A DNA stretch of 64,000 bases, from positions 1,860,001 to 1,924,000 of the forward strand of contig NZ_FMHY01000002.1 in NCBI RefSeq assembly GCF_900090225.1, read 5' to 3'. The DNA comes from Micromonospora eburnea. Its GTDB lineage: Bacteria > Actinomycetota > Actinomycetes > Mycobacteriales > Micromonosporaceae. This document shows, in pieces, positions 1 to 64,000 of this stretch. A program made the position numbers and the translations under genes. The notes below the pieces were generated by a model. The model was not told the DNA's origin. It ran no database searches and worked only from the letters and a program-made list of their open reading frames with translations. The number at the start of each line of letters is the position of its first letter. Position 1 is the stretch's first letter.

Positions 1-361
1 CTACAGCAACCAGCCGCCGTACCCGCCGGCGAAGTTCGTGCACGCCTGGGGGGAGCGGGTCGGCCGGGCGGTCAGCTCGATGGTCTCGCCCGGGTCGGTG
101 ATCTCCGGCTCGCTGGTGGAGAACTCGATCGTGTCGCCGAAGGTGAAGGTGCACTCCTGGGCGCACGTGGACGGTGCGGTGCTGATGGAGGGTGTCGAGA
201 TCGGCCGGCACGCGGTGGTCCGCCGGGCCATCCTGGACAAGAACGTCTACGTCCCGGAGGGCGCCGAGATCGGCGTCGACCTGGAGAAGGACCGGCAGCG
301 CTACACCGTCTCCGACAACGGCATCGTGGTCATCGGCAAGGGTCAGCGCGTCGAGCCCTGA
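1..361 (+). CDS. glgC: Glucose-1-phosphate adenylyltransferase, C-terminal part
   Basis: The gene enters from the left edge; codons begin at base 2 and TGA is at 359-361. The last 119 residues show the left-handed beta-helix repeats that close GlgC (segments around [43 protein letters not shown]). The N-terminal nucleotidyltransferase domain lies outside the window. GlgC makes ADP-glucose from glucose-1-phosphate and ATP for glycogen and other alpha-glucan synthesis. Phosphoglucomutase starts 29 bases downstream on the same strand, so the pair probably controls flow between glucose-6-phosphate, glucose-1-phosphate and ADP-glucose. Assignment rests on the C-terminal domain only. Confidence 0.85.
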
Positions 362-390
362 CCGCCCACAACTTCGAGGAGGTTTCCGCA

Positions 391-2034
<1,644 letters not shown>

Positions 2035-2082
2035 CGGCGGCCCCGGCGTTCGTCCCGGACACCCGGGTGGGCAGCTCCCGCC

Positions 2083-3012
2083 TCAGCGGGGCGGGGGGAG
2101 TTCGCGTCGGCTCAGCTGCTCACGCAACTCCTCGGGAAGCAGCTCCCGGAGCTGGTCCGGCAGCAGCGGCAGGTCGAGCAGGCTGAGCTTGAGCTGGCTG
2201 CGCTCCTGAAACCGGCGGGGGTCGAGCCGGACCACCTGGCCGGCGTCGGGCACGTACCGGACCTCCACCGCGCCCTCTGTGGCGGCCTCGCGGATCACCA
2301 GGCCGTCCACCTCCATCGCGACCGGCGCCGAGCTGGGCCGCAGGTCGAGCCGGATGGTCTCCTCGGGGGAGAACACCACCGACCGGGAGATGCCCGACAT
2401 GGGCGCGGAGGGGGTCACCACGACCGCCTGGGTGGCCGGTGACACCAGCGGGCCGCCGGCCGCGTAGCTGTACGCGGTCGAGCCGGTCGGCGTGCTCACC
2501 ACGAGCGCGTCGCAGCGGTAGTAGCCGTACCGCTGATCGTCGACCGCCAGGGTGGCGGTGACGAAGCCGCGGCCCGGCTGCCGGACCAGGGCGACGTCGT
2601 TGAACGCCACCACGTCGTCCCCGCAGACGTCGCAGGCCAGGCAGGCGTGCGACTCGACGGTGAAGTCGTGCGCGGCCAGCCGGTCCAGCGCCCGCGGCAG
2701 GTCCGGCGGTTCCACCTCGACGAGGAAACCGACCCGGCCCACGTGCACCCCGAGCACCGGCTTCGGGTCCCGCACCGCGCCGCGCAGCGCCCCCAGCATC
2801 GTGCCGTCCCCGCCGATGCTGATCAGCGCGTCCGAGTGGGCGACCAGCTCCGCCGCCGGGACCGGATGCACCGATGCCGGGACCCGGTGCCGGTCCTCGG
2901 CGCGGACGGCCAGCGTCCTGCCGTGTCGGGCCGCCCAGCGGTCGATGGTCCCGACCACCTCGGAGACGTCCCGGGTGGGATGCAGCACCAGCCCGAACAC
3001 ATTCCCCGCCAC
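2083..3012 (-). CDS. nadK: NAD kinase
   Basis: 309 residues. ATP-dependent NAD kinase makes NADP in the cytosol. The diagnostic GGDGTML loop (ISIGGDGTMLGALRG, near residue 90) and the second signature STPTGSTAYSYAAGGP near residue 190 are both present. The start is ambiguous: GTG at 3012 (VAGNVFGLVLHP) or an in-frame GTG at 3000 (VFGLVLHP), and neither has a strong Shine-Dalgarno. Length and domain order match ordinary bacterial NadK. It converges with pgm, only 48 bases apart, and is divergent from the methyltransferase gene beginning near 3180. Confidence 0.93.
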   Translation of the reverse strand: MAGNVFGLVLHPTRDVSEVVGTIDRWAARHGRTLAVRAEDRHRVPASVHPVPAAELVAHSDALISIGGDGTMLGALRGAVRDPKPVLGVHVGRVGFLVEVEPPDLPRALDRLAAHDFTVESHACLACDVCGDDVVAFNDVALVRQPGRGFVTATLAVDDQRYGYYRCDALVVSTPTGSTAYSYAAGGPLVSPATQAVVVTPSAPMSGISRSVVFSPEETIRLDLRPSSAPVAMEVDGLVIREAATEGAVEVRYVPDAGQVVRLDPRRFQERSQLKLSLLDLPLLPDQLRELLPEELREQLSRRELPPPR

Positions 3013-3179
3013 CGGTACAGCTCACCATACGGGCGGGGTGCGGGGAGCGCGTACCGGAAGGTGCGCGGCGTGCGACCTGCGGCGCAGGTCCGGGCTGGGG
3101 ACGGCCGTGGTACGCCGACCGCGGCGAGAGCAGCTACTTTGTGGGCAACTTATCCCTTTTCACGCCGTTGTTCCGACTG

Positions 3180-3989
3180 ATGGCGTCGGCGAGAGGGCTG
3201 GGCATGGGCGGGGCAGTTGGTCTGCTACGGGCGGTCAGTGCGAAGCGGGCCGCCCTCAGCGAGGGGATCGGGCGCACCCGCCGACGAGACGGCTCGCTTG
3301 CCGCTGTGCGGTTCACCATGCGGTGGTTGGTCGCCGGAGTGCTGCGCCCGGCCCACTTCATCCTGCACCGCCGGTTCGACCGCCGGTTGGGCATCGAGAC
3401 CACCGGCCGGACCGAGGTCACGTCCACGATGCGGTCCGCCGCCGCCCACGCCGACGGCACCCGCTACGAGTCGCTGCCACCGCACCAGGTCAGGGCGCTC
3501 CTGCGGCGCGTGCCGGTGGACTCGCCCGAGCGCTTCACCTTCATCGACCTGGGCTCGGGGAAGGGCCTTCCGCTGTTGCTGGCGGCGGACCACGGCTTCG
3601 GCGAGGTGATCGGGGTCGAGCTGGACCCGGGACTGCTTGAGCTGAGCCGGAGCAACGTACGGTCGTTCGAGGCCAGGACGCCGGAGCGAGCCGGTGTCGT
3701 CAGCGTCCTGCACGGCGACGCGGCGAGGTTCGTCCTGCCACCGCGCCCCACCGTGCTGTTCATGTTCAATCCGTTCGGCGAGGCCACGCTGCGGGTCGTC
3801 GTCGACAACGTCGAGCGTTCGCTGAAGGAGATCCCGCGACCGTTCTTCCTGCTCTACTGCAATCCCCTGCATCGGGAGGTGCTGGACGGTCGCCCGATGC
3901 TGCGGCGGATCTCCGCCGCCACGCGGTGGGCGTGCTACGCGGCTCGGGTTCCCGGATCAGCGGAGCCCGGACCGGATGACGTGTGCTGA
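3180..3989 (+). CDS. Class I SAM-dependent methyltransferase-like protein
   Basis: 269 residues from ATG 3180 (ATG 3204 is an alternative). The Rossmann SAM-binding motif I is clear (FTFIDLGSGKGLPLLLA), followed by an acidic motif at the end of strand 2 (GVELDPGLLELSRSNV) and a post-strand-4 FMFNPFGE, which resembles the catalytic-loop position of N- or O-methyltransferases. The substrate cannot be read from the sequence. The reading frame extends upstream of 3180 against nadK, but that part is low-complexity Arg/Pro/Gly and looks like antisense shadow. The gene sits immediately before the polysaccharide locus, so it could modify a sugar, but that is inference from position. Confidence 0.75.
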   Translation: MASARGLGMGGAVGLLRAVSAKRAALSEGIGRTRRRDGSLAAVRFTMRWLVAGVLRPAHFILHRRFDRRLGIETTGRTEVTSTMRSAAAHADGTRYESLPPHQVRALLRRVPVDSPERFTFIDLGSGKGLPLLLAADHGFGEVIGVELDPGLLELSRSNVRSFEARTPERAGVVSVLHGDAARFVLPPRPTVLFMFNPFGEATLRVVVDNVERSLKEIPRPFFLLYCNPLHREVLDGRPMLRRISAATRWACYAARVPGSAEPGPDDVC

Positions 3990-4107
3990 AACATCCGAAA
4001 AGGTCGTCTCTTCCGTTTCTTCCGACCGGCTCGTCTCGTTGCACCGATGGGCATGGGCAGCGCCGGGGCGACGGCGTCGCCGGATCGAGCGACGACAAGG
4101 AGCGTCC

Positions 4108-5148
4108 GTGAGCGTTCTCCCTCCTGGAAGTCGGGTTTTGATAACCGGTGGCACCGGTTCATTCGGACAGACCATGGTGCGGCGACTGCTCGATCGTGGT
4201 GTCGCCGAAGTTCGGATCCTGAGCCGCGACGAGGCGAAACAGGACGCCATGCGCCGCGTGCTGGGCGACGATCGGGTCCGGTACCACGTAGGAGACGTCC
4301 GGAACGCCGATTCGGTGCTGCGGGCGAGCCGCGGCGTGGACCACGTCTTCCACGCGGCAGCGCTCAAACAGGTGCCGTCGTGCGAGTTCTTCCCGCTGGA
4401 GGCGATGCGGACCAACATCGTCGGCAGCGCGAACGTGATCGACGCCGCCGAACAGTGCGGAGTCCGGTCGGTGGTGCTGCTCAGCACCGACAAGGCCGTC
4501 TACCCGGTCAACGCGATGGGCCTGACCAAGGCCCTCATGGAAAAGCTGGCCCAGGCCCACGCCCGCGGCTGTCCGCGCGGCGCGACCACCGTCTCGTGTG
4601 TCCGGTACGGCAACGTGATGTACTCGCGCGGCTCGGCGATCCCGCTCTTCATCGAGCAGGTCAAGGCGGGCCGGGCACCGACGGTGACCGACCCCGGGAT
4701 GACCCGCTTCCTGATGTCCCTCCACGAGTCGGTCGAGCTGGTGGAGCACGCCTTCCGGCACGCCCGTCCGGGCGACATCTTCATCCGCAAGGCGCCCGCC
4801 TGCACCATCGGCGACCTCGCCGCCGCCGTCTGCCACCTCTTCGACGTGCCGGCCAAGCTCGACATCATCGGCGTACGGCACGGCGAGAAGCGTCACGAGA
4901 CACTCGCCAGCCGGGAAGAGCTGCTCCAGGCCGACGACTTCGGTGACTTCCTCCGGGTGCCCCTGGACGCCCGCGACCTCAACTACGCGCTCTACGTCTC
5001 CGAGGGCGAGCTGGGCGAGGGGCCGACAGAGGACTTCAACTCGGCCAACGCGCCGCGCCTCGGCGTACCCGAGATCGTCGAGCTGCTGAAGACGCTGCCG
5101 GAGGTGCGCGCCGAGCTCGCCCTCCGGGATCCGGTGCTGTCGTGCTGA
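4108..5148 (+). CDS. fnlA: UDP-GlcNAc 4,6-dehydratase/5-epimerase (FnlA/CapE type)
   Basis: 346 residues from GTG 4108, preceded by AAGGAG at about 4097-4102; E. coli FnlA is of similar length. This is an extended short-chain dehydrogenase with the nucleotide-binding GGTGSFG at residues 14-20 and the family stretch STDKAVYPVNAMGLTKALMEK, which is typical of CapE/FnlA/WbjB rather than of plain 4,6-dehydratases. It converts UDP-GlcNAc to the 4-keto-6-deoxy L-series intermediate, the first step to UDP-N-acetyl-L-fucosamine. The next gene (fnlB) starts inside its last codons, so the two are translationally coupled. The longer open frame back to 3976 overlaps the previous gene and is not preferred. 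Confidence 0.88.
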   Translation: MSVLPPGSRVLITGGTGSFGQTMVRRLLDRGVAEVRILSRDEAKQDAMRRVLGDDRVRYHVGDVRNADSVLRASRGVDHVFHAAALKQVPSCEFFPLEAMRTNIVGSANVIDAAEQCGVRSVVLLSTDKAVYPVNAMGLTKALMEKLAQAHARGCPRGATTVSCVRYGNVMYSRGSAIPLFIEQVKAGRAPTVTDPGMTRFLMSLHESVELVEHAFRHARPGDIFIRKAPACTIGDLAAAVCHLFDVPAKLDIIGVRHGEKRHETLASREELLQADDFGDFLRVPLDARDLNYALYVSEGELGEGPTEDFNSANAPRLGVPEIVELLKTLPEVRAELALRDPVLSC

Positions 5149-6257
5149 GGATCGCCGTCACCGGAGCGGGTGGATTCCTCGGCTGGCACGTCCGGGTGCT
5201 GGCCTGCGTGCTCGGCTGGCCCGAGCCGCTCGTTCTCACCCGTGCCGAGCTCGCCGAACCGGCGGCGGTCGCCGCCAAGGTCGCCGGCGCCGACGCCGTG
5301 CTGCACCTGGCCGGCGTCAACCGGGGCGAGCCCGGGGCGGTGGCGGCGGGCAACGTCCAGCTCGCCGCCCAACTGGCACAGGGCCTCAAGCAGTGCGCCG
5401 AGCCGCCCCGCTCGATCGTGTTCGCCAACTCCGTGCAGGCCGGCAACGGCACACCGTACGGCGACGCCAAGGCGGCCGCCGCGCGGCTCCTGGCGGACAC
5501 CGGCCTGCCCTTCGACGACGTGCTTCTGCCCAACCTCTACGGGGAGCACGGGCGCCCCTGGTACAACTCCGCCGTCGCGACGTTCTGCCGGGTCCTCGCC
5601 GAGGGCGGACAGCCCGAGGTGCACGTCGACCGGGAGCTGAGCCTGGTGCACGTCACCGACGCGGCAGCCCGTCTGCTGGGCGCCCCCGCCGACGGAACCT
5701 GGGATCCGGCCATGCCGGCACTGCGCGTCGGCGTCCGGGAACTGGCGGACCGCCTCGCGGGCATCGCCGCGATCTACCGCGTCGGAGAGCTACCGTCGCT
5801 GGTCGAGCGGCACGACGTCCGGCTGTTCAACACCTACCGGTCGCACTGCTTCCCGGGGCACTATCCGCTGGCCCTGCCGCGCCGGGCCGACGCCCGTGGC
5901 GAGCTGGTCGAGGCGGTCCGGGTGCACGGGGGACCGGGTCAGACCTTCTGTTCCGTCACCCATCCGGCCATGAGCCGAGGTGACCATTTCCACCTGGCCA
6001 AGGTGGAGCGCTTCGTGGTGCTGCGCGGATCGGCCGAGATCCTCCTGCGCCGGGTGGGCCACGACGGGGTCGTACGGTTCGCCGTGTCCGGTGACGATCC
6101 GGTGCTGGTCGACATGCCCACCATGTGGGCCCACAAGATCGTCAACACCGGGACGGAACCGCTGGTCACCCTGTTCTGGACCAACGAGCTGTTCGACCCG
6201 AGCCGGCCGGACACGTGGGCCGAGCCGGTCGAGGCGCCGATGGCGGTCCGCGCATGA
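5142..6257 (+). CDS. fnlB: UDP-2-acetamido-2,6-dideoxy-hexos-4-ulose reductase/epimerase (FnlB/CapF type)
   Basis: 371 residues, nearly the length of CapF and FnlB. The N-terminal short-chain dehydrogenase half begins IAVTGAGGFLGWHV. The C-terminal half is a cupin: HPAMSRGDHFHLAKVERFVVL carries the metal-binding His cluster, and DMPTMWAHKIVNTG and TLFWTNELFDPSRPDT are typical of CapF. In this family the cupin performs C3 epimerisation and the Rossmann half reduces the 4-keto group, giving UDP-2-acetamido-2,6-dideoxy-L-talose. GTG 5142 overlaps the fnlA stop by 7 bases and the next gene overlaps its stop by ATGA, so this is a tight operon. NADPH preference is known of the family, not seen here. 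Confidence 0.88.
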   Translation: MLRIAVTGAGGFLGWHVRVLACVLGWPEPLVLTRAELAEPAAVAAKVAGADAVLHLAGVNRGEPGAVAAGNVQLAAQLAQGLKQCAEPPRSIVFANSVQAGNGTPYGDAKAAAARLLADTGLPFDDVLLPNLYGEHGRPWYNSAVATFCRVLAEGGQPEVHVDRELSLVHVTDAAARLLGAPADGTWDPAMPALRVGVRELADRLAGIAAIYRVGELPSLVERHDVRLFNTYRSHCFPGHYPLALPRRADARGELVEAVRVHGGPGQTFCSVTHPAMSRGDHFHLAKVERFVVLRGSAEILLRRVGHDGVVRFAVSGDDPVLVDMPTMWAHKIVNTGTEPLVTLFWTNELFDPSRPDTWAEPVEAPMAVRA

Positions 6258-7492
6258 GGGTCGGTCTGGTCAGCCAGTGGTATCCGCCGGAGCAGGCCCT
6301 CATCCCCAACAGCCTTGCCCAGGGGCTGGCCGAGTGGGGCCACGAGGTGCGCGTGTTGACGACGTTCCCGAGCTACCCGTACGGGCGGATCTATCCCGGC
6401 TGGCGGCAGCGGTGGCGTCACCAGGAGACACAGGGCCGGGTCATGGTCCGGCGCGTACCGGCATACCCGAGCCACGACACCTCCGCGGTCCGGAGGGCGC
6501 TGAGCCACCTCTCCTTCGGGGTCAGCAGCGCGGTCGGCGGCATCGGCTGGCTGCGTCCGGTCGACGTCACCTACGTCTACCATCCACCACCGACCGCGAT
6601 CGCCGCCGCGGCGCTCGCCCGGATGGCGTCGCGGACACCGATGGTGCTGCACGTGCAGGATCTCTGGCCGGAGTCGGTGCTCGAATCCGGCATGGCGCCC
6701 GCCGGTCGTACCGGAAGGGCCCTGGAGCGGGGCGTCGAGGCGCTCATGCGGACGGCGTACCGCCTGGCGGCTGCCATCGTCGTCATCTCGCCCGGGATGG
6801 CAGACCGGGTGGTCGCCGGCGGGGCCGACCCCTCCCGGGTCCGCGTGGTGTGGAACTGGACCGACGATCACCTGTTCCGTCCCGTCCCGCCGTCGTCCGA
6901 GGCTCGCGCCGCCCTCGGCCACCGCGGGCGCTGCACCGTGATGTTCGCCGGCAACCTCGGTCTGTTGCAGGGGATCGAGACAGCCATCCGCGCCGCTGCG
7001 GCCGTTCGCGACCGGATCGACCTCGTCTTCGTCGGCTCCGGAGCGGACGAGGACGCCGCCCGACGCCTCGCCGGCGAACTGGGCGCGGACAACGTGCGGT
7101 TCGTCGGGCGCCGCCCACCCGACGAGATGGCCGAACTGTACGCGGCGGCGGACTGGCAACTGGTCTGCCTGCGTGACCGGCCCGCCCTCCGCGTCGCCAT
7201 CCCGTCCAAGCTGCAGGCGGCACTCGCCTGCGGTGTGCCGGTGATCGCCTCGGTCGGTGGGGACGCCGCGGCGCTGGTCGAATCGACCCGGGTCGGCCTC
7301 GTCAGCCCTCCGGAGGACGTGGCCGCGCTCGCCGCCCGGTTCGCGGAGGCGGCGGCCACGCCGGCGGTGACTCGAACGGAGATGGGCCGGCGTGCCCGGA
7401 CGGTGTACCAGGAGCGGATGTCGGTGTGGGTGGGAGTGGGGCAGCTCGAGGAGATCCTCACCAAGCTCGCAGCGCAGAAGGGACGGGCATGA
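6254..7492 (+). CDS. GT4 glycosyltransferase, WbuB/L-fucosamine transferase-like
   Basis: 412 residues from ATG 6254, overlapping the fnlB stop by ATGA. It is a GT-B fold enzyme: N-terminal acceptor half MRVGLVSQWYPPEQALIPNS with the Phe/Tyr-rich TTFPSYPYGRIYPGW, then VLHVQDLWPES, and a donor half with FAGNLGLLQGIET and PSKLQAALACGVPVI. The Pro-Ser-Lys version of the donor signature and the DLWPES segment are shared with WbuB-like transferases that use UDP-L-FucNAc. It lies between fnlB and fnlC, so the substrate assignment is supported by context, but specificity is inferred. The longer frame from 6125 overlaps fnlB and is rejected. Confidence 0.82.
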   Translation: MRVGLVSQWYPPEQALIPNSLAQGLAEWGHEVRVLTTFPSYPYGRIYPGWRQRWRHQETQGRVMVRRVPAYPSHDTSAVRRALSHLSFGVSSAVGGIGWLRPVDVTYVYHPPPTAIAAAALARMASRTPMVLHVQDLWPESVLESGMAPAGRTGRALERGVEALMRTAYRLAAAIVVISPGMADRVVAGGADPSRVRVVWNWTDDHLFRPVPPSSEARAALGHRGRCTVMFAGNLGLLQGIETAIRAAAAVRDRIDLVFVGSGADEDAARRLAGELGADNVRFVGRRPPDEMAELYAAADWQLVCLRDRPALRVAIPSKLQAALACGVPVIASVGGDAAALVESTRVGLVSPPEDVAALAARFAEAAATPAVTRTEMGRRARTVYQERMSVWVGVGQLEEILTKLAAQKGRA

Positions 7493-8613
7493 CCCGGGTC
7501 ATGACGGTGGTGGGCACCCGGCCGGAGGTCATTCGGCTCTCCCGGGTGATCGCCAGGCTCGACGCCACGGTGGATCACCTGCTGCTGCACACGGGTCAGA
7601 ACTGGGACACCCAACTGTCCGACATCTTCTTCAAGGAGCTGCGGCTCCGTGAGCCGGACCGGCTCCTCCGGGTCGACACGTCATCCCTCGGCCGGGTCCT
7701 GGGTAACGTGCTGATCGGGGTGGAGAACGCGATCGTCGAACTCCGGCCCGACGCCCTGCTCGTGCTCGGCGACACCAACAGCTGTATCGCCGCGCTGATA
7801 GCCCGCCGGATGCGGGTGCCGGTCTACCACATGGAGGCCGGCAACCGGTGCTTCGACCTGAACGTGCCGGAGGAGACCAACCGCCGACTCGTCGACCACG
7901 TCGCCGACTTCAACCTGGTCTACACCGAACACGCCCGACGCAACCTGCTTGCCGAGGGCCTGCACCCGCGCCGCATCCTGCACACCGGCTCACCCATGCG
8001 GGAGGTGCTGGCGCACTACCGGGACGACATCGCCCGCTCCACCGTGCTCGATCAGCTCGAACTGCGCCCCGGCGGATACTTCGTGGTCAGTGCGCACCGG
8101 GAGGAGAACGTGGACCGCCCGGACCGGTTGCACCGCCTGCTCGACTGCCTGCGGGCGGTACGCGACGAGTGGGGCCTGCCGCTGCTGGTGTCCACACATC
8201 CCCGCACCCGCAAGGCGCTGGAGGGGCTGGCGGTCGACGACAGCACGCTGGAGGGCGTCGTCTTCCACGAGCCGTTCGGTCTGTTCGACTACGTGCGTCT
8301 GCAGAGCAGCGCCCGCTGCACGCTGTCGGACAGCGGCACCATCAGCGAGGAGGCGGCGATTCTCGGCTTCCCGGCGGTGACCCTGCGGGAGTCGATCGAA
8401 CGGCCCGAGGCGCTCGACGCCGGCGGCATCATCATGACCGGGCTGGACCCGCAGGGCGTGGTCGAGGCGGTCCGACTGGTGGTCGAGCAGGTTGCCGCCG
8501 ACGGAGTGCCCTGTCCGGCGGACTATCGCGTGCCGGACACCTCCCGCAGGGTCGTCGACTTCATCCTCTCCACGGTCCGTCGGCACCATGCCTGGGCCGG
8601 CATCCGGGTCTGA
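7489..8613 (+). CDS. fnlC: UDP-sugar 2-epimerase (FnlC/CapG type, WecB fold)
   Basis: 374 residues from ATG 7489, overlapping the previous stop by ATGA. It is a non-hydrolysing UDP-GlcNAc 2-epimerase fold: VVGTRPEVIRLSRVIARL at the N-terminus, HTGQNWD, VLGDTNSC, the HMEAGNRCFD motif near residue 120, VSAHREENVD, and SDSGTISEEAAILGFPAVTLRESIERPEA near residue 280. All are conserved in WecB relatives; a FnlC-type role follows from the cluster. It would convert the L-talo intermediate to UDP-N-acetyl-L-fucosamine, the last step after FnlA and FnlB. An alternative reading as plain WecB (UDP-ManNAc formation) cannot be excluded from sequence alone. Confidence 0.85.
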   Translation: MTRVMTVVGTRPEVIRLSRVIARLDATVDHLLLHTGQNWDTQLSDIFFKELRLREPDRLLRVDTSSLGRVLGNVLIGVENAIVELRPDALLVLGDTNSCIAALIARRMRVPVYHMEAGNRCFDLNVPEETNRRLVDHVADFNLVYTEHARRNLLAEGLHPRRILHTGSPMREVLAHYRDDIARSTVLDQLELRPGGYFVVSAHREENVDRPDRLHRLLDCLRAVRDEWGLPLLVSTHPRTRKALEGLAVDDSTLEGVVFHEPFGLFDYVRLQSSARCTLSDSGTISEEAAILGFPAVTLRESIERPEALDAGGIIMTGLDPQGVVEAVRLVVEQVAADGVPCPADYRVPDTSRRVVDFILSTVRRHHAWAGIRV

Positions 8614-8725
8614 GCGGGTTCACGTCCGGGGTGACCGCTGGCGGTGGTCGGTGATGGGGCGGGGGCCGCCGAGATCGCTCCGATCCATGTACGGGCATTG
8701 TCGGTCCGAAAGGCAGGGGAGCAGC

Positions 8726-9469
8726 GTGAGCAACCATCCGGTGTGGGATCGGGTCTACGAGACGTACACCTCGGATCATGCCGGGCTGAGCGACCGGCGG
8801 GCGTGTTCGTTCGCCTACCGGAGAGACATTCGGCCGCATCTCCGGCCGGCCACCGAGCGTCCGTGCCGGGTGCTCGACATCGGTTGCGGCCAGGGCGACC
8901 TGGTCGGACTCATGCAGGCCGACGGGATCGAGGCGTACGGGGTCGACATCAGCCCCGAACAGGTGGAGGTGGCACGCTCGCGGGGGTTGGACCGGGTCTG
9001 CCTGGGCGACTTCCACAGCCGATTGCGAGCGGAGCCGGGGACCTGGGACGCGGTGGTCGCCACCGACATCCTTGAGCATCTGTCGAAGGACGATGTGGTG
9101 CGGACGTTCGACGAGGTCCGGGCTGCGCTACGACCGGGTGGCCGGTTCCTGGCCCGCGTGCCCAACGCGGTGAGCCCGACCGGCGGTCACATCATGTACG
9201 GGGACATCACCCATCGCACCTGGTTCACTCGCCGCAGCGTCGCCCAGCTCGCAGCGGTGGCCGGGTTCGAGTCGGTCCGCATCTCCGCCTGCCCTCCGCC
9301 GGTGCACGGCTTCGCGAGTCTCGTGAGATCCGTTGTCTGGAGTTCGATCAGCGCGACCTGGAAGGTCGCTCTCGCGGCGGAGACGGGCCAGTTGCGCGGT
9401 CATATCGTGACCCAGAATCTCGTCTTCGTGGCGCGTCGCTCCGAGCATGCCGGTATGGGAAAGTTATAG
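8726..9469 (+). CDS. Class I SAM-dependent methyltransferase (UbiG-like)
   Basis: 247 residues from GTG 8726, with AGGGGA at 8715-8720 as a likely ribosome binding site; an in-frame ATG at 8654 lacks one. Motif I is VLDIGCGQGDLVGLM, motif II GVDISPEQVEVARSRG, and post-motif VVATDILEHLSKDDVVRTFDEVRAALRPGGRFLARVPNA closely resembles type 11/23 methyltransferases found in lipopolysaccharide and exopolysaccharide clusters. It sits inside the plus-strand polysaccharide arm, 112 bases after fnlC, and probably methylates a sugar of the glycan or caps it; which hydroxyl is unknown. Confidence 0.8.
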   Translation: MSNHPVWDRVYETYTSDHAGLSDRRACSFAYRRDIRPHLRPATERPCRVLDIGCGQGDLVGLMQADGIEAYGVDISPEQVEVARSRGLDRVCLGDFHSRLRAEPGTWDAVVATDILEHLSKDDVVRTFDEVRAALRPGGRFLARVPNAVSPTGGHIMYGDITHRTWFTRRSVAQLAAVAGFESVRISACPPPVHGFASLVRSVVWSSISATWKVALAAETGQLRGHIVTQNLVFVARRSEHAGMGKL

Positions 9470-9518
9470 CCCTTCGTGACTGTTGGTGCCACCCCTCGTT
9501 GAACTGGTCGTGGTGAGA

Positions 9519-10859
9519 ATGATCAGGCCTGCGGCGGCGCCGGCCGCCATCGGAGGGCTGGCCCAGGCTCAACGGGACGCGGATCGGACCCGGCAGACGG
9601 GCCTGCCGCAGAGACGCCGGAAGGTCGCCCTCGTCACGCACGGGTTCGAGCAGGGCGGCGGCGTCCGGACCATCGCCCGGTGGCTACGTGGGGCCCTTGC
9701 CGAGACCGGTGGTTACCAGGTCGACGTGCACGATCTCGCGGTGTGGAGCCGGGACCCGTCCAGCCGTCGCCTGATCAGGCCGGCGACCTGGCTACGTGGC
9801 AGCCTCCGCGAGCCGCTGCACGCCTCACCCGGCTGGCACTGGGGCGCCAACGCGGTGGAGGTGGAGTGGATGCGTTACCGGCCCCGCCGGGAACTGTCCA
9901 GGCTCCTGCGCCGGTACGACCTCGTGCAGGTGGTGTGTGGGGCGCCGGCGTGGGCCGGGGTGGTGACCGGCCTGGGGGTTCCCGTCGTGCTCCAGGTGGC
10001 GACCCTGGCGTCGTGGGAACGCGCCGCACTGTTCGCGCAGGCCGGCGACGTCCAGGGCTACTGGCGCCGCCTGATGACGGCGGGCGTGTCGGCGCTGGAG
10101 CGGAGGGCGCTTCGGCAGGTCGACGCGGTGCTCGTGGAGAACGCGACCATGGCGGCCCTCGCGCGGTCGTCAGGGCAGCCGAGGGTCGTTCTGGCCCCTC
10201 CCGGGATCGACACGGACCGCTTCAAGCCGGCGTCGACGGGTTGGCGGGCCGATGGCTACCTGCTCTCGCTCTGCCGGCTGGCAGACCCCCGTAAGGGCCT
10301 GGATCGCCTGCTGGCGGCCTACGCCATGATGGTTCGAGCGGACCCCGGAACACCCGCCCTGATGCTGGCGGGCAAGGGCCGGTTGCCCGACGACCTCATG
10401 TCCCTCATCAACAGTCTCGGCCTGGTGGACCGGGTGCTGCTCCGGCCTGACGTGGCTTCCGCCGACCTGGTCGACCTGTATCAGGGTGCCTCGGTGTTCA
10501 TGCAGGCATCCCATGAGGAAGGGCTGGGCCTGTCGGTCATCGAGGCGATGGCCTGTGGCCTGCCGGTGGTCTCCACCGCGAGTGCCGGCGCCTGCGAGTC
10601 GGTGGTGGACGGGTCGACCGGCTGGCTGGTGCCCTTGGAGCCGGCCGGCGACGTGCCGGCGGTCCTGGGTGCCCGGGCGCGGGCCGTCCTGAACGGCCCC
10701 GGTGGTGACTTCGGACGACGGGGCCGCGACCGCGTGGTGGAGCGGTTCTCCACGCGGATCGCACTTCAGGGCATCGTGGCGGTCTACGACGAGATTCTGT
10801 CCCCCTCGGGCGGAGACGGTGCGGTGCCCTGCCCGTCCCTGGCCGGCTCGGGGGAGTAG
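9519..10859 (+). CDS. GT4 family glycosyltransferase
   Basis: 446 residues if begun at ATG 9519 (MIRPAAAP); TTG 9483 and GTGs at 9510 and 9513 are also in frame and none has a convincing ribosome binding site. The first 30 residues are low-complexity; the GT-B fold starts with KVALVTHGFEQGGGVRTIARWL. The donor domain shows LSLCRLADPRKGLDRLLAAYAMM, MLAGKGRLPDDL and the GT4 signature SHEEGLGLSVIEAMACGLPVVSTASAGACESV, with the E-x7-E pair. It probably adds a hexose or amino sugar to the lipid-linked repeat unit. The next gene begins 4 bases after its stop. Confidence 0.82.
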   Translation: MIRPAAAPAAIGGLAQAQRDADRTRQTGLPQRRRKVALVTHGFEQGGGVRTIARWLRGALAETGGYQVDVHDLAVWSRDPSSRRLIRPATWLRGSLREPLHASPGWHWGANAVEVEWMRYRPRRELSRLLRRYDLVQVVCGAPAWAGVVTGLGVPVVLQVATLASWERAALFAQAGDVQGYWRRLMTAGVSALERRALRQVDAVLVENATMAALARSSGQPRVVLAPPGIDTDRFKPASTGWRADGYLLSLCRLADPRKGLDRLLAAYAMMVRADPGTPALMLAGKGRLPDDLMSLINSLGLVDRVLLRPDVASADLVDLYQGASVFMQASHEEGLGLSVIEAMACGLPVVSTASAGACESVVDGSTGWLVPLEPAGDVPAVLGARARAVLNGPGGDFGRRGRDRVVERFSTRIALQGIVAVYDEILSPSGGDGAVPCPSLAGSGE

Positions 10860-10863
10860 TCCG

Positions 10864-12078
10864 ATGACCTCGTCCAAGGCGCCCTCGTCGACAACCGCCC
10901 CCGACCTGCGCAACGGCGGGGCCCCGACGTGCCACGTCCTGGCCACCTGCGGCGTCTTCGAGCCGGGCTTCCGGGGTGGCGGTCCGGTGAAGTCGGTGGC
11001 CCACGTGATCGACACTCTGCCGCAGGACATCGAGCTGATGCTGATCACTGGTGATCGTGACCTCGGCTCGTCCGATCCGTATCCCGGCCTTTCGGGCACC
11101 TGGGTCCGGCGCGGCCAGCGAGCCTCGGTCTTCTACCTGAACGCGCGTAGTCCGCGCAGCTGGTCGCGTCTCGTTCGAGTGCTCCGCAAGCAGCGGATCG
11201 ATCTGCTCTACCTCAACAGCCTGTGGTCGTTCTACTCCCTGGTGCCGATCCTGGCGATCGTGGCCGGCCTGTTGTCGGTACCTGCCACACTGATCGCTCC
11301 GCGCGGAGAACTGTCTCCGGCGGCGCTCGGCCTGAAACGGCGCAAGAAGCAGATCTTCTTGCTGTTCTGGTCCCGCGTCCTGAAGCGGCTCGACGTCTGG
11401 TGGCACGCGTCCAACGATTTCGAACGGGCCCAGGTCCTGAACGTGTTTCCCTGGGCCCGGGTGCTGGTCCAGGGGTGCGAGGCCACGGCACCCGAGCAGC
11501 CAATTCCACCGAGCGGTCCCAACCCCGGGCCGCTACGTATCGTGTTCATCAGCCGGATCTCTCCGATGAAGAACCTGACACTCGCCCTGGCCGCACTGCG
11601 TTCTCTCGGCCAGCCGGTGGAGTTCGACATCTTCGGGCCGTTGGAGGACGGCCAGTACTGGGCCGGCTGCCAGCGGCTGATCGCGGACCTGCCCTCCCAC
11701 GTCCGGGTCCGCTACCGCGGGGAACTCACACCGGAGCGGGTGCGCCCGACCTTCAGCGAGTACGACGCCTTCCTCTTTCCCACCCTCGGCGAGAACTTCG
11801 GACACGTCATTCTGGAGAGCCTGTCCGCCTCGTGTCCGATCATCTGCTCCGACGCCACCCCGTGGAGTGCGCTGATCGAAGAGGCGGGCGGAGTTATCGT
11901 CCGCCCGCTGACCGCGGCCCGGCTCGCGGCGGATCTGGAAACGCTGGCTCGAAGATCGCCACTGGATCGGCTACGGGCACGGCAGCAGGCCGAGGCGGCA
12001 TACCGCTCCTGGCGGCAGCGGGTGTCCTCCGGAAACGTGCTCGCGGACGCGCTCACCGGTGAGGGGCGGGGGACATGA
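10864..12078 (+). CDS. GT4 family glycosyltransferase
   Basis: 404 residues from ATG 10864, four bases after the previous stop, so in the same operon. N-terminal half: HVLATCGVFEPGFRGGGPVKSVAHVID, with the Gly-rich acceptor loop. Middle: LLYLNSLWSFYSLVPIL and LIAPRGELSPAALGLK, seen in glycosyltransferases that act on undecaprenyl-linked glycans. C-terminal donor half: IVFISRISPMKNLTLALAAL and PTLGENFGHVILESLSASCPIICSDATPW with the E-x7-E-like spacing. The longer frame from 10702 overlaps the previous gene and is rejected. The transferred sugar is unknown. Confidence 0.82.
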   Translation: MTSSKAPSSTTAPDLRNGGAPTCHVLATCGVFEPGFRGGGPVKSVAHVIDTLPQDIELMLITGDRDLGSSDPYPGLSGTWVRRGQRASVFYLNARSPRSWSRLVRVLRKQRIDLLYLNSLWSFYSLVPILAIVAGLLSVPATLIAPRGELSPAALGLKRRKKQIFLLFWSRVLKRLDVWWHASNDFERAQVLNVFPWARVLVQGCEATAPEQPIPPSGPNPGPLRIVFISRISPMKNLTLALAALRSLGQPVEFDIFGPLEDGQYWAGCQRLIADLPSHVRVRYRGELTPERVRPTFSEYDAFLFPTLGENFGHVILESLSASCPIICSDATPWSALIEEAGGVIVRPLTAARLAADLETLARRSPLDRLRARQQAEAAYRSWRQRVSSGNVLADALTGEGRGT

Positions 12079-13562
12079 CGAGGTCTGTGCTGGCGGGACT
12101 GGTCCTGCAGGCGGTGGCGGTGTGGTTCACCCATCGGGCGATCAACGGACAGTGGCTCACCCGCGTCGGTGGGCAGATGCTGTTGATGGCGGTGCTGTTC
12201 CACGGTGTCACCGAGATCGTGCAATGGGTCTGGCCGGGACGGAACGGGTACCGACAGCTCGTCAGCCAGGACACGCTCGACGACTGGACGCTGACGGTGT
12301 CGGCGGCGATCCTCCTGTACGCGCTCGCCTACGGGGCCATCTGTTTCGTCTGGCTCCCGCGGGCGCAGCCGCCGCCCGGCGCGGCCGGTCTCAGGGGCTC
12401 CTACATCGAGGGTCTCCGGCTGCGCTGGTTGCTGCTGCTGGCCGTGCTGCTGGTCGGCGTCACCGTCTCGGGTTCGGGGCTGGCCCCGCCCGCGCTCTAC
12501 GGGCAGGACTCACCCACCGAGGGCAACTACGTGCTCTCCGGCCTGGTCAGTCAGTTTGTCATCACCATCGCCGGGCTCGTCGGGGCCGTCGCCCTGGTGC
12601 GCTTCGGCCGCCGTTGGGCGCTGCTGCTCCTGCTGGTCCAGGGCGGATTTCTCATCCTCGCCGGATCCCGGTCGATGGTCGTCTTCAGTGCGGTCCTGTC
12701 GCTGTACGGGGCGGCGCTCGCCGGCGTACGGCTGCCCCGCCGGCAGCTTGTCGGCGCGGCGTTGCTGGTGGGGTTCCTCGCGGTCTCGCTCTCCGCCGCC
12801 CGCGACGCTGTCGGACGTGACGCGTTCCTGCCCGAGCACGGCGCCGTGCGGGCGGAGGGCCTGGCGGACGGCGTCCGCGCGCTTTCGTCGCCCCAGAGCC
12901 AGGAGGCGATCCTCGATGACACCGTCTACCGGTTCGACGGCAACACCTTCGGCGCGCTCATCTACAACAGATTGCAGGAAGGTGCGCAGCCGGTCGGGTT
13001 GACCACCGTCTGGAACAACGTGCTTCTCGGCGTTCCGAGCTTCATCGACAAGGGCAAGCTGCAGCGGAGCCTGGAGGTGCGCAACGAGGAGAGCTACCTC
13101 GACATGCACTTCAGACTGGACCCGTCGATCGACTACCTCCCGGGCATGTTCGGTTCGATGCTCGGCTACTACGGGGTGGTGGGCCTCATGGTCCTGGCGA
13201 TCCTGCTCGGGCTGGGGCTCGCCGCCATCGACCGGCTGGTCGCCGCGTCGGCCTCCGCCGTTCGGCTGCTGCTGGGCATGGGATTCGTGCAGTGCGCGCT
13301 GTCCTACGAGACCGGCCCACCCACGTTCATAACCACGCTGCGTGGCGTGGTGGCACTCATCGCCGTCGTCCTGGTCGTCAGATGGGCCGGCGCCCTCGTG
13401 CGCCGGCTCCGCCCGGAGGCTGCGGGAGCGGCGTGGCGACCGGAGACCCCGCGACGCGGGCCCGCCGGTCCGACGGCTGGTGAGGATCGGGCCCGGTCTC
13501 CCCGCCCGGCGCGAGACGCAGCGGCGGGGCAGGTGGCGGCGCGGGCCACCTGGGTGAACTGA
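12075..13562 (+). CDS. wzy: Polytopic membrane protein, Wzy-like oligosaccharide polymerase
   Basis: 495 residues; ATG 12075 overlaps the preceding stop by ATGA. About ten hydrophobic segments are visible, for example VLAGLVLQAVAVWFT, LLLLAVLLVGVTVSG, FVITIAGLVGAVALV, VVGLMVLAILLGLGLAA and GVVALIAVVLVVRWA. A long extracytoplasmic loop between the middle and last helices (about residues 235-350) contains RFDGNTFGAL. This layout, with a large periplasmic-type loop before the last helices, is that of O-antigen polymerases, whose primary sequences are poorly conserved. The role is inferred from topology and cluster context. The cytoplasmic tail of about 60 residues is Arg/Ala/Pro-rich. Confidence 0.7.
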   Translation: MTRSVLAGLVLQAVAVWFTHRAINGQWLTRVGGQMLLMAVLFHGVTEIVQWVWPGRNGYRQLVSQDTLDDWTLTVSAAILLYALAYGAICFVWLPRAQPPPGAAGLRGSYIEGLRLRWLLLLAVLLVGVTVSGSGLAPPALYGQDSPTEGNYVLSGLVSQFVITIAGLVGAVALVRFGRRWALLLLLVQGGFLILAGSRSMVVFSAVLSLYGAALAGVRLPRRQLVGAALLVGFLAVSLSAARDAVGRDAFLPEHGAVRAEGLADGVRALSSPQSQEAILDDTVYRFDGNTFGALIYNRLQEGAQPVGLTTVWNNVLLGVPSFIDKGKLQRSLEVRNEESYLDMHFRLDPSIDYLPGMFGSMLGYYGVVGLMVLAILLGLGLAAIDRLVAASASAVRLLLGMGFVQCALSYETGPPTFITTLRGVVALIAVVLVVRWAGALVRRLRPEAAGAAWRPETPRRGPAGPTAGEDRARSPRPARDAAAGQVAARATWVN

Positions 13563-13570
13563 GCGGCCGG

Positions 13571-13585
13571 CGGCAGCCGCTGCCG
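13571..13585. terminator. Short GC hairpin between convergent genes
   Basis: CGGCA-GCCGC-TGCCG lies between the Wzy stop (13562) and the stop of the minus-strand glycosyltransferase (13601). With a 5-bp stem and no U-tract it is a weak candidate for a bidirectional terminator. Confidence 0.3.
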
Positions 13586-13600
13586 AGGTGAACCGGCAGC

Positions 13601-14584
13601 CTACGCGAGCCGGTCGAGCACGACCGGCAACCGGTTCTCGTAGGTGTGCTCCGAGTGGGCCCGCTTGCTGGCCGCGTCGCCGACCTCGGCTGTCCGGCGC
13701 GGATCATCGAGCAGTTCCCGCACCCGCTCCAGCAGCTCGGCGAAGGTCGTGAACGGGACGACCTCCCGGTCGGGGTCGAACATGTCCGGGAGGACTTCAC
13801 GCCGCTCGCACAGCACGGCGGCACCGGCGGCCGTGGCCTCGAAGAGTCGGCAGTTGACGCTCTGCATCTCGGCAGGATGAAGGTTGTTCAGCACGCCGGC
13901 CGCGGTTCGGAAGACCCGCGACTTGGCCTCTCCGACGATGACACGCCCCTGGTGGATGCCCCGCGGCAGCATCCGAGCGACGTCGCGCGCGGGGGGCGCG
14001 CCGTAGATGGCGAGGGGGACATCCGCCTCGATCAGCCGGCGGACCAGCAGCATGCGGCTCGGGTAGGTGTTGCCGACGATGACGATCCTGCGCTGTGCGC
14101 CGGCCTCACCGATGGGGCGGTGTACCTGCGGGTTGCAGGCTTCGGGAAGGTAGCACGCCGGAGCGTCGAGCATGTCGACCAGACGCCGGACGAGCAGCGG
14201 ATCCTTGAAGAAGAGCGCCGTGTAGGGTGCGGCCAGCATCCGTTGCCGGCCGAGGTTCGCCACGCAGTCCGGGAACCAGAGGGCCACCGGAACCTTGTTG
14301 CGCCGCAGCTCGCTCACCGTGTTCGGGGTGAGGTTCGAGTCGGTGGAGATGACGGCGTCGCACTCGTGCTCGAGTGCCCGTCGCGCCAGGTGTCGCTGTG
14401 CACGCGCCTCGACGCGCCGGGAGGCGCGCAGGGCGGTCGCGGCGACCTCCTGCCAGATGTACCCGCCGCGCTCCGGGTGGGTTGAGCCCAACAGGACCAC
14501 GTCGTGTCCCATCCGGGACAGTGATGCCGAGACGTTCTCGGCGAAGTGATCGGGTCCGCTGGGTCCGATGATGCCGATCCGCAT
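13601..14584 (-). CDS. CgeB/YkvP-like glycosyltransferase
   Basis: 327 residues from ATG 14584, with AGGAAA shortly upstream on the minus strand; longer frames to 14737 lack a better signal. The N-terminus MRIGIIGPSGPDHFAENVSASLSRMGHDVVLLG is a GT-B nucleotide-sugar fold. The C-terminal part, with VIVGNTYPSRMLLVRRLIEADVPLAIYG and EMQSVNCRLFEATAAGAAVLCERREVLPDMFDPDREVVPF, is the CgeB-type glycosyltransferase domain (spore maturation protein family). It closes the minus-strand arm of the polysaccharide locus, 125 bases downstream of wzx. Donor and acceptor are unknown. Confidence 0.75.
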   Translation of the reverse strand: MRIGIIGPSGPDHFAENVSASLSRMGHDVVLLGSTHPERGGYIWQEVAATALRASRRVEARAQRHLARRALEHECDAVISTDSNLTPNTVSELRRNKVPVALWFPDCVANLGRQRMLAAPYTALFFKDPLLVRRLVDMLDAPACYLPEACNPQVHRPIGEAGAQRRIVIVGNTYPSRMLLVRRLIEADVPLAIYGAPPARDVARMLPRGIHQGRVIVGEAKSRVFRTAAGVLNNLHPAEMQSVNCRLFEATAAGAAVLCERREVLPDMFDPDREVVPFTTFAELLERVRELLDDPRRTAEVGDAASKRAHSEHTYENRLPVVLDRLA

Positions 14585-14709
14585 TGCGTTTCCTGCCTTC
14601 ATCCGCGGTCGTACCGTCGCCATCCGGCGGCTGCCGTCTGCCGGGGATCGACCTGCTGGCCGTCGGGATCGGGGGCCGGCCTGCCGGTCGACGGCGACGA
14701 GGTTCATGG

Positions 14710-16146
14710 TCAGGTGTTGGTCGCTGGTGACGAGCACCGCCGTGTCAACGACTCATCGACATCGGGGGTGACGGCGCCGGAGCGGTGCTGCGCCTGAGGG
14801 GCGCGACCACCCCGTTGCTCACGGTCCGACGTCACGGCCCGGAGTTGACGGAGCATCAGCCCGAGCCCGAGGGCGGCCGCGCCGCTCGCGGCGCCCGCCG
14901 CGCCAGCCACACCGAAGACGGGAACAAGCGCGGCAAGCAGAGCGACGTTCAGCGCGGCCGCGGCGAGCTGGGCGCGGGCGACCGCCATCGGACGGCCGTA
15001 GCCACGCAGGACGTCGCCGCAGACCGCGGTGCCGGCGAGGCAGAGACCCGCGGGTACGAGCAGGGCGACCAGCGGCACGGCGGGTCGATAGGCGTCGCCG
15101 AAGACCGCCGGAATGATCCACGGGGCGCCGACCGCCAGCGGAATCAGGAGCAGCGCGGCGGCGACCAGGCCCGCCGCTATGGTGCGGCGGTGCAACCGCG
15201 TGGCCAGGTGGGTGCTGAGTGCCCGGGACGCGAGCAGGGGAAAGACCACGGCACCCAGGGCCGTGGCCACCGGCTGCGTCATGGCGGTGAGCGAGGTGGC
15301 GATCGCGTAGGTGCCCAGGACGGCCGGGGTGACCGCGATGGAGAGCACCAACTGGTCCAGCCGGACGGCGACCACGCCCGGCACCGCCGAGGCCAGATGG
15401 CTCAGGCCGAAGCGAGCCATCGGGCCGACCAGACGGACCCGGAATCTGCCGCCGGCCAGCCCCGCCCGGCGGGCCAGCAGGTACGCGAGGACGGCCTGCG
15501 TGGCCATTGAGGCCGTCAGTGCGACCAGGGCGCCGGTGAGGGTGAGGCGGTCAACCACGGCCAGGGGGAGTACCAGGGCGACGAACACCACGGGTTGATA
15601 GAGCCGCACGAGGTTCCACCAGGTGATGCGGCTGGCCTGGAGACCGAAGACGTAGCCCGCCTGGATGAACGACACCATGCACACCGCGAACATGAGGCGG
15701 TATCCGTTGACGACCGCCGTGCCCTGTCCCTGAGCGAGCCATGGCGCCACCAGCCACCCGAGGGCCAGGCCCACGAGTCCCGTCACCACCATGATGAGTC
15801 GGCAGGTCGCGACGTAGTCCTGGGCGTTCTTCGGGTCGCGGGCCACGTAGAAGGTGGTCGCTGCGGTCTGACCGAGTTCGCCGATGATCAGCGCGAGCCC
15901 GAACCACGCGATGATCGCGGCGTAGGCGCCACGGTCGGTGGGACCGAGCGCCCGCGCGATGACCACCCCACCGAGCACGTTGGCAGCCGCTGCGACCAGG
16001 TTGAACGTCGTCGCCGTGCAGAGCCGGCCGAGGAGTCCGTGCCGCTCCGGTCCGGCGGCCGCGGCGGAGGGTGGACGGTCCCGCTCCGCCCTCTGCGCAT
16101 CTGTGCCCGCCGGCACCGTCGTCACTGGCCCACCCTGTCCAGGCAT
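14710..16146 (-). CDS. wzx: Wzx-like oligosaccharide flippase (MOP superfamily)
   Basis: 478 residues from ATG 16146; a GTG at 16194 would overlap the upstream gene by 44 bases. The protein is almost wholly hydrophobic with about 14 predicted membrane helices, beginning with ATTFNLVAAAANVLGGVVIARALGPTDRGAYAAIIAWFGLA, the typical first-helix pair of polysaccharide transporters. Mid-protein LGTYAIATSLTAMTQPVATALGAVVFPLLA matches the family. It would move the undecaprenyl-diphosphate-linked repeat unit across the membrane for polymerisation by Wzy. It starts 4 bases after the sugar transferase stop, so the two are co-transcribed. Confidence 0.82.
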   Translation of the reverse strand: MPGQGGPVTTVPAGTDAQRAERDRPPSAAAAGPERHGLLGRLCTATTFNLVAAAANVLGGVVIARALGPTDRGAYAAIIAWFGLALIIGELGQTAATTFYVARDPKNAQDYVATCRLIMVVTGLVGLALGWLVAPWLAQGQGTAVVNGYRLMFAVCMVSFIQAGYVFGLQASRITWWNLVRLYQPVVFVALVLPLAVVDRLTLTGALVALTASMATQAVLAYLLARRAGLAGGRFRVRLVGPMARFGLSHLASAVPGVVAVRLDQLVLSIAVTPAVLGTYAIATSLTAMTQPVATALGAVVFPLLASRALSTHLATRLHRRTIAAGLVAAALLLIPLAVGAPWIIPAVFGDAYRPAVPLVALLVPAGLCLAGTAVCGDVLRGYGRPMAVARAQLAAAALNVALLAALVPVFGVAGAAGAASGAAALGLGLMLRQLRAVTSDREQRGGRAPQAQHRSGAVTPDVDESLTRRCSSPATNT

Positions 16147-16150
16147 TTTG

Positions 16151-16828
16151 CTATCGCGGGCGACGGGTGGCTGTGCTGCCGCGCGTCGTGCCACCGCGGT
16201 CGGCCGTCACGAATGATCGGCCGCTGCCCACGAATTCCGGCATCGTCGCGTGGCCCTCCGCGGAGATGCCCTCGTGGCGGAGGACCTTGACCACCGTCAC
16301 CAGCAGGATCCGCAGGTCCAGCCACAGGCTGCGACTGTCGACGTACCGGACGTCGTAGGTGAACTTCTCCTCCCAGCTGAGTGCGTTGCGGCCGTGTATC
16401 TGGGCCAGCCCGGTGATCCCCGGCCGAACCTCGTGCCGGCGTGCCTGTTCGGGCGTGTACCGGCTCAGGTACTCGGGCATCAGTGGTCGCGGACCCACCA
16501 GGCTCATGTCGCCCCGCAGCACGTTCCAGAGGGTCGGCAGCTCGTCGAGGCTCGTGCGCCGCAACCAGACGCCGAAGGGGGTCAGCCGGTCCTCGTCCCG
16601 GTGCCGGTCGACGCTCACCGGGAGCATCGTTCGGAACTTCCGGAGTTCGAAGAGCCTGCCCTCCCGGCCGGGCCGCAGCTGACGGAACAGCACCGGCCGC
16701 CCCAGGGCCAGCGCCACCGCGACGCCGACGACCAGCAGGATCGGCGCAAGGACGATCAGCGCGACGCCCGCGAGGATCACGTCCATGCCACGCTTGCACA
16801 GGTCGTACGCGCGGCGATCACCAATCAC
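16151..16828 (-). CDS. Initiating sugar transferase, PglC-type phosphoglycosyltransferase
   Basis: 225 residues. One N-terminal hydrophobic, probably re-entrant helix (VILAGVALIVLAPILLVVGVAVALALG) is followed by the small phosphoglycosyltransferase domain: PVLFRQLRPGREGRLFELRKFRTML, the catalytic Asp-Glu pair in RRTSLDELPTLWNVLRGDMSLVGPRPLMPEYL, then RPGITGLAQIHGRNALSWEEKFTYDVRYVD. This is the short PglC-like form without the extra helices of WbaP. It transfers a sugar phosphate from a UDP-sugar to undecaprenyl phosphate, starting repeat-unit synthesis. PglC itself uses UDP-N,N'-diacetylbacillosamine, and the aminotransferase two genes upstream fits a related amino sugar; that is inference. 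Confidence 0.88.
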   Translation of the reverse strand: MIGDRRAYDLCKRGMDVILAGVALIVLAPILLVVGVAVALALGRPVLFRQLRPGREGRLFELRKFRTMLPVSVDRHRDEDRLTPFGVWLRRTSLDELPTLWNVLRGDMSLVGPRPLMPEYLSRYTPEQARRHEVRPGITGLAQIHGRNALSWEEKFTYDVRYVDSRSLWLDLRILLVTVVKVLRHEGISAEGHATMPEFVGSGRSFVTADRGGTTRGSTATRRPR

Positions 16829-16867
16829 GATGTGCTCCAGCAGTTCGGTGGTCTGGTTCGTGGTGCC

Positions 16868-17953
16868 TCAGGCGGGTTGCCTTCTCCGGTCGTCAGCCCC
16901 GGCGGCGCCTGGCCCGGGCGGGAGCTCCTGGCGGTAGGCCGGAAAGAATCCGGTGCGAAGCAGGTCGCCGGTGCTCAGCCGCAGTCGCGCGGCGTGACGG
17001 GCCACCAGGTCGTCGTACCGCTTCCGGTCCAGGACGAGCGCACCGGTCCAGAATTCCGTCCGGGTACCGCCGAACGAGCACTTGAACCGGAACAGGCCGT
17101 CATCGGCCCGTACGCCGCCGCCCAGGTGCACCCTCGCGCATCCGTGCTCCGCCGCCCAGCTGAGAACGGTCCACAACAGCAGGCTGTTTGCGCCGTCGCG
17201 GCCGGCGGCAGGATCCGACCCCGCCAGGTGGTAGTGCAGCAGATCGGCGTGCCGCATCAACAGCGACGCGGCGACCACCGAGCCGTGCGGGTCGCGCACC
17301 TCGCAGGTGAGCAGCGACCGGCCGAGCCCGTCGTGCAGCAGCCGGTAGTAGCGGTCGGGGAAGAAGTAGCTCGGCGCGCTGCCGACGCGTTTCATCGTCT
17401 GCTCGTACAGATGGCGGAACGGGGAACCCACGTCGAGATCCGTGCTCTGTACGGTGCGGACGGCAGCCTCCAGCCCGACCCGCCGCGCCTTTCGGATCGC
17501 GGTGCGAGCCCTGCCGGCCATGCCGTTCCAGATCTCGTCGGGCGTACGGTCGACCGCCACCGTCAGGGTGTCGGGGCGCCGGACCATCGGGACGAGCCGG
17601 AGTGCGCGTACCGCGGCGACCGACGCCGGATCCATCGGGGAGAACCGCAGGAACAGGCTGACCAGTCCCTCGTCCCGCCACCGCTCGACCGCCTGCGACC
17701 AGCACCGGGCCAGTTCGTCCGGGGGGCGGTCGGCGGCCAGGTGGATGCCCGAGTACCCGTACGGGCTGGCCGCGTCGTGGACCTCGTCGTCGACCGACCG
17801 GACGAGGTACGGGACCAGCATCCCTTCCGGCGCGTACGCCAGTCGCCAGACGGCGGCGTCGGCGGCGGCTGCCGCGGCGCCGTAACCGGGGGTGAAGTAG
17901 ACGTCGGGATACCGGGCCGGCCCCGTCGGGTTGTCCAGTTCGAGGAACTCCAC
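16868..17953 (-). CDS. GNAT/FemABX-type acyltransferase
   Basis: 361 residues from GTG 17953, two bases after the aminotransferase stop. The open frame runs on upstream to 18667 but there it is antisense-like Arg/Gly shadow of the aminotransferase gene. The protein has the two-lobed FemABX/BioF2-like fold: FTPGYG and SPYGYSGIHLAADRP in the first lobe, then DTLTVAVDRTPDEIWNGMAGRARTAIRKARRVGLE, typical of peptidyl- and acyl-transferases using aminoacyl-tRNA or acyl-CoA. The second lobe carries VVAASLLMRHADLLHYHLAGSD and GANSLLLWTVLSWAAEHGCARVHLGGG. In this position it most likely acylates the amino group made by the neighbouring aminotransferase, but the acyl donor cannot be read. Confidence 0.75.
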   Translation of the reverse strand: MEFLELDNPTGPARYPDVYFTPGYGAAAAAADAAVWRLAYAPEGMLVPYLVRSVDDEVHDAASPYGYSGIHLAADRPPDELARCWSQAVERWRDEGLVSLFLRFSPMDPASVAAVRALRLVPMVRRPDTLTVAVDRTPDEIWNGMAGRARTAIRKARRVGLEAAVRTVQSTDLDVGSPFRHLYEQTMKRVGSAPSYFFPDRYYRLLHDGLGRSLLTCEVRDPHGSVVAASLLMRHADLLHYHLAGSDPAAGRDGANSLLLWTVLSWAAEHGCARVHLGGGVRADDGLFRFKCSFGGTRTEFWTGALVLDRKRYDDLVARHAARLRLSTGDLLRTGFFPAYRQELPPGPGAAGADDRRRQPA

Positions 17954-17955
17954 CG

Positions 17956-19086
17956 TCAGCCACCGTTCAGGAAACGCTCGATCGCGGCGGTCACCCGATC
18001 CGCCTCCCCGTCGGTCAGCACCGATCCGCTGGGCAGGACGAGTCCGTGCGCGAACAGGTTCTCCGCCGCGCCGGTGAGGTACGCCTCGGCGCCGGCGAAG
18101 ACCGGCTGTAGATGCATGGGTTTCCACACCGGTCTGGTCTCGATCCCGCCCGCCGCCAGCCAGGTGGCGAGGTCCGCGGCGCGCCAGCCGGCGACGGCCG
18201 GGTCGACGGTGATCGCCGTCAGCCAGCAGTTCGCGCCCTGGTCCTCCTCGGCCAGCACGTGCACGCCGGGGACGGTGGCGAAGAGCTTGGCGTAGCGCTC
18301 CCGCAGCCCACGCCGGCGCGCCATCATGCCGTCCAGCCGGCGCAGCTGGGCCCTGCCGAGGGCGGCGAGCAGGTTGCTCAACCGGTAGTTGTAACCGACC
18401 TCGACGTGCTCGTAGTGCGGCACCGGCTGGCGTGCCTGGGTGGACAGCCGCCGGCAGTGGGCCACCAGTTCGGCGTCGTCGGACAGCAGCATGCCGCCGC
18501 CCGAAGTCGTGATGATCTTGTTGCCGTTGAACGAGAGCACGGCGGCCCGGCCGAACGAGCCGGCGGCCCGCCCGTTCCGCACCGAGCCGAGCGCCTCGGC
18601 CGCGTCCTCCACCACCGGCACGTCGGCGTCCGCGCAGAGCGGGAGGATCCGGTCGTAGTCGGCGCACGCCCCGAACAGGTCCACGGGGACGACCGCCGCG
18701 ATCCGGCGGCCCGAGCGGCGGAGGTCGTCGAGAGCCTGGTGCAGCAGGTCGGGGTCCAGGTTGCCGGTCGCGGGATCGCAGTCGACGAAGACCGGTTCCG
18801 CTCCCGTGTACACCGCCGCGTTCGCCGTGGCCACGAAGGTCAGCGTCGGCACGACGACGACGTCCCCCGGGCGGGTCCCGAGCGCGAGCAGCGCCAGGTG
18901 CAGCCCCGCGGTGCCGGACGACAGGGCCACCGCGTGGGCCAGGCCGATCCGCTCGGCCACCTCGTGTTCGAAGGCTCCGAGGTCCGGGCCCGCGGGCGCC
19001 ACCCAGCCGGCTCGGAGCGCGTCCAGCACGTACGACTCCTCCAGCGCGCCCACGTCGGGGGCGGAGAGCAGGATCCGCTCGGTCAT
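17956..19086 (-). CDS. DegT/DnrJ/EryC1/StrS aminotransferase, PglE-like
   Basis: 376 residues from ATG 19086. The PLP enzyme has the substrate and cofactor loops SSGTAGLHLAL (near residue 57), PTLTFVATANA and VEDAAEALGS, and the Schiff-base lysine at about residue 190 in SFNGNKIITTSGGGML. That last string is typical of PglE/WbpE-type nucleotide-sugar 4-aminotransferases. It would transfer an amino group from glutamate to a 4-keto-6-deoxy UDP-sugar. The D-series 4,6-dehydratase (PglF-like) that normally supplies the substrate is not in the window. It heads a four- or five-gene minus-strand operon with the acyltransferase, initiating transferase, flippase and glycosyltransferase. Confidence 0.88.
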   Translation of the reverse strand: MTERILLSAPDVGALEESYVLDALRAGWVAPAGPDLGAFEHEVAERIGLAHAVALSSGTAGLHLALLALGTRPGDVVVVPTLTFVATANAAVYTGAEPVFVDCDPATGNLDPDLLHQALDDLRRSGRRIAAVVPVDLFGACADYDRILPLCADADVPVVEDAAEALGSVRNGRAAGSFGRAAVLSFNGNKIITTSGGGMLLSDDAELVAHCRRLSTQARQPVPHYEHVEVGYNYRLSNLLAALGRAQLRRLDGMMARRRGLRERYAKLFATVPGVHVLAEEDQGANCWLTAITVDPAVAGWRAADLATWLAAGGIETRPVWKPMHLQPVFAGAEAYLTGAAENLFAHGLVLPSGSVLTDGEADRVTAAIERFLNGG

Positions 19087-19311
19087 CGACGCCCCATGCG
19101 GGCCGGGGAGACCGGGGGCTGGCACGTCTGGTGTGGGGCAGTCACGGAGCGGCCTCCGACCTTCTCGGGGCGGGCGACGACCGGATGGGCCCGCTGAACG
19201 CTTCTTGTTGTCGTAACGAGCCCCGATCCTTGCCAGTAGCGGCTCTTGCTCGGAATTAGTGGCAATTCGGCGGAAAGGCGAGCGTCGCCCGGACCTGCTG
19301 GACCGGACCGG

Positions 19312-19743
19312 TCAGGGCCAGTCGTCGCCGGCGGCCAGCCGGCGGGTGAGCAGGTCGCGCAGCGGGATGGACTCGCCGTCGCGGCCGCCTCGCCCCACGA
19401 TCAACGGCGCCGGCTGCGGTGACGGGTCGGCGCCGAACAGGCGTGCCCGGAGGCTGGGCGGAAGGCTCAGCAGGTAGAAGTTGCCCTGCGCGTCGACGGC
19501 GCGGATCCGGGCCCGGTCGACGTACCACCCGGTGAGCCGGCTGCGGTATGGCCGACCGCCGTCGTAGGGCTGGACGGTGAGCCGCACGCGACGCAGGCCG
19601 CGCTGGGTCGCCTCGGCCGCGAACCAGGCCACCAGCCGGGCGGCCTCCGCCGCCTCGTCGGCACGGCGCCGTTCGTCCGCGTCGGCGTGCGCGCGTACGG
19701 CGCGTTCCCGTTGCTCACGCCAGGCGTGCATCCCGTCGTCCAC
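19312..19743 (-). CDS. Conserved hypothetical actinobacterial protein
   Basis: 143 residues; GTG 19743 or ATG 19731 could start it. The first 50 residues are charged and probably helical (Arg/Ala/Glu-rich), followed by a mixed region with RLTVQPYDGGRPYRSRLTGWYVDRARIRAVDAQGNFYLLSLP. No membrane segment, signal peptide or known motif is visible. It lies 87 bases from, and divergent to, the LCP gene. Coding is supported by codon usage and by the well-formed hydrophobic pattern of the second half. Function unknown. Confidence 0.65.
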   Translation of the reverse strand: MDDGMHAWREQRERAVRAHADADERRRADEAAEAARLVAWFAAEATQRGLRRVRLTVQPYDGGRPYRSRLTGWYVDRARIRAVDAQGNFYLLSLPPSLRARLFGADPSPQPAPLIVGRGGRDGESIPLRDLLTRRLAAGDDWP

Positions 19744-19830
19744 GAACCAGACGGTACGCGACGGATGACCGGGAGAACCTGCCTGGTTAGCACATCTTTG
19801 AGGGGTTCACGGCGTATTGTTCGCCGTGTG

Positions 19831-20913
19831 ATGGAGCAGGCCTATCTGGGGGACGTCTCCCCAAAGCGACGGCCGCCGTGGAACCCGAACGGCCACCGGG
19901 GTGGCGGCCGCCGGCGTTGGTGGCCCCGACGCCGGTGGGCGCAGGTGGCGGCCGTGCTCGCGATCCTCGCGGTCCTGGTGACCGGTGGCGGTGGCCTTGC
20001 CGGCTGGCTGTATCTGCGATCGCTGGAGCACGAGGTCGACCGGGTCGACGCGTTCCAGGGCCTGCCGGAGGAGCAGCGGCCGGTGCGGGCGGCGGACTCG
20101 GCGCTCAACTTTCTGGTGGTCGGCAAGGACAAGTCCGAGCCGGGCGACAGTGTCTCGCGTACCGACACGATCATGCTGGTCCACGTGCCGCACAGCCGGG
20201 ACCGGGCTCAGCTGATCTCGATTCCCCGCGACACCTGGACCACGATCCCGGAGTCGTTGCCGGAGGACGGCGGCGGACCGAGGAAGGCGAAGATCAACGC
20301 GGCGTACGCGTGGGGCGGGAGCCGGCTGCTGGTCCGCACGATCGAGCAGTTCACCGGGGTGCGCGTCGACCACGTCGTCGTGGTGGACTTCGCGGGCTTC
20401 GGCAAGGTGATCGACGTCCTCGGCGGGGTCGACGTCAACGTCGACAAACCGTTCACGCCACAGCAGGTGCCGGGCCCGGTCCTGCAACCCGGCGTGCACC
20501 GCATGGACAGCGCCCTGGCACTGGACTACGCCCGGCAGCGCAAGCAGTTCGCCGACGGTGACTTCAGCCGGATGCGGCACCAGCAGGCGCTCGTCGCCGC
20601 GGTGATGCAGGAGGCCGGCCGGAAGGGCGTGCTGGCCAACCCCGGCCAGCTCGACGACTTCCTCCGGGCCACCGCCGGTGCGGTGCAGGTGGACCAGAGC
20701 CTGTCGGTGGTCGACACCGTGTGGGACCTCCGCCAGATCCGGTCCCAGGACATCACCATGCTGACGAGCCCCACCACCGGGGTGGGCATGGTCGGCGACC
20801 AGAGCGTCGTCTTCCCGGACCTGCCGGCCTCGGCGAAGCTCTTCGCCGCGGTGAAGAACGACAAGATGGACGACTGGCTGGCCGAGAACCGCGCCGAGAC
20901 CAACGGGAACTGA
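19831..20913 (+). CDS. LytR-CpsA-Psr (LCP) family glycopolymer transferase
   Basis: 360 residues from ATG 19831 (GTG 19828 directly before it). A basic, Trp-rich cytoplasmic N-terminus (GGGRRRWWPRRRW) precedes one membrane helix (AQVAAVLAILAVLVTGGGGLAGWLYL), then the extracytoplasmic LCP domain: LNFLVVGKDK, SRTDTIMLVHV, LISIPRDTWTTIP and KINAAYAWGGSRLLVRTIEQFTG, with the conserved Arg/Asp residues that bind polyprenyl diphosphate. LCP enzymes transfer lipid-linked glycopolymers to peptidoglycan or cell-wall glycans. Placed next to a Wzx/Wzy locus, it is the natural candidate for attaching that polymer to the wall. A strong hairpin follows the stop. Confidence 0.88.
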   Translation: MEQAYLGDVSPKRRPPWNPNGHRGGGRRRWWPRRRWAQVAAVLAILAVLVTGGGGLAGWLYLRSLEHEVDRVDAFQGLPEEQRPVRAADSALNFLVVGKDKSEPGDSVSRTDTIMLVHVPHSRDRAQLISIPRDTWTTIPESLPEDGGGPRKAKINAAYAWGGSRLLVRTIEQFTGVRVDHVVVVDFAGFGKVIDVLGGVDVNVDKPFTPQQVPGPVLQPGVHRMDSALALDYARQRKQFADGDFSRMRHQQALVAAVMQEAGRKGVLANPGQLDDFLRATAGAVQVDQSLSVVDTVWDLRQIRSQDITMLTSPTTGVGMVGDQSVVFPDLPASAKLFAAVKNDKMDDWLAENRAETNGN

Positions 20914-20914
20914 A

Positions 20915-20948
20915 CCGGTGGCCCGGGACCGGGGTCCCGGGCCACCGG
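20915..20948. terminator. Strong bidirectional hairpin terminator
   Basis: CCGGTGGCCCGGGACC (20915-20930) and GGTCCCGGGCCACCGG (20933-20948) form a perfect 16-bp inverted repeat between the convergent LCP gene (stop 20913) and tex (stop 20952). There is no U-tract, as is usual in high-GC actinomycetes. It can serve both strands. Confidence 0.75.
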
Positions 20949-20951
20949 AGG

Positions 20952-23354
<2,403 letters not shown>

Positions 23355-23505
23355 GATCTTGATCCGCCTTCTCGGGTGGGTTCCGTCCTGCATTGTGCCG
23401 CTCGCCCCCGACGGCACGCGCGACCCCCGGCCCGGCGCGGCGCCGCCCGGTCGCGTCCGTGACCCGTCGCTGCTGACCGGCCCGCTGCGCTACCGTGGGC
23501 GGATC

Positions 23506-25017
23506 ATGGATGTACCTGCGGATCCGCGGACCCGGCGGCTTTTCGGGGGCAGCGCCCGGACGCTGGGCGACCTGGCTGCCAGCCCGTTCCGGGCCGACCG
23601 GGACCGGATCGTCGCGTCGCCGTTCTTCGCCCGGCTGAACGGCGTGACCCAGGTGATCAGCCCGGGCGGGTCCGGGCTGCTGGTGCACAACCGGCTCACC
23701 CACAGCCTCAAGGTCGCCCAGGTGGCCCGGGCGATCGCCGAGCGACTCACCGCCGACCCGGCGTACCGCGACCTGTTGGACAAACTGGGCGGCTGCGACC
23801 CGGACGTGGTGGAGGCCGCCGCGCTGGCCCACGACCTCGGGCACCCGCCCTTCGGGCACCTGGGGGAGCGGGTGCTGGACCGGCTGGCCCGCCAGCGGCT
23901 CGGGCTGCCCGACGGCTTCGAGGGCAACGCCCAGTCGTACCGGATCGTCACCAGCACGGAGATCCGCGGCGCGGCGACGACTGGGCTGGACCTGACTGCG
24001 GCGGTCCGGGCGGCGCTGCTGAAGTATCCGTGGACCCGCCTGGACCACCCGGACCCGCACCCGCGGCACCTGGACCCGGCGCCGCGCGGCGCGGCGGCCC
24101 CGCCGGACGACCCGGAGAGCGGGTCGGTGAAGTTCGGCGCGTACCGGACCGAGCTGGACGACCTGCGGCAGGCCCGGGAGCCGTTCGCCGGGCGGCTCCC
24201 GGACTGGCAGCAGACCCCGGAGGCGTCGGTGATGGACACCGCCGACGACATCGCGTACGCCATCCACGACGTGGAGGACTTCTATCGGGTCGGGGTGCTC
24301 CAGCAGGGCGCGGTGGCCGCCGAGCTGATGGCCTGGCAGCGGGAGAGCGGACGGTTCCGCGCGATCACCGACGCGGCGCTGACCGCTGCCGGCCGGCGGC
24401 CGGGCGCGGCCATCGAGCGGCTCCGCCGCCAGCTGCACCGCAAGGACGCCTGGATCGCCGACGACGAGGCGTTCGCCGCCGCCGTGGAGCACGTCCGCGA
24501 GGAGCTGGTGGACGGGCTGCTGGCGCTGCCGTTCGACGGCTCGATCGAGGCGGAGCAGTACGTGGCGCGCTTCTCCGCCCGCTGGTCCACCCGGTTCGTC
24601 GAGGCGATCACCGTGGCACCGGAGCCGGACGTCCGCTCGGGCCACGTGCTGCTGGCCAAGGCGCAGTGGCACGAGGTGCAGGTGCTCAAGTTCGTCCACC
24701 ACCGGTTCGTGCTGGCCCGCCCCGACCTGGCGCTGCACCAGCGGGGCCAGGCGCGGCTGCTCGGCGCACTGGTGGAGGCGCTCTGGGAGTGGCTGCTCGA
24801 CCCGGAGGAGGAGTCCCGGCTGCCGCGCCGGCTGCACGACCTGGTCGAGCTGGCCGAGGCGGAGCTGCACCCGCGTACGCCGGACCGGATCGGTCGGGCC
24901 CGGGGCCGGGCGATCGTGGACTTCGTCGCCCAGCTCACCGACGGTCAGGCGGTGGCGATGCTGGACGCCCTCTCCGGCCGCTCCGGCGCCCTCTGGACCG
25001 ACGCCTTCGTGCTCTGA
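23506..25017 (+). CDS. dgt: Deoxyguanosinetriphosphate triphosphohydrolase-like protein
   Basis: 503 residues from ATG 23506; upstream in-frame codons lie in the tex promoter region. It is an HD-superfamily dNTPase: RLTHSLKVAQVA (His66), AAALAHDLGHPPFGHLGE (His109-Asp110) and MDTADDIAYAIHDVEDF provide the metal and catalytic residues. It hydrolyses dGTP, or other dNTPs, to the nucleoside and triphosphate, affecting dNTP pools. The stop lies two bases from the convergent stop of the metallo-hydrolase gene, so the two transcripts must overlap at their 3' ends. Confidence 0.92.
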   Translation: MDVPADPRTRRLFGGSARTLGDLAASPFRADRDRIVASPFFARLNGVTQVISPGGSGLLVHNRLTHSLKVAQVARAIAERLTADPAYRDLLDKLGGCDPDVVEAAALAHDLGHPPFGHLGERVLDRLARQRLGLPDGFEGNAQSYRIVTSTEIRGAATTGLDLTAAVRAALLKYPWTRLDHPDPHPRHLDPAPRGAAAPPDDPESGSVKFGAYRTELDDLRQAREPFAGRLPDWQQTPEASVMDTADDIAYAIHDVEDFYRVGVLQQGAVAAELMAWQRESGRFRAITDAALTAAGRRPGAAIERLRRQLHRKDAWIADDEAFAAAVEHVREELVDGLLALPFDGSIEAEQYVARFSARWSTRFVEAITVAPEPDVRSGHVLLAKAQWHEVQVLKFVHHRFVLARPDLALHQRGQARLLGALVEALWEWLLDPEEESRLPRRLHDLVELAEAELHPRTPDRIGRARGRAIVDFVAQLTDGQAVAMLDALSGRSGALWTDAFVL

Positions 25018-25018
25018 G

Positions 25019-26161
25019 TCAGGCGATGGCCTGCCACCAGCCGTCCACCGGCGGCGGATCGTCCACCACGACCCGCTCGCCGGGACGCGGCACCGCCAGC
25101 CGGACGTCCCGGGCCTTGGCCTCGGCCCAGAGCCGGTCCACCGGCTCGGACCAGTCGTGCAGGGCCAGGTTGAAGGTGGCCCAGTGCACCGGGACGAACA
25201 GGTCGCCACGCAGGTCCAGGTGGGCGGCGACCGCCTCCTCCGGGAACATGTGGATGCTCGGCCAGGCCCGGTCGTACGCCCCGATCTGCATCAGCGTGAC
25301 GTCGAACGGGCCGTGCTCGGCGCCGATCCGGGCGTAGCCGTCGAAGTAGCCGGAGTCGCCGGTGTAGAAGACCTTCCGCTGCGCCCCGGCCACCACCCAG
25401 GAGCTCCACAGGGTGCCGTCGCGGCGCAACCCGCGGCCGGAGAAGTGCTGGGCGGCGGTGGCGGTGAGGGTCAGCTCGCCCACCCGATGGCTCTCCGACC
25501 AGTCCAGCTCGACGATCCGCTCCTCCGGCACGCCCCAGCGGTCCAGGTGGGCGCCGACCCCGAGCGGGACGACGAACGGCGCGGACTGGTGGGTGAGCAG
25601 CCCGAGTACGGTGGCCATGTCCAGGTGGTCGTAGTGGTCGTGCGAGATGACGATCGCATCGACGCGGGGCAGCTCGTCGAGGCGTACCGGCGGTTCGTGG
25701 ATGCGGCGCGGACCGATCAGGGCGGAGGGGGAGCAGCGGTCGCTCCACACCGGGTCCACCAGCACCCGGCGCCCCTCGATCTCGATCAGGATCGAGGCGT
25801 GGCCGTACCAGACGATGCTCAGCTCGCGGGCGCGGTCCGCCGGGGCCGGATCGGCCGGGCGCAGCAGCGGGACGGCGTTGCCGGGCCGCCGCTTCTGCTT
25901 GCCGAAGAGCAACTCCTTGAGCAGGTTGCGCCCCGGGTCGCCGACCATCGTGCGGGTGCTCGTCGGGTTGTGGAAGGTGCCGTTCCGGAATCGGGGGGAG
26001 CGGGCGGCGCGTTCGGCCCGCGCTCCGGTGAGCCGGCCGCCGAGCTGCGCCGGCACGTCGCGGCCCACCCAGGCCAGCCCGGCCAGGGCCGCGACCCCGG
26101 CCGTCCGCCACAGCCGGCGGCTCAGTGCCCGCTCGACCGCCTGCTCCTCCGCTGCGCCCAT
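25019..26161 (-). CDS. MBL-fold metallo-hydrolase (UlaG/NAPE-PLD-like)
   Basis: 380 residues from ATG 26161, with GGGAGG seven bases upstream on the minus strand. The zinc-binding HxHxDH motif is at residues 174-179 (VISHDHYDHLD). Further ligands are in VFYTGDSGYFDGY and FVPVHWATFNL. WYGHASILIEIEGRRVLVDPVWSDRCSP and the preceding ELSIVWYGH are typical of the NAPE-PLD-like, membrane-associated branch. An N-terminal hydrophobic stretch (TAGVAALAGLAWVG) may be a weak membrane anchor. The substrate is unknown. Longer frames up to 26443 contain antisense-like sequence and are rejected. Confidence 0.85.
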   Translation of the reverse strand: MGAAEEQAVERALSRRLWRTAGVAALAGLAWVGRDVPAQLGGRLTGARAERAARSPRFRNGTFHNPTSTRTMVGDPGRNLLKELLFGKQKRRPGNAVPLLRPADPAPADRARELSIVWYGHASILIEIEGRRVLVDPVWSDRCSPSALIGPRRIHEPPVRLDELPRVDAIVISHDHYDHLDMATVLGLLTHQSAPFVVPLGVGAHLDRWGVPEERIVELDWSESHRVGELTLTATAAQHFSGRGLRRDGTLWSSWVVAGAQRKVFYTGDSGYFDGYARIGAEHGPFDVTLMQIGAYDRAWPSIHMFPEEAVAAHLDLRGDLFVPVHWATFNLALHDWSEPVDRLWAEAKARDVRLAVPRPGERVVVDDPPPVDGWWQAIA

Positions 26162-26501
26162 CGCCGTCCTCCCGCCGTGTCCCGCCGGCCACCATCGCGT
26201 GCACCCGTGGCGTGGCGCAAGGTGGCCCAGGCCGCGCTGGCCCACCGCGGCCGCCGCTGGTGGCCGCCGCCACCGAGTACACGGTAGCCACCCGACGCCG
26301 GACATGGGTGATCCACTCCATGCTGCGCAAGCGGCGGTCACCTGGGCCGCCGAGACCACCACGTGCCGTACCCGGAGTCGATCAAGGCGTGGCCGGGGCC
26401 GGCCGCTGCGGTGGCGTACCCCGGAAACGGCCGACCGCCGCACCCGGGTGATGGTGCGGCGGTCGGTCGGTGGGTCGGTGGCGGGCGGAGCCGCCGTGGG
26501 C
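26162..26501. other. 340-bp intergenic region between metallo-hydrolase and sdhB
   Basis: No coding gene is supported here: the open frames are Arg/Pro/Gly-rich in all readings. The left end must hold the promoter and GGGAGG ribosome site of the minus-strand metallo-hydrolase. The right end holds the sdhB hairpin at 26431-26466. The rest shows no repeat or RNA motif I recognise. Confidence 0.5.
26431..26466 (-). terminator. Hairpin terminator downstream of sdhB
   Basis: CCGACCGCCGCACC (26431-26444) pairs perfectly with GGTGCGGCGGTCGG (26453-26466) around an 8-base loop, 35 bases beyond the sdhB stop on the minus strand. It probably ends the sdhCAB transcript. Confidence 0.7.
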
Positions 26502-27259
26502 TCAGGAGCCCGGGGTGCCGGCGCGCAGGGCGGACGCCTTGAGGTAGTCCCGGTTGAGCCGGCCGATGTTGCTCAGCGGGATGCCCTTCGGGCAGGCCGC
26601 CGCGCACTCACCGATGTTGGTGCAGCCGCCGAAACCGGCCTCGTCGTGCGCGTCCACCATGCCGATCACCCGGGTGTACCGCTCGGGCTGGCCCTGGGGC
26701 AGCAGCGAGAGCTGGGTGATCTTGGCGGCGGTGAACAGCATTCCGGAGCCGTTCGGGCAGGCCGCCACGCAGGCACCGCAGCCGATGCAGGCCGCCGACT
26801 CGAAGGCGGCGTCCGCGTTGGCCTTGGCCACCGGGGTGGCGTGCGCCTCCGGGGCACTGCCGGTCGGCGCGGTGACGTACCCACCGGCGGCGATGATCCG
26901 GTCGAAGGCGTTCCGGTTGACCACCAGGTCCTTCACCACCGGGAAGGCCCGGGCCCGCCACGGCTCGATGTCGATCGTGTCGCCGTCGGAGAACTGCCGC
27001 ATGTGCAGCTGGCACGCGGTGGTGCCGCGCTGCGGGCCGTGTGCCTCGCCGTTGATCATGAGGCTGCACATGCCGCAGATGCCCTCGCGGCAGTCGTGGT
27101 CGAACGCGATCGGCTCCTCGCCGGCGAGGATCAGCCGCTCGTTGAGCACGTCGAGCATCTCCAGGAAGGACATGTCCGGGGACACGTCCTCGACCTGGTA
27201 GGTCACCATCCGACCCTTGTCCTCAGGGCCCTGCTGGCGCCAGATGCGCAGGGTCAGAT

Positions 27260-27263
<4 letters not shown>
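26502..27263 (-). CDS. sdhB: Succinate dehydrogenase/fumarate reductase iron-sulfur subunit
   Basis: 253 residues. The N-terminal [2Fe-2S] ferredoxin domain has CREGICGMC with a later Cys (TTACQLH). The C-terminal domain has [12 protein letters not shown] and [16 protein letters not shown] for the [4Fe-4S] and [3Fe-4S] clusters. It passes electrons from the SdhA flavin to the membrane quinone pocket. Its ATG overlaps the sdhA stop by four bases. This cysteine pattern and the length fit the class B enzyme that uses one five-helix SdhC. Confidence 0.95.
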
Positions 27264-29197
<1,934 letters not shown>

Positions 29198-29198
29198 G

Positions 29199-29888
29199 TC
29201 ACGCCACCAATCCGGTGAGTACGGCGAACGGGACCACCAGGTAGCCGGCGCAGAGCACGACGGCGAAGACCAGGGCGGCGGCGCGGGCCCGCTGCTCGCC
29301 CTTCGGAGTCTGCTGGCCGAGGCTGCGGAACGCGCTGGCGGCGCCGTGCCGCAAATGGAAACCGAGCGTGACGACGGCCAGCGTGTAGAAGAGCGTGACG
29401 TACCAGCGCTCCGGGGCGAAGTCGGCGACCACGTTGCCGTACGGGTTGCTCGGGTCGCCCTGCGGGTTCAGGTGACCGGTGGTCAGGTCCAGGATGTGGT
29501 AGATCACGAAGAGCAGGATGATCACCCCACCCCAGCGCATCGTGCGGGCCGCATAGTTGACGTGCACCTTGCGGCGGTGCGCGTACGCCACCGGGCGGGC
29601 GGCGCGGGAGCGCATCGCCAGGACGGTGGCGGAGCCGATGTGGCCCAGCACCGCCGCGACCAGCACCGTGCGCTGGATCCACAGGTACCAGGTCGACGGC
29701 AGCAGCGGCGTACCGATGTCGCGCAGCCAGTGCGCGTAGTGGTCGAACGAGGTCTCGCCCGTGAACACCTTCAGGTTGCCGAGCATGTGCAGGATCAGGA
29801 ACAGCACCAGGAGGATGCCCGTCACCGCCATGACGGCCTTGAGGCCGATGTTGGAGCGGATGGGCGACCGAGTTTTCGTGATTACCAC
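29199..29888 (-). CDS. sdhC: Succinate dehydrogenase cytochrome b subunit (five-helix class B)
   Basis: 229 residues from GTG 29888 ([15 protein letters not shown]); the frame reaches ATG 29930 but that would extend into the divergent promoter. Five hydrophobic helices are visible: [78 protein letters not shown] and [25 protein letters not shown]. Helical His residues (HML, HIG, YHIL, FHLRHG) are candidates for two haem b ligands. A single five-helix subunit replaces SdhC and SdhD in class B complexes, which agrees with no sdhD being present. Confidence 0.9.
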
Positions 29889-29946
29889 GCGACCGACGCT
29901 AGGAGCCGTTCGATCAGTCGTCCAATGCATCGACCTCGCAGCCTTG

Positions 29947-29961
29947 ATAGTCGTAGGCTAT
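29947..29961. promoter_or_regulatory. LysR-type operator (T-N11-A box)
   Basis: ATAG-N7-CTAT, a dyad that fits the LysR T-N11-A rule exactly, lies in the sdhC/lysR divergent region and overlaps the lysR start codon (ATG 29960). In LysR systems such a box is bound by the regulator encoded next to it, giving autoregulation and control of the divergent operon. Binding here is inferred. Confidence 0.55.
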
Positions 29962-30898
29962 GAAGGTGCAGCTTCATCAGCTCCGATACTTCGTTGCGGT
30001 CGCAGAAGTACGACATTTCACCCAAGCGGCCGAGCTCGTGGGCATTACCCAGCCCTCTTTGAGTAAGCAAATTCACGCCCTGGAGACCGGCCTCGGGGCC
30101 CCGTTGTTCGAGCGGGTAAGGGGCAACATCGCCCTCACCGCGGCGGGGGAGGTGCTGCTGCCGCTGGCCAAGCGGATCCTCGCCGACGTCGACACCGCCA
30201 CCCGGGAGGTGCAGGAGTTGGTGGGGCTGCGCCGCGGCCGGGTCCGCCTCGGCGCCACGCCCAGCCTGGCCACCTCGCTCGCGCCGCAGGTGCTGCGCCG
30301 GTTCCGCGACGCCCATCCCGCCGTCGACCTGCGCGTCGAGGAGGGCGGCTCCCAGGACCTGGTACGCGACCTGCTCCGCGGCGACCTCGACCTGGCGCTG
30401 ATCATCATGCCCGCGGCCGGCACCGACCCGGGGCTGCGCGCCGACCCGATCCTGCGGGAGAGCCTGGTGGTGGCCTCCGTGGACCCGCTGCCGGCCGCCT
30501 CCGTCAACGGCGAGGTGCGCATCACCGATCTGCGCGAGCAGCCTCTCGTGATGTTCCGCGAGGGCTACGACCTGCGCGACGCCACCCTCCAGGCGTGCCG
30601 GGAGGCCGGCTTCGAGCCGACCCTCTCGGTGGATGGCGGGGAGATGGACGCGGTGCTCAGCTTCGTCGAGGCGGGGCTCGGCGTCGCGCTGGTGCCGGGC
30701 ATCGCGGTGGCCCGCCGGCCCGGCATCCGGGTCACCCGGCTCGCCCGGCCCGGCGTGGGCCGGACCATCGCGGTGGCCCGCCGCCGGGACGTGGTGCCCA
30801 CCCACGCTGGCCGCGAGCTGCGCCGCATCCTCCTGGAGTACGTCCACGACGCCACCGTCGGCAACGAACTCCCGCCCGGGGTCGAGCCGCTGCCGTAG
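29960..30898 (+). CDS. LysR family transcriptional regulator
   Basis: 312 residues. The N-terminal winged helix-turn-helix is complete: MKVQLHQLRYFVAVAEVRHFTQAAELVGITQPSLSKQIHALETGLGAPLFER. The C-terminal periplasmic-binding-like effector domain follows, with RVRLGATPSLATSLAPQVLRRFRDAHPAVDLRVEEG and LREQPLVMFREGYDLRDATLQACREAGFEP. It is divergent from sdhCAB with about 70 bases between start codons, and a T-N11-A box sits in that gap, so control of succinate dehydrogenase expression is likely. The effector is unknown; a four-carbon acid would be plausible but is inference. Confidence 0.9.
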   Translation: MKVQLHQLRYFVAVAEVRHFTQAAELVGITQPSLSKQIHALETGLGAPLFERVRGNIALTAAGEVLLPLAKRILADVDTATREVQELVGLRRGRVRLGATPSLATSLAPQVLRRFRDAHPAVDLRVEEGGSQDLVRDLLRGDLDLALIIMPAAGTDPGLRADPILRESLVVASVDPLPAASVNGEVRITDLREQPLVMFREGYDLRDATLQACREAGFEPTLSVDGGEMDAVLSFVEAGLGVALVPGIAVARRPGIRVTRLARPGVGRTIAVARRRDVVPTHAGRELRRILLEYVHDATVGNELPPGVEPLP

Positions 30899-31134
30899 GG
30901 CGTCGTCCGGCGCCTGAGCCGGCCGAGTCCGTCGTGCCCGGCCGGGTCGGCGCCACGTGTTCACCGAGGTGATTGGGAGCTCGACGGGGCAGTCCTCGCA
31001 ATGAGGGTCATTCAGGTATTGGAGGGATGTGGCTGCCGTTCCGGCCCGATCGATGGTGAAACCGGATAATAATCACGTATTGGTCCATCGACGTGTATCC
31101 GGGCACGCGGTGCAGAGGCGCGGGGGTGTAGTGA

Positions 31135-33252
31135 ATGTCGGATCTTGTAGAGACGCCGGTCAGGCCACTGAGTCGGCGTATGTTCATCAAGTCGGTGGGC
31201 GTTGCGGGAGCCAGTGTGGCGCTCTACGCCTACCTGCCGGGTGGCGGCACCCAAGCGCTGGCCCAGATTCCTGGGGGCACGCTTGACCCGACCACGGTGC
31301 CGAAGTTCGTTACACCGCTGCTCATCCCGCCGGCGATGCCACGGGCGGATGTCATCTGTTCGCGCGGCGAGCAGATCGACTACTACGAGATCTCGGTCCG
31401 CCAGTTCCAGGAGCAGATCCTGCCGGCGGGACTGCCGGCTACCACGGTGTGGGGATACGGCCCCGTTGGCGGGGGGAAGAAGCACGGACGCAAGCAGGCC
31501 GACCTCCATCACGCGCCGTCGCTGACCATCGAGGCGCGATACGACCGACCGGTCCGAGTCAAGTGGATCAACGAGCTGGTCGACCAGTGCGGCAACTTCC
31601 TGCCGCACCTGTTGCCGGTCGACCCGACCCTGCACTGGGCCAACCCGCCGCAAGGGACGGATCCCGCGGTAAACGGGTCGGGCCCGCGGGATTCGCGGCC
31701 CGAGTTCACCTCGACGCCGGGGCCGTACACGGGCCCGGTACCCCTGGTGACCCACGTGCACGGTGCGGTCGGGGTGGGCGACGAGAGCGACGGGTACACC
31801 GAAGCGTGGTACCTGCCCGACGCGGACGACATTCCGGCCGGCTTCGCCACTGTGGGCACCTGGTACAACTTCTTCAAGGGCAAGGCGGCGGCGAAGTTCG
31901 ACGTGACCTGGAGGCCCGGGCTCGCCATCTTCCAGTACCCCAACACGGACCGCGCCTCGACCAACTGGTACCACGACCACACGCTGGGCCTGACCCGGCT
32001 CAACGTGTACGCCGGCCCGGCGGGCTTCTACCTCCTCCGCGGCGGCCCGGCCGGCGACGACGCGGTACGCGACAGCCGCACCGGTCGCCGGGCGGTCCTG
32101 CCAGGGCCGGCGCCGCAGGAGAACGATCCGCCGAACAGGCGCTACCGCGAGATCCCACTTGCGATCCAGGACCGGTCGTTCAACGCCGACGGGTCGCTGT
32201 TCTACCCCGACAGCCGCGCGTTCTCCGACGGCATCGTGGGCCCCTACATCCCGGACGGGCCGTTCTCGCCGATCTGGAACCCGGAGTTCTTCGGCAACAC
32301 CATCATGGTCAACGGCAACACCTGGCCATTCCTGGAGGTCGAGCAGCGCCGCTACCGCTTCCGGGCCCTCAACGGCTGCGACGCGCGCTTCCTCATTCTC
32401 GACTTCAACCAGATCCCGGGCGTCGAGGTGTGGGCGATCGGAAACGAGGGCGGCTTCCTCGCCGCCCCGGTGAACCTCACCGCGACCAACGGGAACCAGC
32501 TGCTGATGAGCCCGGCCGAGCGGGCTGACCTCATCGTCGACTTCACCAACGTGCCGGTCGGGAACCATGTGCTGCGCAACGCCGGCCCCGACGGGCCGTT
32601 CCCGAGCGCCGCCGTCGCCGACCCGGCCACGACGGGCCAGATCATGCAGGTCCAGGTCGTGCCGCGAGTGGGGCCGGACCACACCACGCCACCGGAGTTC
32701 CTCCAGTTGCCGGGCATCACCCCGCTGCCGGCGGAGACGCTTACCCGGGGGCTGGCGCTCGTCGAGCAGGCGGCCACGGGATTCGACGCGAGCGGCGATC
32801 CCGTCGAGGGGCCGGTGGAGGTGCTCCTCGGCACCGTAGCCCCCGATCCGAACACCGGCGCCCTGGTGTGGACCGCGAGAGGATGGGCGGAACCGGTCAC
32901 CGAGAACCCAGCGACCGGCGCCACCGAGGTGTGGGAGCTCTACAACACCACCGTTGACGCTCACCCGATCCACATTCACGAGGTGAAGTTCGAGGTGGTG
33001 AACCGCCAGGACATCATCGCGGACCCGGCCACCCAGACGGTTCAGGTCGTGGGTTCGACGCAACCCCCGCGGTCGTGGGAGACCGGCTTCAAGGACACCG
33101 TTGTGGCGCTCCCGGGCCAGGTGACGCGGGTGAAGGCACGGTTCAGCACCCCCGGCCAGTTCGTCTGGCACTGCCACATCGTGGAGCACGAGGACAACGA
33201 GATGATGCGGCCCTACCGCATCGGCCCGAGACAGCCCGGCCAGCCGGAATGA
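31135..33252 (+). CDS. Multicopper oxidase, phenoxazinone-synthase/CotA-like, Tat-exported
   Basis: 705 residues. The N-terminus SRRMFIKSVGVAGASVALYAYL is a twin-arginine signal. All copper-site motifs are present: THVHGA, WYHDHTLGLTR, HPIHIHEVKFE and WHCHIVEHEDNEMM, giving the trinuclear centre and a type 1 site with Cys, two His and a probable Met axial ligand. The inserted region RVKWINELVDQCGNFLPHLLPVDPTLHWANPP resembles phenoxazinone synthase and bilirubin-oxidase-like enzymes rather than small laccases, and the length is near theirs. It oxidises phenols, aminophenols or metals with O2 at the cell surface; the natural substrate cannot be deduced. It stands alone, 236 bases after lysR; the upstream gap is locally less GC-rich (around 31065-31085). 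Confidence 0.9.
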   Translation: MSDLVETPVRPLSRRMFIKSVGVAGASVALYAYLPGGGTQALAQIPGGTLDPTTVPKFVTPLLIPPAMPRADVICSRGEQIDYYEISVRQFQEQILPAGLPATTVWGYGPVGGGKKHGRKQADLHHAPSLTIEARYDRPVRVKWINELVDQCGNFLPHLLPVDPTLHWANPPQGTDPAVNGSGPRDSRPEFTSTPGPYTGPVPLVTHVHGAVGVGDESDGYTEAWYLPDADDIPAGFATVGTWYNFFKGKAAAKFDVTWRPGLAIFQYPNTDRASTNWYHDHTLGLTRLNVYAGPAGFYLLRGGPAGDDAVRDSRTGRRAVLPGPAPQENDPPNRRYREIPLAIQDRSFNADGSLFYPDSRAFSDGIVGPYIPDGPFSPIWNPEFFGNTIMVNGNTWPFLEVEQRRYRFRALNGCDARFLILDFNQIPGVEVWAIGNEGGFLAAPVNLTATNGNQLLMSPAERADLIVDFTNVPVGNHVLRNAGPDGPFPSAAVADPATTGQIMQVQVVPRVGPDHTTPPEFLQLPGITPLPAETLTRGLALVEQAATGFDASGDPVEGPVEVLLGTVAPDPNTGALVWTARGWAEPVTENPATGATEVWELYNTTVDAHPIHIHEVKFEVVNRQDIIADPATQTVQVVGSTQPPRSWETGFKDTVVALPGQVTRVKARFSTPGQFVWHCHIVEHEDNEMMRPYRIGPRQPGQPE

Positions 33253-33285
33253 CCCTGGCCGCCGCAGGCGGGATCAGAGCCGTCC

Positions 33286-33335
33286 GACCGGCAGAGCGAG
33301 GCGGACCGCGTCGGCGACCGCCCACTCTGCCGGTC
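33286..33335. terminator. Two-part hairpin between convergent genes
   Basis: GACCGGCAGAG (33286-33296) pairs perfectly with CTCTGCCGGTC (33325-33335). Inside it GGCGG and CCGCC form a second stem. It lies between the multicopper oxidase stop (33252) and the hrpA stop (33374) and can terminate both. Confidence 0.65.
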
Positions 33336-33373
33336 CAGCCGGCAGCGTCCGGACGCGCTGTCACTCAGCCCCG

Positions 33374-36300
33374 TCAGCGCCCCTCGGCCTCGTCCATCGC
33401 CCGGTAGATGCGCTGCTCGGAGACCGGGTACGGGGTGCCGAGCGCCTGGGCGAAGATGTTCACCCGCAGCTCCTCGATCATCCAGCGGATCTGCCGTACC
33501 GCCGCCGACTGCCGTCTCGCCGGCGGCAGGGCGTTCAGCATGTCCTGGTACTCCCGCTGCACCACGGCGATCCGATCCTGCTGCTGCTTGTCCCGCTGCG
33601 GATTGCCGGGCAGCCGGTCCAGCCGGCGCTCGATCGCGGTGAGGTAGCGCAGCAGGTCGGGCAGGCGGGCGTACCCGGCCTCGGTGATGAAGCCCTTGTG
33701 CACCAGGCCGCCGAGCTGGTTGCGGATGTCGGCCAGGGCGGCCACCACGGCGAGGTTCCTCGTCGCACCGAGCCGCTGCTCCACCGCGTACGCGGCCGCG
33801 AGCACCTGGCGGACCCGGCCCATCACCTCGACCACGGTGTCGACCAGGTCGGCGCGTACCTTGTCGCGCAGCGCGGCGAAACCCTCGGCGTCCCAGGCCG
33901 GGCCGCCGGCGTCGGCGGTCAGCCGGTCGATCGCCGCGCCGGTGGCGTCCTCGATCAACGCCTGCACCCCGCCGTGCGGGTTGCGGGACAGCGCCAGCTT
34001 GGCCTCGTTGGAGAGGCGACCCTGGAGGAACTTCGCCGGGGACGGCAGGGTCAGCCGGAGCAGCCGCCGGGTGCCCGCCCAGTGCGCGGCCTCCTGCTCG
34101 GCCGGGGAGTCGAACACCTTCACCCCGACCGTGGTGCCCTCGTCGACCAGGGCCGGGTACGCGGTCACCGCGTACCCGGCGCGGACCTGCTCGATGGTGC
34201 GAGGAAGATCGCCGATGCTCCACTCGGTGAGCCCGGTCCGGGCCACGTCCGGCGCGGCGGCGGCGACGACCTGGCGTACCTCCTGGCGGAGTTGGCGTTG
34301 CAGGGCCGGCAGGTCCTTGCCCTCGGCGACCGGTTTGTCGTCGTCGCCGAGCACCCGGAAGGTGACCCGCAGGTGTGGCGGCAGCTTGTCCAGGTCCCAG
34401 GACTGCGGCGGCACGGTCACCCCGGTCATCCGGCGCAGCTGCCGGGCGAGCGCGTCGAGCAGCGGCTCCTCGCCGGGGGTGATCGCCGCCAGCGCCGCCC
34501 GGGCGTAGTCGGGCACCGGGACGAAGTTGCGCCGCAACGCCTTGGGCAGCGACCGGATCAGCGCGATGACCAGTTCCTCGCGCAGCCCGGGCACCTGCCA
34601 GTCGAAGCTCTCCGCCGGCACCTGGTTGAGCAGCGGCAGCGGGATGTCCACGGTGACCCCGTCGGTCGCGGTGCCCGGGTCGAAGGTGTAGGTCAGCGGA
34701 AGGGTCACCCCGTCGGCCCGCCACTCGTCCGGGTAGTCGGCCTCGTCCACCCCGCCGCGACCGGTGTTCACGAGCAGATCGCGGGTGAAGGTGAGCAGGT
34801 CGGGCCGCTCCCGGCGGACCTTCTTCCACCAGGTGTCGAAGTGCCGCCCGGAGACCACGTCGGCGGGGATCCGCTGGTCGTAGAAGTGGAAGATCGTCTC
34901 GTCGTCGACCAGGATGTCCCGCCGCCGGGCCCGGTTCTCCAACTCCTCCACCTCGGCGAGGAGCCGTTGGTTGTCCCGCCAGAACTGGTGGTGGGTCTGC
35001 CAGTCGCCCTCGACCAGGGCGTGCCGGATGAACAGCTCACGGGACAACGGCGGGTCGATCCGCCCGAAGTTGACCTTGCGGGAGGTGACGATCGGGATGC
35101 CGTACAGGGTGACCTTCTCGTACGCCATCACCGCGGCCTGCTTCTTCTCCCAGTGCGGCTCGCTGTAGCTGCGTTTGACCAGGTGCTGGGCGAGCGGTTC
35201 GACCCACTCGGGCTCGATCCGGCCGGCGACCCGGCCCCAGAGCCGGGAGGTCTCCACCAGCTCGGCGGCCATCACCCAGCGCGGCGGCTTCTTGAATAGC
35301 GCCGAGCCGGGGAAGACCGCGAACTTCGCCCCGCGCGCCCCCAGGTACTCGTGCTTCTGGGCGTCCTTGAGCCCGAGGTGGGAGAGCAGGCCGGGCAGCA
35401 GCGACTGGTGCACCTTCGGGGTGTCGATCTCCTCCGGCAGGTCCGCGCCGGCCCCGCGGCGCCCGTCCCCCTTTTCTCCGGTACGCAGCACCTGACGCAG
35501 CTGGCTGACGATGTCCTGCCACTCGCGGACCCGCAGGTAGTTCAGGTATTCCGCCTTGCACATCCGCCGGAACGCGCTGGACGACAGGGCCCGCTGCTGC
35601 TCACGCAGATACCGCCACAGGTTGAGGTACGCGACGAAGTCCGACTCCTTGTCGGCGAACCGGGCGTGCGCCTGGTCGGCCTGGGCCTGCTTCTCCGCCG
35701 GCCGCTCGCGCGGATCCTGGATGGAGAGCGCGGCGGCGATCACGATCACCTCGGTGGCGCAGCCGTTGCGCTCGCCCTCCAGGACCATCCGGGCCAACCG
35801 CGGGTCGACCGGGAGCTGGGCCAGCCGCCGGCCCAGCGCGGTGAGCCGCTTCGCCGGGTCGGTCTCGGCCGGGTCGAGCGCGCCCAACTCGTGCAGCAGG
35901 TTCACGCCGTCGGTGATGTTGCGCCGGTCCGGCGGGTCGATGAACGGGAACGCGGCGATGTCGCCGAGCCCGATCGAGGTCATCTGGAGGATGACCGAGG
36001 CGAGGTTGGTGCGCAGGATCTCCGGATCGGTGAACTCGGGACGGGAGGAGAAGTCCTGCTCGTCGTAGAGGCGGATGCAGATGCCGTCCGAGGTACGCCC
36101 GCAGCGCCCCTTGCGCTGGTTGGCCGACGCCTGCGACACCGGCTCGATCGGCAGCCGCTGCACCTTGAGCCGGCTGGAGTAGCGGGAGATCCGGGCGGTG
36201 CCCGGGTCCACCACGTACTTGATGCCGGGCACGGTCAGCGAGGTCTCCGCGACGTTGGTGGCGAGCACCACCCGGCGCCCGGCGTGCGGGGCGAAGACCC

Positions 36301-37369
36301 GGTGCTGCTCGGCGGTGGACAGGCGGGCGTACAGCGGGAGGATCTCGGTGCCGAGCAGGGACCGCTTCTTCTGCACCAGCTTGCCGAGCGCCTCCGCGGT
36401 GTCCCGGATCTCCCGCTCGCCGCTGAGGAAGACCAGGATGTCGCCGGGCCCCTCGGCGGCCAGTTCCTCGACCGCGTCGCCGATGGCCTGGATCTGGTCG
36501 CGGACGTTCTCCTCGTCGGCCTCGTCCTCATCCTCGCCCTCGGTGACCTCGACCAGCGGCCGGTACCGCACCTCGACCGGGTAGGTCCGGCCGGACACCT
36601 CGACGATCGGCGCCGGGTTGCCCTCGGCGTCGGCGAAGTGCTTGGCGAACCGGTCGGTCTCGATGGTCGCCGAGGTGATGACCACCTTGAGGTCGGGGCG
36701 GCGGGGAAGGAGCTGCTTGAGGTAGCCCAGAATGAAGTCGATGTTGAGGCTGCGCTCGTGCGCCTCGTCGATGATCAACGTGTCGTACTGGCGCAGCATC
36801 CGGTCGGTCTGCAACTCGGCCAGCAGGATGCCGTCGGTCATCAGCTTGACCAGGCTGTTCTCGCTGACCTGATCGGTGAAGCGCACCTTGTAGCCGACCA
36901 CGTCGCCCAGCTCGGTGCCCAGTTCCTCGGCGATCCGGTCGGCGACGGTCCGGGCGGCGAGCCGGCGGGGCTGGGTGTGCCCGATCAGCCCGGTGATCCC
37001 GCGCCCCAGCTCCAGGCAGATCTTGGGTAGCTGGGTGGTCTTGCCGGAGCCGGTCTCGCCGGCCACGATCACCACCTGGTGGTCGCGGATGGCGGCGGCG
37101 ATGTCGTCCTTGCGCTCGCTGACCGGCAACTGGGCCGGGTAGGTGACCACCGGCACGGCGGCTCGCCGGGCGACCAGTCGGGCCTCGGCCCGCGCCACCT
37201 CGGCCGCGATCTCGGCCAGCGCCGCGTCGCGCCGCTGCGGGTTGCGCAGCTTCCGGACCCCGTCCAGCCGGCGCTGGAGCCGGCGCTGGTCGCGGAACAT
37301 CAGGGGGGAGAGGCGGCGGTGCAGGTCGCGGGCGGTCTCGGCGGCGGCGGGTACGGCTGGATTCTGCAT
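33374..37369 (-). CDS. hrpA: ATP-dependent RNA helicase HrpA
   Basis: 1331 residues from ATG 37369 (MQNPAVPAAAETARDLHRRL); E. coli HrpA is about 1300. The frame continues to 37642 but overlaps the divergent cytidine deaminase gene. It is a DEAH-box helicase: Walker A GETGSGKTTQLPK, DEAH in LIIDEAHERSLNIDFILGYL, SAT in VVITSATIETDRF, motif VI QRKGRCGRTSDGICIRLY, then winged-helix/ratchet (HA2) and OB-fold regions, and the long HrpA-specific C-terminal domain (KALRRNFVPVPDYARAAL near residue 970; FLQGRLSNEAKLALSRNPHGGV). An acidic insert (EGEDEDEADEEN) lies before motif IV. HrpA works in mRNA processing and rescue of stalled ribosomes. Confidence 0.95.
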   Translation of the reverse strand: MQNPAVPAAAETARDLHRRLSPLMFRDQRRLQRRLDGVRKLRNPQRRDAALAEIAAEVARAEARLVARRAAVPVVTYPAQLPVSERKDDIAAAIRDHQVVIVAGETGSGKTTQLPKICLELGRGITGLIGHTQPRRLAARTVADRIAEELGTELGDVVGYKVRFTDQVSENSLVKLMTDGILLAELQTDRMLRQYDTLIIDEAHERSLNIDFILGYLKQLLPRRPDLKVVITSATIETDRFAKHFADAEGNPAPIVEVSGRTYPVEVRYRPLVEVTEGEDEDEADEENVRDQIQAIGDAVEELAAEGPGDILVFLSGEREIRDTAEALGKLVQKKRSLLGTEILPLYARLSTAEQHRVFAPHAGRRVVLATNVAETSLTVPGIKYVVDPGTARISRYSSRLKVQRLPIEPVSQASANQRKGRCGRTSDGICIRLYDEQDFSSRPEFTDPEILRTNLASVILQMTSIGLGDIAAFPFIDPPDRRNITDGVNLLHELGALDPAETDPAKRLTALGRRLAQLPVDPRLARMVLEGERNGCATEVIVIAAALSIQDPRERPAEKQAQADQAHARFADKESDFVAYLNLWRYLREQQRALSSSAFRRMCKAEYLNYLRVREWQDIVSQLRQVLRTGEKGDGRRGAGADLPEEIDTPKVHQSLLPGLLSHLGLKDAQKHEYLGARGAKFAVFPGSALFKKPPRWVMAAELVETSRLWGRVAGRIEPEWVEPLAQHLVKRSYSEPHWEKKQAAVMAYEKVTLYGIPIVTSRKVNFGRIDPPLSRELFIRHALVEGDWQTHHQFWRDNQRLLAEVEELENRARRRDILVDDETIFHFYDQRIPADVVSGRHFDTWWKKVRRERPDLLTFTRDLLVNTGRGGVDEADYPDEWRADGVTLPLTYTFDPGTATDGVTVDIPLPLLNQVPAESFDWQVPGLREELVIALIRSLPKALRRNFVPVPDYARAALAAITPGEEPLLDALARQLRRMTGVTVPPQSWDLDKLPPHLRVTFRVLGDDDKPVAEGKDLPALQRQLRQEVRQVVAAAAPDVARTGLTEWSIGDLPRTIEQVRAGYAVTAYPALVDEGTTVGVKVFDSPAEQEAAHWAGTRRLLRLTLPSPAKFLQGRLSNEAKLALSRNPHGGVQALIEDATGAAIDRLTADAGGPAWDAEGFAALRDKVRADLVDTVVEVMGRVRQVLAAAYAVEQRLGATRNLAVVAALADIRNQLGGLVHKGFITEAGYARLPDLLRYLTAIERRLDRLPGNPQRDKQQQDRIAVVQREYQDMLNALPPARRQSAAVRQIRWMIEELRVNIFAQALGTPYPVSEQRIYRAMDEAEGR

Positions 37370-37517
37370 GTCGTCGCCAAGGATAGGCAGCCGCGCGCCG
37401 GAGCGCTCCCGGGTTACCGCCGGCGGCCGGGATCCACGACACTCACCCGGCACTGCGTGAACGCCGCCGGACGCCGCACTAGAGTTGGCCGCCGACCGAG
37501 GTCGACGACGGGACGTG

Positions 37518-37991
37518 ATGATCATGCGGGACACCGACCGGGCGCTGGTGCAGGCCGCCACGGCCGTCGCCAAGCTGCGCTGCCGAAGCGACAACCACAG
37601 CGTCGCCGCCGCCGCGCGGACCACCGACGGCCGGGTCTTCACCGGCGTGAACGTCTACCACTTCACCGGGGGCCCGTGCGCCGAGGTGGTGGCCATCGGC
37701 GCCGCCGCCACCCAGGGCGCCGGTGAGCTGGAGACCATCGTCGCGGTGGGCGACCGCGGCCGGGGTGTCATTCCGCCGTGCGGTCGATGCCGGCAGGTGC
37801 TCCTCGACTACTTTCCGTCGATCAAGGTGATCGTCGGTCCGATGGACGCGCTGCGCGCGGTCCCGGTCGCCGACCTGCTGCCCGAGACGTACGTCTGGTC
37901 GGACCACCAGGTGGAGGTGCCGGCCGCGCCGCGAACCGGGGTGTGGCCGCTGCCGGTGGTGCCGGGCAGCCGCCAGGCCGCGGAGGACTAG
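37518..37991 (+). CDS. cdd: Cytidine deaminase family protein
   Basis: 157 residues from ATG 37518 (a second ATG lies at 37524). Zinc-dependent deaminase motifs are complete: C54-A-E56 in GGPCAEVVAIGAA and C88-x2-C91 in IPPCGRCRQVLLDYFPSIKVIV. The arrangement and FTGVNVYHFTGGPCAE fit homotetrameric cytidine deaminases, but blasticidin-S deaminase-like members share the fold, so substrate is not certain. It is divergent from hrpA, and its stop directly abuts the convergent YciI gene stop. Confidence 0.82.
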   Translation: MIMRDTDRALVQAATAVAKLRCRSDNHSVAAAARTTDGRVFTGVNVYHFTGGPCAEVVAIGAAATQGAGELETIVAVGDRGRGVIPPCGRCRQVLLDYFPSIKVIVGPMDALRAVPVADLLPETYVWSDHQVEVPAAPRTGVWPLPVVPGSRQAAED

Positions 37992-38351
37992 TCAGTCCCC
38001 GGACGCCACCTCCAGCATGGACGTGGGCACCGGGACCTGCTCGAAGCGGAGCACGCCCTCCGGCACCATCCAGCTCATCACCCGGGCGACCAGCCGCCCG
38101 GCGCGCACCGCGGGATCGTTGGCGTAGATCTCGCGGGCCATCTGTGGGTCCACCGAGAGCACGGCGAGACCGTGGATCCGCTCGTCGTCGCCGCCGAGGA
38201 ACGGGCCGGCGGCCAGCAGCGCCCCCTGCTCCACCAGCCCCGCCTGGTGGGCCAGGTGCGCGTCCTGCAACCGGTCGACCGCGTCCTGGGGCAGCTCGGG
38301 CGGGTCGTCGGGACGCACCAGGAGGACCACGGTGTGCTGGTCGAATCGCAT
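37992..38351 (-). CDS. YciI family protein
   Basis: 119 residues of ferredoxin-like alpha/beta YciI fold: TVVLLVRPDDPPELPQDAVDRLQDAHLAHQAGLVEQGALLAAGPFLGGDDERIHGLAVLSVD, with the conserved His/Asp pair of the family (AHLAHQAG, GPF). It is located 36 bases after the MerR gene on the same strand and may be in its operon. Family members are small enzymes or accessory proteins of mostly unknown function; a second paralogue lies at 50609-50872. Confidence 0.8.
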   Translation of the reverse strand: MRFDQHTVVLLVRPDDPPELPQDAVDRLQDAHLAHQAGLVEQGALLAAGPFLGGDDERIHGLAVLSVDPQMAREIYANDPAVRAGRLVARVMSWMVPEGVLRFEQVPVPTSMLEVASGD

Positions 38352-38387
38352 GCTCTCAGCGTAGGGCGCAAATGGGTTGAAAAAGGG

Positions 38388-39320
38388 TCACCCCGGGGTT
38401 CGGGCCCGCAGGGCGCGGATCGACCAGTCGAGGATCGGGGCCAGGTTCTCGGTCGCCGACCAGCCGTTGATCACCGAGAGCAGGTGCAGGTATCGCTCGC
38501 GACGAGGATCGTTCGCGGATTTCAGCCGGTCCAGCAGCCGTCGCCGGAGGTCGGTGTCGTCGGGGCGGCCGCAGAGCCGCGCGTACCGGTCCGTGATCGC
38601 GGCGACGACCGGATCGGCTCGGCGCGAGGTCGGATCGACGCCGGCGGCCAGGGCCGGCCCGACCTGCTCCCGGGCGACCGCGACCGCGTCCCGGCGTACG
38701 GCCGGCGTGCCGGCCCGGTCCGCCGCGTGCTGCTCCGCCAGCCGCCGCAGGCTGGCCCGAAAACCCGGGTCCTGGGCGAGTTCGGCCAACTCCACCCAGG
38801 CCTCGACCTGTTCGGCGTCGGCGTCGTCGGGGAGTTCCGGGGTCAGGGTGCGCCTGATCCCGGCGAACGCGGGGTCGGCCGGCAGGCCGGTGAAGGCGGC
38901 GTCCAGGAACTCGTCGATCAGTCGCCGGCGCTCGGCGTCGGAGAGCTTCGCCAGCTGGTGCACGAGCCTCATCTCCTCTGGTGTGGACCCGCGCCGGGCG
39001 ACCGCGGTCAGCACCGCGCGCCGCAGCCGCAGCACCCGGATCTGGGCCGCCAGCGCCTCGGCGTGCGCCGCGGCGACCTCGGGCAGGGAGATCTCCCGGT
39101 CCACGATGCCGCGGATCGTGGCCAGGTCCAGTCCGAGGTCGCGCAGCGTGCGTACGAGGTCGAGCCGGGCGGCGGCGTCCAGGTCGTAGCGGCGCTGGCC
39201 GGTGGGGCTGCGGTCGGTGGGCGGCACGATCCCCTGGTCGGAGTAGAAGCGGATGGTCTTGACCGTCATCCCGGTCCGTCGGGCCAGGTCGCCGATCGAG
39301 TAGAGCCGCTCGCCGTTCAT
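38388..39320 (-). CDS. MerR family transcriptional regulator
   Basis: 310 residues. The N-terminal winged helix-turn-helix is typical: LYSIGDLARRTGMTVKTIRFYSDQGIVPPTDRSPTGQRRYDLDAAARLDLVRTLRDLGLDLATIRGIV. A coiled dimerisation helix follows, then an unusually long C-terminal helical domain (residues about 120-310) with no Cys-rich metal-binding loop, so it is probably not a metal sensor. It is divergent from the ferric-siderophore importer with the iron boxes between them, but no MerR-type operator is obvious to me. Effector unknown. Confidence 0.88.
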   Translation of the reverse strand: MNGERLYSIGDLARRTGMTVKTIRFYSDQGIVPPTDRSPTGQRRYDLDAAARLDLVRTLRDLGLDLATIRGIVDREISLPEVAAAHAEALAAQIRVLRLRRAVLTAVARRGSTPEEMRLVHQLAKLSDAERRRLIDEFLDAAFTGLPADPAFAGIRRTLTPELPDDADAEQVEAWVELAELAQDPGFRASLRRLAEQHAADRAGTPAVRRDAVAVAREQVGPALAAGVDPTSRRADPVVAAITDRYARLCGRPDDTDLRRRLLDRLKSANDPRRERYLHLLSVINGWSATENLAPILDWSIRALRARTPG

Positions 39321-39415
39321 GCCCTTACCTTTGCGCCTCCCGTCAGGGGAGCCGCAAGCGCCACGCAGCGTCGCGTCGCCGTTCGCCCCGGCGGCGGAAG
39401 ATCGACGATCCCGAG

Positions 39416-39458
39416 TTAGGTTCGCCTAACCTTCTCCGTTAAGGTAAGGCGAACCTAA
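39416..39458. promoter_or_regulatory. Tandem IdeR/DmdR iron boxes
   Basis: Two 19-bp sites precede the importer operon. The first (39416-39434) matches 15 of 19 and the second (39440-39458) 16 of 19 positions of the known consensus TTAGGTTAGGCTAACCTAA. They are five bases apart and end 20 bases before the first start codon, where an iron-bound repressor would block transcription. The operon should therefore be induced by iron starvation. Confidence 0.85.
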
Positions 39459-39478
39459 GCCAACAGGACGGACTGCTC

Positions 39479-40525
39479 GTGACCAGCGTCGCCGTCCGGC
39501 CCGCCCGGGCCGGCACCCCCACCCGCCGAGGCGTCGGCCGCCGCCTCGCGGTCACCCTGGCGGCGGCGCTCCTGCTCACCGTCGCGCTGGCCGCCAGCCT
39601 GGCGCTCGGCAGCCGGCCGCTGCCCGTCGAGGCGGTGTGGGCCGCGCTCACCGCCCCGGACGGCGGGGAGGCCAGCACGATCGTCCGGGAACTGCGGCTG
39701 CCGCGTACCGCCCTGGGGTTGGTCGTCGGGCTCGCCCTGGCCCTCGCCGGCGTGCTCTTCCAGGCCGTCACCCGCAACCCCCTCGCCGAGCCGCGCATCC
39801 TCGGCGTCAGCGCCGGCGCGTCCGTCGGCGTGGTGCTGGCCATCGCCGTCTTCGGCGTCGGCACCCTCACCGGGTACGTCTGGTTCGGCGTCGGCGGCGC
39901 ACTCCTCGCCGGCCTGCTGGTCTTCGCCGTCGCCAACCGCACCCGCGAGGGCGCCAGCCCGGTCACCCTCGCGCTGGTCGGCGCGGCCCTCGACGCCAGT
40001 CTCGGCGCCGTCGTGTACGCGCTGCTCAGCATCGACGCCCGCACCTTCGAGGAGTACCGATTCTGGGTGGTCGGCGGCCTGACCGGCCGGGACGTCGGCG
40101 TCGCCGGGCAGGTGCTCCCGTTCGTCCTCGCCGGCGTCGCGCTCGCCGCCCTGGTCGCCCGAGGGCTGGACGCGCTCGCGCTCGGCGACGACGTCGCCCG
40201 CGGCCTGGGGCACCGGATCGCGCTGGTCCGCCTCGGCGCCGGGGCGGCCGGCGTGCTGCTCACCGGCGCCGCGGTCGCCGCCGCCGGGCCGATCGCCTTC
40301 GTCGGGCTGGCGGTGCCGCACCTGGCCCGGGCACTGGTCGGCGCCGACCACCGGTGGACCCTGCTGGTCGCCGGACTGCTCGGCCCGGCCCTGCTGCTCA
40401 CCGCCGACATCGTCGGCCGACTCGTCGCGCCGCCCGGCGAGATCCCGGCCGGCATCGTCACCGCGCTGCTCGGCGCGCCGCTGCTCGCCTACCTGGTCCG
40501 CCGCGCCCGGGTGGTGACCACGTGA
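39479..40525 (+). CDS. Ferric-siderophore ABC transporter permease (FecCD family)
   Basis: 348 residues from GTG 39479, 20 bases after the second iron box. It has about ten membrane helices and the FecCD landmarks: RLPRTALGLVVGLALALAGVLFQAVTRNPLAEPRILGVSAGASVGVVLAIAVFG near residues 75-125 and GPIAFVGLAVPHLARALVGADHR near residue 275, the coupling region for the ATPase. With the second permease it forms the heterodimeric channel of an iron-siderophore importer. The stop lies inside the first copy of the tandem repeat at 40522. Confidence 0.92.
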   Translation: MTSVAVRPARAGTPTRRGVGRRLAVTLAAALLLTVALAASLALGSRPLPVEAVWAALTAPDGGEASTIVRELRLPRTALGLVVGLALALAGVLFQAVTRNPLAEPRILGVSAGASVGVVLAIAVFGVGTLTGYVWFGVGGALLAGLLVFAVANRTREGASPVTLALVGAALDASLGAVVYALLSIDARTFEEYRFWVVGGLTGRDVGVAGQVLPFVLAGVALAALVARGLDALALGDDVARGLGHRIALVRLGAGAAGVLLTGAAVAAAGPIAFVGLAVPHLARALVGADHRWTLLVAGLLGPALLLTADIVGRLVAPPGEIPAGIVTALLGAPLLAYLVRRARVVTT

Positions 40526-40678
40526 GCGAGCGGAGCGAGCGAACCATCTGGCTCAGTAGCGTGGCGCCTCGCGCCGCCGGTGAGCGAAGCGAGGAGGCAC
40601 CGTGAGCGAGCGAACCATTGGGCTCGGTAGCGTGGCGCCTCGCGCCGCCGGTGAGCGAAGCGAGGCGGCGGCGTGAGC
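40522..40678 (+). repeat. Tandem intergenic repeat between the two permease genes
   Basis: Two copies (40522-40601, 40602-40672) begin GTGAGCGAGC and end near GGTGAGCGAAGCGAGG; the first carries a 9-bp insertion. A third GTGAGCG begins at 40673 and is the start codon of the next gene. The first unit begins with the overlapping stop of the upstream gene. Each unit has a short stem (CGCCTCGC with GCGAGGCG in copy two). Together they separate two genes that would otherwise abut. Confidence 0.85.
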
Positions 40679-41719
40679 GGGCCGAGTCTCGCCCTGCCCG
40701 GGCGGTCACTGCTGCGGGTCGGGCCGGTCACCGTACAGGTCCGCCGTCGCCCGGTGCTCGTCGCCGCCACCCTGTTCCTGCTGCTCGCCGGTGCCGTCGT
40801 GGTCAGCCTCTCGCTCGGCACCCCGTACGTCGCACCCGGTGACGTGCTGCGCTCGCTCTCCGGGGCCGGCACCCCGTACGACCTGGTGGTGCTGCACCTG
40901 CGACTGCCCCGCGCGGTGCTCGCGGCGCTGGCCGGGGCCGCGTTCGGCGTGGCCGGCACCCTGATCCAGAGCGTCGCCCGCAACCCGCTGGCCAGCCCCG
41001 ACGTCATCGGTGTCACCCAGGGCGCCGGGCTGGCCGCGACGGTGGCCCTCACCGGCGGCGCCGCCGCGATCCTGGTCGCGCCGGCCGCGCTGCTCGGCGG
41101 CCTGGTCGCGGCGGTCGCGGTGTTCGCCCTCGGGGCCCGGCACGGGCTGGCGGCGCAACGTTTCGTCCTCGCCGGGGTGGCGGTGGCGTTCGCGTTCCGC
41201 GCGCTCACCGAGGTGGTGATGCTCACCGCCGACCCGATCGACGGGCTGCGCGCCCAGGTCTGGCTGATCGGCACCCTCGCCGGCAAGGGCTGGACCGAGG
41301 CCGCCTGGATCGGGGCCACCCTCGCCGTGCTGCTGCCGGTGCTCGCCTGGGCCGGTTGGGCGCTGCACAGCACCGCGCTGGACGACGACACCGCCCGCGG
41401 CGTCGGGCTGCGTCCGGTGGCCCGCCGGGTCGGGCTGGCCGCCACCGGTGTGCTGATCGCGGCCACCGTCACCGCCCAGGTCGGCGCGGTGGACTTCGTC
41501 GCCCTGGTCGCCCCGCAGGTGGCCCGCCGGCTGGTCCGGGGGGAGCGGCCACCGCTGCTCTGCGCCGCGCTGCTCGGGGCACTGCTGCTGGTGCTCGCCG
41601 ACCTCGGCGGTCGCCGCCTGTTCGCGCCCACCCAACTCCCCGCCGGGGTGCTCACCGCCGCCATCGGGGGGCCGTACCTGATGTTCCTGTTGCTGCGTAC
41701 CCGAGGGAGGCGGTCGTGA
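40673..41719 (+). CDS. Ferric-siderophore ABC transporter permease (FecCD family)
   Basis: 348 residues from GTG 40673, whose start codon lies at the end of the tandem repeat. FecCD landmarks are again clear: LRLPRAVLAALAGAAFGVAGTLIQSVARNPLASPDVIGVTQGAGLAATVAL and VGAVDFVALVAPQVARRLVRGERPPLL, plus about ten hydrophobic helices. It pairs with the previous permease. Its stop overlaps the ATPase start by four bases (GTGA). The lack of a normal Shine-Dalgarno before GTG 40673 suggests that the repeat affects translation. Confidence 0.92.
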   Translation: MSGPSLALPGRSLLRVGPVTVQVRRRPVLVAATLFLLLAGAVVVSLSLGTPYVAPGDVLRSLSGAGTPYDLVVLHLRLPRAVLAALAGAAFGVAGTLIQSVARNPLASPDVIGVTQGAGLAATVALTGGAAAILVAPAALLGGLVAAVAVFALGARHGLAAQRFVLAGVAVAFAFRALTEVVMLTADPIDGLRAQVWLIGTLAGKGWTEAAWIGATLAVLLPVLAWAGWALHSTALDDDTARGVGLRPVARRVGLAATGVLIAATVTAQVGAVDFVALVAPQVARRLVRGERPPLLCAALLGALLLVLADLGGRRLFAPTQLPAGVLTAAIGGPYLMFLLLRTRGRRS

Positions 41720-42675
41720 CCGCGATGCTGTCCACCCGCGACCTGGTCGTCGGCTACGACGGCCGGACCGTGCTGGACGGGCTGGACCTCGACCTGCCCG
41801 CCGACGCGTTCACCGTCATCGTCGGGCCGAACGCCTGCGGCAAGTCCACCCTGCTGCGCACCATGGCCCGGCTGCTCGCCCCACGTCGCGGCGCCGTGCT
41901 GCTCGACGGTACGGCGATCCGCGACCTGCCCACCCGCGAGGTGGCCCGGCGCCTCGGCGTGCTGCCGCAGAGCCCGCTGGTGCCCGAGGGGATCACCGTG
42001 GCGGACCTGGTCGGCCGCGGCCGGCAGCCGTACCAGCGGTGGTGGCGGCAGTGGTCCCCGGACGACAGCCGGGCCGTCGAGCGGGCCATGGCCCTCGCCG
42101 ACGTCGCCGGGCTCGCCGACCGGGCGGTGGACACCCTCTCCGGCGGGCAGCGGCAGCGGGTCTGGATCGCGATGACCCTCGCCCAGGACACCGAGGCGCT
42201 GCTGCTGGACGAGCCGACCACCTTCCTCGACCTCGCCCACCAGGTGGAGGTGCTGGACCTGCTGCACCGGCTGCGGGCCGAGCGTGGCCGGACCGTGGTC
42301 GCCGTGCTGCACGATCTCAACCAGGCCGCCCGGTACGCCGACCACCTGGTCGCCATGCGGGACGGCGCGGTGGTGGCGGCCGGGCCCCCGCGCGAGATCC
42401 TCACCGCCGACCTGGTCCGGGCGGTCTTCGGGCTCGACTGCGTGGTCGTGCCCTGCCCGGTCACCGGCGCCCCCCTCGTCGTGCCCGCCCTCACCCACAC
42501 CTCGGCGGCCCCGCCCGCCCCGGCCGATTCTCCGGCCCGGCCTGCTGCTCCGGCTTCGCCTGTTGCGCCGGCCCCTCCTTCCGCCCTGGCCACCCCGGAG
42601 GCTTCCCCGGTTCCGGCTGCCGCGCCGGTCCCCCCTGCTCCGGCCCCGGCCGGCTCCTCCGTCGGCGACGCCTGA
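41716..42675 (+). CDS. Ferric-siderophore ABC transporter ATP-binding protein with Pro/Ala tail
   Basis: 319 residues from GTG 41716, with GAGGGAGG six bases upstream; the frame reaching back to 41356 overlaps the permease and is rejected. The ABC domain is complete: Walker A VGPNACGKSTLLRT, Q-loop LGVLPQSPLVPEGITV, signature LSGGQRQRVWIAMTLAQ, Walker B LLLDEPTTFLDL and H-loop LHDLNQ. It powers siderophore uptake through the two FecCD permeases. After about residue 255 it carries a tail of roughly 65 residues almost wholly of Pro, Ala, Ser and Thr, absent from ordinary FecE/FepC proteins. Confidence 0.92.
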   Translation: MTAMLSTRDLVVGYDGRTVLDGLDLDLPADAFTVIVGPNACGKSTLLRTMARLLAPRRGAVLLDGTAIRDLPTREVARRLGVLPQSPLVPEGITVADLVGRGRQPYQRWWRQWSPDDSRAVERAMALADVAGLADRAVDTLSGGQRQRVWIAMTLAQDTEALLLDEPTTFLDLAHQVEVLDLLHRLRAERGRTVVAVLHDLNQAARYADHLVAMRDGAVVAAGPPREILTADLVRAVFGLDCVVVPCPVTGAPLVVPALTHTSAAPPAPADSPARPAAPASPVAPAPPSALATPEASPVPAAAPVPPAPAPAGSSVGDA

Positions 42676-42708
42676 GCGCCCGCCGACCCGTACCACGAAA
42701 GGACCCTG

Positions 42709-43653
42709 ATGCGTCGTCTCGCCGTCGCCCTCACCGCGGCCCTCGCCCTCGGTGTCGGTCTCACCGCCTGTGGGGAGAGCGACCCCGCCCCCGGTGCGGC
42801 CACCGGGGACACCCGGGAGATCACCCACGCGATGGGCACCACCAAGGTGCCCGCCGAGCCGAAGCGCGTGGTGGTGCTCGACACCGACAAGTTCGACACC
42901 GCGCTCTCGCTCGGCGTCACGCCGGTCGGCGCGGCGACCGCCGGTGAGGCGAAGAGCTGGCCCACCTACTTCGGCGCGGAGAAACTCGCCGGAATCAAGG
43001 CGGTCGGGGTGCTCACCGAACCCGACCTGGAGGCGATCAACGCGCTCAAGCCCGACCTGATCCTCGGCAGCAAGTTCCGCCAGGAGAAGTTCTACGACGA
43101 GCTGTCCGCCATCGCGCCGACCGTCTTCACCGAGCAGGTGGGCGTCACCTGGAAGGAGAACTTCCTCCTCGACGGCAAGGCCCTGGGCAAGGAGCAGCAG
43201 GCTCACGACCTGCTCGCAGCGTACGAGAAGCGGGCGAAGGAGTTCGGCGCCTCGCTCGGCGACGCCGCGTCCCGCCAGATCTCCATCGTCCGCTTCATGC
43301 CCGGCAACATCCGGGTGTACGGCCCGGAGTCGTTCTCGGGCATCGTCATCGGCGACACCGGGCTGGGCCGCCCCGTGCGGCAGCGCCTCGACGGCAAGAA
43401 GGACAAGCGCTTCGACCAGGTCAGCCCGGAGCGGGTCAACGAGGTGGACGGCGACGTCATCTTCGTCACCGCGTACGGCGAGAAGGCCGCCGCCGAGCAG
43501 ACCAAGGTCACGGCCGGCAGCCTCTGGCAGGGTCTCGCCGCGGTCAAGGCCGGCAAGGCCCACGTCGTCGCCGACGAGACCTGGATGACCGGCATCGGCG
43601 TAACCGCCGCCAACAAGATCCTCGACGACCTGGAGAAGTACCTCTCCGCCTGA
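42709..43653 (+). CDS. Ferric-siderophore substrate-binding lipoprotein
   Basis: 314 residues. The signal peptide ends in the lipobox LTAC (Cys21), so it is a membrane-anchored lipoprotein. The mature part is a FepB/FhuD-type class III binding protein: EITHAMGTTKVPAEPKRVVVLDTDKFDTALSLGVTPVGAA, LEAINALKPDLILGSKF and SIVRFMPGNIRVYGPESFSGIVIGDTGLGRP. It delivers the iron-siderophore complex to the permease pair. It is last of the four-gene operon and is followed by a palindromic element at 43686. The siderophore is not identified; no siderophore synthesis genes are in view. Confidence 0.92.
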   Translation: MRRLAVALTAALALGVGLTACGESDPAPGAATGDTREITHAMGTTKVPAEPKRVVVLDTDKFDTALSLGVTPVGAATAGEAKSWPTYFGAEKLAGIKAVGVLTEPDLEAINALKPDLILGSKFRQEKFYDELSAIAPTVFTEQVGVTWKENFLLDGKALGKEQQAHDLLAAYEKRAKEFGASLGDAASRQISIVRFMPGNIRVYGPESFSGIVIGDTGLGRPVRQRLDGKKDKRFDQVSPERVNEVDGDVIFVTAYGEKAAAEQTKVTAGSLWQGLAAVKAGKAHVVADETWMTGIGVTAANKILDDLEKYLSA

Positions 43654-43685
43654 CCCGTCGCGCCGCATCGCGCTCCTGCGGCCCG

Positions 43686-43763
43686 CAAGATCGCACTCGA
43701 TTCAGGAAGTAGTGGCCTCGTCCGCATGGGAGGCCACTACTTCCCTGTTCGAGCATGATCTTC
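43686..43763. repeat. Palindromic element, left copy, abutting the DUF559 gene
   Basis: The outer arms are AAGATCGCACTC and GAGCATGATCTT. The inner arms GGAAGTAGTGGCCTC (43705-43719) and GAGGCCACTACTTCC (43730-43744) pair perfectly over 15 bp around a 10-base loop. The right end overlaps the stop codon of the DUF559 gene (43762-43764). It aligns closely with the reverse complement of the element at 44853-44931, so the two form inverted repeats around the gene. It could also act as the gene's terminator. Confidence 0.85.
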
Positions 43764-44787
43764 ACGTCACGGCAGCGCGCCAGCCGCGGGCACGCAGTGC
43801 CGCGCGCACCTCGGTGAGGATTCCGTCGAAGTCGTGCCGAAAGCGTTTCGCTGTGACGTGCAGGACGATCCACTCCGCCCCGAGCAGCCGGTTGAGCCGT
43901 TGACGGTCCCGGTGGAACTGCTCCGGGTCGTCGTGCCACAGCCCGTCGTATTCGACCGCGACCCTGAACTCCGGCCACGCCAGATCCAGCCGGGCGATGA
44001 AGCGCCCCTGTTGCGACACCACCCACTGCGTCTCAGGGCGGGGCAGACCGGCACGCACCAGGCGCACCCGCGTGCGGGACTCCTGCGGGGACTCGGCGCC
44101 GGCGTCGGCAAGATCGACGGCGCGCAGCAACGATCGCCAGCCGCGCCTGCCGGCCCTGGCCAGGGCGTACTCCCGTAGGGCGGTGACGTCGGTGAGCCCA
44201 CGGGCCAACAGGCCGTCGATGAGCACCACCGCCTCGATCACGTCGAGCCACCGCGCCAGGTCCCAGCAGGTACGCGCTGGCGAGGTGACCAGGATGCCCG
44301 CCCGCTCCACGACGTCGCCCGGGTCCACCTCGGCGCGGTGCACCCGCAGACCGCTCATTGGTCCCCGCTGGCCGGGCGCGCAGCCCGGCCTCGCCGGGGC
44401 GGCGTCGGAAGTCCGTGCCAGACGGACGGCCGGCGCGGAGCCAGGTGCCGGCGCGGCCGGTGCGGGGACGGGTGCCGAGAGGGCTCGTGGCGGTGTGGGG
44501 GTGAGCACGTCGACGGGCTGCTCGGGAGCGACGTGCCCGACGCGGTAGAGGGCGGCGGCCGAACGGCCGGCGATGGCGGTGCCGGCGGGCACCAGCCAGC
44601 GGAGCACGGCGGCGCACCGGTCGGCATGGGTCACGCTCAGCTGTGCGTCGGCGTAGACGTCGCGAAAGAGCGGCCGCCAAGCCGAGCTGCGGAGATCGTT
44701 ACGGGTCAGCAGACCACGCCGCACCGCAACGGAGCCACGAAAGATCCGACCGCGCAGTTGGGGCGGTCGCCGAGGAGCTTTGGGCAT
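43762..44787 (-). CDS. DUF559 (Vsr-like endonuclease fold) protein with AbiEi-like N-terminus
   Basis: 341 residues from ATG 44787 (GTG 44793 also in frame). The N-terminal part GSVAVRRGLLTRNDLRSSAWRPLFRDVYADAQL resembles the winged-helix start of AbiEi-type proteins. The middle has a Pro/Ala-rich linker (about residues 100-145) and VTSPARTCWDLARWLDVIEAVVLIDGLLARG. The C-terminal DUF559 domain, related to Vsr nicking endonucleases, has ARLDLAWPEFRVAVEYDGLWHDDPEQFHRDRQRLNRLLGAEWIVLHVTAKRF, with the conserved Asp and Glu-x-Asp-Gly core. Actual nuclease activity is not proven for the family. The gene lies alone, flanked on both sides by inverted palindromic elements. Confidence 0.8.
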   Translation of the reverse strand: MPKAPRRPPQLRGRIFRGSVAVRRGLLTRNDLRSSAWRPLFRDVYADAQLSVTHADRCAAVLRWLVPAGTAIAGRSAAALYRVGHVAPEQPVDVLTPTPPRALSAPVPAPAAPAPGSAPAVRLARTSDAAPARPGCAPGQRGPMSGLRVHRAEVDPGDVVERAGILVTSPARTCWDLARWLDVIEAVVLIDGLLARGLTDVTALREYALARAGRRGWRSLLRAVDLADAGAESPQESRTRVRLVRAGLPRPETQWVVSQQGRFIARLDLAWPEFRVAVEYDGLWHDDPEQFHRDRQRLNRLLGAEWIVLHVTAKRFRHDFDGILTEVRAALRARGWRAAVT

Positions 44788-44852
44788 ACGCACACGCTGC
44801 CCGATTCCGTGCCCCGGCGCTGCCCCTGTGGATAACCCGGAACGCCGCTCGC

Positions 44853-44931
44853 CAAGATCGTGCTCAAACGCGGAAGTAGTGGCCTCCCAGGAGCTGGGAG
44901 GCCACTACATCATGGATCGAGTGCGATCTTG
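44853..44931. repeat. Palindromic element, right copy, upstream of the DUF559 gene
   Basis: The outer arms are AAGATCGTGCTC (44854-44865) and GAGTGCGATCTT (44919-44930). The inner arms GTAGTGGCCTCCCA (44876-44889) and TGGGAGGCCACTAC (44895-44908) are perfect over 14 bp with a 5-base loop. In reverse complement it matches the left copy (43686-43763) over most of its length. It starts 66 bases upstream of the DUF559 start codon. Confidence 0.85.
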
Positions 44932-44982
44932 CCCGCCGCGGGACAGCGCCGGCGGGACCGCGCCGCGGGCGGGGGTGGGAGG

Positions 44983-45636
44983 TCAGGCGGCGGTGGACCA
45001 GATGGCGCGGAAGGCAGCGGCCTCGCCGGCCAGCCACTGTTCGAGTTGGTCGGGGCGGGCGGTGGTGGGCATGCGGTGGGCCTCGCCGCGCCGGACGTCG
45101 ACCAGGACCGGCTCGGCGTGCGGCAGGACCGCGTCCATGTGCCGGGCCATCAGGTGCAGCGTGGCCAGGGTGGCCTCCTCGCTCGGCGGTGCCTCGTCGA
45201 AGTGCAGGCGGATCGCCTCGGCGCGGCCGTCGGCGTATCGGACACCGAACTGTGGGTTGATCTTGACGGGCAGGTCGCCCAGCATGGCCAGGGCGTCCCG
45301 GGTCTGCGCCAGGTCGACTCCGGCCGGGTCGCCGAGGGAGTGCAGCCAGGTGGTCGCGCCCGGCACGAGCGCCTCGTAGAGCGGACGCCAGCGGGGCTTG
45401 ACCAGGTCGGTGACCTGGGCCAGGTGGGTGCCGCCGGTGTGGAAGGCGACGTCGGCCTTGAGCGCCTTGACGAACTGGCCGTGCGGGTTGAAGCCGTGCC
45501 GGCTCGCCCGCTGCTTGCGCAGGCCCCCGACGAAGGTGGCCTTGGTGGGCCCGGTGCGGTCCACATACCGGGTGAACCCGAGCAGGGTGGCGTAGGGAGT
45601 GACAGGGGCGGTGGAGGTGGGCGCAGTCACGAGCAT
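44983..45636 (-). CDS. Conserved hypothetical actinobacterial protein
   Basis: 217 residues from GTG 45636, preceded on the minus strand by GGGAGG at correct spacing. Readable segments are TPYATLLGFTRYVDRTGPTKATFVGGLRKQRASRHGFNPHGQFVKALKADVAFHTGG, HFDEAPPSEEATLATLHLMARHMDAVLP and VLVDVRRGEAHRMPTTARPDQLEQWLAGEAAAF. There is no signal peptide or membrane helix, and no motif that I can assign to an enzyme family. A dyad-symmetric site is located just upstream. Coding is secure, function unknown. Confidence 0.75.
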   Translation of the reverse strand: MLVTAPTSTAPVTPYATLLGFTRYVDRTGPTKATFVGGLRKQRASRHGFNPHGQFVKALKADVAFHTGGTHLAQVTDLVKPRWRPLYEALVPGATTWLHSLGDPAGVDLAQTRDALAMLGDLPVKINPQFGVRYADGRAEAIRLHFDEAPPSEEATLATLHLMARHMDAVLPHAEPVLVDVRRGEAHRMPTTARPDQLEQWLAGEAAAFRAIWSTAA

Positions 45637-45654
45637 CCTCCCAGGTCAACAGCT

Positions 45655-45678
45655 CGATTAGTACACACATTCTAATCG
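45655..45678. promoter_or_regulatory. Dyad-symmetric operator-like site
   Basis: CGATTAG (45655-45661) and CTAATCG (45672-45678) form a perfect 7-bp inverted repeat with a 10-base spacer in a locally AT-rich stretch, 19 bases upstream of the GTG 45636 start. Size and position fit a repressor operator. It does not match the LexA or IdeR boxes. Confidence 0.5.
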
Positions 45679-45844
45679 ACGGGTCTGACATCGCCCAGGG
45701 TTCGTCGGCAGGCGCCCGCGTACCTGGATCCGGCTCACCCACGCCGGCCGGAGGGCGGTGGACGCCCACCGGGCGTCCCTCAACGACCTGCGCCAACGCT
45801 CGCAGGCGTGGACGGGCGAAGAGTAGACCGGCTCCGACCAGCGG

Positions 45845-45880
45845 GCGGCGCCGGCCGCCGGGGCGGACGGCCGGCGCCGC
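45845..45880 (-). terminator. Hairpin terminator downstream of the helicase gene
   Basis: GCGGCGCCGGCCG (45845-45857) pairs perfectly with CGGCCGGCGCCGC (45868-45880) around a 10-base loop, 21 bases beyond the helicase stop (45902) on the minus strand. The 265-bp gap 45637-45901 otherwise holds only the operator-like site. Confidence 0.7.
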
Positions 45881-45901
45881 GGACGGCCCGCGAAGCAGGT
45901 G

Positions 45902-48418
45902 CTACAGCTGCCCGACGTCGGTGATCCGCACGACCGCCCCGCCGACCTCGTCGGAGGCCGCCAGGTCGATCTCGGCGCTGATCCCCCAGTCGTGGTCGCC
46001 CTCCGGGTCGTCGAGGATCTGGCGTACGGTCCACTTCTCCCGGCCCTGCTCGATCATGAGCAGCGCCGGCCCGCGCGCGTCCGGCCCGACCCCGATCCCG
46101 TCGTACGCCTCGAAGTACGGCTCCAGCGCGTCCGCCCACGCGTCCGCGTCCCAGCCCGAGCCGGCGTCGAGTTCGCCCAGCTCGTCCCAGCGGCGCAGGG
46201 CGGCCAACTCGACCCGGCGGAACAGCGCGTTGCGGACGAGTACCCGGAACGCGCGGGCGTTGCGGGTGACCGCCGGCGGCCGGTCGTCCAGCGACGCCGC
46301 GAGCTCCTCGACGTCGGACGGGTTGCGCAGCCGCTCCCACTCGTCGATGAGGCTGGAGTCGACCTGGCGGACCAGTTCGCCCAGCCACTCGATGAGGTCG
46401 ACCAGTTCCTCGGTCTTGGCGTCCTCGGGGACGGTCTGCCGCAGCGTCTTGTACGCGTCCGCGAGGTAGCGCAGGACGAGCCCCTCCGAGCGGGACAGGC
46501 CGTAGAACTGCACGTACTCCGGGAAGGTCATCGCCCGCTCGTACATGTCCCGGACGACGGACTTGGGGGAGAGCTGGTGGTCGGCCACCCACGGGTGCCC
46601 CTGCCGGTACATCTCGTACGCCGACTCCAGCAGCTCGGCGAGCGGCTTGGGCCAGGTCACCTCGTCGAGCAGTTCGAGGCGGGCCTCGTACTCGATGCCT
46701 TCGGCCTTCATCGCGGCGACCGCCTCGCCGCGGGCCTTGAACTGCTGGGCGGAGAGCACCTGGCGCGGGTCGTCGAGGATCGACTCGATCACCGACAGCG
46801 CGTCGAGGGCGTACGACGGGGACTCGCGGTCCAGCAGTTCGATGGCCGCCAGGGCGAGCGGTGACAGCGGCTGGTTGAGCGCGAAATCGAGCTGGAGGTC
46901 GACGGTGAGCCGGACCCGGCGGCCCTGCTCGTCCGGTTCGGGCAGCTCCTCGACCACCCCGCCGGCCCGCAGCGCCCGGTAGATGGCGATGGCCCGGCGG
47001 ATGTGCCGGCGCTGGGCGGCCCGGTCCTCGTGATTGTCGGTGAGCAGGTGGCGCATCGAGGCGAACGCGTCGCCGGGCCGGCCGATGACGTTGAGCAGCA
47101 TCGAGTGGCTGACCTGGAAGCTGGAGGTGAGCGGCTCCGGCTCGGCCTCGACGAGCCGGTCGAAGGTGGGTTTGCCCCACCCGATGGATCCCTCCGGGGG
47201 CTTGCGGCGGACCACCTTGCGGCGCTTCTTCGGGTCGTCGCCGGCCTTGGCCAGGGCCTTCTCGTTCTCGATGACGTGCTCGGGGGCCTGCACCACCACC
47301 CGGCCGAGAGTGTCGAAGCCGGCCCGGCCGGCCCGGCCGGCGATCTGGTGGAACTCGCGGGCCTTGAGCAGTCGGGTCCGCGTGCCGTCGTACTTGCTCA
47401 GGCCGGTGAAGAGCACCGTACGGATCGGCACGTTGATGCCGACGCCGAGGGTGTCCGTGCCACAGATGACCTTGAGCAGCCCGGCCTGCGCGAGGGTCTC
47501 CACCAGGCGGCGGTACTTGGGCAGCATGCCGGCGTGGTGTACGCCGATGCCGTGCCGGACCAGCCGGGACAGCGTCTTGCCGAAGCCGGAGGTGAACCGG
47601 AAGTTGCCGATCGCGGCGGCGATCTGGTCCTTCTCGGCCCGGGTGCAGACGTTGACGCTCATCAGCGCCTGTGCGCGTTCCAGTGCGGCGGCCTGGGTGA
47701 AGTGTACGACGTACACCGGGGCCTGCTTCGTCTCCAGCAGTTCCTCAAGGGTCTCGTGCAGCGGGGTCATCGCGTACGAGAAGAGGAGCGGGACCGGCCG
47801 CTCGGCCGAGCGCACGACGGCGGTCGGCCGGCCGGTACGCCGGGTCAGGTCGTCCACGAAGCGCGTGGTGTCGCCGAGCGTGGCGGACATCAGGATGAAC
47901 TGGGCCTGCGGCAGCTCGATGAGCGGCACCTGCCAGGCCCAGCCCCGGTCCGGCTCGGCGTAGAAGTGGAACTCGTCCATGATCACCTGGCCGACGTCGG
48001 CCCGGGTGCCCTCGCGCAGCGCGAGGTTGGCCAGGATCTCCGCGGTGCAGCAGATGATCGGGGCGTCGGCGTTGACGCTGGCGTCGCCGGTGAGCATGCC
48101 GACGTTCTCCGCACCGAAGACCTCGCAGAGCGCGAAGAACTTCTCCGACACCAGGGCCTTGATCGGCGCGGTGTAGAACGTGGTGCGGTCGTCGGCCAGG
48201 GCGGCGAAGTGCGCGGCGATGGCGACCAGGCTCTTGCCGGAGCCGGTCGGCGTGTTCATGATCACGTTCGCCCCGGAGACGATCTCGATGACCGCCTCCT
48301 CCTGGTGGGGATAGAGGTCGAGACCGCGCTCGGACGCCCAGCCGGCGAACGTGTCGTAAAGGGTGTCGGGGTCGGCGCTCTTCGGCAGCGCGGAGGTGAG
48401 AGTCATGGCGACTCCCAT
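45902..48418 (-). CDS. Ski2/Mtr4-like DEAD/DEAH-box RNA helicase (DUF3516 type)
   Basis: 838 residues from ATG 48418 (ATG 48406 possible). Superfamily 2 motifs: Q-like LYPHQEEAVIEIVSG, Walker A NTPTGSGKSLVAIAAH, motif Ia FYTAPIKALVSEKFF, DEFH box in VGQVIMDEFHFYAEPDRGWAWQVPL, SAT in FILMSATLGD, and motif VI FHQIAGRAGRAGFD. HHAGMLPKYRRLVETLAQAGLLKVICGTDTLGVGINVPIRTVLFTGL is typical of the Ski2/Mtr4 group. The C-terminal 400 residues match the actinobacterial DUF3516 extension (SRSEGLVLRYLADAYKTLRQTVP). Likely role is RNA unwinding in processing or decay; a specific partner is not known. Confidence 0.9.
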   Translation of the reverse strand: MGVAMTLTSALPKSADPDTLYDTFAGWASERGLDLYPHQEEAVIEIVSGANVIMNTPTGSGKSLVAIAAHFAALADDRTTFYTAPIKALVSEKFFALCEVFGAENVGMLTGDASVNADAPIICCTAEILANLALREGTRADVGQVIMDEFHFYAEPDRGWAWQVPLIELPQAQFILMSATLGDTTRFVDDLTRRTGRPTAVVRSAERPVPLLFSYAMTPLHETLEELLETKQAPVYVVHFTQAAALERAQALMSVNVCTRAEKDQIAAAIGNFRFTSGFGKTLSRLVRHGIGVHHAGMLPKYRRLVETLAQAGLLKVICGTDTLGVGINVPIRTVLFTGLSKYDGTRTRLLKAREFHQIAGRAGRAGFDTLGRVVVQAPEHVIENEKALAKAGDDPKKRRKVVRRKPPEGSIGWGKPTFDRLVEAEPEPLTSSFQVSHSMLLNVIGRPGDAFASMRHLLTDNHEDRAAQRRHIRRAIAIYRALRAGGVVEELPEPDEQGRRVRLTVDLQLDFALNQPLSPLALAAIELLDRESPSYALDALSVIESILDDPRQVLSAQQFKARGEAVAAMKAEGIEYEARLELLDEVTWPKPLAELLESAYEMYRQGHPWVADHQLSPKSVVRDMYERAMTFPEYVQFYGLSRSEGLVLRYLADAYKTLRQTVPEDAKTEELVDLIEWLGELVRQVDSSLIDEWERLRNPSDVEELAASLDDRPPAVTRNARAFRVLVRNALFRRVELAALRRWDELGELDAGSGWDADAWADALEPYFEAYDGIGVGPDARGPALLMIEQGREKWTVRQILDDPEGDHDWGISAEIDLAASDEVGGAVVRITDVGQL

Positions 48419-48479
48419 CGTGCCTGGATCATGCCCCGCCGCGCCAACCGGGCTCCCGCCTCCGGCCGCCGCGCCTGTT

Positions 48480-48527
48480 AGGAGGGGGCCCCTCTACAAC
48501 GCCAGGCGTTAACAAGGGGCCCCTCCT
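48480..48527. repeat. Palindromic intergenic repeat (GGGGCCCCTCC type)
   Basis: The outer arms AGGAGGGGGCCCCT (48480-48493) and AGGGGCCCCTCCT (48515-48527) pair with one extra G. An inner dyad AACGCC-A-GGCGTT occupies 48498-48510. It lies between the trmB stop (48529) and the helicase start (48418). Similar AAGGAGGGGCCCC-type units are common between genes in Micromonosporaceae as I recall them. It may also terminate trmB transcription. Confidence 0.8.
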
Positions 48528-48528
48528 T

Positions 48529-49233
48529 TCACCGGCGCCGGTGGATGAGGTCGAAGATCTCGCGGCCGGCGGTGAGGGCGCGGCGCTCGAACTTGGTCAG
48601 CGGGCGGTGCGGGGGGCGGGGCGCGTACCCGCCGTACACGTCGGCCAGTTCCGGGTCGGCGGTCAGCGTCTCGCGCATCGACACGGCGTACTCGGCCCAG
48701 TCGGTGGCGCAGTGCAGCGTCCCGCCGGGGGCCAGTCGGGACCGTAGCAGCGCCACGTGGGCCGGCTGGATGATCCGGCGCTTGTGGTGGCGGGCCTTCG
48801 GCCACGGGTCGGGGAAGAACACGTGCACCGCGTCCAGCGACCCCTCCGGCATCGCCCGGACCAGGTCCAACGCGTCGCCGTTGGCCACCCGGACGTTGGT
48901 GAGCGCGTGCCGGTCGACCAGGTCCAGCAGGTTGGCGATTCCGGGCGTGTGCACCTCGACCGCCAGATAGTGTCGGTCCGGATCGGCCGCCGCCATCGCC
49001 ACGGTGGCGTCGCCCATCCCGGACCCGATCTCCAGCACCAGCGGGGCCCGCCGCCCGAACAGCGCCGTCGGATCGTACGGCCCGTCCAGGTCGGCGATCT
49101 CCAGGCCGTACGCGGGCCAGAGCCGGGCCAGCGCCGCGCGCTGCCGGTCGGTCATCCGGCCACGGCGCGGATGGAAGGTGCGGACGTGGGCGGCGTGGGC
49201 GGGCGGCACGGAGTTCTGGTCGGTGGCGGTCAC
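48529..49233 (-). CDS. trmB: tRNA (guanine-N7-)-methyltransferase
   Basis: 234 residues of normal length. TrmB motifs: LVLEIGSGMGDATVAMA (SAM motif I), YLAVEVHTPGIANLL, and the diagnostic VHVFFPDPWPKARHHKRRIIQP. The active-site tail PLTKFERRALTAGREIFDLIHRR is also present. It methylates G46 of tRNA variable loops. The start at 49233 (GTG) follows MTATDQNSVPP; the first 20 residues are less conserved. The stop is two bases from the palindromic repeat. Confidence 0.95.
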   Translation of the reverse strand: MTATDQNSVPPAHAAHVRTFHPRRGRMTDRQRAALARLWPAYGLEIADLDGPYDPTALFGRRAPLVLEIGSGMGDATVAMAAADPDRHYLAVEVHTPGIANLLDLVDRHALTNVRVANGDALDLVRAMPEGSLDAVHVFFPDPWPKARHHKRRIIQPAHVALLRSRLAPGGTLHCATDWAEYAVSMRETLTADPELADVYGGYAPRPPHRPLTKFERRALTAGREIFDLIHRRR

Positions 49234-49326
49234 AGCGATCCGAGCGTACGCGACCGACGCCGCGGCGCGGATGTGAGGTTGGCGGTAGGCGGCGACGGGC
49301 TCCAGGCCGAGGCGCCGGGAGGGGGC

Positions 49327-49914
49327 ATGGTGTCAGTCACGCGAGGCACGGCGCTGCTGATCGCGGCCGCCGCCTGCGCCGCCCCGCTGCTCGGGGCGGC
49401 GCCCGCGCTGGCCGGTCCGCCCGCCGTCGCGCCCCGCCCCGCCGTACTGCCCGTCGCCGAGCCGGCTCCCGGTCCGCCGGAGGGTCAGCAACAGCCGCCC
49501 GCTGACCTGATCTTCGTTGAGGTGACCCCGAGCACTGTGGAAGCCGGTTACCTGGTCGGCCTCCGCGCGAGCTGCCGGGACAACTCGGTGCCGGCGATCG
49601 TGGTCTCCGACGCCTTCGGCCGGGTCCAGGTGCAGCCGCAGCGCGGGCTGCTCACCGCCTCACCGATGGTGAGCGAGCGCACCCGACCCGGCAACTACCG
49701 GGTCAAGCTGGAGTGCCCGAGCGGGCAGACCGCCTCGACGATGCTCCAGGTGGTCAAGGCGGTGAGGCCCAGCCGCGGGCCGGCCACCGGCTTCGGCGGG
49801 ACCGCCGGGTCCGGGTTCGGCAAGTTCCTGGTGCCGGTCGGGCTGGCGCTGACCGTGGCCGGCGCGGTGGTCGGCGTGGCGGCGGCGCGTCGTCCCCGTA
49901 CCGTCCGCCGCTGA
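49327..49914 (+). CDS. Secreted, C-terminally membrane-anchored protein (sortase partner)
   Basis: 195 residues from ATG 49327; the frame reaching back to 48757 overlaps trmB and is rejected. A Sec signal peptide (TALLIAAAACAAPLLGAAPALA) is followed by a Pro-rich linker, a beta-rich domain with DLIFVEVTPSTVEAGYLVGLRASCRDNSVPAIVVSDAFGRVQVQPQRG and NYRVKLECPSGQ (two Cys that could form a disulfide), a Gly-rich spacer, a hydrophobic helix (LVPVGLALTVAGAVVGVAAA) and a basic tail. This is the layout of a sortase substrate, but there is no LPXTG. The class F sortase gene starts 8 bases after its stop. Confidence 0.78.
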   Translation: MVSVTRGTALLIAAAACAAPLLGAAPALAGPPAVAPRPAVLPVAEPAPGPPEGQQQPPADLIFVEVTPSTVEAGYLVGLRASCRDNSVPAIVVSDAFGRVQVQPQRGLLTASPMVSERTRPGNYRVKLECPSGQTASTMLQVVKAVRPSRGPATGFGGTAGSGFGKFLVPVGLALTVAGAVVGVAAARRPRTVRR

Positions 49915-49921
49915 GCGCGCC

Positions 49922-50590
49922 ATGGCCTCCCACTCCGTCACCCGAGCGCCCGCCGGGGTGGCCCGCGCCCAGCGGCGTCGTCCCTGGTCGGCGCCGCTCG
50001 CCGTGGTGCTGGTGCTGCTCGGGATCTTCGCCACCGGGGCCGGGCTGGGCCGGACCGCCGGGCCGTTCGACTGGGTCGAGACGACCGGGGTGACGGGTAC
50101 GGCCCAGCCGGCCCGGTCCCGGCAGCCGGCGAGCCGCCCGGTGAGCCTCTCCGTGCCGGCGATCAACGTGAGCGCGCCGGTCACCCCGGTCGGCCAGGCG
50201 AAGGACGGCTCGGTGGACGTGCCGCCGCTGAGCCAGCACGACCAGACCGGCTGGTACGACCGCGGCCCGGTGCCCGGCGAACCGGGCCGGGCGATCATCG
50301 TCGGGCACGTGGACACCAAGAGCGGCCCGGCGGTCTTCTACCGGCTGCGCGATCTCAAGCCGGGGGACCGGATCGAGGTGACCCGGGCGGACCGGAGCGT
50401 TGTGACCTTCAAGGTCGACACCGTCGAGTACTTCGACAAGGCCGACCTCCCCGCCGACCGGGTGTACGGCGAGGGCGGCCCGCCGGGGCTGCGCCTGATC
50501 ACCTGTGGCGGGCAGTGGGTCGGCGGGCGGACCGGCTACGCGGACAACGTGATCACCTTCGCCTCGCTGGTCGACACCCGAGAGCCGTGA
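49922..50590 (+). CDS. Class F sortase
   Basis: 222 residues. An N-terminal membrane helix (PLAVVLVLLGIFATGAGLGRTAG) and linker precede the sortase barrel: VSLSVPAINVSAPVTPVG, the catalytic-site His in IIVGHVDTKSGPAVFYRL, and the Cys in LRLITCGGQWVGGRTGYADNVI with the conserved Arg following in the barrel. GHVDT and the ITCGG variant of TLxTC fit class F of actinobacteria. It would cut and link surface proteins extracellularly. It is co-transcribed with the secreted protein before it; which of the two is the substrate pair is inferred. Confidence 0.88.
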   Translation: MASHSVTRAPAGVARAQRRRPWSAPLAVVLVLLGIFATGAGLGRTAGPFDWVETTGVTGTAQPARSRQPASRPVSLSVPAINVSAPVTPVGQAKDGSVDVPPLSQHDQTGWYDRGPVPGEPGRAIIVGHVDTKSGPAVFYRLRDLKPGDRIEVTRADRSVVTFKVDTVEYFDKADLPADRVYGEGGPPGLRLITCGGQWVGGRTGYADNVITFASLVDTREP

Positions 50591-50610
50591 CCGGCTCGGC
50601 GTGGCCGGTC
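50589..50610. terminator. Short hairpin between convergent sortase and YciI genes
   Basis: GACCGGC (50589-50595) and GCCGGTC (50604-50610) form a 7-bp stem with an 8-base loop, overlapping the last bases of both convergent genes. A weak bidirectional terminator candidate. Confidence 0.4.
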
Positions 50611-50872
50611 AACCGCCGCCGACCACCGGTTGCCACGGGCGCAGCGACACGACCGTCACTCCCGGAGTGATGTAGTAGGGATCGGTCGCCATGATCTCCC
50701 GTACGGCGGTCGTGTCGCCGTAGAAGACGAGCATGGCGCCGGAGTCGTCCTGCCAGGGGCCGGCCGCCGCCAGGTGTCCCTCTTCGTACAGCCGGGCGAG
50801 TCGTTCGCGGTGCGCCGGACGGGCGGCGAGCCGGCGGTCATCATCGGTGAAGGCGAGTTCCAGTACGACCAT
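50609..50872 (-). CDS. YciI family protein
   Basis: 87 residues from ATG 50872. The fold pattern VVLELAFTDDDRRLAARPAHRERLARLYEEGHLAAAGPWQDDSGAMLVFYGDTTAVREIMATDPY is a compact YciI-like domain, with the His and Gly-Pro of the family. It is shorter than the paralogue at 37992-38351. It converges with the sortase gene and is divergent from the Crp-like regulator. Function unknown. Confidence 0.75.
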   Translation of the reverse strand: MVVLELAFTDDDRRLAARPAHRERLARLYEEGHLAAAGPWQDDSGAMLVFYGDTTAVREIMATDPYYITPGVTVVSLRPWQPVVGGG

Positions 50873-51026
50873 GCCGTCACGCTAGGCGGCGGTGCGGGTC
50901 CGCGCTGTATCGCCGGATACGCCGGTCGGTCGTCGGTGCGGGCACCCGTCGCCCTGGTCGCCGGCCGGTGGCGTCGAGCGTGCCGGCCGGTGGGGTCGAG
51001 CGTGCGGGCCGGTGTGGCGTCGCCAG

Positions 51027-51710
51027 GTGATACTTGCCCGCGTGGACGGCGACGGGCTCGCGGCGGTGCCGCTCTTCGCGTTGCTCGATGAGCCGCGCCG
51101 GGAACGCATCGCCCGGCGTCATCCGTTGCGGCCGGTGCCGGCCGGCCAGGTCGTCGCCCGGTTCGGGGAGCCCGCCCGCAACCTGATCGTGCTGGAACGC
51201 GGCACCCTGACGGCCGGCTGTCACACCGTGGACGGGTCCCTGGTGCGGTTCGGCACGGTCACCGGCCCAAGCCTGATCGACAAGGCGTCCGTGCTGGACG
51301 GCGGGCGGCACACCGCGACCTGGACCGCCGCGCGCGTCTGTCGGATCCGGCTGCTGCCCACGGAGGTGCTGCGCGAACTCCTGCACGAGCTGCCCGTCGT
51401 GCGGGACCACGTGCTGCGTCAGATCGCCGCGCAGGTGAACCGAGACCGGCGGGCCCGGACCCGGGCCGCCGCGCCCCGCCCGGTCGCCCGGGTCGCCGAC
51501 TGGCTCGCCGAAGCGCTGACCGGCCCGGGTCCTCGGATCGCTCTGCCCGGCGGCCAGCAGGGGCTGGGCGAGGAGCTGGGCCTGTCCCGGGTCACCGTCA
51601 ACCGGGCCCTGCGGGTGCTCGTCCAGGCCGGTGCCGTACGCACCGAGCCCGGTGCCGTGGTGGTGCTGGACCCGAGCCGGCTCGCCGCGGCAGGGGCATG
51701 GGCGCCGTGA
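51027..51710 (+). CDS. Crp/Fnr family transcriptional regulator
   Basis: 227 residues from GTG 51027; GTG 51042 is equally possible, and the upstream extension to 50892 is Arg/Gly-rich and not expected in the family. The N-terminal cyclic-nucleotide-binding-like barrel (AAVPLFALLDEPRRERIARRHPLRPVPAGQVVARFGEPARNLIVLERGTL) lacks the classical cAMP phosphate-binding Arg-Ala pair that I would expect, so the ligand is unclear. The C-terminal winged helix reads GGQQGLGEELGLSRVTVNRALRVLVQAGAVRTEPGAVVVLD. No Cys cluster for an iron-sulfur centre is present. Confidence 0.8.
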   Translation: MILARVDGDGLAAVPLFALLDEPRRERIARRHPLRPVPAGQVVARFGEPARNLIVLERGTLTAGCHTVDGSLVRFGTVTGPSLIDKASVLDGGRHTATWTAARVCRIRLLPTEVLRELLHELPVVRDHVLRQIAAQVNRDRRARTRAAAPRPVARVADWLAEALTGPGPRIALPGGQQGLGEELGLSRVTVNRALRVLVQAGAVRTEPGAVVVLDPSRLAAAGAWAP

Positions 51711-51715
51711 ACCGG

Positions 51716-52036
51716 TCAGCTCTTGCCGGGCACCTGCTGGACCACCTCGAACTCCAGCAGGGTGGCCCCGCTGGCGACCGGCTTGCGCGGCTCGCCACCC
51801 TCGCCGCCGGCGTGCGCGGCGCGGGACGGCCCCTGCGCCCACGCCTGGTACGCCTCCTCCGACTCCCACTTCGTGTAGACGAAGTAGCGGGTCTCGCCGG
51901 CGACCGGGCGGAGCAGTTCGAAACCGAGGAAGCCGGGGGAGTTCTCCACCGCGCCGGCCCGGGCGGCGAAGCGCTTCTCCAGCTCCGCGCCGGCTCCGGG
52001 CGGGACGTCGATCGCGTTGATCTTCACGACTGCCAT
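51716..52036 (-). CDS. Antibiotic biosynthesis monooxygenase (ABM) domain protein
   Basis: 106 residues from ATG 52036 (MAVVKINAIDVPPGAGAELEKRF). It is a single ferredoxin-like ABM domain: RAGAVENSPGFLGFELLRPVAGETRYFVYTKWESEEAYQAWAQ. Small actinobacterial members of this type are close to MhuD/IsdG haem-degrading enzymes as well as to quinone-forming monooxygenases. The Asn and Trp of the IsdG group (ENSPGF, KWESEEAYQAW) are present, which favours a haem-related role, but this is not decisive. It converges with the Crp-like gene. Confidence 0.78.
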   Translation of the reverse strand: MAVVKINAIDVPPGAGAELEKRFAARAGAVENSPGFLGFELLRPVAGETRYFVYTKWESEEAYQAWAQGPSRAAHAGGEGGEPRKPVASGATLLEFEVVQQVPGKS

Positions 52037-52054
52037 GCGTCCCACCCTACGGGT

Positions 52055-52852
52055 TCAGAACGCCTCGACGGCCGGCACCAGGTCGGCGTCCACCACGATC
52101 GGGGCGTGGTCGGAGGGAGCCTTGCCCTTGCGCGCCTCCCGGTCCACGTACGCCGAGCGGACCGCGCGGGCGAACGGCGCGGAGGCGTAGACCAGGTCGA
52201 TCCGCATGCCCTTGTTCTGGTGGAACATCCCGGCCCGGTAGTCCCAGTACGTGAACGGGTGCGGGCCCTTCATCGGGGTGGGCACGACGTCGCTGAGCCC
52301 GAGGTCGCGCAGCGCGGCCAGGGCGGCCCGCTCGGCCGGGGTGACGTGGGTGGAGGTGACGAAGAGCGCCGGGTCCCAGACGTCGGCGTCGGTGGGGGCG
52401 ACGTTGAAGTCCCCGCACACCGCCAGCGGCAAACCGGTGATCAGCTCCGGCTCCAGCGCGTCCCGTAGCGCCGCCAACCAGGCCAGCTTGTAGACGTAGT
52501 GCGGGTCGTCGGTGGCGCGGCCGTTCGGCACGTACACCGACCAGACCCGCAGCCCGGCGCAGGTGGCCGAGATGGCCCGCGCCTCGGGCAGGGGGAAGCC
52601 GGGCTCGCCGGGGAAGCCGACGGCCACGTCGGCCAGCCCGACCCGGGAGAGTACGGCCACCCCGTTCCACCGGCCGTCGCTGTGGCTGGCCGCCTCGTAG
52701 CCCAGCGCGCCCACCTCGGCGACCGGGAACGCCCCGTCGGGGCATTTGGTCTCCTGTAGGCACACGACGTCCGGCTCCGTGGTAGCCAGCCAGTCCAGCA
52801 GCCGGGGCAGGCGGGCCTTCACCGAGTTGACGTTCCAGGTCGCCAGACGCAT
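52055..52852 (-). CDS. xthA: Exodeoxyribonuclease III
   Basis: 265 residues from ATG 52852, with GGAG seven bases upstream on the minus strand. EEP-superfamily motifs: MRLATWNVNSVKARLPRLLDWL, catalytic Glu in VVCLQETKCPD, VYVPNGRATDD, LAVCGDFNVAPTDADVWD, and the final SDHAPIVVD with the catalytic His. Exonuclease III removes nucleotides from 3' ends and cleaves at abasic sites in base-excision repair. It lies upstream of the ABM gene on the same strand with an 18-base gap. Confidence 0.93.
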   Translation of the reverse strand: MRLATWNVNSVKARLPRLLDWLATTEPDVVCLQETKCPDGAFPVAEVGALGYEAASHSDGRWNGVAVLSRVGLADVAVGFPGEPGFPLPEARAISATCAGLRVWSVYVPNGRATDDPHYVYKLAWLAALRDALEPELITGLPLAVCGDFNVAPTDADVWDPALFVTSTHVTPAERAALAALRDLGLSDVVPTPMKGPHPFTYWDYRAGMFHQNKGMRIDLVYASAPFARAVRSAYVDREARKGKAPSDHAPIVVDADLVPAVEAF

Positions 52853-52949
52853 GTCTCCAGCCTGCCGCATCGCCGGCCGCCCCGCCGTACCGCGTCGCCG
52901 GGGTGTCGCGCGGCTGGTGCCGCGTGACACCCCGGCCGGCCTGCCGTGG

Positions 52950-53870
52950 TCAGCGTTCCGGGGTGTCGCCCGGCCGGGTCTGCTCGGCGAGGAAGCGTTC
53001 CAGCTCGGCGCCCAGTTCGTCGGCGGTGGGCAGCGGGCCGGTCTCGGTGGCGAGCAGGTTCTTTCCGCCGTGCCCCCGGGCGAACGCGTCGTACTGCTCT
53101 TCCAGGGCCTGGACCAGGGTGGCGGCCTCCTCGGTCTGGGCGACCTGGCGGTCGATCTCCACCCGGACCACCTCGGCCGCGGAGCGCAGTTCCTCGGCGG
53201 GCAGCAGCAGACCGGTGCTGCGGGACACCGCGGCGAGCAACGCCTCGGCGGCGGCCGGGTACTCGGTCTGGGCGACGTAGTGCGGCACGTGCGCGGCGAA
53301 GCCGAGAGCGTCGCGGCCCTGCTCGCCGAGGCGGAACTCCAGCAACTGGCCGACGCTGCCGGGCACCTGGACCCGCTGGAGCCACGGCTCGTGTCCGCCG
53401 ATCAGCTCGCGGCGGGTCGCGTGGGCGGTGACCCCGCTGGGCCGGGTGTGCGGCACCGCCATCGGGATCGAGTTGAGGCCGACGGTGAGCCGTACGCCGA
53501 GCCGGGTGGCCAGGCCGGCGACCGCGGCCACGAAGCGTTCCCACTGCAGGTCCGGCTCGGGGCCGGTGAGCAGCAGGAACGGGGTTTCGTCGTCGTCGTT
53601 CAGCTGGTGCAGCTCCAGCGCCGGGGCGTCGTATTCGGCCCAGCGGTCCTCGACGAAGGTCATCACTGGCCGGCGGGAGCGGTAGTCGAAGAGCTGGTCG
53701 ACGTCGAAGCGGGCGACCGGCCGTGCTTCGAGGGAGGTGAGCAACTGCTCCCGGGCCAGCCGGGTGGCGCTGCCGGCGTCGACGAAGCCGGTCAGTGCCT
53801 GGATCAGCACCGGTTGGCCGAGGTCGGGCAGATCGTCGGTGAGTTCGTAGAGCTCGTGTGGGTCGAGCAC
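52950..53870 (-). CDS. PAC2 family protein (proteasome assembly chaperone-like)
   Basis: 306 residues from GTG 53870 (VLDPHELYELTDDLPDLGQPVLIQALTGFVDAGSATRLAREQLL), with GGGAGG on the minus strand just upstream; the frame to 54095 is rejected as leader. The PAC2 domain has FDYRSRRPVMTFVEDRWAEY, LLLTGPEPDLQWERFVAAV and VGLNSIPMAVPHTRPSGVTAH. The C-terminal part is helical and acidic. In actinobacteria PAC2 proteins belong to the ancient DUF75 group related to proteasome assembly chaperones; a direct proteasome link is not shown. A hairpin that includes the ribosome binding site precedes it. Confidence 0.85.
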   Translation of the reverse strand: MLDPHELYELTDDLPDLGQPVLIQALTGFVDAGSATRLAREQLLTSLEARPVARFDVDQLFDYRSRRPVMTFVEDRWAEYDAPALELHQLNDDDETPFLLLTGPEPDLQWERFVAAVAGLATRLGVRLTVGLNSIPMAVPHTRPSGVTAHATRRELIGGHEPWLQRVQVPGSVGQLLEFRLGEQGRDALGFAAHVPHYVAQTEYPAAAEALLAAVSRSTGLLLPAEELRSAAEVVRVEIDRQVAQTEEAATLVQALEEQYDAFARGHGGKNLLATETGPLPTADELGAELERFLAEQTRPGDTPER

Positions 53871-53879
53871 CGGTGGAGA

Positions 53880-53906
53880 CCTCCCTGGGTACGCGCGTAC
53901 GGGAGG
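53880..53906 (-). promoter_or_regulatory. Hairpin covering the ribosome binding site of the PAC2 gene
   Basis: On the minus-strand RNA, CCTCCC then GTAC-GCGC-GTAC then GGGAGG form a near-continuous stem of ten pairs with a 3-base bulge. The GGGAGG (complement at 53880-53885) is the only good Shine-Dalgarno for the GTG at 53870. If transcription starts upstream of 53906 the site would be masked. Confidence 0.45.
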
Positions 53907-54294
53907 GCCATGCGGGGACGGCCTTCCCGTCCCGGCAAACGTACCGGCCGCTGTGGTCCATTCCGTTACGGGCCAAATGATGATCACGATTCGGCCACGC
54001 CCGGTGCCGGCCGGCCCGAATTGCCGATCCTGCCCGCCGCGTCCACCGACAGGAGGGTGTTGGCCCTCGGCCGAAAGTATGAGCTTATCGATCATCGACT
54101 AGCCCGTGGAGTGCTGCGACGTTCCTGCCCCGAGGGGTGCGGCCCGGTGCGGACCGGAGGTTCGACCGCTTCGCGAGGACTCGGCCGAGGGGAGCCGCAC
54201 TATACGGCCGGGTCCGATTCCGCAGGTGGGAAGTGTGGTCAGGGCCACGCGTTCAACCTCGGTTACCGGTGTATTCGCCCCTTAGCCTCGTCGA
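53907..54294. other. Divergent promoter region without a gene
   Basis: About 390 bases between the PAC2 hairpin and the secreted protein at 54295. It includes a less GC-rich stretch near 54075-54105, so promoters for both divergent genes are likely. I checked for a c-di-AMP (ydaO) type leader, common before actinobacterial wall hydrolases, and did not find its conserved pairings. No convincing ORF or repeat is present. Confidence 0.45.
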
Positions 54295-55218
54295 ATGCGT
54301 GACGACGGCACCCTCGACGACCAGCACGGCCTCGGCGGATCGACTGACCGTTCGGACGATATTCACTCCACCGTTCGGTCAACTGGCTCCGCAGAGCCCA
54401 CCCCCCGACGCCTTTCCCTCGACCTCCTCCGTACCCGCCTGAAGGACCTCGCAAACCCCCACGCCGCCCGGCCCGGCCGCACCCGGCTGGCGGTCGCCGC
54501 CGGCGCGGTCTGCTGCCTCGGCCTGATCGGCGGCAGCCAGGTCGGCGCCGGTGCGAGCAACGATTCGTCGGCCTCCGTGTCGGCGCAGGAGGTCGCCCAG
54601 CGCGCGACCGCCGACGCCGCCTCCCGTGGGCTGGCCCGGGAGGCCCTCCCCACGACCCCGAGCGCCACCCCCAGCGCCGACCCGGACGTCACCCAGACGC
54701 CGACGGCGAAGCCCACGCCGACCGCCAAGCCCAAGGCGACCGCGAAGCCCAAGCCGAAGGCCAAGCCCACGCCGCGACGGATCGCGCCGGTGGCCGGGCT
54801 GGACGCGGACCAGATGGCCAACGCCGTGGCCATCGTCCGGGCTGGCCAGGAGATGGGCGTGCCGCGGCGTGGCCTGGTCATCGCGGTGGCCACCGCCATG
54901 CAGGAGAGCAACCTCTACAACTACGCCAGCGGCGTGCTGCCCGAGTCGCAGAACTACCCGCACCAGGCCATCGGTTGGGACCACGACTCGGTCGGGCTGT
55001 TCCAGCAGCGCCCGAGCAGCGGTTGGGGCACCGTGCGCGACCTGATGCAGCCCGCGTACGCCACGAAGCAGTTCCTCGCCGTCCTGGTGCAGATCCCCGG
55101 CTGGCAGAACATGGCGCTCACCGACGCCGCCCAGGCCGTGCAGATCTCGGCGTTCCCGTGGGCGTACGCCCAGCACGAGTGGCGGGCCACCGAGGTCGTC
55201 GACGCGGTTCTCGGCTGA
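54295..55218 (+). CDS. Secreted/membrane-anchored lysozyme-like protein
   Basis: 307 residues. A cytoplasmic-type leader of about 60 residues precedes one hydrophobic segment (LAVAAGAVCCLGLIGGSQVGAG), so it is either a long-leader signal peptide or an N-terminal anchor. Residues about 115-160 are a Thr/Pro/Lys repeat linker (TPTAKPTPTAKPKATAKPK). The C-terminal domain reads DQMANAVAIVRAGQEMGVPRRGLVIAVATAMQESNLYN, with HDSVGLFQQRPSSGWGT. The Glu in MQESNL and GLFQQRP match the lytic transglycosylase/lysozyme-like fold, so it probably binds or cleaves peptidoglycan. Activity is inferred. Confidence 0.75.
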   Translation: MRDDGTLDDQHGLGGSTDRSDDIHSTVRSTGSAEPTPRRLSLDLLRTRLKDLANPHAARPGRTRLAVAAGAVCCLGLIGGSQVGAGASNDSSASVSAQEVAQRATADAASRGLAREALPTTPSATPSADPDVTQTPTAKPTPTAKPKATAKPKPKAKPTPRRIAPVAGLDADQMANAVAIVRAGQEMGVPRRGLVIAVATAMQESNLYNYASGVLPESQNYPHQAIGWDHDSVGLFQQRPSSGWGTVRDLMQPAYATKQFLAVLVQIPGWQNMALTDAAQAVQISAFPWAYAQHEWRATEVVDAVLG

Positions 55219-55351
55219 CGGCGCGGACGCGACCGCCGCTTGTGGATGGTTGTCCGGCACCCGTCCGGGTGCGGGGAATTGCCGGTCCCGGGTACACATG
55301 ACTGGGGAATGACCCACCGCGCGTCGCCCAGCTCAACCATCGGGAGCCCTC

Positions 55352-56089
55352 GTGACCGACCCCGCGCCCGTCCACGGCGAGCCACCCGACCCCATCCCGC
55401 CCGCCGGGCCGCAGGACGTCCCCGAGACGCCGCCGGCCACGCTGTGGGACCGGATGCGGAACGACCCGCAGTACGCCCCGGAGCACCTGGCCCTGGAGGC
55501 GGTGCGCCGGCTCGGGCCGGAGGCGGCGCGGTGGGCCGCCCGGGAGCGGGCGCTGCGTCCGGGCCTGCCCCCGGGTGCGCTCGCCGACCAGGCGGTCCGC
55601 AGGTTCGTCAACCAGGCCCGGCTCTCCGGCGCGGTGTCCGGGGCGGCCGGGCTGCCCGGCGCGGTGATCGACGTGGGCGTGCTGGCCTGGACCCAGGCCC
55701 GGCTGGTGCTGCACGTGGCCGCCGCGTACGGCGTCGACCCGGCCCACCCCGACCGGGCGACCGACCTGCTCGTGTTGCAGAAGGTGCACAAGGCCGCCGA
55801 GAGCGCCCGGCTCGCCCTCGGGGTGGCCGCCGGGCGGGAGCGCGCCGGCGCACTGTTCGGCACGGCGGGGGACCGCCAGTTCGGCAGGGTGATGCTCCAG
55901 TTGGGTGTCCGGCTCGCCCGGATGGCCGGCGTGCGCGCGGCGAAGCGGGTCTTCGCCAAGGTGGTCCCCGGCGCGGCGATCATCCTCGGCACCTGGGCCA
56001 ACTCCTCGGCCACCAGCGGCCTCGCCGACCGGGCCCGGGAGCTGTACCGCGCCGGCCCGGGGCCGTTGCCGGACCAGCGCCGGCCCTGA
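55352..56089 (+). CDS. EcsC family-like protein
   Basis: 245 residues from GTG 55352. A Pro-rich N-terminus of about 30 residues is followed by a mostly helical domain: LWDRMRNDPQYAPEHLALEAVRRLGPEAARWA, AVRRFVNQARLSGAVSGAAGLPGAVIDVGVLAWTQARLVLHVAAAYGVDP and AAKRVFAKVVPGAAIILGTWANSSATSGLADRARELY. The Gly/Ala-rich segment with paired hydrophobic stretches is that of EcsC-like proteins, whose function is unknown. It converges with the SGNH hydrolase gene, with a short tandem repeat between them. Confidence 0.68.
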   Translation: MTDPAPVHGEPPDPIPPAGPQDVPETPPATLWDRMRNDPQYAPEHLALEAVRRLGPEAARWAARERALRPGLPPGALADQAVRRFVNQARLSGAVSGAAGLPGAVIDVGVLAWTQARLVLHVAAAYGVDPAHPDRATDLLVLQKVHKAAESARLALGVAAGRERAGALFGTAGDRQFGRVMLQLGVRLARMAGVRAAKRVFAKVVPGAAIILGTWANSSATSGLADRARELYRAGPGPLPDQRRP

Positions 56090-56124
56090 TCGGCCGGACC
56101 TGTTGCCGGGCCGGCCCTGGGCTG

Positions 56125-56176
56125 GGTCGGGTCCCGCCGGCCCTGATCCGGGTCGGGTTCCGCCGGCCCTGAGCCG
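56125..56176. repeat. 26-bp tandem repeat between convergent genes
   Basis: Units at 56125-56150 and 56151-56176 are near-identical (GGTCGGGTCCCGCCGGCCCT, then a six-base tail). GCCGGCCCTG also occurs at the end of the EcsC-like gene and near 56111. It may have grown by slippage. No stem strong enough for a clear terminator is seen. Confidence 0.6.
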
Positions 56177-56193
56177 GACCGGCGCGGCCGGGG

Positions 56194-57057
56194 TCAGTCG
56201 GTGGCCCAGCCGGCGGCGGCCCAGGTCACCTCGGCGAGCCGGTTCTGGCCGGAGGGGTCGGGATGGAACCAGTCGAGGGAGTTCACGTCGGCGAGGCTGA
56301 ACCGGGCCCGGTGCGCCGCCCCGTCGTCCCACCGGCAGCGGGACCCGTACGCCCGGCAGGCGGCGCGGAGCTGGTCGTCGTAGTCGTCGATCCGCTCCCG
56401 GAACCGGGCCCGCCGGGCCACGGCGTCCGGCGCGGTCGACGTCGCGTCGGCCAGCAGCGCCGGGCAGACACCGTGCGACCAGGCCCGTACCGCCCGGGGC
56501 TCGGTGTGGCCGAGTTCCCAGAGTCGGTACAGGTCGGGGATGCTCACCACCAGCACCCGGGCCTTCGGCCGCCCCTCCCGCAGCACCCGCAGGCCGGCGT
56601 CGACCTGTTTCCGGAAGGTGGCCACCGGGGTCATCGCATCGACGTCACCCCGGCAGGCGTCGTTCGCGCCGACCAGCACCGTGACGTAGTCCGCCCTGTC
56701 GCGTACCGCCGCGCGGGCCTGCTCGGCGAGCCCGGCCGCGCGGGCCCCCGGCGTCGCCCGGTCGTACGCCCGCAGCCCGGGAGCGTGCTCGCGCAGCCGG
56801 CGGTAGTGGCTGCGTACCCGGGTGCCGTCGCCGGTGGACCAGGAGTTGCGCTCGCAGCTCACCAGCACCAGGCAGGAGCCGAAGCCGGTGGTGATCGAGT
56901 CGCCCAGCGCGGTCATCACCGCCGGGGTGTCGGCAGGCGTCGAGCCGGACGCCCGGGGCGTCGCGGAGCCCGAGGGTCGGGCCGCCCCGGCCCCGTCGCA
57001 GGCCAGCGCCACGAGTGCCGCCAGGCAGGCCAGCGCGGCGACCCCACGTCGAGGCAT
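56194..57057 (-). CDS. SGNH/GDSL hydrolase family protein, secreted
   Basis: 287 residues from ATG 57057 (MPRRGVAALACLAALVALACDG). The signal peptide ends ALAC, a possible but non-canonical lipobox. SGNH blocks: block I ALGDSITTGFGS, block III VLVGANDACRGD with the oxyanion Asn, and block V near the end SLDWFHPDPSGQNRLAEV with the catalytic Asp and His. It is a serine esterase/lipase acting outside the cell, perhaps on acylated polysaccharide or lipids; substrate unknown. Longer frames to 57207 are shadow. Confidence 0.85.
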   Translation of the reverse strand: MPRRGVAALACLAALVALACDGAGAARPSGSATPRASGSTPADTPAVMTALGDSITTGFGSCLVLVSCERNSWSTGDGTRVRSHYRRLREHAPGLRAYDRATPGARAAGLAEQARAAVRDRADYVTVLVGANDACRGDVDAMTPVATFRKQVDAGLRVLREGRPKARVLVVSIPDLYRLWELGHTEPRAVRAWSHGVCPALLADATSTAPDAVARRARFRERIDDYDDQLRAACRAYGSRCRWDDGAAHRARFSLADVNSLDWFHPDPSGQNRLAEVTWAAAGWATD

Positions 57058-57261
57058 CCTGTCCCCCGTCCGGTGCAACGAGCGGTACGCCGACCCTATG
57101 CGCGCCGGCCCTGCCCCAGAATCCCCTGTCACCAATCCGCCATAGACGACCGTCGTTAATAACCCCGTGGTAGGCGCGGATGTCCCCGACGCCGGGGTGG
57201 CGGGCAACTCGGGGCGGGACCGGGCCGGTTAGGGCGGTCGCTGCGGGGGTAGCCCGAAGAG

Positions 57262-57525
57262 ATGACGCGATCACAGCCCCGCCGAGCCCGTGGCACGGTC
57301 GGCCACGCGTACAGTGCGCTGAACCTGCGGCTCGCGCTCGCCCTCTTCGGCCTGGTCACCATGACCGCCTTCGCGGTGCTCGCCTTCGCGGCGCACCTGG
57401 CGTGGCTGGGCGTGGTCTGCGCGATCCTCGCCGCCGTGGCCGTGGTCGACCTGGTCATCATCCAGCGCCGCCGCGCCGCCCGCCACCGCGAGCAGCCGGG
57501 CGTGCGGCACTCACTGTTCGAGTGA
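57262..57525 (+). CDS. Small two-helix membrane protein (DUF6343-like)
   Basis: 87 residues with two membrane helices (LNLRLALALFGLVTMTAFAVLAFAA and LAWLGVVCAILAAVAVVDLVII) between a basic N-terminus and an RRRAARHR tail, so both ends are probably cytoplasmic. HAYSALNLRLALALFG resembles small actinobacterial DUF6343 proteins. Its stop is 12 bases before the dehydrogenase start, suggesting co-transcription. Function unknown. Confidence 0.6.
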   Translation: MTRSQPRRARGTVGHAYSALNLRLALALFGLVTMTAFAVLAFAAHLAWLGVVCAILAAVAVVDLVIIQRRRAARHREQPGVRHSLFE

Positions 57526-57537
57526 CAGGAGCACGAC

Positions 57538-58953
57538 ATGCCGATCGCCACCACGAATCCCGCCACCGGGCAGGTGCTCAAGACGTACGACCCGATGTCG
57601 GACGAGCAGGTCGACTCCGCCATCGAACGGGCCCACCTGGCCTTTCGGCAGTTGTGCGACGACACCACCGTGGCCCAACGCGGCCGATGGCTCATCGCGG
57701 CGGCCGAACTGCTGGAGGCCGAACGGGACGAGACCGCCCGGATGATGACCACCGAGATGGGCAAGACGTACGCGGCGGCCCAGGCCGAGGTGACCAAGTG
57801 CGCGACAGCCTGCCGCTTCTACGCCGAGAACGCGGTGCGGATGCTCGCCGACGAACCGGCCGACGCCGCGGCGGTCAAGGCGAGGCGGGCGTTCATCCGG
57901 TACCAGCCGATCGGGCCGGTGCTCGCGGTGATGCCGTGGAACTTCCCGCTCTGGCAGGTCATGCGCTTCGCCGCCCCGGCCCTGATGGCCGGCAACACCG
58001 GCCTGCTCAAGCACGCCTCCAATGTGCCGCAGACCGCCCTCTACCTGGAGGAACTGTTCCGCCGGGCCGGCTTCCCCGAGGGCGCGTTCACCACCCTGCT
58101 GGTCGGTTCCGACGCCGTCGACCGGATCCTCAGCGACCCGCGGGTACGCGCGGCCACCCTGACCGGCAGTGAGGTCGCGGGCCGCTCGATCGCCCAGATC
58201 GCCGGCCGGGAACTGAAGAAGACCGTGCTGGAACTGGGCGGCAGCGACCCGTTCGTGGTGATGCCCTCGGCCGACCTCGACCGGGCCGCCGAGGTGGCCA
58301 CCACGGCCCGCTGCCAGAACAACGGGCAGTCGTGCATCGCCGCCAAGCGGTTCATCGTCCACACCGACGTCTTCGACGCCTTCGCCGACAGGTTCGCCGC
58401 CCGGATGTCCGCGCTGCGGGTCGGCGACCCGATGGACGACGCCACCGACGTCGGCCCGCTGGCCAGCGAGCGGGGCCGCGCCGAGGTGCACGCGCAGGTC
58501 CAGGACGCGGCGGACAGCGGCGCCACCATCCTCTGCGGCGGGGAACTGCCCGCCGGGGACGGGTGGTTCTATCCGCCGACGGTGGTCACCGACCTGCGGC
58601 CGGGAATGCGAATGTGGGCCGAGGAGGTCTTCGGTCCGGTCGCCGGCCTCTACCGGGCCTCCTCATACGAGGAGGCGATCGAGATCGCCAACGGCACCAG
58701 CTTCGGCCTCGGCTCGAACGCCTGGACCACCGATCCGGCCGAGCAGGAGCGCTTCGCCGCCGACCTGGACGCCGGCAGCGTCTTCATCAACGGCATGACC
58801 ACCTCATACCCGGAGTTGCCGTTCGGCGGCGTGAAGAACTCCGGCTACGGCCGCGAGCTGTCCGCCGTGGGCATGCGGGAGTTCTGCAACACCAAGACCG
58901 TCTGGGTCGGTGCGGGGGAGGCCGGTGCCGGCGCCGGCGCGCACGCCGAGTAG
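57538..58953 (+). CDS. Succinate-semialdehyde dehydrogenase (Sad/GabD-like)
   Basis: 471 residues from ATG 57538 with AGGAGC upstream. The aldehyde dehydrogenase core is complete: MPWNFPLWQVMRFAAPALMAGN, catalytic Glu in TVLELGGSDPFVV, catalytic Cys in NNGQSCIAAKRF, and EEVFGPVAGLY. The NGQSCIAAKRF form is typical of the Sad/YneI-type succinate-semialdehyde dehydrogenases. It makes succinate from succinate semialdehyde, e.g. from GABA. The C-terminus has a short Gly/Ala tail. No GABA aminotransferase gene is near. Confidence 0.85.
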   Translation: MPIATTNPATGQVLKTYDPMSDEQVDSAIERAHLAFRQLCDDTTVAQRGRWLIAAAELLEAERDETARMMTTEMGKTYAAAQAEVTKCATACRFYAENAVRMLADEPADAAAVKARRAFIRYQPIGPVLAVMPWNFPLWQVMRFAAPALMAGNTGLLKHASNVPQTALYLEELFRRAGFPEGAFTTLLVGSDAVDRILSDPRVRAATLTGSEVAGRSIAQIAGRELKKTVLELGGSDPFVVMPSADLDRAAEVATTARCQNNGQSCIAAKRFIVHTDVFDAFADRFAARMSALRVGDPMDDATDVGPLASERGRAEVHAQVQDAADSGATILCGGELPAGDGWFYPPTVVTDLRPGMRMWAEEVFGPVAGLYRASSYEEAIEIANGTSFGLGSNAWTTDPAEQERFAADLDAGSVFINGMTTSYPELPFGGVKNSGYGRELSAVGMREFCNTKTVWVGAGEAGAGAGAHAE

Positions 58954-59026
58954 CCGGGACCGACCGAACACCGTCGTGGGCCGGGAACGCGCGGAACCAC
59001 GCGGCCACCCCGGGAGCGGCGTTCCC

Positions 59027-61246
59027 CTACGCCGGATCCGGACGCCACAGCCAGAGCCCTTTGTAGTTGCCGTAGGCCACCAGGAGTGTCTTCGGGCTGA
59101 GCGCCACGGATTCGGCGGCCCAGGTGTAGACCGTGACCATGTCCACCTCGCGGCGGAGCGTCACGTTCCAGAGCCGGACCGTCTTGTCGTAGCCACCGGT
59201 GACGAGCCAGCCGCCATGGAAGTCGGAGGCCTTCACCGGCCCGTCGTGGCCGCGGAGCTCACCGAGCAGTCCGCCGCCCGGGTCCCGGATTTCCACCGAC
59301 CCGGAGGAGGTCGGAACGTACCACGAGCTGGCGATGCCGGGGCTGCTGTAGCGCCTGGCCCCGGTGCGGGCGTCCCACATGCCGGCGCTGCCGTCCTCGG
59401 CCCGGCCGAGCACGGTTTTGCTGTCACCACTGAAGCGAACCTTGTTGATCACCTTGGCGAGGCCGGTGATGGACGTCAGCGCCTTGGTGCTGCCCACCTT
59501 CCACACCTTGATCGTGGTGTCGGCACCGCCGGCCAGCATGGTGCCGTCCGGGCTGAAACTCACCGTCGTCGACCTGGCGACCTTGAAGTCCAGCGTGGCG
59601 GTCTCCTGCCGGGTCGTCATGTTCCACAGTTTGATCTGACCACTGTCGTTGGCGCTGGCGAGCGTGTCGCCGTCGGGGCTGAAGCTCAGCTCGTCGATCA
59701 CACCGTCCTGACCGAACAGCGTCCCGAGGAGTTTGCGGCCGTCGACGTCCCACAGGCGGATCATCTCGTCGTCGTCCGCGCTGGCCAGGATGGTGCCGTC
59801 GGGGTTGAACGCGAGGGCGGTCGGCTTCTTGTCGTACACGCGCACCGGTTTGGACTGCTGGTGCCGGTAGATGAGATTGGCGGCCGACGCGATGAGCAGC
59901 AGCGCGCACAGCGCGATGAGCACCCGTCGGGGCCAGCGTACGCGGGTGGCCGGAGTTCCCTCGCTGAGCATGGCGTCGCCCTGCGGCGGGCCGACCGGTT
60001 CGCCGGAGGGCGCGTCCCCAACGCCCGGCGGCCGGCGGTCCTTCTCCGGGGGCAGCAACCCCCGCGGGTCCATGGGCGAGGTGGGCGACGCGACGGACGG
60101 CACCGCCGCCGGGCGTACCGGGGATGGGTCCCGCCGAGTCGGCATGCCCACCTCCGCGGCCGCGTCCGTCCGGGTCGGCGCGAGGGGCGCCGACGCGCCG
60201 TCGACGCGGGTCGGGGCGGGTGGGAGGTCGTGCCGGGTCGGTGGTGGCGGCTGCGCCGGTACGTCCCGGCGGCCACCGGGTGGCGGCGACGGGAGCGGTG
60301 GCTGTGCCGGCACGGTAGGGGGCGGTCCGGGCGGGGGCGGGGCGTCGACGCGTGGCACCAGGAGCTCCGTGGCGGCGCTGTAGGTCAGCTCGGCGACCTG
60401 GCGGCGCAGCTCGCTGACGTCCGTCCCGTCCGCGCCGGCCACCGCGAGCAGCCGGGAGCGGACGGTGGCCAGCGCCGGCCGGGCCGCCGGCTCGTGGGCC
60501 AGCATGTCGGTGAGCACCGGCATGAGGTCGTCCGGCACCCCGGCCAGATCGGGCGCCACCTGCGGGTCGGCGATGCGCAGCAGCAACGAGTGCACTCCGC
60601 CCGCGCCGGGGTAGAGGTCGTGCCCGGTGGCGGCGTAGACCAGCGTGGCGCCGAGCGCGTAGATGTCCACGGCCGCGGTCAGGGCGCGCTCGCCCCGCAC
60701 CTGTTCGGGGGACATGTACGCCGGGGTACCGATGAGCAGCCCGGTCTGGGTGAACCGGCTGTCCTGCTCGGTCAACACGGCGAGGCCGAAGTCGATGAGC
60801 ACCGGGCCGTCGGGGCCGAGGATCACGTTCTGCGGCTTGAGGTCCCGGTGCAGCACGCCGGCCTGGTGCACGCGGGCGAGCCCGTCGGCCAGCATCGCCC
60901 CGGCCATCGCGGCCAACCGGACCGGCAGCGGCCCGCGCGCCGCGACGTACTGGTTGACCGTGGCGCCCGGAACGTACTGGACGGCGAGCCAGGCCGGATC
61001 ACCCAGCGGGTCGGCGTCCTCCAGCCGCGCCACGCGGGACCCGTAGACCAGCTTCAGGTTCTCGATCTCGGCGGCGAACCGGCGCCGCAGGTCCTCGTCG
61101 CTGACCAGTTCCTGCCGGATCACCTTCACCGCGACCCGGTCCCCGGTGGAGGACACACCGAAGTAGACGTATCCCATGCCGCCGGCGCCGAGGAGGCGGA
61201 GCAGCCGGTAGTCGCCGAGTTGTCCCACCTCGTCCGCCACTGCCAC
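59027..61246 (-). CDS. Serine/threonine protein kinase with C-terminal WD40 repeats
   Basis: 739 residues from GTG 61246 (GTG 61240 possible). Kinase domain, residues about 12-270: Gly loop LLGAGGMGYVYFG, Lys41, HRDLKPQN (133-140), DFGLA (152-156), and GTPAYMSPEQV. A Pro-rich linker with many PTR repeats follows (about 290-440), then one membrane helix (RRVLIALCALLLIASAANLIY) and about six WD40-like repeats (FNPDGTILASADDDEMIRLWDV, FSPDGDTLASANDSGQIKLWNM, others weaker). The WD40 part is predicted extracytoplasmic, a plausible sensor for the intracellular kinase. Ligand and targets unknown. Confidence 0.88.
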   Translation of the reverse strand: MAVADEVGQLGDYRLLRLLGAGGMGYVYFGVSSTGDRVAVKVIRQELVSDEDLRRRFAAEIENLKLVYGSRVARLEDADPLGDPAWLAVQYVPGATVNQYVAARGPLPVRLAAMAGAMLADGLARVHQAGVLHRDLKPQNVILGPDGPVLIDFGLAVLTEQDSRFTQTGLLIGTPAYMSPEQVRGERALTAAVDIYALGATLVYAATGHDLYPGAGGVHSLLLRIADPQVAPDLAGVPDDLMPVLTDMLAHEPAARPALATVRSRLLAVAGADGTDVSELRRQVAELTYSAATELLVPRVDAPPPPGPPPTVPAQPPLPSPPPGGRRDVPAQPPPPTRHDLPPAPTRVDGASAPLAPTRTDAAAEVGMPTRRDPSPVRPAAVPSVASPTSPMDPRGLLPPEKDRRPPGVGDAPSGEPVGPPQGDAMLSEGTPATRVRWPRRVLIALCALLLIASAANLIYRHQQSKPVRVYDKKPTALAFNPDGTILASADDDEMIRLWDVDGRKLLGTLFGQDGVIDELSFSPDGDTLASANDSGQIKLWNMTTRQETATLDFKVARSTTVSFSPDGTMLAGGADTTIKVWKVGSTKALTSITGLAKVINKVRFSGDSKTVLGRAEDGSAGMWDARTGARRYSSPGIASSWYVPTSSGSVEIRDPGGGLLGELRGHDGPVKASDFHGGWLVTGGYDKTVRLWNVTLRREVDMVTVYTWAAESVALSPKTLLVAYGNYKGLWLWRPDPA

Positions 61247-61364
61247 CCCGCTCCGTCCCCCCGCGACGCAGCCGATCCTTCCACAGCGGACGGTCCCGGT
61301 GGTGCCGTCGTGGCCCTCCGGACAGCGCTGGCGGCTGCGGCCCCCGGCTGGCCACGGCCCGCCT

Positions 61365-61898
61365 TCAGTCCAGGCGGCGTTCCAGCACCTGACCAGGCCA
61401 CGGGTCACGGCCGGGCCGGCGCACCGTGAACGGGTCGGTGGCGGTGAAGCCGCAGCCCTCGTAGAAGCGGACCAGGGCCCGGTCGTCGCCGCCGTAGCAG
61501 TCGACCCGCAGCAGCCCCAGCCCCCGGTCGCGGGCCAGCTCCGCCGCGTACGCCAGCAGCCGCGCCCCGATCCCGTTGCCGGCGTACGCGCGGTCGGTGA
61601 CCAGCAGGTTGACGTACAACTCCGGCTCGGTGGCCGGTGGCACGTAGTCGGTGGCCGAACCCACCACCAAAGCACCCACGGTGGCGTTGCCGAGCATGGC
61701 CAGGTGGAGCCCACCGCCGCTGGCCCACGCGTCGGCCTGAGCGATCCGGCGCGGGTCGGCCGACGCGGGCTCGGTGCCCCACTGGCCGGTCCGGCCGCGC
61801 TCGGCCAGCCAGGCGGTGGCCCCGTCGAGCAGCCGCAGCACGGTGGCCGCGTCGTCCGGCCCGCCCGGCCGGATGGTGATGGTCCGCTGGTCCGTCAT
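61365..61898 (-). CDS. GNAT family N-acetyltransferase
   Basis: 177 residues from ATG 61898. N-terminal ITIRPGGPDDAATVLRLLDGATAWLAERGRTGQW and acetyl-CoA-binding motif A LLVTDRAYAGNGIGARLLAYAAELARDRGL (Q/R-x-x-G-x-G/A near AGNGIG) are clear. C-terminal VRFYEGCGFTATDPFTV completes the fold. The acceptor substrate is unknown. It lies upstream of the kinase gene on the same strand, 118 bases away. Confidence 0.85.
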   Translation of the reverse strand: MTDQRTITIRPGGPDDAATVLRLLDGATAWLAERGRTGQWGTEPASADPRRIAQADAWASGGGLHLAMLGNATVGALVVGSATDYVPPATEPELYVNLLVTDRAYAGNGIGARLLAYAAELARDRGLGLLRVDCYGGDDRALVRFYEGCGFTATDPFTVRRPGRDPWPGQVLERRLD

Positions 61899-61956
61899 GC
61901 CGCCATGCTGCTATCAGCCGGGGCCCGCGGGCAAGATCGGGCGGCCCGCCGGAACC

Positions 61957-62559
61957 TCACGCCGCTGCCGCGCGCTCCCACGGCTGCGGTACGCGGACCG
62001 ATGCCATGCCCGCCGCCGTCGCGGCCTGGATGCCCAGCTCGGTGTCCTCGAAGACCAGGCAGTCCGCCGGGGGTACGCCGAGCCGGCGGGCGGCGAGCAG
62101 GAACGCCTCCGGGTCGGGCTTGGGCCGGGTGTAATCCCCGGCGCAGACCAGCGCCTCGAACCGGTCGAGCAGACCCAGCGTGCCGAGCGAGGCGGTGACC
62201 CCCTCCCGGGTGCTGCCGGAGACCACCGCGAACGGGATCCGGCCGTGGGCGTCCTCGATATGCGCCAGCACCTCCGGCACGGCGGTCAACTCGGGCAGCG
62301 AACGGTGGTAGAGCTCCTCCTGCCGCCGGGCGACCGTGTCGACCGGCATGGTCAACCCGTGCCGCGCGTTGAGCGTGGCGATGATGTCGGCGATCGGGCG
62401 GCCACCCCAGGCGTAGAACAGCTCCTCGGGGAATTCGCAGCCCCACTCGTCCAGGGCCGAACACCAGGCGGCGTAGTGCAGCGGCATCGAGTCGACGATG
62501 GTCCCGTCGCAGTCGAACAGGTACGCGCGGAAGTCGCCGGGCGGCAGGGGCAGGCTCAC
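61957..62559 (-). CDS. HAD-IA family hydrolase (phosphatase/phosphoglucomutase-like)
   Basis: 200 residues from GTG 62559. HAD motif I is [11 protein letters not shown] (nucleophile Asp near residue 16), motif [12 protein letters not shown], and motifs III/IV in [39 protein letters not shown]. The cap insertion ([39 protein letters not shown]) after motif I is C1-type as in beta-phosphoglucomutase and sugar phosphatases. Substrate unknown. The open frame extending to 62979 overlaps the GNAT gene on the other strand and is not used. Confidence 0.85.
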
Positions 62560-62671
62560 CGGGGCAGGGTACTGCCTCCGCCGGAAAATGCGCTGGCCGG
62601 ACCCGTGCCGGTCTGGTTGGGTCGGGCACCGTGGAGCGCAGCAGGATCGCCCGGGCGACGAGTTGACCGAG

Positions 62672-63145
62672 GTGCAGCGGATCGAGGTGGCCTCCGGGGC
62701 ACCGTTCCGCGAGATCGGCATGACCGACGTCGCCGACATGCCGCCGTTGCCGCTGGACGTGCTGGCCGACCGCCAGCGGGCCGGCCGGGTGTGGGTGGCG
62801 GTGGACGCCAGAGAACGGCCGCTGGCCTTCGCGGTGGTCGACCTGGTGGACGGCTGCGCGCACGTCCTGCAACTCAGCGTGGACCCGGCGTACGCCCGGC
62901 GGGGGATCGGGCGGGGGCTGCTCGACGACGTGGCCGAATGGGCGGCCGGGCGGGGGCTGCCGGCGTTGACGCTGACCACCTTCCGCAGCGTGCCGTGGAA
63001 CGGGCCGTACTACGCGCGCTGCGGGTTCCGGGAGCTGACCGGTGGGGAGGTCACCGCGGGGCTGGCCGAGCTGTTAGCCGCCGAGGCGGCGTTGGGCCTG
63101 GACCCGGCCGACCGGATCGCCATGCGCCGCTCCATCGAACGTTAA
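62672..63145 (+). CDS. GNAT family N-acetyltransferase
   Basis: 157 residues from GTG 62672; TTG 62663 is also in frame. [80 protein letters not shown] contains motif A ([10 protein letters not shown]) and the YYARCGF end of the fold. It is not closely related to the GNAT at 61365. The acceptor is unknown. A remnant of a different gene begins 8 bases after its stop. Confidence 0.82.
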
Positions 63146-63152
63146 GGGTGGC

Positions 63153-63209
63153 GTGGCGACGCCTCAGATGATCATTCTCGACGGCGGTTCCAGCTCGGGG
63201 AAGTCCGGA
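63153..63209 (+). pseudogene. N-terminal remnant of a chloramphenicol-phosphotransferase-like gene
   Basis: GTG 63153 with an AAGG just upstream reads VATPQMIILDGGSSSGKSG, the exact N-terminal P-loop pattern of chloramphenicol 3-O-phosphotransferase-like kinases. After residue 19 the homology stops and the frame continues into unrelated sequence and the palindromic element at 63257. The normal protein is about 180 residues, so over 85 percent is missing. It is a broken gene or deletion scar; the antibiotic function is not claimed. Confidence 0.6.
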
Positions 63210-63256
63210 ACCGGGCATCCGGTTTCGCCCCCCGCTCGGCATACGCCGAGCCGTGC

Positions 63257-63305
63257 AGATCTTGGCGGGAAAGTGCCCCTACCGGGGCCACTTCCTTCCA
63301 AGATC
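63257..63305. repeat. Palindromic element with AAGATC arms
   Basis: GATCTTGG (63258-63265) and CCAAGATC (63298-63305) form the outer arms. The inner GGAAAGTGCCCC and GGGGCCACTTCC arms pair with central mismatches around TACC. The right inner arm contains GGAAGTGGCC on the minus strand, resembling the DUF559-flanking elements, but the outer arms point the other way. It ends next to the SMR terminator. Confidence 0.65.
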
Positions 63306-63323
63306 GCCCAGCTCTGGCGATCT
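63301..63323 (-). terminator. Hairpin terminator of the SMR gene
   Basis: AGATCGCC (63301-63308) and GGCGATCT (63316-63323) pair perfectly with a 7-base loop, 5 bases beyond the SMR stop on the minus strand. It shares AGATC with the preceding palindromic element. Confidence 0.6.
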
Positions 63324-63328
63324 GACGG

Positions 63329-63649
63329 TCAGTGTGTGCCGCCGAGGTTGAGGACCACCACCCCGGCGATCACCAGGCCGGCGCCCATCACCTTCGTGAC
63401 ACTGAGCGGCTCGCCCAGGAAGGCGGCCCCGATCGCCATGATCGCGGCGGTGCCGAGCCCGGACCAGATCGCGTACGCGACGCCGACCGGGATCTCCTTG
63501 ACGGCCAGGGCGAGCAGCCCGAACGACGACACGTACGCCACCGCCAGGCCGAGCGTCGGCCAGAGCCGGGTGAAGCCGTCGGTCGCCTTGAGCAGGCTGG
63601 TGCCGATCACCTCCGCGGTGATCGCGGCCAGCAGGAACACGTACGCCAT
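63329..63649 (-). CDS. SMR family multidrug efflux protein
   Basis: 106 residues with four membrane helices. The first holds the essential Glu13 (LLAAITAEVIGTSLLK), the helix after WPTLGLAVAYVSSFGLLALAVKEIPVGVAYAIWSGLGTAAIMAIGAAFLGEPLS is the standard SMR pattern, and the last is GAGLVIAGVVVLNLGG. It is of the EmrE/QacE branch rather than Gdx, judged by YAIWSGLGTA. It forms dual-topology dimers exporting cationic drugs or other compounds in exchange for protons. Confidence 0.9.
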   Translation of the reverse strand: MAYVFLLAAITAEVIGTSLLKATDGFTRLWPTLGLAVAYVSSFGLLALAVKEIPVGVAYAIWSGLGTAAIMAIGAAFLGEPLSVTKVMGAGLVIAGVVVLNLGGTH

Positions 63650-63671
63650 TCCGGAAACTTACCGGTTCGGG

Positions 63672-63872
63672 TCAGTGGCGGCCGGACTCCTCGAGACCGC
63701 CGACGAACGACTGCCAGGCGGCCGGGGTGAAGCGCAGCATGCCGCCGCTGCGGTCCTTGGAGTCGCGGACCAGGACCACGCCGGGGAGGTTGTCGGCGAC
63801 CTCGACGCAGTTGCCGCCGTTGGAGCTGCTGCGGGTGCTGGTGCGCCAGTTGGCGCCGGTCAGGTCAGCCAT
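63672..63872 (-). CDS. DUF397 domain-containing protein
   Basis: 66 residues from ATG 63872 with AAGG upstream on the minus strand. ANWRTSTRSSSNGGNCVEVADNLPGVVLVRDSKDRSGGMLRFTPAAWQSFVGGL is a complete DUF397 domain with its W-R-S-S-x-S start, NCVEVA, VRDSK and FTPxxWxxF. Such small proteins pair with XRE regulators in actinomycetes, as BldB/Scr1-type systems. Its start overlaps the XRE gene stop by 13 bases, so translation is coupled. Confidence 0.9.
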   Translation of the reverse strand: MADLTGANWRTSTRSSSNGGNCVEVADNLPGVVLVRDSKDRSGGMLRFTPAAWQSFVGGLEESGRH

Positions 63873-64000
63873 GGTCGCGCCTTCAGGAGTTGGATCGTCT
63901 GGTCGCGCGGCAGCGCGATCGACCTCAGAGTGTCCCAGACCTGCCACAGGGGAGCAACGTCCTTTGTCGTCCGCCCGGCCGCCTGGTCGTCCAGGTAGGC
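63860..64000 (-). CDS. XRE family regulator (DUF5753/Scr1-type), C-terminal end
   Basis: The last 46 residues only; the gene runs off the right edge. AYLDDQAAGRTTKDVAPLWQVWDTLRSIALPRDQTIQLLKARPW matches the C-terminal end of DUF5753 regulators with the helix-turn-helix region outside the window. These act with the DUF397 partner that follows. TGA is at 63860-63862, overlapping the DUF397 start. Confidence 0.75.
   Translation of the reverse strand, partial: AYLDDQAAGRTTKDVAPLWQVWDTLRSIALPRDQTIQLLKARPWLT

Follow-up and report, generated by a model that had tools for sequence, protein, structure and literature searches.

A Micromonospora nuclease gene between cognate palindromes: sequence comparison suggests an enzyme-and-repeat partnership resembling REP/RAYT

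The analysis of a 64,000-nucleotide stretch of the Micromonospora eburnea genome (the window) suggests a previously unrecognised partnership of an enzyme and a repeat, resembling REP/RAYT and built on an unrelated enzyme. Comparison of the loci showed that many nuclease lineages each have their own class of palindrome on both sides of the gene, that the right palindrome stands at the stop codon, and that the same palindrome occurs as solo copies at other sites in the gene's host. We regard it as probable that the locus is a two-part element, made of a nuclease gene and the cognate palindromes at its edges, in a REP/RAYT-like partnership that involves an unrelated nuclease. Features of the locus are listed in Table 1.

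Table 1. Features of the nuclease locus, in window coordinates.
Feature	Position	Strand	Remarks
AbiEi-Vsr-like nuclease gene (DUF559/MTES_1575 type)	43762..44793	-	343 aa from GTG 44791-44793
AbiEi-like part (predicted), residues 9-230	44104..44769	-	structure matches 6y8q, 1zel; PADLOC AbiEi profiles
Vsr-like nuclease domain (predicted), residues 235-338	43780..44091	-	matches 3r3p, 1cw0; conserved columns
Upstream neighbour, 217 aa, no Pfam family	44983..45636	-	conserved syntenic anchor, outside the unit
Downstream neighbour, periplasmic binding protein (Peripla_BP_2)	42709..43653	+	second anchor, outside the unit
Right (downstream) palindromic element, class 1	43686..43763	.	overlaps the nuclease stop codon
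Left (upstream) palindromic element, class 1	44853..44931	.	inverted relative to the right one
TTATCCACA motif	44828..44836	-	between left element and gene start; also before many close homologs

An earlier note, made from the letters of this DNA, had described two near-palindromes with AAGATC/GATCTT ends at these positions, and sequence and alignment bore this out: the elements are 78-79 bp long and carry such ends. It had also seen that they align with each other in inverted orientation; two alignments of this kind were recovered, I1 over 51 nt (84% complementary) and I2 over 36 nt (89%). Single-strand folding of the two elements gave -25.9 and -27.6 kcal/mol (z of -7.6 and -7.9), and 0 of 200 shuffles folded as well as either one. 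Their placement, one at the stop codon and the other before the start, was likewise as described, since the right element and the TGA (43762-43764, minus strand) have 1-2 bases in common, and the left one begins 59 bases beyond the GTG or 65 beyond an ATG at 44785-44787, where ortholog alignments begin and which is thus the supported start. By a rule read on homologous flanking copies, the right element has its GATCC-type arm outward and its GAACA-type arm toward the gene. A search of Rfam returned two matches, both under the gathering scores of their families.

The word TTATCCACA(GGGG), which presumably resembles a DnaA box, stands just before the start of the nuclease gene in the window and upstream of homologs. 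Between -200 and +80, TATCCACA was present in 29 of 67 homolog models, many of them orthologous, while the background was 2 occurrences in 684 kb, both strands and window included. Three Arthrobacter homologs have TGTGGATAA, which is this word reversed.

The enclosed protein had been said to contain a Vsr-like DUF559 domain. Its Pfam scores are below the curated cut-offs (18 bits for DUF559, cut-off 20.6; 25.7 bits for MTES_1575, cut-off 38.2), and the claim is supported by the predicted structure. An AlphaFold2 model was built on 22 aligned homologs, with a mean pLDDT of 87.2. Residues 9-230 of the model matched the AbiEi antitoxin 6y8q (Z 12.0, rmsd 6.0, 174 aligned), and this AbiEi-like part also matched Rv2827c (1zel, Z 8.5); residues 235-338 matched the homing endonuclease I-Bth0305I (3r3p, Z 10.8), the endonuclease-like protein 3hrl (Z 10.6) and E. 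coli Vsr (1cw0, Z 8.7). Foldseek alone found no match in the PDB at E <= 0.001, and a sequence search of the PDB brought up I-Bth0305I at E 0.21 only. The Vsr-like domain holds the conserved stretch DLAWP...VAVEYDGxWH. The MTES_1575 and DUF559 profiles match, weakly, the window protein and the 8 further members scanned, and an AbiEi_1 or AbiEi_4 profile was found in 4 of these 8. PADLOC placed AbiEi profiles over residues 143-236 of the window protein and nothing on the protein of L034, the second paralog in the same genome; NCBIfam gave no family for the window protein, and the Pfam scan no Y1_Tnp. The prediction for the protein is thus a fusion of an AbiEi-like module with a nuclease domain like that of Vsr and I-Bth0305I. 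Scanning of three neighbouring genes yielded one product with no Pfam family, Peripla_BP_2 and a DEAD helicase/DUF3516, and no AbiEii toxin among them. The M. eburnea genome has three homologous nuclease genes (four stretches).

Homologs were compared at 23 loci from named genomes of Micromonospora, Plantactinospora and Catellatospora; most lie between the same neighbours, so that they are not independent. At the 12 loci among these that hold all three genes, mean identity to the window was 70.4% for the nuclease gene, versus 88.1% and 84.7% for the two neighbours, and by this measure the nuclease gene diverges faster than they do. The class-1 repeat is present on both sides at 17 of the 23 loci, at L052 on the only side that its contig holds, and at five on neither side. 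The pair of L057 belongs to a different class (AAGATCCGCGCAACTTC...GCTGCCTC) and occupies the same place as that of its class-1 relatives. Class 2 was found on both sides at this place in L057, L074 and L173, with a left-right similarity of 29-40 within each locus, versus about 8-11 to class 1. One clear class-2-type copy was seen in each of L049 and L054, and a weak one, on the right side only, in L055 and L056 (both Catellatospora). In 21 of the 23 pairs of this place the inverted score was at least as high as the direct one, the exceptions being L047 and L074, and L173 being tied. In the protein tree, 13 rows whose palindromes are of class 1 cluster in one clade (96/99), including L059, which has both copies upstream of the gene; L049, L054 and L061, with one clear class-2-type copy each, form another (94/91, branch not starred). 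L057 and L074, being out of frame, were left out of the tree. The class of palindrome thus follows the clade of the nuclease, a co-diversification that is based on two classes within one place and on the unrelated families described below.

Some further observations concern this place. The class-2 nuclease genes of L057 (M. parva) and L074 (genome G004) are out of frame C-terminally, at similar positions. L055 and L056 have neither the EYDGxWH stretch nor a class-1 or matched flank pair, and are natural candidates for an inactive enzyme. The flanks of L063 (genome G011) can be aligned with the place of the window and each of them carries a palindrome of yet another, third class (GGAATGAGTGGCTATTCC). 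A boundary at which the cassette of L057 would have been exchanged against that of its class-1 relatives was looked for and given up, the spacers being too divergent even among class-1 species.

Beyond this place, the two flanks of every gene model were compared with each other by local alignment, in a flank window that began 20 bp inside the gene. The controls, 339 ORFs of similar size from the M. eburnea genome and from G019, which belongs to a different family within the order, had a 99th percentile of 24.2 and a highest score of 41.2. Thirty-eight of the 68 models with a score exceeded the percentile, and four more were unscorable. Many of the 68 are orthologs or duplicates; a fair test comes from the unrelated loci. 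G019 has 13 homologs, and 8 of these paralogs were above the percentile, each with a different sequence, the 5 others having no matched pair. So were 6 of the 7 homologs from a plasmid collection (three Tsukamurella, three Arthrobacter and one Nonomuraea); three of the seven are unannotated with guessed starts, and L198, which has no pair, is among these three. The right copy of every one of these 14 pairs (8 from G019, 6 from the plasmid collection) starts no more than 20 bp from the stop codon. The pairs are direct rather than inverted in 6 of the 8 cases from G019 and in 2 of the 6 from the plasmid collection. In the M. eburnea genome itself, L034 has its own pair (score 52), and the third paralog, L011, has none. 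Together with the 17 of 23 named-genome loci, these figures uphold the expectation that genes of DUF559 type are repeatedly flanked in this way elsewhere.

Five of these families were checked for dispersal, and for four of them additional copies were seen, always confined to the host of the gene. The L143 element gave 11 matches in G019, of which three lie at the gene and the other eight apart from it, and 0 in eight other genomes; among the 8 families of G019 it is the only one with a further copy within 200 kb of that genome. Out of 72,556 records of the plasmid collection, the L193 element occurred only in seven of Tsukamurella tyrosinosolvens (14 places), the L196 element only in nine of the same species (11 places), and the L195 element only in two of Arthrobacter sp. 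StoSoilB13 (24 places). The repeats being palindromic, places may be counted once per strand, and since the collection holds few chromosomes of close relatives, restriction to the host is weakly tested there. Some Tsukamurella copies of the L193 and L196 families overlap annotated genes. The L197 element was found at two places in one record, with no further copy in that replicon; the chromosome of that strain lies outside the collection.

The class-1 repeat is dispersed as well. A 111-bp query over the right element gave 32 matches in the M. eburnea genome (7,185,375 bases searched), which merged to 22 places, some partial and all on contig C2. With 22 places for three nuclease genes, most copies lie far from any such gene; free copies, whose existence was one of the questions raised by the earlier note, were thus found here as in the hosts of other families. 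The copies share the plan AAGATCGTGCTCGATCC.GGAAGTAGTGGCCTC, loop, reverse complement. The class-1 query matched 29 of 51 genomes of the genus, and had no match in either the plasmid or the phage collection. Most class-1 flanking copies, on both sides, have the GATCC-type arm outward and the GAACA-type arm toward the gene. When the arms of 33 solo copies were typed by a simple string rule on the sequence letters, 14 had one outer and one inner arm, 10 had two outer arms and 9 were undecided or other, so that many solos resemble a single flanking element that has been copied. The idea that solos arose by deletion, joining two outer arms as in a MITE, was rejected as the main rule, with 10 cases of 33 only.

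By the stricter ORF calls, 0 of 62 solo copies lie inside an ORF; by looser calls, three copies of the M. eburnea genome lie over ORFs (L023, L024, L032). Fourteen of 27 classifiable solo sites were in convergent gaps, versus 13 of 68 background pairs, and 3 of 27 in divergent gaps, counts that rest on crude ORF calls and leave 35 of the 62 solo sites unclear. Several solo copies directly follow stop codons. At 1207-1582 of L115, in G063, three elements stand in a row, two of class 1 and one of class 2. At 8408-8455 of L015 (around 19424 of contig C2 of M. eburnea), a partial class-1 element is followed by the ten bases CACGTCACGG, which also follow the right element of the window inside the nuclease gene; this stretch may be the remnant of a deleted gene copy.

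The gene is present only patchily at its place. The 217-aa upstream neighbour was found in 20 of 20 further genomes, 16 of which had been chosen for having no class-1 match. Beyond it, 2 of the 20 have the cassette, with class-2-type palindromes, and in 3 a class-1 element stands alone or is degenerate (L177, L171, L178); L181 has another palindrome, L175 a promoter-like remnant, and in 13 of the 20 nothing of the cassette was seen. An orthologous place without the gene does exist, as the earlier note had proposed to look for, and holds a single element: L177 and L094 have one element each, flanked by the same neighbours, and when they are aligned with full loci the alignment breaks at the element's edges or close to them. 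Such places are as compatible with loss as with gain.

No fresh insertion, excision or target duplication was seen in our comparisons, and target-site duplications were not evident by eye in the flanks of the 22 places of the M. eburnea genome; nor could any solo copy be aligned with a clean empty site. Several solo copies are old, since they are shared between species at ~79-95% DNA identity (for example L086, L088, L089 and L091, in four genomes); among the matches listed, the solo site of L092 is common to L095. The class-2 copy of L132, beside a tRNA-like stretch, compared with L015 of M. eburnea (genome G000), suggests presence in one and absence in the other, but the case is not clean because the M. 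eburnea spacer holds a possible class-1 remnant. Copy number appears only loosely tied to the resident nuclease: G008 has 21 class-1 matches and no close homolog, G004 has 27 and a gene of class-2 type whose frame is broken in places, and G005 has a class-1 gene, yet 3 matches, while in G002 and G012 many copies and the gene are both present. Class-2 copies are abundant in G002 (39 matches) and G063 (18), both of which carry class-1 genes. Relics of earlier nucleases would explain this loose link. A RAYT elsewhere in the M. eburnea genome was considered and rejected, Y1_Tnp, the RAYT domain, being absent from that genome; it was absent from 9 of the 14 genomes searched, G019 included.

The earlier note had compared the arrangement to that of RAYT systems, with a different nuclease family, and this part is supported; its further idea, that the gene moves its own palindromes, can be carried as far as an inferred mechanism. 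The AbiEi-like module would bind the palindrome, which is plausible because AbiEi proteins bind inverted repeats. The Vsr-like domain would then nick or cut DNA at the palindrome, as a duplex, an extruded cruciform or a single-stranded hairpin, and repair or replication across the cut would create an extra copy at a new place, or would overwrite the partner copy and so keep the two flanks alike. The nuclease would stay at one inherited place, as a RAYT does, while palindromes spread and later decay. More tentatively, and with rather more doubt than confidence, these loci of Actinomycetota could form a new class of mobile DNA in bacteria, in which AbiEi-guided Vsr-like nucleases recognise their own palindromes and multiply them with no transposase. 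Hairpins or cruciforms would be cut and then copied by host repair, and there would be many separate nuclease-palindrome families, each host lineage having its own.

Other explanations account for part of these data. The nuclease could be a free-standing homing endonuclease of Vsr-like type that targets the palindrome and copies the gene with its flanks into a place with a lone palindrome, solo copies being target sites or decay products. The fold of I-Bth0305I is among the nearest to the nuclease domain, the cassette is patchy at one syntenic place (2 of 20 genomes, with the choice of 16 noted above), and the alignments of L094 and L177 to full loci break close to the edges of the single element or right at them. 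Homing alone, however, puts no palindromes at many unrelated sites, the gene is flanked on both sides by full palindromes rather than half sites, and loss explains the patchiness equally well, so that we consider this explanation unlikely. A regulatory role, with the palindromes as sites of autoregulation or of a regulon of the AbiEi-like domain and a nuclease that does not spread them, agrees with the AbiEi fold and with the promoter inverted repeats bound by AbiEi proteins of other bacteria (PMC7319586). It is improbable in view of the copy at the stop codon in 14 of 14 unrelated pairs, and of solo copies that, by the crude ORF calls, favour convergent over divergent gaps (14 of 27, versus 13 of 68 in the background, and 3 of 27).

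Solo copies outnumber nuclease genes and follow the resident nuclease loosely in number, as would be expected of REP- or MITE-like palindromes moved by another transposase, next to which the nuclease is a bystander or preferred neighbour. Against this stand the many nuclease lineages, in several bacterial families, each with a pair of its own at a constant distance from the stop codon, and the absence of a Y1 transposase, the only family searched, from 9 of 14 genomes; we give this explanation little credence. That the elements are simply gene-end terminators or hairpins arisen by chance, which the earlier note had left open, can be set aside as very improbable. The right element does lie at a stop codon, like several solos, but no terminator-like site was found in 43500-45200, the two copies resemble each other in sequence, as terminators need not, and recurrence of the repeat at 22 places in one genome excludes chance. 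Our preference thus remains for a nuclease gene with cognate palindromes at its edges.

DUF559/MTES_1575 proteins have in Pfam no assigned function beyond the nuclease fold, and the link to cognate palindromes gives the family a function that can be tested. The link would also offer a second, independent answer to the REP problem: by what means short palindromes spread, and for what reason a domesticated enzyme persists. Because one orthologous place has naturally switched its class of palindrome, a specificity experiment is at hand. In open PubMed Central, outside which preprints and most subscription papers lie, we found no paper joining DUF559/MTES_1575 with flanking or dispersed palindromes, and in the literature examined no enzyme of restriction-like fold was met in any dispersed-palindrome system.

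Several known systems share parts of this arrangement. Caulobacter VsrA (CCNA_02930), which PMC12907096 describes as a DUF559 Vsr-like protein connected with cytosine methylation and with the SOS response, is alike as a DUF559 Vsr-like nuclease; the string 'palindrom' has 0 occurrences in the main text of that paper. AbiEi antitoxins of type IV toxin-antitoxin systems (Rv2827c, S. agalactiae AbiEi) have the fold of the N-terminal two-thirds, but here a nuclease is fused to it, palindromes stand on both sides and are dispersed, and the AbiEii nucleotidyltransferase toxin of the AbiE system is absent from the three neighbours scanned. The EDxHD homing endonuclease I-Bth0305I shares the fold of the nuclease domain (Z 10.8) and a patchy presence at one place; it differs in that an AbiEi-type part here replaces the phage-type DNA-binding modules, and in that the gene was not seen in an intron and is both flanked by dispersed palindromes and associated with them.

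The closest likeness is to REP/RAYT (TnpA-REP, REPtrons), where, according to PMC2817692 and PMC3733652, a fast-evolving gene lies between two cognate palindromes, pairing is class-specific and solo copies are dispersed between genes. The present locus shares the flanking cognate pair, inverted here and of class 1 in 17 of 23 homologs, the class-specific pairing, the fast-evolving gene and the intergenic solos. The enzyme, in contrast, is AbiEi-Vsr-like and not an HUH Y1 transposase; the elements are about 50-100 bp long (47-101; 78-79 at the locus) with AAGATC ends and without the GT(A/G)G head of the 20-40 nt REPs; they occupy about 20 places in their own genome, whereas REPs, according to the literature, usually number >100; and the orientation of the pair varies (direct in 6 of 8 in G019 and 2 of 6 in the plasmid collection). 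As far as sequence tells, the system works like REP/RAYT and is not a member of it.
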